25,245 nt of DNA from Thermoproteati archaeon (GTDB lineage Archaea > Thermoproteota > Thermoprotei_A > Marsarchaeales > UBA168): positions 1 through 25,245 of the forward strand of contig JAGDXH010000028.1 in NCBI GenBank assembly GCA_023256295.1, given 5' to 3'. The position numbers were made by a program, and so were the translations under genes. This document shows, in pieces, positions 1 through 25,245 of this stretch. The notes under the pieces were generated by a model. It had not been told where the DNA came from. It saw only the letters and a program-made list of their open reading frames with translations, and did not search any database. Position 1 is the stretch's first letter, and the number at the start of each line of letters is the position of its first letter.

Positions 1-32
1 TCGAAGCAGGAAGCCCCTCAGGGCAGGGGTAG
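1..32 (+). CDS. tnpB: TnpB C-terminal tail (partial, 5' end outside window)
   Basis: Frame 3-32 reads EAGSPSGQG followed by TAG. The EAGSP motif close to the stop codon is typical of archaeal IS605/IS1341 TnpB proteins, which are RNA-guided RuvC-like nucleases encoded in IS200/IS605 elements. Only ten codons are visible, so the integrity of the catalytic residues and zinc finger cannot be judged. The stop codon lies just after the subterminal hairpin, as expected for this family. The gene converges on the methyltransferase at 34-606. Identification rests on the tail motif together with the right-end structure; either alone would be weak. Confidence 0.6.
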   Translation, partial: EAGSPSGQG

Positions 33-37
33 TTCAC
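1..37 (+). mobile_element. Right end of an IS200/IS605-family element
   Basis: The window opens with the 3' terminus of an insertion sequence. A 5-bp perfect stem (14-18 with 25-29, CCCCT/AGGGG, six-base loop) is followed by TAGTTCAC. This is the layout of many archaeal IS605-group right ends, where the tnpB stop codon sits in the foot of the subterminal hairpin. The exact last base is inferred from the TTCAC ending. The left end and transposase body lie outside the window, so I cannot tell whether tnpA is present. In active members the right-end region also forms the 3' part of the omega RNA, and the flank just downstream (38 onward) would be read as its guide. Confidence 0.7.
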
Positions 38-606
38 GACTGCTCCTGCGGCATGCTTGCACTTTCGCTGACGGCCCTCACAGAAACCACAAACAGCGTC
101 TCAAAGAAAAGCCTCTTTCTCTTCAGGATTTTCCACGACGTTGTCTTTGGCATCATGTTCATCCAGCCTTTTCCACATGCAGACGAGAGGAGAAGTAGTA
201 TGCTTCCTTCCTTTTTGAGGTGGGGCAAAGCAGAGTGCACGAAACGGATGCCTAACTCCCATCCGTGTCTTCCACCGGTCCACTCAGAAGAGTTTGGTGC
301 ATCGGCTGGAAGATAGGGTGGGTTGAATAAGATCAGGTCAAACTTGGCTTTTTTGTTGAGTTCGCAAAGTAGATCTGCAACGATCACGTCGCACGATCCA
401 GCCCGTAGTTTTTCGCAACGCTCTCTTGTGGCTTTGGTAGCAGCCACCGAGATGTCGGTTGCAAGCACATGTGCTCCCCGATTGGCGGCTGCCTCGCTCA
501 GCAAACCATTTCCGCAACCTACATCCAACACGCTCTTACCGGCAAGATTCTCTGGCAGGCTGCTCAGAAGCAAGTATGTGTCATCCGAAGGCTCGTAGAC
601 AGTCAA
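34..606 (-). CDS. HemK2/Mtq2-like class I SAM-dependent methyltransferase
   Basis: This is a 190-residue protein of the PrmC/HemK superfamily, in the short archaeal form that lacks the N-terminal domain. The SAM-binding loop LDVGCGNG is at residues 27-34, an acidic residue of motif II follows in LATDIS (about 48-53), and the catalytic NPPYLP motif is at 95-100. NPPY methyltransferases of this type methylate glutamine in the GGQ motif of release factor aRF1; that target is inferred from the family. The TTG start overlaps the KsgA stop codon (TTGA), indicating translational coupling. The family's conserved beta-strand near the end (residues about 164-176) is present, but the final residues and the TGA stop fall at the junction with an IS605 right end, so the natural C-terminus was probably altered slightly. 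Another N5-glutamine or RNA target is possible. Confidence 0.85.
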   Translation of the reverse strand: MTVYEPSDDTYLLLSSLPENLAGKSVLDVGCGNGLLSEAAANRGAHVLATDISVAATKATRERCEKLRAGSCDVIVADLLCELNKKAKFDLILFNPPYLPADAPNSSEWTGGRHGWELGIRFVHSALPHLKKEGSILLLLSSACGKGWMNMMPKTTSWKILKRKRLFFETLFVVSVRAVSESASMPQEQS

Positions 607-1388
607 CTTCCAGTTTCCTCGTGGGCCTGAGGCAGCCTGTGCCTGTTCTTAACGTAAGTAAGCAGAGTCAAAACCTCTTCTGGAGAAAGCTGCCTGATCC
701 TTCTTGTATCGAGCCTCATCTTGGAGAGGGGTTCTTCCTGATCCTCTCTGGGCATCAGGAGGCCAGAACGGAGTAGCACTCCTCTTGCCATCTTGTTTTT
801 TTGCGAAAATATGATTGCCGTAAAGGTCTTTAGATCTGGGGCTAAGGCTCTGGCGTCTCCGTTCAGAGGGTAGACCATGACCGCTGAGGACCAGACCTTT
901 GGCTTTGGCGAGAAGGCCCAAGGTGGTACGTCAAATAGTAATTGCGCCTTGGATAGGAGCTGGAACGTGACGGAAAGGCTGCCGTAGTTTGGCGAGCCAG
1001 GGAGCGCAACGAGCCTCTCGGCGAATTCCTTTTGAAGGACCAGCAGAGCACGTCCGAAACCTCCCCAAAGCAGGAGCTTGAATACAAGGGGCGAAGATAT
1101 GTGGTATGGGACGTTTGAAATCACGGCCGAAACCGTCTTCAACTCAAATTTCAGGGCGTCTGCTTGGATCCAGCTCACGTTGTTTGGGCTTGTCCTTGGT
1201 CCCTGTTGCACTAGGTCGCGGTCAAGCTCCAGGGCGATCACGTGGTTGGCCCTCCTGGCCAGTTCCAGCGTCAGTTCCCCATGCCCGCTGCCGATTTCGA
1301 GTACGTCCTCCTGCGGTAAAGGGGCCAGCGTTTCTACCTCCTTCAAGATGAGTTCCTTAGAGATCATAAAGTTCTGGCTTCTCTTCAC
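603..1388 (-). CDS. ksgA: 16S rRNA dimethyladenosine transferase KsgA/Dim1
   Basis: The protein has 261 residues and dimethylates the two adjacent adenines in the 3'-terminal helix of 16S rRNA during small-subunit maturation. It has the QNFMIS entry motif (residues 5-10), the SAM-binding loop EIGSGHGE (31-38), acidic ALELD (52-56), the catalytic NVPYHISS (92-99; NLPY in most members) and the late FSPKPKV motif. Its length matches archaeal KsgA. The start is GTG at 1388, preceded by an AT-rich TATA-like box about 23 bases upstream, so the transcript is probably leaderless. It is the first gene of a two-gene operon with the methyltransferase downstream. The first half of the operon region is divergent from the GTPBP1-like gene. 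Confidence 0.93.
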   Translation of the reverse strand: MKRSQNFMISKELILKEVETLAPLPQEDVLEIGSGHGELTLELARRANHVIALELDRDLVQQGPRTSPNNVSWIQADALKFELKTVSAVISNVPYHISSPLVFKLLLWGGFGRALLVLQKEFAERLVALPGSPNYGSLSVTFQLLSKAQLLFDVPPWAFSPKPKVWSSAVMVYPLNGDARALAPDLKTFTAIIFSQKNKMARGVLLRSGLLMPREDQEEPLSKMRLDTRRIRQLSPEEVLTLLTYVKNRHRLPQAHEETGS

Positions 1389-1407
1389 ACCTCATCAGAA
1401 CCGGCCA

Positions 1408-1415
1408 AATAAAAG
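1408..1415 (-). promoter_or_regulatory. TATA-like box upstream of ksgA
   Basis: Read on the minus strand this is TTTTATTT, centred about 23 bases before the GTG start of ksgA. That spacing fits an archaeal leaderless promoter. The same AT-rich patch lies in the roughly 70-base divergent spacer and could also serve the plus-strand GTPase gene, leaving a leader of about 20-25 bases. I see no other clear TATA box in this spacer. Confidence 0.5.
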
Positions 1416-1459
1416 GAAGATGGATTGAGCAAGGCCAAAGGTTAAAGGTTTGGTTGCTA

Positions 1460-3046
1460 ATGGCTGTGGGTATGGAGAGGGAAAGCGAGGAAGGGAACAA
1501 GGAGTTCAAGCTAAAGCTGGCTCCTCAGACTCCGGAGAGGGTTCAAGAGCTTGCAACTCAGCTTCTATACAGGCTGGAGGAGGGAGGAGGGGAGGCTTTC
1601 TACGAGATAGGCATCAGCGACTCTGGGGAGCCCGTTGGGCTTAGTCCAGAACAGTTGAAAGACAGTCTTTCGATCCTAGGGCAGCTTTCAGAACTCGTAG
1701 GCGCCTCCTACCAGCTGGTAAGGGTTGAAAGGGGAGAAAGAGGGGACGTCGCGGAAGTGCATTTGATAAGGCAGAGAAGGCTGAACGATCCAGTCTGCTT
1801 GAACGTGGCCTTTTTGGGAAACGTCGATGCAGGAAAGTCCACTCTAAAAGGTGTCCTGATATCTGGGGAGCTTGACGATGGAAACGGAAAGGCAATGGAA
1901 AGAGTGGCTCGTTACCTTCACGAAATAAAGAGCAAGAGGACCTCATCGGTTGCCGTGCATGCGCTTGGATTTGCAGAAGACAGCACTCCTCTTAACTCGA
2001 CCCTTTTGCACTACAACGAAGCAGAGATATTCCTGAAGTCAGCCAAGATCGCTTTCCTGATAGACCTGGCTGGTCATGAACGCTACATAAGGACCACTTT
2101 GGCTGGTCTAATGGGTCACTCGCCGGACTATGCCTGTTTGGTGGTCTCTGCTAACGCGGGGACGGTCGGAACGTTCAAGGAGCACCTGGGTATAGCGTTG
2201 GCCTTGGGTCTTCCGCTGTTTGTGGTGCTCACCAAGATAGACCTGTCCCCCGAGGAAGTTACCAAAAGGACTCTCTCTGAAATCGAAAAATATCTCAAGT
2301 TGCCTGGTGTGAACAAGATCCCGTTTCTGATCAGATCCAAGTCGGACGTGGTCACAGCTGCGAGAAACATGCCTCATCAGCGCGTCGTGCCCATATTCAT
2401 GATCTCTAACGTCACGGGGACCGGTCTGGATGCCCTTAGGGAGTTCTTCTGGATGCTTCCGCCCAGGATCAAGTGGGGGACCAAACATGAAGCTCCCTTC
2501 CTCGCTTACGTGGATGAGAAGTTCAACGTGCCGGGTGTGGGTCTGGTGGTCAGTGGTCTTGTCGAGCAGGGAAGAGCGAAGAGCGAAGAGACCTTGCTTC
2601 TTGGGCCGTTTTACGACGGAAGCTTCAGAAAGGTAAGGGTCAAGTCCATACAGACCAACAGGGTATTCGCTGAAGAGGTTGGGGCAGGTAGGGATGCCGC
2701 ATTTGCGATAGCTGGAGCTGGTTACGAAGAGGTGCGCAAGGGTATGGCCTTGGCTGACGACGCGCTCGATCCCAAACCGACTTGGTCCTTCAGGGCAAAG
2801 GTCAGAATACTGCACCATCCCACAACCATAAGGGTTGGATATACTCCTGTGGTTCACTCTCACACGATCAGACAAGCCGCGAGGATAGCGTCCATGGGTA
2901 TGCAGGCGCTGAGGACAGGAGATGTGGACGTCATAACAATGCGTTTCATGCAGCATCCAGAACTTCTCAGGCCAGGTGACACCTTCATATTCAGGGAGGG
3001 CAGGGCCAGAGGCCTAGGGATTGTCCTTGACGTTGATTCTAGGTAG
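1460..3046 (+). CDS. GTPBP1/GTPBP2-like translational GTPase (EF-1A superfamily)
   Basis: The protein has about 528 residues from ATG 1460; a TTG two codons earlier is possible. The N-terminal region (about 45-61) has the GEAFYEIGISDSGEPVGL pattern typical of GTPBP1-type proteins. The G domain follows: G1 GNVDAGKS at 120-127, G3 DLAGHE at 202-207 and G4 TKID at 258-261. Two beta-barrel domains of the EF-Tu type follow, ending in the FREGRARGLG pattern. Eukaryotic GTPBP1 binds aminoacyl-tRNA and acts in translation quality control and mRNA decay; the archaeal homologues are little studied, so the role here is inferred. It converges with the MFS gene, overlapping it by 8 bases. Confidence 0.9.
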   Translation: MAVGMERESEEGNKEFKLKLAPQTPERVQELATQLLYRLEEGGGEAFYEIGISDSGEPVGLSPEQLKDSLSILGQLSELVGASYQLVRVERGERGDVAEVHLIRQRRLNDPVCLNVAFLGNVDAGKSTLKGVLISGELDDGNGKAMERVARYLHEIKSKRTSSVAVHALGFAEDSTPLNSTLLHYNEAEIFLKSAKIAFLIDLAGHERYIRTTLAGLMGHSPDYACLVVSANAGTVGTFKEHLGIALALGLPLFVVLTKIDLSPEEVTKRTLSEIEKYLKLPGVNKIPFLIRSKSDVVTAARNMPHQRVVPIFMISNVTGTGLDALREFFWMLPPRIKWGTKHEAPFLAYVDEKFNVPGVGLVVSGLVEQGRAKSEETLLLGPFYDGSFRKVRVKSIQTNRVFAEEVGAGRDAAFAIAGAGYEEVRKGMALADDALDPKPTWSFRAKVRILHHPTTIRVGYTPVVHSHTIRQAARIASMGMQALRTGDVDVITMRFMQHPELLRPGDTFIFREGRARGLGIVLDVDSR

Positions 3047-4355
3047 CTCGGGTGGTCTGCGCGTCGGGATCTTCTGACAGCAGTGCTTGCCTGATCCTGG
3101 GAGAAGCTATGGGCAGGGCCAGCACCACCGAAAAGAGATTGAGCACAACGGAGCCCAGGAACACTGAGGCGAAGCCTGCGGCAGTCGCCAACCATCCTGA
3201 GAGATATGAACCGGCGAGCGAAGCCAAGCCGGTCAAGGAGTTCAACGTTCCGATTGCCGTGCCTCTCTCTCTGTGTGATGCCGTTTGAGCCACCATGCCA
3301 GTGACTGCGATTGAAAATACTGACCAGATCATTCCAGAGAGCGAGATTGACGCGACGACGGCTGCTATAGAAAGCGGACCTGACATCAAGACAGCTGCCA
3401 AATACCCGATGTAAATGAAGGTTCTGAGTCCTAAACTTTTCAAATAAACAGACACCTCGTTGCTGGGGGACACCTTCTTGCCCTCTACCTCAAAGAAGAG
3501 CGCGGTAAAGAATGAGTTTGCGAACAGCAGGCCAAAGACCATCCTTTCGTTTTTGAGCGTGTCTTGAAGGAAGGCTGGGATTGGCGTCCACGTGAGGCTT
3601 GAGGCAGCGGTGAACAGGGAAGCGCTAAGGATTGCAAGTACCGCCAGTCTTTCCCTGGGGCTCTGCACAAGGCGCTTTAAGCCAGAAAAGTTCGGCAGAT
3701 GGAACATCACGGTGTGATGCCCTCCGTGCCTCTCAAGTATGCCAAGCCGAGCGGTTGTCACCCCGTGAGGGCCTGCTCTTTCGGCCTTGGCCTTTGGGGG
3801 CCCACCAGAAGTCATGAGGATGCCTACTCCGGCAAGCCAGGAGAGTCCTGCCGAGAGCTCGAAGGCCGCGCGGGCTCCGCTGTAACCAGTGAAAATCACG
3901 TCAAGTAGGAGCCCTAGGCCGTAGCCGTAGTTTATGTAGGCGTTGAGCCTCCCAATCCTGTCGTTCCACGAGTCCTTTGGTGTGTCTTCTAAAGCCATCA
4001 TGCTTGCTACCGGAGCCATTGCAGATGAAAAGAATGCAAGCAGACCTCCCATGGCTATGGCGACGGTCACGGTCCTTGAAGATGCAAGTGCCCACAGAGC
4101 TGCACCTGAGAGCCCAAACGAGAGGGCAAGAAGCCGGCTCCGGCTCTGAACCTTGTCGGACAGTTTTCCCCAGAAGAGCAGTGAGGGAACGGAAATTCCA
4201 GAGTAAACCGTGAAAAAAGTGCCAACGTCCACTAGGTTGCCTCCCAAGAAAAGTATCAGAAAGACTGTGAGTGCAGACGTGGCACCTAGGGCGACGTTAA
4301 AGGTCGCCACAGGTGCTTCCCAGAAAATTCTCCGCTTTTTTGGCTCTGGTATCAA
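3039..4355 (-). CDS. Major facilitator superfamily (MFS) permease
   Basis: This is a 438-residue polytopic membrane protein with about 11-12 hydrophobic segments and a short charged N-terminus (PEPKKRR, residues 3-9). The loop after the second segment has WGKLSDKVQSR (about 62-72), the MFS G-x-L-[SA]-D-[RK] signature. A central hydrophilic stretch near residues 185-235 separates two six-helix halves. A later segment, about residues 360-400, carries RERGTAIGTLNSLTGLASLAGS, the cytoplasmic-loop and helix pattern of the drug:H+ antiporter groups. The substrate cannot be read from the sequence. The start is TTG at 4355, 26 bases after the EF-2 stop on the same strand, so it is probably co-transcribed with EF-2 despite having no obvious functional link. 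Confidence 0.85.
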   Translation of the reverse strand: MIPEPKKRRIFWEAPVATFNVALGATSALTVFLILFLGGNLVDVGTFFTVYSGISVPSLLFWGKLSDKVQSRSRLLALSFGLSGAALWALASSRTVTVAIAMGGLLAFFSSAMAPVASMMALEDTPKDSWNDRIGRLNAYINYGYGLGLLLDVIFTGYSGARAAFELSAGLSWLAGVGILMTSGGPPKAKAERAGPHGVTTARLGILERHGGHHTVMFHLPNFSGLKRLVQSPRERLAVLAILSASLFTAASSLTWTPIPAFLQDTLKNERMVFGLLFANSFFTALFFEVEGKKVSPSNEVSVYLKSLGLRTFIYIGYLAAVLMSGPLSIAAVVASISLSGMIWSVFSIAVTGMVAQTASHRERGTAIGTLNSLTGLASLAGSYLSGWLATAAGFASVFLGSVVLNLFSVVLALPIASPRIRQALLSEDPDAQTTRAT

Positions 4356-4381
4356 GCTCTAGCGGGAAGACATTCTGGCTC

Positions 4382-6667
4382 TTAAGCCTCGATGTAGTCG
4401 CTAGGCTTGGGCATTACCTGAGGAAGGCCCTTGCGCGCCCTGATCTTCATGATCAGGTCGGTGAGCAGGGACGGAGGTACTGGAGCCCAGTGGCTGAACT
4501 CGGCTCCCCAAAGCGCCTTACCCGCCGTGGCACTCCTGATCTCGTTGCTTAGGTCGAAGGACTCTGCAACAGGGATTTCGGCGATCATCTGCATGTTGTT
4601 TCCCGACGCAGACGGTATGACTTCCAGTACTCTGCCTCTCTTTTGGTTGATTATCCTGTTCAGAGGCGGCATATACTCAGTGCCCACCCTGATATCGACT
4701 TTTTGCCAAGGTTCTAGAAGAGTCGGATTTGCGCTGAGGAAAGATGCCATCATGGAGTTCTTTATGGCAGGCATCACTTGTGCTGGTCCTCTGTGCGCAG
4801 GGTCCTCGTGAATGAGCGCGTCCACGAGAACAGCTTTCACGCCCCTCATTGGTTCCTGCGCAAGAGGGCCTGCTTCAGTCGTCCATTGGAAGGCCTGTAT
4901 TATGGTCTCTTTGATTTCCCTGAGGTGCTGAAGACCCTTTGTCCTGTCGACAAATATGTTTAGGCGATCATCTATACCCCATATGTTTCTTGCCTCATCG
5001 GTATCCCACCCAGCTTCTTCACGAAGGATCTTCGCTCTTTCTCTGAAGTCTTGGTTGTCGTAAACCTTTCCCTCTTGAAGTAGCTGTAGGGTTTTCTCGT
5101 TGAGGGGTTCGACCATCACGTAGAACCTGTTGTGTTTGTTCGGGGACTTCCCCTCCGAGGGACCTCCCGAAGACTGAATCGACTCCCTGTACACCACCAA
5201 AGGCGGACTTGTCACCACGTCGAAGCCCTTTTGTTGGAGATCCCAGAGGGCGATTTCTAGGTGAAGCTGGCCCATTCCGCTGAGCAAGTACTCGCCCGTG
5301 TCCTCCTTCACTTTTACCTGAAGGTTTGGATCCTCTATGCTCATCTTGTGAAGGACGTCTATGAACTTGGGGAGGTCACCTGTGCTTTTGGGCTCTATTG
5401 CAACGGTCACGACAGGTTCGCTTATGTACGTAAGCTTTTCAAAGGCTCCTTCTCCTTGGTAGTTTGGATCTATGGCGGTCTCTCCGGCTCTTGCTTGTTC
5501 TAGGCCGAGCAAAGCGACCATGTTGCCTGCCGGTATTTTGTCGGCGACCTCTCTAGCTTGGCCCATGAAGAGGCCAACCTGGAGGACAGTGCCAACGGTT
5601 CCGGCGTTTACAAGGTAAAGTTGATCTCCAGTTTTTACGGTCCCAGAAAATACCCTTCCAGTTGCAACCAAGCCGGCGTGTGGATCAACCACCACGTTGT
5701 TGACTGCTATGACGATGGGACCATTTTCGTCGCACTCTAAAAGCGACTTCGTGAGAGCGGAGCCTTCCTTTCCTTGCCATATCTTGGGTATCCTGTACTT
5801 CTGCGCGTCCCTGGGCGAGGGAAGGTGGTCTACCGCCATGTTCAGTATGGCTTCGTAAAGTGGGACCTTTTTCACCAGATCGTCCGGGCTTCCCGTGGTG
5901 TATGCAGTTACCACATCAGAGAACTTCACCCCCCGCTCAACGGCCATTGGAAGAGTGAATCCCCACTTGTCCTTGGCAGCGCCAAAGGCCACCTCGCCCT
6001 CGTTGGCGTTGACCTTCCACGCCTCCTTGTACTCAGGCGGTGCATACTCGTCTATGAGCTTGTTGAAATCTTGTATTATGGAAAGTAGCCTGTTCTGGAC
6101 TTCTTGCGGCGACAGTCTCAGCTCTTTGACCAGCCTGTCTAGCTTGTTTATGTAAAGTACGGGTTTGACCTTCTCTTCGAGCGCCTGTCTGACAACTGTT
6201 TCGGTCTGGGTCATCACGCCCTCCACGCAGTCAACGACGACCACTGCTCCATCCATTACCCTGAGCGACCTCGTTACCTTGCCGGTGAAGTCGACGTGAC
6301 CAGGGGTATCTATCAGGTTTATCACATAGCTTTTCCCGTTTCTCTCGTGCAACAGGCTGACGTTAGCTGCCTTCACGGTCATTTGTCTCTTTTGCTCTAT
6401 CTCCAGATAGTCCATGGCAAGAGCGGTTCCGGCGACCTTGGGAGAGATGATCCCAGCAGCCATGAGTAAGCTATCACTCATGGTTGTCTTTCCGTGGTCA
6501 ACATGAGCAATCACGCCTATGTTCCTTATCTGATCCTTATTTTCCATCAGTTTTAAAATTTCCTCTGTTTGTCTATACTTGGGCAACTTACGCGAGGCTT
6601 TCCTCATTGCGTCTTTAAGCTTTTTGAAAATCGGCGAGTCGTTAGTCGTTTTAAGGAAAGTCTTCAT
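4382..6667 (-). CDS. fusA: Translation elongation factor aEF-2
   Basis: The 761-residue GTPase drives ribosomal translocation. G1 AHVDHGKT is at residues 54-61, with the DTPGH and NKLD motifs following. Near the C-terminus, LIHEDPAHRGPAQVMPA contains the conserved histidine that becomes diphthamide in archaea and eukaryotes. The protein is longer than most archaeal EF-2 (about 730-740) because of about 28 extra, lysine-rich N-terminal residues. An internal ATG at 6607 (residue 21) would bring it closer to family length, and a CTTAAAA box on the minus strand at about 6648-6657 would fit that start. The MFS permease follows 26 bases downstream. Identity is certain; the start is not. Confidence 0.96.
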   Translation of the reverse strand: MKTFLKTTNDSPIFKKLKDAMRKASRKLPKYRQTEEILKLMENKDQIRNIGVIAHVDHGKTTMSDSLLMAAGIISPKVAGTALAMDYLEIEQKRQMTVKAANVSLLHERNGKSYVINLIDTPGHVDFTGKVTRSLRVMDGAVVVVDCVEGVMTQTETVVRQALEEKVKPVLYINKLDRLVKELRLSPQEVQNRLLSIIQDFNKLIDEYAPPEYKEAWKVNANEGEVAFGAAKDKWGFTLPMAVERGVKFSDVVTAYTTGSPDDLVKKVPLYEAILNMAVDHLPSPRDAQKYRIPKIWQGKEGSALTKSLLECDENGPIVIAVNNVVVDPHAGLVATGRVFSGTVKTGDQLYLVNAGTVGTVLQVGLFMGQAREVADKIPAGNMVALLGLEQARAGETAIDPNYQGEGAFEKLTYISEPVVTVAIEPKSTGDLPKFIDVLHKMSIEDPNLQVKVKEDTGEYLLSGMGQLHLEIALWDLQQKGFDVVTSPPLVVYRESIQSSGGPSEGKSPNKHNRFYVMVEPLNEKTLQLLQEGKVYDNQDFRERAKILREEAGWDTDEARNIWGIDDRLNIFVDRTKGLQHLREIKETIIQAFQWTTEAGPLAQEPMRGVKAVLVDALIHEDPAHRGPAQVMPAIKNSMMASFLSANPTLLEPWQKVDIRVGTEYMPPLNRIINQKRGRVLEVIPSASGNNMQMIAEIPVAESFDLSNEIRSATAGKALWGAEFSHWAPVPPSLLTDLIMKIRARKGLPQVMPKPSDYIEA

Positions 6668-6778
6668 ACCTTGGTGCCTCTTACCCGCTGGAGACCCCCT
6701 GGGATACCATCACTGATTGGCTGAAGCCTTTGAAGGGAGTTGAGTTTCTTAGTTTGAACACCAGACGTTCACGCTGAG

Positions 6779-6989
6779 GGTAACCCAACGAGTTGGGCTG
6801 CCATGAGATTTTGTGATTAGCCAGCGAGAAGGCCTTCGCAGAGGGATCAGAAAACCTCTCAGCTGCGTCGTGCGAAGGACTTGGGCTTGCGATTAGACGC
6901 ATCGCGGGATGACCTGAAGAGAAGTTGAGGAAAATGAGCGGAGTTGCTGATCCCTGCTCATTCAAAAGCGGCCTACCGAAAAATGAGCA
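6779..6989. ncRNA. Candidate structured RNA segment (class unknown)
   Basis: Stems seen directly: 6784-6789 with 6792-6797 (CCCAAC/GTTGGG, extended outward to 6779/6802 with one mismatch and one wobble); 6833-6840 with 6871-6878 (CCTTCGCA/TGCGAAGG, 8 bp perfect) enclosing 6841-6844 with 6855-6858; 6889-6893 with 6901-6905 (GCGAT/ATCGC, 7-base loop); and 6933-6939 with 6956-6962. The hairpins do not decide the strand. The nested 8-bp stem with its inner hairpin resembles an RNA domain more than random sequence. It could instead be the remains of mobile-element ends, since IS605 elements carry subterminal hairpins. No known RNA family was recognised. Confidence 0.3.
6931..6989. repeat. Three-copy AATGAGC direct/inverted repeat with alternative pairings
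   Basis: AAAATGAGC occurs at 6931-6939 and again at 6980-6988, and its inverted form TGCTCATT lies between them at 6955-6962. The middle copy can pair with the upstream copy (6933-6939 with 6956-6962) or the downstream copy (6955-6962 with 6982-6989, 8 bp perfect), but not both. The two hairpins are therefore mutually exclusive. This could be a switch, a binding site for a dimeric protein, or a decayed repeat. Confidence 0.6.
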
Positions 6990-7022
6990 AGAAAGCTCCG
7001 GCCCTCAGGGAGAAGATGAATT

Positions 7023-7214
7023 GTGAAAGACTTTTGCGCTAGCTTCGGGTTCGCTCGTCGGGATAACCAACCGATGGTAGGGCGCGACATGCCCGAACTC
7101 ACGCCCGTGGAGATCAACGCCTCCGTAACCCGCTCTCCAGACGTGACTGAACGAAAGTTTCCGGCGTCGGGAAACTGCGCTTCGGGTAGTGTGGGGATCA
7201 AGCACGGTCGTTGA
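7023..7214 (+). pseudogene. Possible remnant of a tnpB 3' end
   Basis: The plus-strand frame from 7023 reads through a CASFGFARRDN-like stretch, then VGRDMPELTPVEINAS and later GNCASGS before TGA. In archaeal TnpB proteins the C-terminus runs from the second zinc knuckle (C-x-x-C-G-F...RD-x-N), through a short helix, to a G-x-x-x-P-E-[FL]-T-P-V-E motif and a final E-A-G-S-P-like motif. The match is by eye only. It implies loss of one knuckle cysteine, loss of about ten residues between RDN and VGR, and stop codons upstream at 7017. No TnpB body is readable upstream in any frame. A real tnpB tail at the start of this window shows that such elements occur nearby. The alternative is chance similarity within a structured RNA. 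Confidence 0.35.
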
Positions 7215-7313
7215 ACCAGGAACCTCACACCCCTCAGATGGGAGGATGTCAGTTTAGAAAGTGCCAGGTTCAAGGTCGTGCGGTCAACTCACTCGACGTG
7301 CAGACTTTTGTCT
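7156..7313 (+). other. Hairpin cluster overlapping and following the tnpB-like remnant
   Basis: Stems seen: 7156-7162 with 7170-7176 (AGTTTCC/GGAAACT, 7-base loop); 7189-7196 with 7223-7230 (GTGTGGGG/CCTCACAC, one G-T wobble); 7232-7235 with 7242-7245; and 7302-7305 with 7310-7313 (AGAC/GTCT with a TTTT loop). Structures spanning the last codons and 3' flank of tnpB are what an omega RNA and IS605 right end would produce, so this is where one would be expected if the remnant is real. Strand and function are inferred. Confidence 0.3.
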
Positions 7314-7350
7314 ATTGACTCAGTCCCTGTGAACCCCATGGGGCGGGCAA

Positions 7351-7360
7351 AGCTTTAATT
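7351..7360 (+). promoter_or_regulatory. TATA-like box upstream of the transglutaminase-like gene
   Basis: AGCTTTAATT is centred about 24 bases before the ATG at 7380. This spacing predicts transcription starting at or next to the start codon, hence a leaderless mRNA. It separates the structured spacer from the downstream gene. Confidence 0.6.
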
Positions 7361-7379
7361 CAGACTCAGGCTTAGCTGC

Positions 7380-8444
7380 ATGGAGCTACACGCCAGTTTG
7401 GGATTTTTCTTTTTGATACTGATCTTCTTTGTGGGTTTGGGGGCTGGTTTTGGCATAAACTTCATCGCTTATTACAGCCCGCTTCAGGCACGTTATCACA
7501 ACCTGAATCAGGCAAACTTGGCACTTTCGAACTACACGTCGCAGCTTTCGAAAGAGATCTCTACCCTTCAGACTCAGTCCTCCAGCCTCAACTCCTCTTA
7601 TCAGCAGCTTCAGGCGAGGTATGCATCGCTTCAATCCCAACTTGAGAGTCTGAGGTCTTTAGCATCCAAGGGAGCTGCGCAGGAGGGCGCTTTGGGGAGA
7701 TTTTACGAGTGGAGCGCGCTCGGGATCCCGCCTGTACTGCAAGCTTGGTATTCTCAAGCTCTCTCCCTTACGCCTGGGGGCGGCAAGACAGGGTTTACGC
7801 AGTCAGCGCTGTCAGACGCCGTGATACTTGCCGCTATCGATACGGGCCAGGATAGCTGGGCAGCAAGCAGATCAGCTTTCACGGGCCTGGGTACCTACAG
7901 CTCTGATTACAAGTTGTTCTCTAACATCTCAAGTTGGACCGAGCCAATAATCGTGGCCTTCTCTGAGAACGTCCTTCAGGTACCGGTCAACATGCGCTTT
8001 GGAAATAGCTCGGTCCCTCTTGGCGCTGTGCTCAACTACACGTCGACCCTAAGTTCAAGTTCGGCTGTCAACGGGAGCCTGCTTTCTCCTGTGGAGACCA
8101 TGGTGCGCGGAAGCGGGAATCAGCTAGACGTATGCGAAGTAGCAGCTTCGCTGCTTAGCTACAACGGATTTAACGTCTCGCTGGCACTGGTTAAAGTGAA
8201 TTCAAGCTCCACCAAAGCAGTTGCCATGGGTCAATCTCCACCAGTTGTGTACAGTTTTATGGTGCTTGTTCAACTTCCGAACCTTAAGGGCACCCGCTAT
8301 TACAGCAATCTCACCGCTTTTGGCATCCAAGGTGGAAACTGGGCTCTTATAGATCCTGGGTTGCCCCTTTCTCAGCAGAACACGGCTTCTTCGGCAACGC
8401 AGTACACTCTCTTGGGCGTCCAAGAGCTACCAAGGGTTGGCTAG
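7380..8444 (+). CDS. Membrane-anchored, sequon-rich protein with a degenerate transglutaminase-like core
   Basis: The 354-residue protein begins with one hydrophobic segment (about residues 7-31), then a Gln/Ser/Leu-rich coiled coil (about 33-95), so most of it probably lies outside the cell. Around residues 240-275 the pattern GNQLDVCEVAASLLSYNGF resembles the transglutaminase-like core (Cys followed by a helix and G-[FYI]-x-[AV]); a later NWALIDPG resembles the W-x-x-[LI]-D-P segment that carries the Asp. The strand where the catalytic His normally sits reads VYSFMVLVQ, with no His, so enzymatic activity is doubtful. About nine N-x-[ST] sequons are present, fitting N-glycosylation by an AglB such as the one at the window's end. 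Its function is unknown; a structural or peptide-binding role is possible. Confidence 0.7.
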   Translation: MELHASLGFFFLILIFFVGLGAGFGINFIAYYSPLQARYHNLNQANLALSNYTSQLSKEISTLQTQSSSLNSSYQQLQARYASLQSQLESLRSLASKGAAQEGALGRFYEWSALGIPPVLQAWYSQALSLTPGGGKTGFTQSALSDAVILAAIDTGQDSWAASRSAFTGLGTYSSDYKLFSNISSWTEPIIVAFSENVLQVPVNMRFGNSSVPLGAVLNYTSTLSSSSAVNGSLLSPVETMVRGSGNQLDVCEVAASLLSYNGFNVSLALVKVNSSSTKAVAMGQSPPVVYSFMVLVQLPNLKGTRYYSNLTAFGIQGGNWALIDPGLPLSQQNTASSATQYTLLGVQELPRVG

Positions 8445-8493
8445 CACCTTGAGAGGGCCGTGAATGCGCCCAGCAGTGCGTCAAAATAGAAAA

Positions 8494-8503
8494 GCATATT
8501 ATG
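8494..8503 (+). promoter_or_regulatory. psmA: Possible promoter of the proteasome-exosome operon
   Basis: GCATATTATG is the only AT-rich box in the 105-base spacer before the proteasome gene. A start about 25 bases downstream (near 8523) gives a leader of roughly 27 bases to ATG 8550, or of a few bases to the in-frame TTG at 8529. The box is imperfect, so this is a weak call. Confidence 0.35.
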
Positions 8504-8549
8504 CGCGGCTGGTAAAACCTGAGAGAGTTTGTACTCGGCTGCATCATCC

Positions 8550-9254
8550 ATGGGTTATGACAGGGTTCCAACCACGTTTTCGCCTGATGGAAAACTATAT
8601 CAGGTAGATTATGCTCTTGAAGCGGTAAAGAGGGGTTGGATAACCGTTGGAGTCAGAGCGGTTGACGGGGTCGTGCTTGCAGTGGAAAAGAAGCGGTATA
8701 CGCGTCTGATAGACCCGGTTTATACGGAGAAGATCTTCAAGATAGATGATCACATAGGAGCCGTATTCGCTGGGCTATCCCCCGACGCGAGATTCTTGAT
8801 AGATCAAGCCAGAGTGTATGGCCAGATGTACAAGTTGGTCTACGACGAACCCATCGACGTTGAAGCTCTTACTCGCTACGTTTGCGACCTTATGCACGAG
8901 TACACGCTTCATGGAGGGGCGCGTCCTTTTGGGGTATCTCTTATGATAGGCGGTGTGTTTAAGGGCGCTCCTAGGTTGTACGGTACTGATCCTGGAGGGG
9001 CTTATGCCGGGTATTTTGCCAACGCCATTGGATCTGGGTATAGCACAGTGCTCGAGTACTTCGAGAAGAATTATGACGAAAAGATTGCCCTCGATGATGC
9101 TATAGTCCTTGCCCTGAAGGCCATGGGTCCTGTCGTTGAGGGCGGCTTATCTTCTGGAAACTTCGAGGTAGCAGTTATCCCAACGAGCACTGGCGTGCTG
9201 GAGAAGCTTCTTCCGGAAAAGGTCATGGAATACGTTTCAAAGGCAAAGTCTTGA
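8550..9254 (+). CDS. psmA: 20S proteasome subunit alpha
   Basis: This is the outer-ring alpha subunit of the archaeal proteasome, which forms the gated entry pore to the beta-ring proteolytic chamber. The N-terminus GYDRVPTTFSPDGKLYQVDY is the proteasome alpha signature, followed by EAVKRG. VLAVEKKRYTRL holds the lysine region of the inter-subunit pockets that bind the HbYX tails of PAN-type ATPases. From ATG 8550 it has 234 residues, typical for the family; TTG 8529 would add seven residues and cannot be excluded, since alpha subunits carry a short gate-forming N-terminal tail. The downstream gene SBDS starts 3 bases after the stop. No beta subunit lies in the window. Confidence 0.95.
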   Translation: MGYDRVPTTFSPDGKLYQVDYALEAVKRGWITVGVRAVDGVVLAVEKKRYTRLIDPVYTEKIFKIDDHIGAVFAGLSPDARFLIDQARVYGQMYKLVYDEPIDVEALTRYVCDLMHEYTLHGGARPFGVSLMIGGVFKGAPRLYGTDPGGAYAGYFANAIGSGYSTVLEYFEKNYDEKIALDDAIVLALKAMGPVVEGGLSSGNFEVAVIPTSTGVLEKLLPEKVMEYVSKAKS

Positions 9255-9257
9255 ACG

Positions 9258-9962
9258 GTGAGAGATTTGGACATAGGCAAAAACACGGTAGTTCGGCTTG
9301 AGACAAAGGGACAGAAGTTTGAAGTGGTGGTCGTTCCAGAAAAAGCCTTCAAATTGAAGGGAGGTGAAAAACTGCCAGTTAAAGACGTCCTTGTTACCGA
9401 GGAGATATTCAGAGATGTGAGCAGGGGCGAAAAGGCATCTGAGAGCAGCCTGAGTCAGACGTTTGGCACGAGCGATCCGCTCAAGGTCGCAGAAGAGATC
9501 TTGGCCAAGGGAGAACTTCTGCTAACGGTGGACCAGAGGAGGGAAATGGTGGAAGCCAAGAGGAAGCAAATAGTGAGCATGATAAGCAAGAGCGCAGTTG
9601 ATCCGAAGACCAAGCTTCCGCATCCTCCGACGAGGATAGAATTGGCCCTGAACCAGGCCAGGTTCGCTGTGGACCCGTTCAAGCCCGTAGAGGAACAGGT
9701 AAACGAGGCGCTAAAGGTGTTAAAACCCATATTGCCCATCAAGATAGTTCAGTTTGAGTTCAACGTTCACGTGCCGGCAGAGTACGCGTCTAGGGCATAC
9801 AAGCCCATCTCTTCGATGGGGCAGGTGAAGAGCTCGCAGTGGCTTGATGACGGATCTTTGAGGATTTCCATGGTTGTTCCAGGAGGCTCAAGGATGGAGG
9901 TCTTGGGTAAGATAAACGACCTCACAAAGGGGTCAGCCGAGGTAACCGTGGAGGAGATCTGA
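9258..9962 (+). CDS. Ribosome maturation protein SBDS homologue
   Basis: The 234-residue orthologue of the Shwachman-Bodian-Diamond protein starts at GTG 9258. Eukaryotic SBDS works with an EF-2-like GTPase to release eIF6 from the 60S subunit; archaeal SBDS is thought to act in 50S maturation. The N-terminal FYSH domain includes the FEVVVVPEKA region (about 21-30) and ILAKGELLLTVDQRREMVE (about 81-99), followed by the central helical domain with DPKTKLPHPPTRIE (conserved P-H-P-x-x-R-I) and a C-terminal ferredoxin-like domain. Its place between the proteasome alpha and Rrp4 genes is the classical archaeal arrangement. The stop codon overlaps the Rrp4 start (TGATG). Confidence 0.95.
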   Translation: MRDLDIGKNTVVRLETKGQKFEVVVVPEKAFKLKGGEKLPVKDVLVTEEIFRDVSRGEKASESSLSQTFGTSDPLKVAEEILAKGELLLTVDQRREMVEAKRKQIVSMISKSAVDPKTKLPHPPTRIELALNQARFAVDPFKPVEEQVNEALKVLKPILPIKIVQFEFNVHVPAEYASRAYKPISSMGQVKSSQWLDDGSLRISMVVPGGSRMEVLGKINDLTKGSAEVTVEEI

Positions 9963-10720
9963 TGAAGTTGTCAGAGGGACAGACCACGCAGGCGAGGGAA
10001 GTTGTGGTTCCAGGGGAAAAAGTAGCTGATCAGGGGTTTAAGCCGGGGGAAGGGGTATATCGGGACGCAGATGGTCTTTACTCCAGCTTGTTGGGGGTAG
10101 TGGAGAGAGACGAGGCTCGTTCAGTCGTCAGGGTGAGAGCTCTTAGAGGGCAGTACATACCTCACCCTGAAGATATCATCATTGGAAAGGTGATCGAGGT
10201 GGGTCTCACGGACTGGGAAGTCGACATAAACTCTCCTTACATGGCCAAGTTAGATGCTCGGGATGCGGGAGTAGAGGTAGACCCAATAACGGTCGACCTC
10301 AGACGGTACTTCGATGTTGGAGATTACTTGGCCGCCAAAGTGGTTGCTTTTGACCGCGTGACTCCTCCCAGTCTGACAGTCATGGGAAAGGGCTTGGGAA
10401 AGATAAGGGGTGGGATAATCGTGTCTGTTATCCCATCTAGGGTACCTAGGATAATAGGAAAGAAGGGATCCATGATATCTATGCTTGACAAGATGTTGAA
10501 GGTCCACCTTGTGGTGGGCCAAAACGGATACGTTGTGGTCCAAGGTTCTGATCCTGATGAAGTCGCGTTTGCGGTTTCCATAATCAGGAAGATCGAGGCT
10601 GAGGCCTACACGTATGGTTTGACGGACAGGATCAAGGAGATTTTGACAAAGAGGTATGAAAACCAAAATGGGAAAGATAGCACAGGAGTCGCTTCTCAGC
10701 GACGACGGTGTAAGGAGTGA
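9962..10720 (+). CDS. rrp4: Exosome RNA-binding cap subunit Rrp4
   Basis: Rrp4 (252 residues) is one of the two S1/KH-type cap proteins of the archaeal exosome and guides RNA into the Rrp41-Rrp42 ring. The N-terminal domain has the VVVPGEKV pattern (about 13-20), followed by an S1 domain (DIIIGKVIEVGLTDWEVDI, about 70-88) and a KH domain with the GxxG loop in RIIGKKGSM (about 161-169). The last roughly 17 residues (Arg- and Gln-rich) are beyond the usual KH end and are encoded within the overlap with Rrp41 (65 bases in a different frame). The start ATG overlaps the SBDS stop. Confidence 0.95.
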   Translation: MKLSEGQTTQAREVVVPGEKVADQGFKPGEGVYRDADGLYSSLLGVVERDEARSVVRVRALRGQYIPHPEDIIIGKVIEVGLTDWEVDINSPYMAKLDARDAGVEVDPITVDLRRYFDVGDYLAAKVVAFDRVTPPSLTVMGKGLGKIRGGIIVSVIPSRVPRIIGKKGSMISMLDKMLKVHLVVGQNGYVVVQGSDPDEVAFAVSIIRKIEAEAYTYGLTDRIKEILTKRYENQNGKDSTGVASQRRRCKE

Positions 10721-11423
10721 TGGCCGGAGGATAGACGAGGCCAGACCGTTTGAGGTTCAGGTCGGCGTTCTAACGCAGGCGAATGGGTCAGCCTTGGTAA
10801 AACAAGGCAAAAACCTAATACTTGCGGGGGTTATAGGTCCGTACGAGGCAGAGAGGCACTCTCAGTATCTTGACAGAGGAGTGCTAAGGACCAGATACCA
10901 CATGCAGCCTTACTCTACCAACGAGAGGAAGTCGCCTACGTTCACGCGGAGAGAGATCGAGCTCAGCAGGGCAGTCAGAGAGGCGCTGGAGCCAGCAGTC
11001 ATACTGACTGATCTGCCTAGGGCTCAGATTGACGTCTTCATAGAGGTGCTTCAGGCGGACGGTGGGACGCGTTGTGCCTCCGTCAACGCTGCGAGCGTGG
11101 CGTTGGCTGACGCAGGTGTCCCGATGAGGGACTTGGTTACCGCTGTGGCGATTGGTAAGGTGCGTGATACGTTAGTGGTAGACATAAACGATCTGGAGGA
11201 CGAGAACGGTCAGGCGGATTTCCCGATAGCCATGATGCCAAGCAAAGGCAAGATAACCCTTCTTCAGATGAACGGCCTTTTGACTCAAGAGGAAATCCAA
11301 AAGTCCATCGAGATGGCGCGCGGTGTGATAAGGTCCCTTTATGAGGTCCAAGTGGAAGCTTTGAAGAGGCGGTATGCGCCGCTTGCTGCCTCTGGCAATA
11401 GAGAGGGTGGTTCGGATGCGTAA
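10656..11423 (+). CDS. rrp41: Exosome catalytic subunit Rrp41 (RNase PH fold)
   Basis: Rrp41 is the phosphorolytic 3'-5' RNase subunit of the archaeal exosome. The 255-residue frame contains SDGRRIDEARP, the RNA-contacting LRTRYHMQPYS region, the QADGGTRCASVNAASVALADAG core, and DLEDENGQADFPIA, which holds the catalytic aspartate of active RNase PH-fold subunits. This distinguishes it from Rrp42. Two starts are possible: ATG 10656, which begins right after a GAGGT sequence, and ATG 10668 with that sequence 12 bases upstream. Both lie within the end of Rrp4. The stop TAA overlaps the likely Rrp42 start. Confidence 0.96.
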   Translation: MKTKMGKIAQESLLSDDGVRSDGRRIDEARPFEVQVGVLTQANGSALVKQGKNLILAGVIGPYEAERHSQYLDRGVLRTRYHMQPYSTNERKSPTFTRREIELSRAVREALEPAVILTDLPRAQIDVFIEVLQADGGTRCASVNAASVALADAGVPMRDLVTAVAIGKVRDTLVVDINDLEDENGQADFPIAMMPSKGKITLLQMNGLLTQEEIQKSIEMARGVIRSLYEVQVEALKRRYAPLAASGNREGGSDA

Positions 11424-12252
11424 GCCGTCCTTTCAAGGTGCTTTGAGACAGGACTTCTTGGAGGTCATGCTGTCAAAGCTTGAATCTGGGCAAAGGATGG
11501 ACGGCAGAAACCTTGAAGCCTATCGGGAGCTTAAGGTAGAGCTAGGGGTAGTGCCAAAGGCAGAGGGGAGCGCCGAGGTTTGGCTGGGGCAGACCAACGT
11601 CATGGCTGGAGTAAAGGTGGGGACGGGTACGCCTTTTCCAGACACGCCTGACGAAGGAGTATTGACGGTGAGCCTTGATCTTGCTCCTTTTGCTCACCCT
11701 GATTACCAGCCCGGTCCTCCAGATGAGAAGGCGATAGGATGGGGCCGCGTGGTTGATAGGGGCATAAGGGAAGGAAAAGCGCTTGATCTTTCGTCTTTGG
11801 TGATAGAGCCGGGAAAGAAGGTAGTCACGCTATGGCTTGACCTTACCCTTCTCAATCAAGATGGCAACGCTCAAGACGCAGCCGCTTTGGCTGCCTTGGG
11901 TGCCTTGCTCACTACTCGCTTCCCAGACGAGGTTTCAACCGTGCTTGGAAAGAGCTGGTTGGAGCTATCTCACTATCCCCTATCTGTCACGCTGGCCAAG
12001 TTGAACGATTATCTCATGGTTGATCCGACGCTTGACGAAGAGGAGTTCGCTCAGACGGAGCTAACCATTTCCGCTATAGAGGATGGAAGGATCTCATCCA
12101 TGCAGAAGGTATTGTCTGGTCCTCTTACCCAGGAGGATGTGGTTAGGGCAGTCAGCATTGCGAGGCACAAGACCGAAGAGCTGAGGAACTTGATATTTGA
12201 GGCAGTCAAAAGGCATAAAAGCCGGGATTCTGAGCCCTTGGGTCAAGCTTGA
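11416..12252 (+). CDS. rrp42: Exosome ring subunit Rrp42 (non-catalytic RNase PH fold)
   Basis: Rrp42 alternates with Rrp41 in the hexameric exosome ring. It has the GQRMDGRNLEAYRELKVELG entry (compare S-x-G-R-R in Rrp41), a longer insertion near DLAPFAHPDYQPGPPDE, and lacks the EDxxGxxD-type catalytic aspartate arrangement, having VDPTLDEEEFAQTELT there instead. I chose ATG 11416, which overlaps the Rrp41 TAA (ATGCGTAA) and follows a GAGGGTGG sequence; the open frame extends to 11374, but the extra 14 residues do not look like the family. This gives 278 residues, normal for Rrp42. The stop overlaps the eL43 TTG start. Confidence 0.95.
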   Translation: MRKPSFQGALRQDFLEVMLSKLESGQRMDGRNLEAYRELKVELGVVPKAEGSAEVWLGQTNVMAGVKVGTGTPFPDTPDEGVLTVSLDLAPFAHPDYQPGPPDEKAIGWGRVVDRGIREGKALDLSSLVIEPGKKVVTLWLDLTLLNQDGNAQDAAALAALGALLTTRFPDEVSTVLGKSWLELSHYPLSVTLAKLNDYLMVDPTLDEEEFAQTELTISAIEDGRISSMQKVLSGPLTQEDVVRAVSIARHKTEELRNLIFEAVKRHKSRDSEPLGQA

Positions 12253-12488
12253 GTGCGATAAAGGAGAGGGCAGGGGGCGAGGCAGGAGTAAAGTACGGCA
12301 TGAAGCTCAGAAGAGATTACGTCAGGCTCAAGAGCCAGAGGAAGCAGCCCATGCGCTGCCCAAAGTGCGGCAAGAGGACTGAGATGTACAGGGTGGCCGT
12401 TGGCATATGGCGGTGCCCTAGGTGCGGTTATGAGTTTGCAGGGTCAGCGTTTAGTCCAAAGCCCTACGGTCAGGTCATAAGTGCATGA
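12249..12488 (+). CDS. rpl37ae: Large-subunit ribosomal protein eL43 (L37Ae)
   Basis: This is a 79-residue zinc-ribbon ribosomal protein of the 50S subunit. Two CxxC knuckles, MRCPKCGK (about 35-42) and WRCPRCGY (about 54-61), bind zinc; the basic segment KYGMKLRRDYVRLKSQRKQ precedes them. The start is TTG at 12249, overlapping the Rrp42 stop (TTGA), and its stop overlaps the Pcc1 start (ATGA). Its location after Rrp42 follows the archaeal exosome superoperon. In many archaea a small RNA polymerase subunit gene (rpoP/Rpb12) lies between eL43 and Pcc1; there is no room for it here. Confidence 0.95.
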   Translation: MSAIKERAGGEAGVKYGMKLRRDYVRLKSQRKQPMRCPKCGKRTEMYRVAVGIWRCPRCGYEFAGSAFSPKPYGQVISA

Positions 12489-12814
12489 CGCCCTATCTAA
12501 GAAAAGTAGAGGTCAGCCTCAGGCAGGAGACGTCTCTTGCAGATGTAATCTGTAGGGCCCTCTCCCCAGACATTGAGGGTGAAGTCAAAGTCTTGAGTGG
12601 GAGCTTGGAGCTTCTCTACGTTGCCCCCTCGGAGTCCAAGGCCAGAGCTTACATCGAGACCCAAGTCAGACTGATTTCGGCAATCCTTAAAACCCTAGAA
12701 GTGTTGAAGGCAAATGGCCGAACAGGGCAGTTCTCAGGATTACGCGGAAAAGATCGAGACGTTGAACGAACAGCTCAGGTTGGTCTTAGAGGAGAAGCAG
12801 AGCTTGGAGCTTGA
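12485..12814 (+). CDS. pcc1: KEOPS complex subunit Pcc1
   Basis: Pcc1 is the small dimerisation subunit of the KEOPS complex (with Kae1, Bud32, Cgi121), which makes t6A37 on ANN-decoding tRNAs. The core, about residues 1-75, contains the beta-alpha-beta pattern with LYVAPSESKARAYIETQVRLISAILKTLEVL, a late helix typical of Pcc1. The ORF then continues about 34 residues (Arg/Gly-rich) beyond the usual end, reading out of frame for 101 bases across the start of prefoldin beta. The ATG overlaps the eL43 stop (ATGA). Identity depends on small-family pattern plus strongly conserved context. Confidence 0.8.
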   Translation: MTPYLRKVEVSLRQETSLADVICRALSPDIEGEVKVLSGSLELLYVAPSESKARAYIETQVRLISAILKTLEVLKANGRTGQFSGLRGKDRDVERTAQVGLRGEAELGA

Positions 12815-13073
12815 GGTCAAGGACATAGATCGGGTCTTGTCGGAGATAGCTGGGCTTCCTGATGGAGAGTCCGTCTACCAGTTAGTTGGAAGTGTTCTCG
12901 TCAAAAAGGGTAGGGATGAGCTTTCGAAGGAGCTTCAAGAAAAGAAGGAAAAAGATGCCCTGATGCTTCAAACTTTGGCCCAGCGCGAGCAGAGCATAAA
13001 CGAAGAGGTCAAGAGGCTCAGGAAGGAGATGCTGTTTAGGGCGCAGCCCTTCAGGGCTCCGACCGGTGCATGA
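12714..13073 (+). CDS. pfdB: Prefoldin beta subunit
   Basis: This 119-residue chaperone subunit forms with the alpha subunit the hexameric prefoldin that passes unfolded proteins to the thermosome. Two long heptad-rich helices (about residues 8-45 and 72-107) flank a short beta-hairpin region, DGESVYQLVGSVLVKKGRDEL, the typical prefoldin-beta order. The GSVLVK motif in the hairpin is conserved in this subunit. The start ATG 12714 lies inside the Pcc1 frame; its stop overlaps the DHH gene start (ATGA). Regulation is presumably with the whole superoperon. Confidence 0.93.
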   Translation: MAEQGSSQDYAEKIETLNEQLRLVLEEKQSLELEVKDIDRVLSEIAGLPDGESVYQLVGSVLVKKGRDELSKELQEKKEKDALMLQTLAQREQSINEEVKRLRKEMLFRAQPFRAPTGA

Positions 13074-14047
13074 AGTATTTGGGCTCTGAAGGTTTCCTCA
13101 AAGAACTCCTGCGGGCATCGAGGGGGCACAAGGTCGGCATATTCACTCACGCGCGGGCAGATCCTGATGGCTATGGATCTGCCTATGCCCTGTACAGTTT
13201 GCTATTGGGATCCGGCGTCTCTCTTGTGAGAGCTTACCTAGATGACATGAATTCCCTCTCGAAAGGAATGTGCTCCTACTTTCCCATGTCTCTTCCGGAA
13301 GAGGATTTTATTCCAGATGTCGCGGTGGTTGTAGATACTTGCGGCCTGAAGCAAGCCCATAGGGGCGACGAGTTCTCTGGCAGGGACATCTTCGTGATCG
13401 ATCATCACAGGTGCCGGGGTTCCAGCACGACTGGTTTCGGCATGATAGTGCCAGAAGCATCTTCTACCTCAGAGCTCGTCTTGGCCTTGCTGGCCTCCTC
13501 ATCTTTTCCAGCTCCGCCACAAGTTTATACCGCGCTTCTGACGGGCCTGTTCTTTGATACGGGCAACCTCAAGTACGGGGGAAAGGACAGCTTGATTTCT
13601 GCTTGTCGCATGCTGGAAGCTGGGGCAGATCATGGATTGGCCACTTCCCTGGCCACAAGGGAACAGAGTCTGTCGCTGAGGACAGCAAAGCTGAAGGCTG
13701 CTCAGAGGGCGGAGATTGTAAGGATTGGGGACTTGCTGGTTGCCTTCTCTGTCGTTGGTTCGTTCGAGGCGGAATCAGCGCAGGGGCTTGTCGAGCTTGG
13801 AGCTGATGTCTCATTCGTAGCTGCGAATCGCAAGGGGGGGTCTAGGGTGTCAGGTAGGGCTGGAGAAAGGGCAATCAAGGAAGGGATAGATCTCACGGAC
13901 CTCCTAGGCAACTTGGGTGGAGGGCACAAAGGGGCAGCAGGGGCCTTTTTTGAATTGGACGCAGAAGGGGCCATTGCAGAGGTCCGGAGACTGGCTCTTT
14001 CTTACTTGGGATCTCCAAGGGCTGGTCGTTCAGGAATGCCTTTTTAG
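13070..14047 (+). CDS. DHH/DHHA1-family phosphoesterase
   Basis: This is a 325-residue member of the DHH family (RecJ/NrnA-like metal-dependent phosphoesterases). Motif I is ARADPDGYGSA (about 28-38), motif II VVDTCG (about 87-92), motif III VIDHHR (about 107-112), and a further aspartate in FFDTGN (about 162-167). The C-terminal DHHA1 substrate-binding domain ends with GGHKGAAGA. All core metal ligands are therefore present. DHH proteins are commonly found next to the archaeal exosome superoperon; NrnA-type activity on nanoRNA or pAp is a reasonable inference, RecJ-like ssDNA exonuclease less so given the length. A short T-run follows the stop region (14041-14045). Confidence 0.88.
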   Translation: MKYLGSEGFLKELLRASRGHKVGIFTHARADPDGYGSAYALYSLLLGSGVSLVRAYLDDMNSLSKGMCSYFPMSLPEEDFIPDVAVVVDTCGLKQAHRGDEFSGRDIFVIDHHRCRGSSTTGFGMIVPEASSTSELVLALLASSSFPAPPQVYTALLTGLFFDTGNLKYGGKDSLISACRMLEAGADHGLATSLATREQSLSLRTAKLKAAQRAEIVRIGDLLVAFSVVGSFEAESAQGLVELGADVSFVAANRKGGSRVSGRAGERAIKEGIDLTDLLGNLGGGHKGAAGAFFELDAEGAIAEVRRLALSYLGSPRAGRSGMPF

Positions 14048-14075
14048 ATGGGACCCGTTTCGACGTGACTAGCGC

Positions 14076-14933
14076 TTGCTTGCCATAGAGGTTCGCGGTC
14101 TCCGGTTTTCTTACTCGGGCTCTTCATCAGAGGCTCTGAAAGGAGTCGACTTATCTGTGGCAGAAGGAGAGTTTGCGGTCATTGCTGGCCCGAGTGGCTG
14201 CGGCAAGTCCACGCTGATAAGGGCCATAAACGGCTTGATTCCCAGATTCTATCAGGGCAAATACTCTGGAACCGTGATCGTCGGGGGGCAACGGGTTTCT
14301 GAAAGGGAACCCCACGAGCTCTTTGGGATAGTGGGAACGGTTTTTCAGGAGCCAGAGAGTCAACTGCTGACATTTTCCGTGGAGAGAGAGTTGGCATTTC
14401 CGCTTGAAAACGCTGGAATTCCCAGGGAAGAAATGAGGGATCGCGTTGATCACATGCTTAGGAGGTTTGGTCTCTTCGACTACAGGAAGAGATCCCCCTG
14501 GCAACTCAGTGGAGGAGAGCAGCAGAAGGTCGCTCTGGCGGCAGCCTTGATACCAGAGCCAAAGATACTGCTGTTGGACGAACCGACTTCGAACCTGGAT
14601 CCGGTTTCGGCGCTTTCGCTCCTGCAGCTGGTAAAGCGCGAGAACGAACGTGGGACAACCGTTGTGCTCAGTGAGCACAGGATGTCCTTGGTTGCTGGGT
14701 TGGCGGATCGCTTGGTGGTGATGGAGGACGGAAAGGTCACCGATGACGGCCCGCCTGGGGAAATCCTTGACAGGTCGCAGGGATTGGTGGAGGTGCCGTT
14801 CACGATTGCGCTGGCCAAGCTTTTGAGGCAGAGGTCGATCCCAATTGAGGGTTATCCCTTGACCCCTAAGGAGTTCGTGGAAGCCCTGAGCGCGGTGAAG
14901 GCGCTTGGAGGGAAAGGTCATGAACGCGATTGA
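14076..14933 (+). CDS. ecfA1: ECF transporter ATPase subunit EcfA1
   Basis: This 285-residue ABC ATPase is the first of a pair energising an energy-coupling-factor importer. Walker A GPSGCGKST is at residues 38-46, the Q-loop is in VFQEPESQ (about 91-98), the ABC signature LSGGEQQK at about 146-153, Walker B ILLLDEPT at about 167-174, and the H-loop in LSEHRMS (about 207-213). FQEPESQL is characteristic of Ecf/Cbi-type ATPases. The start is TTG at 14076, 28 bases after the DHH stop. The C-terminal domain after residue 225 is normal for EcfA proteins. It is followed by EcfA2 with a 14-base overlap. Confidence 0.92.
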   Translation: MLAIEVRGLRFSYSGSSSEALKGVDLSVAEGEFAVIAGPSGCGKSTLIRAINGLIPRFYQGKYSGTVIVGGQRVSEREPHELFGIVGTVFQEPESQLLTFSVERELAFPLENAGIPREEMRDRVDHMLRRFGLFDYRKRSPWQLSGGEQQKVALAAALIPEPKILLLDEPTSNLDPVSALSLLQLVKRENERGTTVVLSEHRMSLVAGLADRLVVMEDGKVTDDGPPGEILDRSQGLVEVPFTIALAKLLRQRSIPIEGYPLTPKEFVEALSAVKALGGKGHERD

Positions 14934-15729
14934 GTTTGAGCACGTGAGCTTCCAGTATGCTGGCTCGGCGTCTCTTGCCGTTGAAGATGTGAGTTTGGTC
15001 GTGCATGAGGGAGACAGGTTGGTTGTCCTTGGTCCCAACGGTTCTGGCAAGACTACCCTACTCAAGCTTATGAACGGCGTTCTAAAACCAAGTACGGGAA
15101 GGGTCACTGTGGAAGGCTTGGACACTGCCAACTCAAACGCGTCCGCCATAGCGAAGCGCGTTGGGCTTGTGTTTCAGAACCCAAACCACCAGTTTTTTTC
15201 GCAGAGTTGTCTAGAGGAAACAAGATTCGCGCTCGATAACTTCGGTTACGAAGCTCGTCAGGCTGAGTTTCTGGCCGAAGAGGCACTTCGTAGGTTTGAC
15301 CTCTTTAAGTACAGGGATGTCTCACCGTTTGCGCTCAGCGTGGGGGAAAAGAAGAGGTTGAGCATAGCATCGGTCGCCGTATACAACCCCGACGTGCTGG
15401 CGCTCGATGAACCAACTGCTGGCCAGGATGCCAAGCATAAGCAGCTCATAGGCAGGTTGATTTTAGATTTCCCAGGGAAAGCGGTGGTAGCCACTACGCA
15501 TGATGTGGAGTTTGCCTTGACGTACTTCAACCGGGCGATGATAATGTACAAGGGCAGGATCCTGGAGGAGGGGACTCCGAGAGATGTCTTTTACGGAACT
15601 TCTCTTTTTGACCTGGGTTTGCTGCCTCCCAGCGTTGTTGAAGTTGCGAGGCTGTTGAAACTAGATCGCAGGAAGCCAACGAACGCAAGCGAGTTACTCA
15701 CGTCTATAGAGGAGGAGATCCTGACTTGA
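14920..15729 (+). CDS. ecfA2: ECF transporter ATPase subunit EcfA2
   Basis: The second ECF ATPase has 269 residues from ATG 14920, which follows a GGAGGG sequence inside the EcfA1 gene; a TTG at 14905 would add five residues. Walker A GPNGSGKTT is at about 38-46, the Q-loop is VFQNPNHQ, Walker B LALDEPT, and H-loop TTHD. The signature is LSVGEKKR instead of LSGGQ; this substitution is common in the CbiO/EcfA branch, so the ATPase is probably active. With EcfA1 and EcfT it makes the energising module. The stop overlaps the EcfT TTG start (TTGA). Confidence 0.92.
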   Translation: MNAIEFEHVSFQYAGSASLAVEDVSLVVHEGDRLVVLGPNGSGKTTLLKLMNGVLKPSTGRVTVEGLDTANSNASAIAKRVGLVFQNPNHQFFSQSCLEETRFALDNFGYEARQAEFLAEEALRRFDLFKYRDVSPFALSVGEKKRLSIASVAVYNPDVLALDEPTAGQDAKHKQLIGRLILDFPGKAVVATTHDVEFALTYFNRAMIMYKGRILEEGTPRDVFYGTSLFDLGLLPPSVVEVARLLKLDRRKPTNASELLTSIEEEILT

Positions 15730-16469
15730 GCTGGGCGAAGGGGCTGACGTTCTCATATGGAGACAGCTTCATGCATAGGCTGAATCCCTTCTCAAAGGCA
15801 GGTCTGGCGTTCTTTTTCCTGGTTTCGGCCATATGTGTTTACAGGGCATGGGAGATCTTGCTGGCCCTTTTGGTGCTCACGTTTATACCTGCGTTCTCCT
15901 CAGGGCAGGTGAAGAGCTGGTGCGCTACTCTGAAGGCGGCCGCTTTCTTCTCAATTCTGATAGCGATCCTCGACTTTGTCTTCGTTGGTGGTTTGCTTTT
16001 TTCGGTCACCATGGGCCTGCGTTTTCTTGTGGTTGTGTCTGCCTTTTCCGTTTACTCCTTGACAACTTCTCCAGAGGACACCGCTGACGCCATGCTGAAG
16101 GCAGGCTTTCCCTATTGGCTGGTCACGGCTTTCGCGATGTCTGTCAGGTTCATACCACTCATATCTGATGAAGCGCAAACCATAATGGAAGCTCAGGTTT
16201 CAAGGGGATATGAGTTTAAGAGCAGGAACCCGATCTCGCTGATCAAGAAGTACGTCCCTCTGTTGGTCCCTCTGTTGGTCATATCTGTCATGAGAGCCGA
16301 TGAAGCGGCGCAAGCGCTAGAGACGAGGGGATTTGGCTATACGAGAAACGTGACCACCTTCTCCGATCTCAGGTTTCGGGAGGTCGATTTGCTGGTTTTG
16401 CTGCTCGCCTTGGCTGGCACTGCTGCCATGGTCTACGTTCGTCTCTGGCTTTCGCCGAGTTGGCTTTGA
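15726..16469 (+). CDS. ecfT: ECF transporter transmembrane coupling subunit EcfT
   Basis: The 247-residue membrane protein couples the ATPases to the substrate-binding S-component. It begins with HRLNPFSKAGLAFFFLV (conserved N-P-x-x-K near the N-terminus), has four to six hydrophobic segments, and carries the cytoplasmic coupling helices with MEAQVSRGYEFKSRN and ALETRGFGY. The two A-x-x-x-R-G motifs (QVSRG and LETRG) are hallmarks of EcfT and bind the EcfA grooves. The TTG start overlaps the EcfA2 stop. The 3' end overlaps the convergent NfeD-like gene by 37 bases. No S-component follows directly; a candidate is at 17738. Confidence 0.92.
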   Translation: MSWAKGLTFSYGDSFMHRLNPFSKAGLAFFFLVSAICVYRAWEILLALLVLTFIPAFSSGQVKSWCATLKAAAFFSILIAILDFVFVGGLLFSVTMGLRFLVVVSAFSVYSLTTSPEDTADAMLKAGFPYWLVTAFAMSVRFIPLISDEAQTIMEAQVSRGYEFKSRNPISLIKKYVPLLVPLLVISVMRADEAAQALETRGFGYTRNVTTFSDLRFREVDLLVLLLALAGTAAMVYVRLWLSPSWL

Positions 16470-16861
16470 GCCAACTTCACCGTAAGCTTCAGCCCGTCGT
16501 GACCGACAACTACCACGATGTCGCCTGGCTCAACTTTTTCTCCGCCCTCTAGGGCAGCGGACCACAGCTCACTGTCCACTAGTATCACGCCATCTTTTTC
16601 GGGCGTTATGGAGGTTTTGGCTATTCCTTGGCGGCCAAGCATGGCCTCTGGGACACGGCTTACCACAGCCCGCCTGGTAACGCTCGTGCCCGCAAATCCC
16701 ACTCCCAGTACCGCTGCCAGCACGATCAGAAAGGTTCCGACGATCAGCACGCCAGCATCGCCTTTTTGCATGCCGATCAAGACGAAGAATGCTCCTGCCA
16801 AGCAAAGCAGGAGCAGAAGGAACAGGGGTCTTATTCCAAACATCAGGATCCTATCGATCAC
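16433..16861 (-). CDS. NfeD-like membrane protein (short form)
   Basis: Two adjacent hydrophobic segments (LFLLLLLCLAGAFFVLIGM, then VLIVGTFLIVLAAVLGVGFAG) precede a soluble beta-rich domain with LGRQGIAKTSITPEKDGVILVDSELWSAALEGGEKVEPGDIVVVVGHDGLKL split over the C-terminal 75 residues; the G-x-x-G-x-A-x-T-x-L/I-x-P-x-G and W-x-A pattern is that of the NfeD OB-fold domain. NfeD proteins usually pair with stomatin-like proteins, but none is here. I prefer GTG 16861, overlapping the pyrophosphatase stop, or ATG 16843; the frame stays open to 16933, which would overlap pyrophosphatase by 83 bases with unlikely residues. Role: membrane protein quality or assembly, inferred only. Confidence 0.75.
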   Translation of the reverse strand: MIDRILMFGIRPLFLLLLLCLAGAFFVLIGMQKGDAGVLIVGTFLIVLAAVLGVGFAGTSVTRRAVVSRVPEAMLGRQGIAKTSITPEKDGVILVDSELWSAALEGGEKVEPGDIVVVVGHDGLKLTVKLAQSQLGESQRRT

Positions 16862-17387
16862 CCCGCTTGGCTTTGTGCGGGGCTGAGACAAGCAGCCTGC
16901 CTCGGCTTTGTTCAGACGTGCTGCACCTGACAATGGTGTTTTCAGCCTCTTCTTTGCCCATCCAACCCAACACTTTAACGAACTTCTCCGGTTCCAGTTC
17001 CTTGTAGTGGTTGAAGAAGTGCTCTATCTCGTTTCTCACGGACCTCGATAGGTCTCCGACATTGTTCACATCGGAGTAAAAAGGATCTACGGATGGGATG
17101 GGAACCGAGATGACCTTAACATCATCGCCGTTTTCATCAACGGTGTGAAGTGCTCCTACTGGGCGCGCCCTCATGATGGTCCCAGGTATGACGGCCTCGC
17201 GACTGATCACCAGGCAATCCAATGGGTCTCCGTCTGGTGCCAGTGTGCCTTCGACATACCCATAGTTGAAGGGGTAATGCGCTGCGGCATAGAGAAAACG
17301 ATCCACGTAGATCTTGCCCGTTTTGTGGTCAATCTCGTACTTTATGTCGCTACCTTGAGGTATTTCGATCACTACGTTGATCTCCAC
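16851..17387 (-). CDS. ppa: Family I soluble inorganic pyrophosphatase
   Basis: The enzyme hydrolyses PPi to two phosphates, pulling biosynthetic reactions forward. Of its 178 residues, the active-site groups are visible: KYEIDHKTG (16-24), RFLYAAAHYPFNYG (30-43), the signature DGDPLD (52-57) and DENGDDVK (84-91), all metal- or phosphate-binding in this family. The start is GTG 17387, 20-25 bases below a TTAAAAAAA box, suggesting a leaderless transcript. The last about 22 residues (RCSTSEQSRGRLL onward) extend beyond the usual family end and have no clear counterpart I know of. The NfeD-like gene follows in the same operon. Confidence 0.96.
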   Translation of the reverse strand: MEINVVIEIPQGSDIKYEIDHKTGKIYVDRFLYAAAHYPFNYGYVEGTLAPDGDPLDCLVISREAVIPGTIMRARPVGALHTVDENGDDVKVISVPIPSVDPFYSDVNNVGDLSRSVRNEIEHFFNHYKELEPEKFVKVLGWMGKEEAENTIVRCSTSEQSRGRLLVSAPHKAKRGDR

Positions 17388-17402
17388 AAGTTAGGAGCCT
17401 TT

Positions 17403-17414
17403 CTTTTTTTAAGC
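17403..17414 (-). promoter_or_regulatory. TATA-like box upstream of ppa
   Basis: On the minus strand this reads CTTAAAAAAAGA, centred about 22 bases before GTG 17387. It is the strongest AT-rich element in the short spacer and predicts a leaderless ppa mRNA. Confidence 0.55.
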
Positions 17415-17457
17415 ATATGTCGACCCGAGGAACGCCTGGTTCAAATTGAGCGCTAGG

Positions 17458-17463
17458 TTTATA
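17458..17463 (+). promoter_or_regulatory. TATA box of the Cren7-like gene
   Basis: TTTATA is a near-perfect archaeal TATA element. With transcription starting about 25 bases downstream (near 17485), the leader to ATG 17496 would be about 11 bases. The gene therefore has its own promoter. Confidence 0.6.
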
Positions 17464-17495
17464 CATGGGCTCCTCTACGTTACCTGCGGTCTAAA

Positions 17496-17669
17496 ATGGC
17501 CAAGTGCCCTTATGACGGTACGGAGGTTCCAAATCCAACGAAGACTTGGGTCATGATCGGGAAGCCGCTTGGGGGCAAAAGGGTGAAGCTCACAAATGGG
17601 ATCTTCCATTGCCCGACCTGCGGCAAGAACTTCAGAGCTGTGATCAAAAAGGAGATCCTCCCCGCTTAG
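17496..17669 (+). CDS. Small zinc-ribbon protein resembling chromatin protein Cren7
   Basis: The 57-residue protein is too short for many ORF callers. It has a cysteine at residue 4 (KCPYDG) and a CPTCGK knuckle at 39-44. Between and around them, the order K-T-W (16-18), GGKRVKL (26-32), a short G-I-F turn, and P-T-C-G-K-x-F-R (40-47) parallels the Cren7 pattern K-x-W ... G-x-K-G-V-K ... P-x-T-G-K-x-F-R. Cren7 is a DNA-bending SH3-like chromatin protein of Crenarchaeota; the cysteines here suggest a zinc-bound variant, with only three Cys, a His at 38 being a possible fourth ligand. DNA binding is inferred. It has its own TATA box, a terminator-like T-run after it, and small-basic composition. 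A generic zinc-ribbon protein is the alternative. Confidence 0.6.
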   Translation: MAKCPYDGTEVPNPTKTWVMIGKPLGGKRVKLTNGIFHCPTCGKNFRAVIKKEILPA

Positions 17670-17684
17670 GCCCGAGACTCAAAA

Positions 17685-17690
17685 TTTTTT
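17685..17690 (+). terminator. T-run terminator after the Cren7-like gene
   Basis: TTTTTT lies 16 bases after the stop codon and ahead of the next gene's promoter. Oligo-T runs on the non-template strand are the usual intrinsic termination signal in archaea. No hairpin is needed or seen. Confidence 0.5.
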
Positions 17691-17712
17691 ATCCATCGAA
17701 TTTTGATTAAGC

Positions 17713-17719
17713 TTAAAAA
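17713..17719 (+). promoter_or_regulatory. TATA-like box of the S-component-like gene
   Basis: TTAAAAA is centred about 23 bases before ATG 17738, again the spacing of a leaderless archaeal promoter. It makes this gene transcriptionally separate from the EcfA-EcfA-EcfT operon. Confidence 0.55.
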
Positions 17720-17737
17720 GCCAGCCTTTCAGCCCGC

Positions 17738-18307
17738 ATGCACTCGCCCTCCTCAAGGGTTGTTACCAGGCTGGGCGCATTCACGGCTCTCTCAGTGGTC
17801 GCCGACCTCATGCCATTGCCCAGGGCCTTCTGGGGAATGAAGTTGGATCTTGTGGGCAGCGTCTGGGTGTTTTCTTATTTGGTCTACGGTCTTGAGACGG
17901 CTGGGCTTACGTCCTTGCTTTCTTTCTTCATCATGAGCTTTTACGGACCAGCAGGGCCCATTGGGGCCTTTATGAAGTTGGCGGCAACTGCGCCCATGTT
18001 CTTGATGCCCTGGGTGATACAAAAAAAGCTCGGCATGAGTACTCGTAGCTACGCGGTTGGCGGGGCTTTTGCTTTGGTGGTCCGGGTGCTGTTGGCCTTT
18101 TTGCTAAACTACTATATCGCCTTACCCATATTCTTCGGCATGAGTACTCCCGAAGTAATTCGCAGGTTCTTCGGAGGTTCGTTTCTGATTCTATTTGGAG
18201 TAATCGCTTCGATGAACGTCGCGCAGGGTATCATTGACCTTGCGCTTCCTTGGGCTTTGGCCTTCAGGCTTCGCCTGAGGAAGCTGTTGCTTTATGGGAT
18301 GCCGTAG
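17738..18307 (+). CDS. ECF transporter S-component-like membrane protein
   Basis: The 189-residue protein has about five or six hydrophobic segments and the N-terminal pattern of S-components: a short basic lead (SSRVVTRLGAFTALSVVADLMP) followed by P-x-x-x-W-G-M-K-L-D-L-V-G (about 29-40), with interior Gly/Pro-rich loops such as YGPAGPIGAFMK. S-components bind one vitamin, nucleobase or metal and dock on EcfT. The only energising module in the window is 1.3 kb upstream (14076-16469), making it the natural partner. I cannot name the ligand; length and topology fit the thiamin/riboflavin/biotin-type S fold. Two identical 15-base segments (18030-18044, 18135-18149) each encode GMST. The end overlaps the convergent Nop10 gene by 44 bases. 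Confidence 0.7.
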   Translation: MHSPSSRVVTRLGAFTALSVVADLMPLPRAFWGMKLDLVGSVWVFSYLVYGLETAGLTSLLSFFIMSFYGPAGPIGAFMKLAATAPMFLMPWVIQKKLGMSTRSYAVGGAFALVVRVLLAFLLNYYIALPIFFGMSTPEVIRRFFGGSFLILFGVIASMNVAQGIIDLALPWALAFRLRLRKLLLYGMP

Positions 18308-18473
18308 GATCTCCTCTTGCCTCCTTTCTCGCCCTTATCTTGTATTCTAGATACGGGTCATCAGGGGAGAACTTGGGAGGACTTGCAGGGGCCGTGAGGG
18401 TCCCGCAGCGTGGGCACCTGTCTTTTAGAGTGTAAGTCCCGCAGCGTGGGCACCTCATTATGACTTTTCTCAA
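18264..18473 (-). CDS. nop10: H/ACA RNP protein Nop10
   Basis: Nop10 is the small zinc-binding protein of archaeal H/ACA RNPs (with Cbf5, L7Ae, Gar1), which guide rRNA pseudouridylation. The 69-residue frame starts MRKVIMRCPRCGTYTLKD, has the two knuckles CPRCGT at residues 8-13 and 20-25, and then the conserved PPKFSPDDPYLEYKIR segment (compare P-P-[KR]-[FY]-S-P-x-D). The C-terminal tail of about 15 residues after the KIRARKE segment is longer than usual and covers the overlap with the convergent S-component gene. It follows aIF2-alpha by 10 bases; that pairing is standard in archaea. Confidence 0.92.
   Translation of the reverse strand: MRKVIMRCPRCGTYTLKDRCPRCGTLTAPASPPKFSPDDPYLEYKIRARKEARGDPTASHKATASSGEA
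18400..18455 (-). repeat. Perfect 20-base direct repeat inside nop10
   Basis: The 20 bases at 18400-18419 recur exactly at 18436-18455. They encode the two zinc knuckles of Nop10 with identical codons. Protein similarity alone would not force identical third positions, so recent duplication or gene conversion is suggested. Confidence 0.85.
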
Positions 18474-18483
18474 GGGGTTTGAC

Positions 18484-19284
18484 CTAGGACTTTTGTCTCT
18501 CCAACGAGAATGATCCTCCCGTTTTCTTGACGTAATCGTTCATGAATTGAGTTGCATCCGAGAGGGCAAACTCAAGTTCTTTGTAGCTTTTCCCTTGGCA
18601 TCTGAGGAGATAATAGGGGGCGCTTAGATAAGTTATCTTGCCCTCTGAGCCATGTTTTGCCAACACTTCCAGTAAGCGGTGCAATGCCTCTTTTGTCTTT
18701 TCTATCCCTCCCTCTCCTGAGTAGAAGATCTGCACCTTAGCGCTAGTGGAGACCTTTTCTGCCTTGACGTGCTTGGATACGAGAGGGTATATGGCTGATA
18801 TCCATGCGTCGCTTACACCTGCTTTTTTGAGGGCATCTGGCCCCTCTTCAAGTGTCCTCTGGAGGGCCGAGTAAGCGTCTCCGTATTTCTCTTCCAGTGG
18901 CCACAGTAACTCTTTGTAGGTTTCTTCCTTGGTTTTGCCTAGGGTTTTTGCTGCAACAAGGGCAACCGCTTCTGCCTTCTTCGCTTTTGTCCACTCTGCG
19001 TATACTCTTTGTTGTTCTCCCGCACTTATTTTCTTGAGGGATAGGACGACCTGCCCTTTTGATGGATCGACCATTACGACCTTTAATGGTAACTTCCTGC
19101 CCTCCTTGGCGTAATCATGGATGTTCTTGATCCAGCCGCTTGCGATCTCGTTTATTGGAAGATACCCGTGGAGGCCGTTGAATGAGTCTATGGTGACGTA
19201 TGCGCCGTGCTCTTCCAGTTTGTCTACGGTAGCCACGACGCCTGCGCCTACGGCGGGGTATCTCTCTTTTTTCAAAATTGCCAT
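18484..19284 (-). CDS. eif2a: Translation initiation factor aIF2, alpha subunit
   Basis: aIF2-alpha is part of the heterotrimer that brings Met-tRNAi to the small subunit. From ATG 19284 it has 266 residues, the family length. An N-terminal S1/OB domain (VGAGVVATVDKLEEHGAYVTID, then GLHGYLPINEIASGWIKNIHDYAKEGR) is followed by VVMVDPSKGQVVLSLKK, the helical domain and a C-terminal alpha/beta domain with the VQIFYSGEGGIEKTKEAL region that binds aIF2-gamma. The open frame extends eight codons to ATG 19308, but both minus-strand TATA-like boxes (about 19307-19313 and 19321-19330) favour 19284. Nop10 is downstream in the operon. Confidence 0.94.
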   Translation of the reverse strand: MAILKKERYPAVGAGVVATVDKLEEHGAYVTIDSFNGLHGYLPINEIASGWIKNIHDYAKEGRKLPLKVVMVDPSKGQVVLSLKKISAGEQQRVYAEWTKAKKAEAVALVAAKTLGKTKEETYKELLWPLEEKYGDAYSALQRTLEEGPDALKKAGVSDAWISAIYPLVSKHVKAEKVSTSAKVQIFYSGEGGIEKTKEALHRLLEVLAKHGSEGKITYLSAPYYLLRCQGKSYKELEFALSDATQFMNDYVKKTGGSFSLERQKS

Positions 19285-19320
19285 TATGGGTGCGTCTTGG
19301 CAAGGCATAAATCCTTTTCC

Positions 19321-19330
19321 CTTATATCAA
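19321..19330 (-). promoter_or_regulatory. TATA-like box of the aIF2-alpha/Nop10 operon
   Basis: The minus strand reads TTGATATAAG, centred about 40 bases before ATG 19284, giving a leader of roughly 15 bases. If used, a start at ATG 19308 would be upstream of transcription, so this box argues for 19284. A second weaker box, GATTTATG (about 19307-19313), would make 19284 leaderless. Confidence 0.5.
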
Positions 19331-19375
19331 ACCGGCCTGAACGGATGATCAGATCGCGTATTTTTGGGCAACAAC

Positions 19376-19384
19376 TTTAATATA
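19376..19384 (+). promoter_or_regulatory. TATA box of the PCNA-primase operon
   Basis: TTTAATATA is centred about 27 bases before the TTG start of PCNA at 19407. This supports both the TTG start and a leaderless mRNA for the PCNA-PriL-PriS-GINS-eL42-eS27-Csl4 operon. Confidence 0.65.
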
Positions 19385-19406
19385 CCCAGAGTCACTGTAG
19401 ATTGAC

Positions 19407-20150
19407 TTGGTAAAGCTAGTTGTAAAAGATCCAAGAGAGTTTCGCGATCTGATCCAAGCAGCGCTTGGCGTAGTATCAAGCGGCACGTTCAAGGTCTCAA
19501 AGCAAGGCCTTTTCCTGAAAGAGCTTGATCCCAGCAGGGTCGCGCTTGTTGATTTAGGTTTCCCTCCCGAGGCTTTTCAGTCAATAGATTCCGAGACCGA
19601 AGACAGGTTTGAGGTGAATCTGGAGAGTCTAATGGACATCCTCAAGAGGATGAGGCCAGATGACCAGCTTGAACTTCAAATGGATGAAGGAAAGCTCACC
19701 GTATCTTTCAGTCTGAAGAAAAGTTATAGGTCGTTTAAGATACCACTCATGAGCGCCTCTAACCAAGAAACGCCGAACATAAACATACAGTTCACTTGTA
19801 AGTACAACGTGCTGGCCGACGCCTTGTACTCGGCCATAAAGGATGCCGCTACTGTGGCCGAAGAGGTGATGTTCACATCATCAACAGACGGTAGCTTGCT
19901 GATCTCTGCCAGCAGCGACAGGGGCTCGGTGGAGCAGAGGTTGACGGTGGAGAGCGACGCCATACTTGGTCAACCAGAGGTAAAGGAGGTTGCGACTGCC
20001 AAATACAGCCTTCAGTACTTGGAGTCGATAACGTCGTTTCGTGATTCGCCCAGCGCGCTTCTTCAGTTTGCTCAGGACAAGCCGCTGAGCCTGGAGTATC
20101 ATCTTCCAGATGGTGCTTACTTCAGATTCATATTGGCTCCCAGGTTGTGA
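19407..20150 (+). CDS. pcn: DNA sliding clamp PCNA
   Basis: PCNA is the ring-shaped processivity factor for replicative polymerases. The 247-residue protein has the two-domain clamp length. Features include the N-terminal FRDLIQAALGVVSSGTFKVSKQGLFLKELDPSRVALVDL, split by the typical D-P-[SA]-[RH]-V-A pattern, the interdomain connector loop around residues 115-130 (MSASNQETPNI) and the C-terminal YFRFILAPRL that usually binds PIP-box partners (normally P-K). The start is TTG 19407, supported by promoter spacing. It heads a replication operon with both primase subunits and GINS. No second PCNA paralogue is in the window, so whether it is homotrimeric cannot be decided here. Confidence 0.96.
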   Translation: MVKLVVKDPREFRDLIQAALGVVSSGTFKVSKQGLFLKELDPSRVALVDLGFPPEAFQSIDSETEDRFEVNLESLMDILKRMRPDDQLELQMDEGKLTVSFSLKKSYRSFKIPLMSASNQETPNINIQFTCKYNVLADALYSAIKDAATVAEEVMFTSSTDGSLLISASSDRGSVEQRLTVESDAILGQPEVKEVATAKYSLQYLESITSFRDSPSALLQFAQDKPLSLEYHLPDGAYFRFILAPRL

Positions 20151-20159
20151 AGAGGCATC

Positions 20160-21290
20160 ATGTCAACGGCGGAAGCTCTCAAAAAATATCCATTTTTGTT
20201 TACCCAAGGCGCTCTTCCTGCCGGCTCGCTGACCAACTTGGGTGAGCTGAGGCCGCTCCTTCCCAAGGCCTTGGCCAGGTCAAGACAGTTGCTTGGCCTT
20301 TCACTTCGCCGGGGCTTAGATCCGTCCCAGCGGAAATACTCAGATGAGAGGGAGATGGCTGCGTTGCACGCCCTAGCCTTCGCTCTTGTAACGGCAACCG
20401 GCAATCGCCGGATGATAAGGGCAGCATCTTGGGGTTTCAGCAAGGAAGTTGAGCTAAGTCTAATGAGCGATGCCCTGCATAATCCAAGGGGTTTTCCAGA
20501 GATTTACATTCGCGTCGGAAAGGCAGCAGGCATAGAAGCGGCGTTCAACTGGATAACCCAGAGGTTTGAGATGTCTCTTCTCTCTTATCTTGTGCTTAGG
20601 GGGATCGAGGGGGATCCCAAACTCATGTTGCCTCAGCTGTCCTTGGCCGGTGGGAAGGTCGCGGTGCCTCCCAACGTCTTCGCTGCCATGGTCTCGAGGG
20701 TGCTCAGGTATAGTCTGACGATGAAGCTGGAACTTCAAGCGAACGAGCTGAGGAGGGCTGAGCTTGATCCCGACGTGAAGGCAGGAGCTGAAACCTTGGC
20801 CTCCGAGTTCTCAAGAAGGAAGGGAGAAGAGGTAGATATACAGACGCTTTCGCCCGTTGAGTCTCTTTTTCCACCGTGCGTGAAGTTTTGGGTCTCTGAG
20901 ATGAGGAGGGGCGTGAACGTCCCCCACCAGGCTAGGTTCCTGGTCGCGACTTTTCTTCTGCATCTCGATTATTCCGTGGACGAAGTTCTTCGCTTCTTTT
21001 CGACGACCCCCGATTACGACGAGGGCATAGCACGCTATCAGGTGGAGGATCTGGCGGGCGAGAAAGGTTCTGGAAAGAAGTACGCGGTACCGAGGTGCGA
21101 TACTCTCAGGACTTTGGGAGCATGCACGTGCAGAGAGGGCCTATGCGTTCACATGACGCACCCGCTTCTCTACTACAGGTTATCCATAGAGAGGAAGCTA
21201 AATGGTGACAAGCTTGCAGGATCAGAGTGTGCTGGATCACTTTCGCGATTACTACACCTCGCTCGACCCCGACGCCCTGTTTGTCCCTGA
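20160..21290 (+). CDS. priL: DNA primase large subunit PriL
   Basis: PriL regulates primer synthesis and counting by the PriS catalytic subunit. The 376-residue frame has an N-terminal helical domain and a C-terminal Fe-S domain. Cysteines in FPPCVKF (about 240), VPRCDT (about 317), LGACTC and LCVHMTHPLLYYR supply the four [4Fe-4S] ligands expected of PriL/Pri2. The family end is near HPLLYYRL; about 25 extra Arg/Leu-rich residues follow, encoded in the 89-base overlap with PriS. ATG 20160 follows an AGAGG sequence. Confidence 0.94.
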   Translation: MSTAEALKKYPFLFTQGALPAGSLTNLGELRPLLPKALARSRQLLGLSLRRGLDPSQRKYSDEREMAALHALAFALVTATGNRRMIRAASWGFSKEVELSLMSDALHNPRGFPEIYIRVGKAAGIEAAFNWITQRFEMSLLSYLVLRGIEGDPKLMLPQLSLAGGKVAVPPNVFAAMVSRVLRYSLTMKLELQANELRRAELDPDVKAGAETLASEFSRRKGEEVDIQTLSPVESLFPPCVKFWVSEMRRGVNVPHQARFLVATFLLHLDYSVDEVLRFFSTTPDYDEGIARYQVEDLAGEKGSGKKYAVPRCDTLRTLGACTCREGLCVHMTHPLLYYRLSIERKLNGDKLAGSECAGSLSRLLHLARPRRPVCP

Positions 21291-22233
21291 TCTTCAGAAA
21301 AGGGAGTTTGGGTTCATGCCACGGGAAAGGCGCGAGATGATCAGGCATATGGCCTTCAGGGATCTCGGAGCTCTCAAATCATACCTTATCTCTCTGCCTC
21401 CTTCTCATGTATATTCCTCAACCGCGCTCTACGAAAGGCCTTCAGCTCCTGACATGAACTCCAAGGGTTGGTTGGGAAGCGAGATCGTCTTTGAGTTTGA
21501 TGCAGATCACATGAGGGAATTCAAGGGAGACGCGCTGGCCAAGTCAGGCATTCTAACCGAGGAGGCCTGGAACGCGATCAAGAAAAGGACCGTGGAGCTG
21601 ATCGACGATTTCCTGATCCAGGACTTTGGAATATCTTCCTCAGAGATCAAGATCACCTTCTCTGGGAACCGCGGCTTTCATGTCCGCGTCCGGCGGCAAG
21701 AGTTCCTAGGCCTTGACCAGGAGGCAAGAAGGAGGTTGGTCTCCTATCTCAATGCGTCCGACCTCGACGTCAATGGTCTGCAAAACTTGCTTGGAAAAGC
21801 CAAGAAGAGGAGTCTGGAGGTAGTCTTATCTCAGCCCGGGTGGATGTCGAAGATAAGGCGGCAGATGAGGGAGAAGAATTGCTCCTTGCAAGAGGCAGTG
21901 GACGCCCTAGCTCTTGACGTGGACGAAAACGTGGCACTCGACCTCCATCGCCTCATAAGACATCCTAGCTCTTTGCATGCCGGGACTGGGCTGGTGGTGA
22001 AACCTGTTGCCTTGGAGAGTTTGTCCTCGTTCATGCCTTATCAAGATGCACTCGTGCAGTCTTCGACCGAGTTGAGGGTGAATATGATCGATCTCCTTCC
22101 TTCGGGGCAGTTCCGGGTTGGGGACCTTGAAGTTTCAAAGACCTTGGCAGGGAGGGTCATCAGGGTTCAGCGTTCCGTTGGGATCTTCTTGATCCTCAAA
22201 GGGCTTGCTAGGCCTGCAGTACGAGTTCCTTAA
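21202..22233 (+). CDS. priS: DNA primase catalytic subunit PriS
   Basis: PriS is the archaeo-eukaryotic primase that makes RNA (and DNA) primers. Of 343 residues, catalytic acids Asp100 and Asp102 are in FEFDADH, the nucleotide-binding SGNRGFHVRV motif is at about 149-158, and the third motif HRLIRHPSSLHAGTGLVVKPV is present near 245-265. The final FLILKG segment is a family C-terminal strand. All active-site groups are present. Start ATG 21202 lies within PriL. GINS follows 21 bases downstream, consistent with a replication-fork operon. Confidence 0.95.
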   Translation: MVTSLQDQSVLDHFRDYYTSLDPDALFVPDLQKREFGFMPRERREMIRHMAFRDLGALKSYLISLPPSHVYSSTALYERPSAPDMNSKGWLGSEIVFEFDADHMREFKGDALAKSGILTEEAWNAIKKRTVELIDDFLIQDFGISSSEIKITFSGNRGFHVRVRRQEFLGLDQEARRRLVSYLNASDLDVNGLQNLLGKAKKRSLEVVLSQPGWMSKIRRQMREKNCSLQEAVDALALDVDENVALDLHRLIRHPSSLHAGTGLVVKPVALESLSSFMPYQDALVQSSTELRVNMIDLLPSGQFRVGDLEVSKTLAGRVIRVQRSVGIFLILKGLARPAVRVP

Positions 22234-22254
22234 AGGCGGGCAGGTGCATCTGTT

Positions 22255-22788
22255 ATGCAAGAACCCTCAGAAGCGCTGGCTGAAATGCTGGATGCGGAGT
22301 TGAGCTCGAGCAAGGTACTACCTTTGTCTCCAGGCCAAAGGGCCTTGCTTGTGCGGTTGCAGAGTTCTTTCGCTGATGCCCGGACAAGGTTTCTTGCGCG
22401 GGCAGCTAGGCAGCTGGAGGTCATAAGGCTTGAGAAGATCTTGCATGGCCAGGGCGGCATGCCTACTGAGTTGGAAAAGAGGGTCGAGGAAGTGATCCAC
22501 GACGCGTTGTTTGGTCCTAGGCGCAGCATCGTTTTGGTGCGCCGCGATGTTCATGAGGAAGCCAGCTTGGTCTCCTTGTCTCTTGAGGAGGCAGAAGACT
22601 TAATAGGCAAAGGGATGGGGAGGCTGATAGCTGAGATTGGAAATTCCCTCGACCGTGATGAAGTACTGCCCAAAGTGCAAGGCTTATACTCCCCACAAGG
22701 TGACAATATACAAGGCAGGCAAGAGGAATCCGCTCAGGGAAGGCGAGAGGAGGCATGCCAGAAGGCTCAAGGGTTATGGTGGATCTAG
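22255..22788 (+). CDS. GINS complex subunit (Gins15/51-like)
   Basis: GINS associates with MCM helicase and primase at the fork. The 177-residue frame begins with a helical A-domain (about 5-80) that contains RFLARAARQLEVIRLEKILHG, a typical GINS long helix with the E-x-x-R-x-x-K-I pattern. VLVRRDVHEEASLVSLSLEEAEDLIGKGMGRLI (about 93-126) matches the small B-domain (L-x-D-V ... L-P-x-E-A-x-x-L-I-x-K-G). The last about 50 residues are Gln/Arg-rich and read out of frame through the first 152 bases of the eL42 gene, with no family counterpart. Operon position between PriS and eL42 is typical for archaeal GINS. Overall family identification is good, subtype tentative. Confidence 0.75.
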   Translation: MQEPSEALAEMLDAELSSSKVLPLSPGQRALLVRLQSSFADARTRFLARAARQLEVIRLEKILHGQGGMPTELEKRVEEVIHDALFGPRRSIVLVRRDVHEEASLVSLSLEEAEDLIGKGMGRLIAEIGNSLDRDEVLPKVQGLYSPQGDNIQGRQEESAQGRREEACQKAQGLWWI

Positions 22789-22915
22789 GAAACCTGTACA
22801 GAAGAGATTTGCAAAGACCACTAAAAAGGTAGCACTCAAGCTTGAGTGCACTAAGTGCGGCTCCATACTGATGACCAAGGGCACGCGTCTGAGAAAGGCG
22901 GAGGTAGCAAGGTGA
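22637..22915 (+). CDS. rpl44e: Large-subunit ribosomal protein eL42 (L44e)
   Basis: This is a 92-residue zinc-binding protein of the 50S E-site region. Knuckles CPKC (11-14) and CTKC (about 74-77) are the two zinc half-sites; the middle is strongly basic (RRHARRLKGYGGSRKPVQKRFAKTTKK). I chose TTG 22637 because the leader reads MEIPSTVMKYCPKC, matching the family's M-x-[IV]-P-x-x-[IV]-x-x-Y-C-P pattern; ATG 22658 would drop it. It begins within the GINS frame and its stop overlaps the eS27 GTG start. Confidence 0.93.
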   Translation: MEIPSTVMKYCPKCKAYTPHKVTIYKAGKRNPLREGERRHARRLKGYGGSRKPVQKRFAKTTKKVALKLECTKCGSILMTKGTRLRKAEVAR

Positions 22916-23163
22916 AGTTGGCTCTGGAAGAGCTGCCGCATCCAGCTTCGACGTACTTGCGCGTCAAGTGCCCAGACTGCGGGAACGTCGCCATGATCTA
23001 TTCTCATTCAAAGACCGTGGTCAAATGCAAGGTCTGTGGGGCGGTGCTGGCCAAGCCAACGGGCGGAAAGGCTAGGGTCTTGGGTCAAGTTTTAGAGGCT
23101 CAAGAAGGTCGAGGAGGTATACCTACCCTTTGTCCAAGGTCGAGCGTCGGTCCGGAGCCTTGA
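22912..23163 (+). CDS. rps27e: Small-subunit ribosomal protein eS27
   Basis: This protein of 83 residues from GTG 22912 (GTGA overlap with the eL42 stop) has the zinc-ribbon knuckles VKCPDCGN (about 18-25) and VKCKVCGA (about 37-44), followed by LAKPTGGKARVLGQVLE, the family C-terminus. Archaeal eS27 usually ends there, near residue 63. About 20 more residues (Gly/Ser/Pro-rich) follow before the stop, of which the last ones overlap the Csl4 start by 34 bases. Open sequence continues upstream to 22855, but that part lies within eL42 and is a shadow. Confidence 0.92.
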   Translation: MKLALEELPHPASTYLRVKCPDCGNVAMIYSHSKTVVKCKVCGAVLAKPTGGKARVLGQVLEAQEGRGGIPTLCPRSSVGPEP

Positions 23164-23768
23164 CATATCCTGGGCTGAGGCTGGCCGTACTTGAAGAGTT
23201 TCTTCCCGGCTTGGGGACGTACGATGAAGACAACGAGGTCTATGCCTCGAGAGTAGGAAGGACCGGCTATGATCTGAAAGACCACGTGGTCGAGGTGCAC
23301 GCGTTCAAGCACGTGCTGACGGAGTTGATCAAGAAGGGAAGATCTTACATGGGCGTGGTTGATGATGTCAAGAGAAACTTTGCCCATGCGGTCCTCTTCA
23401 CAGGGAAAGAGGATGGCTTCTTCCCATTTGAGGCCTTGATTCACATCTCTAACAGCGGCATGAGGGAAGCTGACACGATGACAGAGGTCGTCAAGCCCGG
23501 CGACGTAATCCGGGCTGCGGTTCAGACCGAGTGGCAGCCGGTGCAGGCCACGCTGGATGGCGACGATCTAGGAGTCATTAGGGCAAACTGTTCTATTTGC
23601 GGCGGAAGGATGGAGCCCGCAGGATCGGGCGTCCTTAAGTGCACCAGCTGTGGGCACCTCGAGCTCAGGAAGCTCTCAAAGGATTATGGGGTCAGGCTTC
23701 TGCGATCAATCCTCATGCCCCAGGGTTGGTGGAAAGGCAGTGCTGTTCCCGCTCGGGCCTTTCAATAA
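23130..23768 (+). CDS. csl4: Exosome RNA-binding cap subunit Csl4
   Basis: Csl4 is the alternative S1-type cap subunit of the exosome and in archaea can recruit DnaG. The 212-residue frame from TTG 23130 starts with the N-terminal PGLRLAVLEEFLPGLGTYDEDNEVYASRVG pattern (split here at family positions P-G-x-x-L and G-T-Y), an S1 domain (about 60-130), and a zinc ribbon CSICGGR ... CTSCGH followed by ELRKLSKDYG, the standard Csl4 C-terminus. About 25 residues follow that are less conserved. It is here in the ribosomal/replication operon and not in the Rrp4-Rrp41-Rrp42 cluster, so the exosome is encoded at two loci. Confidence 0.93.
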   Translation: MSKVERRSGALTYPGLRLAVLEEFLPGLGTYDEDNEVYASRVGRTGYDLKDHVVEVHAFKHVLTELIKKGRSYMGVVDDVKRNFAHAVLFTGKEDGFFPFEALIHISNSGMREADTMTEVVKPGDVIRAAVQTEWQPVQATLDGDDLGVIRANCSICGGRMEPAGSGVLKCTSCGHLELRKLSKDYGVRLLRSILMPQGWWKGSAVPARAFQ

Positions 23769-23790
23769 GCTTTTTAAGTCCTCAAAATCT

Positions 23791-25245
23791 ATGGCCAACT
23801 TGCCTTCCTTCAAGGAGCGCACCCTTTCCTTTATGAGGCTCTTTCTGAGCCCGGAGTTCGGAACCTTCGTGTTTCTGGCGCTGGTGTTCTTTGTGGCTTT
23901 GGCGGAGAGGCTCGAGCCTCTCAACTATCTGTCATATACGACTCCATCTGGAAAGACCACATCCTTTCCAATTTCCTTCCCCTATGCCATAGCTACCCTG
24001 GACCCGTTTCAGCACTACAGGGTAGCCGAAAGGCTGATTGACTACGGCTTTCAGGCCTTCTATTCGTCCCTTTATCCTGGTTTGAGCAGTTCTTACTGGA
24101 ACGATACCATGGCTTGGTTTCCGGGCAGGGACGTAACTGCAAACTACATGGTTGGCATCGCTTACGTCTCGGTTGTCGCTTACTGGATAGCTCATTTCTT
24201 CGACCTCTACGTGACCGTTGGGCAAGTGATAGTGTACCTGCCCGCGCTTCTGGGGGCTCTGACCGTTGTCATGCTGTACTTCTTTGGCAAGGAGCTGTAT
24301 GGTAGAAGGGTAGGCTTGATTGCGGCGGCCATCGGGCTCGTAACACCGGCTTTCATGACGAGAAGCATGGCTGGTCACATAGACGGTGAACCCATAGACC
24401 TGTTTCTTTGGGTAATTGCCCTGACGCTTTTCGTGAAGGCTTACAAGGAGAAGAAGCCAGGCCTATCCCTTATCGCTGGTCTCATAATAGGGTTCTCTGG
24501 TTCCGTCTGGGGCGGCTACCTTTACGTGAGCAACTCCCTTGCTCTTTTTGCCATAGCGCTCGTGCTTCTCGAAAGGGTCGACTCGCAGAAGGCGCGGGTA
24601 CTTGTTGCCGTCTTGGTCCCTTCAACGGCAGTTCCCGCGCTTCTGCTTCCCGAGGGTGCCCTGTGGCTCAGGACGCTTTCTGCTTGGATGCTCCCAGGTT
24701 TGGCCGCGTTTCTGTTGGTGGTCTACTCTACCTGGGCAGGTAAGAACGCACACAGGTTGCACCTGATCTCCGTTACGACGCTCGCGGTGCTGGCGGTTTC
24801 TGTAAGTTTCCTCTTTGTCGCGCCTCTTGTCCCCTCTCTATCTCACCTGTTTCCGTCTGGAAGGCTTGCCACGGTGGTGAATCCCTTTGCGACCTCCGGG
24901 ATCGAAAGTACAGTCGGCGAGCAAGAGATGAGCACTTGGACGGCGTTCTACGGAGACTACCTCTTCTTGCTTCCCTTCGTTGTGGCATCTCTTTACTTCC
25001 TAATCGAACGTCGCTACGACGTCGACATACTTCTGGCCCTGATGATATTCGTCGGCATTTACGGGGAAGCAGCCATGGTCAGACTGGATCAGCTACTTGC
25101 CATACCCGCCTCCATAGGGGCAGCCTTCGTGCTGGAAAAACTGTTCTCTGGAATAGGCAAGTCCTTTGCGGAAAAGAAGGGCATCGGGGCCGGCCTCCTC
25201 CTCATACTGGTGGTGCTGGCTGGGGCGTATTACTCCGCCCCTTCC
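23791..25245 (+). CDS. aglB: Oligosaccharyltransferase STT3/AglB (3' part outside window)
   Basis: AglB transfers lipid-linked glycans to Asn in N-x-[ST] sequons on the outer face of the membrane. The visible 485 residues have a short cytoplasmic start, then about 11-13 hydrophobic segments. The first external loop has ATLDPFQHYRVAERL (about 67-81), containing the catalytic/metal aspartate; NDTMAWFPGRD follows. The second conserved loop is MTRSMAGHIDGEPIDLF (about 190-206), with the D-x-E metal motif. EQEMSTWTAFYGDY lies in the external loop of the SVSE type. The WWDYG sequon-binding domain should be beyond the window. An AT-rich box (about 23770-23779) lies only 12-20 bases before ATG and may instead be a terminator for Csl4. 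Its promoter is therefore unresolved. Confidence 0.93.
   Translation, partial: MANLPSFKERTLSFMRLFLSPEFGTFVFLALVFFVALAERLEPLNYLSYTTPSGKTTSFPISFPYAIATLDPFQHYRVAERLIDYGFQAFYSSLYPGLSSSYWNDTMAWFPGRDVTANYMVGIAYVSVVAYWIAHFFDLYVTVGQVIVYLPALLGALTVVMLYFFGKELYGRRVGLIAAAIGLVTPAFMTRSMAGHIDGEPIDLFLWVIALTLFVKAYKEKKPGLSLIAGLIIGFSGSVWGGYLYVSNSLALFAIALVLLERVDSQKARVLVAVLVPSTAVPALLLPEGALWLRTLSAWMLPGLAAFLLVVYSTWAGKNAHRLHLISVTTLAVLAVSVSFLFVAPLVPSLSHLFPSGRLATVVNPFATSGIESTVGEQEMSTWTAFYGDYLFLLPFVVASLYFLIERRYDVDILLALMIFVGIYGEAAMVRLDQLLAIPASIGAAFVLEKLFSGIGKSFAEKKGIGAGLLLILVVLAGAYYSAPS

Follow-up and report, generated by a model that had tools for sequence, protein, structure and literature searches.

PATEs, which are non-autonomous members of the IS200/IS605 family, have been described in Haloquadratum walsbyi, where core-deleted forms and a 52-bp terminal-only form occur (PMC3119063), and a PATE-like element in Halanaerobium hydrogeniformans has a left hairpin, the last 58 nt of tnpB, and the whole right end (PMC7290912). 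IS608 of Helicobacter pylori has both tnpA and tnpB, inserts 3' of the tetranucleotide TTAC, and has AAAG as its left guide, GAAT as its right guide, and TCAA as the cleavage site at that end (PMC5934647). In ISDra2, a reRNA of about 150 nt comes from the 3' end of tnpB together with the right end, and has a guide of about 16 nt taken from the flank (PMC8612924). Archaea have been reported to express omegaRNAs (PMC12558985), in a paper that nowhere uses "solo," "MITE," "non-autonomous," "degenerate," "right end," or "without TnpB." Literature searches returned nothing under the combination of non-autonomous IS1341/IS605 elements in archaea, and nothing was found on UBA168 archaea.

The locus studied here lies on an archaeal contig whose full length of 25,245 nucleotides, hereafter the window, was analysed (contig C54 of the source genome G000, which comprises 750 kb in 70 contigs and is 69% complete). 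Comparisons were made with the other genomes of the genus (G001-G003; the genus genomes are 62-80% complete), with six further genomes of the order (G004-G009), and, in wider searches, with a set of 41 genomes, ten of the order and 31 class-mates outside it. With a probability of roughly nine in ten, positions 6977-7252 are an IS200/IS605 PATE, internally deleted from a tnpB-carrying (IS1341-type) element and inserted in the spacer upstream of EF-2. Since PATEs are already described in H. walsbyi and Halanaerobium, the element belongs to a known kind. The H. walsbyi elements, compared by description, are from another archaeal lineage, while here the target is TTAC and the interior is the 3' tail of tnpB; their 52-bp terminal-only form is comparable to a 49-bp fused copy found on contig C24 of the source genome (PMC3119063). 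The Halanaerobium example is bacterial and is a single sequence, whereas the present one belongs to a dispersed family (PMC7290912). IS608 and the window family have in common the TTAC target, the AAAG left guide, and a guide placed 5' of each hairpin, and the GAAT/TCAA of IS608 differs from the GAAC/TCAG of the window just at the fourth position of each; IS608, however, has tnpA and tnpB, and the window copy has neither and is preceded by CTAC (PMC5934647). Features of the locus are collected in Table 1.

Table 1. Positions of the element and of its surroundings in the window
Feature	Positions	Strand	Basis or remark
Probable EF-2 start codon, TTG	6584..6586	-	Earliest start possible in the frame of G001-G003 (alignment and translations)
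EF-2 TATA-like box, CTTTAAGCTTTTTGA (+ strand letters)	6613..6627	-	15 bases, identical in 4/4 genus genomes
Left flank, no relative found	6628..6976	.	Longer than the whole inter-promoter region of the relatives
CTAC at the target position, abutting the 5' side of the element (TTAC in the family consensus)	6973..6976	+	
Non-autonomous IS200/IS605-family element (putative PATE), 276 bp	6977..7252	+	Dispersed copies, end models
Left end (LE)	6977..7037	+	Same LE precedes a tnpB-like start in G002:C20 and G002:C27
Left guide AAAG, 5' base of short LE hairpin	6992..6995	+	Alignment; equals the IS608 GL tetranucleotide
Decayed tnpB C-terminal tail (VGRDMPELTPVEI...), broken frame	7077..7219	+	Position equivalent to the omega/reRNA scaffold
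Right end (RE) core	7220..7252	+	GAAC guide at 7220-7223, then a hairpin, then the TCAG cleavage site at 7249-7252
Right flank, no relative found	7253..7345	.	Any omegaRNA made here would take 7253-7268 as its guide segment
TATA-like box of the gene starting at 7380	7346..7360	+	Sequence; comparable box in relatives by eye

The spacer, at 6668-7379 between two divergent genes, had been described in the original prediction as a 710-base desert upstream of EF-2. The desert is real and has no recognisable coding content: of its four ORFs of at least 60 aa (94, 103, 66, and 63 aa, the longest being that of 103 aa) none matched Pfam at E 0.1, and a hidden protein gene was rejected. The EF-2 start, however, is likely misplaced. 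An in-frame stop bars any EF-2 start upstream of the TTG equivalent to window position 6586 in G001, G002, and G003, and this comparison of frames places the start probably at TTG 6586 rather than ATG 6667. The TATA-like box of EF-2 falls within the apparent N-terminal extension; given its identity across the genus and the TTG limit in the three relatives, the stretch of 27 codons from 6667 to 6586 is probably not gene but promoter and spacer, and with the start at 6586 the gap becomes 793 bp. The same divergent order of EF-2 and the gene at 7380 was found in G001, G002, and G003, but with start-to-start spacers of 214, 196, and 213 bp, about 580 bp shorter than in the window. Nor is it the only long gap in the window: a second one, at 17388-17737, contains nothing but the last part of a 103-aa ORF. 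The closest named relatives of this EF-2, at 91-92% identity, are in the bins TACK group archaeon KMA_Bin27 and archaeon UBA168; the NCBI taxonomy has UBA168 as unclassified within Archaea. The gene at 7380-8444 encodes a 354-aa protein whose N-terminus is hydrophobic by eye and whose Pfam matches are weak and below threshold, with coiled-coil families prominent among them; relatives of this protein were found in all three same-genus genomes (43-45% identity) and in none of the six others of the order.

Two divergent promoters bracket a 276-base IS200/IS605 relic in the EF-2 spacer. This reading has as its direct basis the structure of the ends, the homology to tnpB, the occurrence at many unrelated sites, the target preference, the covariation of guide and cleavage site, and absence from the orthologous spacers of three relatives, and a gutted IS200/IS605 copy makes the segment a mobile-element relic rather than a new large RNA. 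Two parts of the element, 58 bases at its 5' side (segment A) and 46 bases at its 3' side (segment B), also occur separately. On contig G002:C20, a degraded tnpB-like start (MIKTLKLRLYPNKD, followed by a stop codon) comes shortly after segment A, and the C-terminus of that gene (...GKGIPEFTPAEI...LLKQEPYPSGMRGCQ), with a PF07282 zinc ribbon within it, runs into segment B; this arrangement identifies A as the left end and B as the right end of a tnpB-bearing element of IS200/IS605 type. On G002:C27 a tnpB-like start comes after this left end, and on G000:C30 a degraded one does, both recognised by resemblance and not by HMM. In the window, about 58 codons of the tnpB tail are kept in decayed form, with VGRDMPELTPVEI at 7077-7115 and LNQEPHTPQMGGCQ in another frame at 7211-7252. 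The TnpB segments of G002:C20 match these two stretches collinearly and as the best match in the 25 kb, at E 0.036, a protein-level match that is weak on its own; at the DNA level, the window tail strongly matches the tail downstream of a PF01385 tnpB fragment on the same strand of G000:C67 (E 6e-33). By these alignments, the interior of the window copy is homologous to tnpB and has an internal deletion. The right-end hairpin has seven predicted pairs, the two outermost of which, both C-G, are kept in 10/10 copies. The consensus fold of the left end is weak (-1.63 kcal/mol), and no compensatory change was found in its hairpin pairs.

Copies of the element are dispersed. With the 712-bp spacer as query, DNA matches were found in six of the 41 genomes: twelve in G000 (self included), fourteen in G002, three in G003, none in G001, and a few in G004, G005, and G007; apart from the window itself, all lie within query positions 307-586. 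A model of the left end had 42 matches in seven of the ten genomes of the order (four in G000, 24 in G002, four in G003, two each in G004, G005, and G006, four in G007, and none in G001, G008, or G009) and none in the 31 outside it. A model of the right end had nine matches in G000, one in G001 (the single match in that genome), fifteen in G002, and three in G003, and it also matched all six other genomes of the order and eight of the 31 class-mates (E 8e-4 to 0.01); both model searches were run with strict filters, at which weak matches are lost. When the two match lists were joined by eye, eleven same-strand LE-RE pairs spanned 200-438 bp, the window included (G000, G002, G003, and G007), and two further pairs of about 820 bp were both in G002, one of them G002:C20 with its partial tnpB. 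Contig G000:C16 is identical to the window over 43 bases up to TCAG and is dissimilar immediately beyond, which gives the element a sharp right boundary. Several copies lie at contig ends, as is expected of short-read assemblies that break at repeats.

Shortened and recombined forms were also observed. On G000:C24 (L007, 1072-1125, minus strand) the start of the left end is fused to the finish of the right end in a terminal-only form of 49 bp, after TTAC. Right-end-only copies of 54 bp on G000:C68, C5, and C4 (L008, L027, and L096) each directly follow TTAC, and one on G000:C21 (L029), cut by the contig end, also begins after TTAC. On G002:C26 (L010, 1380-1640), a tail 89% identical to the tnpB tail of the window over 136 bp is preceded by a different-looking left end and followed by a different right end, GAAG/TTAC, which suggests from its alignment that the interior has been exchanged between element families.

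The target and the right end have the characteristics of single-strand transposition. Sixteen of the 42 left-end matches were examined together with their upstream sequence, and in 14 of these the element is immediately preceded by TTAC, 8-11 bases before the conserved GCAAGAA core of the left end; the window has CTAC instead, and G003:C91 has TTGC. The window copy is one base off the consensus, and this counts against its being a PATE. In 23 right ends from the window family and sister families, the fourth bases of the guide and of the cleavage site form Watson-Crick pairs in 20, and these pairs are of two types: thirteen are C-G (GAAC/TCAG in twelve, CAAC/TCAG in one) and seven are G-C (GAAG/TCAC in five, GAAG/TTAC in two). 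The three right ends that do not pair are GAAC/TTAC, GAAG/TCAA, and GAAT/CCAG. Only 5 of 100,000 permutations reached 20/23, in a test that ignores relatedness among copies and uses sites assigned by eye beforehand. The set leaves out G000:C67 (2-base insertion, with uncertain register), G002:C9 and G000:C21 (contig ends within the site), G007:C10 (no right end seen), G000:C16 (no different from the window over its 43 bases), G000:C24 (fused to half of a left end), duplicate loci, and weaker right-end matches; G002:C19 was also left out, and by eye it has CAAG/TGAC, a combination whose fourth bases would pair. Covariation of guide and cleavage site is the expected signature of single-strand transposition. 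The original prediction had asked for compensatory changes in its listed stems; clear covariation was found instead between the transposase guide and the cleavage site.

The most likely history would begin with a tnpB-carrying (IS1341-type) element that, by internal deletion, gave rise to a PATE keeping both ends for single-strand transposition. A Y1 transposase (TnpA) supplied in trans by another element would recognise the two hairpin ends and, as in IS608, would cut the element from a single strand as a circle, which would insert 3' of TTAC in the spacer that holds the divergent promoters of EF-2 and the gene at 7380; TTAC would later have changed to CTAC, leaving the copy immobile. Mobilisation in trans is taken from the analogy with IS608, and PF01797 (TnpA) matches were found in all four genus genomes, although that in G000 is partial (positions 5-85 of 121, 32.6 bits). 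Because the target tetranucleotide is required for IS608 excision (PMC5934647), CTAC would hinder excision, and the window copy is probably fixed. Neither promoter box was hit, as some 350 bp separate the element from the TATA-like box of EF-2 and some 95 bp from that of the gene at 7380. It is absent from the orthologous spacers of all three same-genus genomes, which are other species and not strains, and the pre-insertion site was not found in those spacers, since they are too diverged for base-by-base alignment. In G007 (L115, C23:22000-24800), adjacent frames for tnpA (138 aa) and tnpB (483 aa) have a right end GAAC/TCAG, and this locus is a candidate for an autonomous element in the order. 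Within the genus, whose genomes are 62-80% complete, no undamaged tnpB flanked by the ends of the window family was found.

The original prediction named a large RNA of an unclassified type as a leading reading, and a large, stable, structured non-coding RNA gene of that kind would fit a spacer with no ORF of note and no known RNA. The 8-bp stem CCTTCGCA/TGCGAAGG is present (6833-6840/6871-6878), and four imperfect inverted repeats of 11 pairs (I1-I4) exist as well. Stems exist, but their richness is near chance against both shuffles and slices of the window. By minimum free energy, composition-matched shuffles fold slightly more stably than the spacer on both strands (plus strand -242.6 against a shuffle mean of -248.0, z +0.81; minus strand -224.6 against -228.4, z +0.60; 20 shuffles each). 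Among perfect stems, compared with 60 shuffles, those of at least 6 bp with loops up to 60 number 11 against 8.9 +/- 2.8, those of at least 7 bp with loops up to 120 number 6 against 3.8 +/- 2.2, and those of at least 8 bp with loops up to 700 number 3 against 3.8. The most favourable count, stems of at least 8 bp with loops up to 120, is modestly above the shuffles (3 against 0.9 +/- 0.9) and is reached by 5/60 of them. When the whole window, with the spacer, is cut into 35 consecutive slices of 712 bp, each has 1-8 stems of at least 7 bp (mean 4.1). With folding and stem counts this near to shuffles and slices, stem richness is no signal here. Two of the inverted repeats, I4 and I8, have one arm in the mobile element and the other in its flank and are unlikely to be old structures. 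No tRNA and, at the gathering threshold, no Rfam family was found in the spacer; sub-threshold Rfam matches to Giardia U4 and Chlorobi-1 were discarded as chance level (E 0.6 and 3.8). The proposed covariance search gave no family, and the proposed alignment with relatives showed that the spacer sequence is absent from three orthologous spacers. Since, in addition, 276 bp of the spacer are a dispersed repeat, nothing in the four genus genomes is significantly related to 6632-6978, and covariation in the tnpB tail is weak, a large RNA filling the spacer was rejected on folding, stem counts, Rfam, and non-conservation, and we regard it as extremely improbable.

The alternative reading in the original prediction, layered mobile-element debris, was right in that a mobile element is present, but a single one was found and no layering. 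The element accounts for about half of the extra spacer length: subtracting its 276 bp leaves 517 bp between the starts, still about 300 bp above the relatives. An older insertion at 6628-6976, in or beside which the PATE landed, could account for this excess, and on G003:C92 (L009/L077) a PATE does adjoin sequence whose translations, by eye, resemble a heavily decayed tnpB. However, searching 6632-6978 against the four genus genomes returned only itself at E <= 0.01 (the best other match being 23 bases, E 0.019), no second left or right end of the family was found in the window at E <= 1, and plasmids gave no match; a second PATE in the left flank and a plasmid origin of this flank were both rejected. 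The 94-aa frame of the left flank has no convincing relative either, with weak matches in seven other genomes of the 41 (best E 0.0088, 33% over 43 residues) and no confirmed match among viral contigs. When both flanks were translated and compared with the retrieved loci, the best match had E 0.18, and the right flank (7253-7345) had no DNA match in the 41-genome search. Ordinary spacer that is not conserved, or else older debris, probably makes up the roughly 350 bp of left flank and 95 bp of right flank, and an additional mobile element there is possible but on balance doubtful. A further suggestion concerns what the PATE itself may do. The retained interior corresponds in position, the likeness being one of place in the sequence, to the reRNA source of ISDra2 (PMC8612924), and the element could have been kept as a solo omegaRNA (reRNA) source, its tail and right end being transcribed and loaded into TnpB made elsewhere, with 7253-7268 as guide by analogy with ISDra2 (PMC8612924). 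The tail kept on G002:C26 beside a different right end agrees with such a role, as does a set of stems in the tail alignment in which both sides have changed in 2/17 predicted pairs. The covariation terms are nonetheless unfavourable (+1.21, weak, for the fold of the tnpB tail), and tail-less copies exist, namely the 49-bp fused form and the three 54-bp right-end-only forms. Moreover, no undamaged partner tnpB was found in the 69% complete source genome, whose tnpB frames are just 87-110 aa, setting aside the weak PF07282 match in the window, and the motif adjacent to the window copy is CTAC. We consider retention for this purpose quite unlikely; that TnpB cleavage of empty sites would then restore or spread the element is likewise improbable, and so is the broader proposal that the PATEs of the genus are solo omegaRNA genes, each comprising a left end and an omegaRNA module and spread by the TnpB of other elements. 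If it were true, the flank of each copy would be a guide protecting its own site.

Read as an internally deleted PATE, the element is ordinary, though its family illustrates neatly how guide and cleavage site pair, and one candidate large RNA is struck off the list. Repeats of this type are also a warning for work on these archaea, since fragmented assemblies can break at them. The finding adds an IS608-like TTAC/AAAG family, with a GAAC guide and a TCAG site, to a little-studied archaeal order, and the natural covariation of GAAC/TCAG with GAAG/TCAC is a check, outside IS608, of the rule that the guide pairs with the cleavage site.
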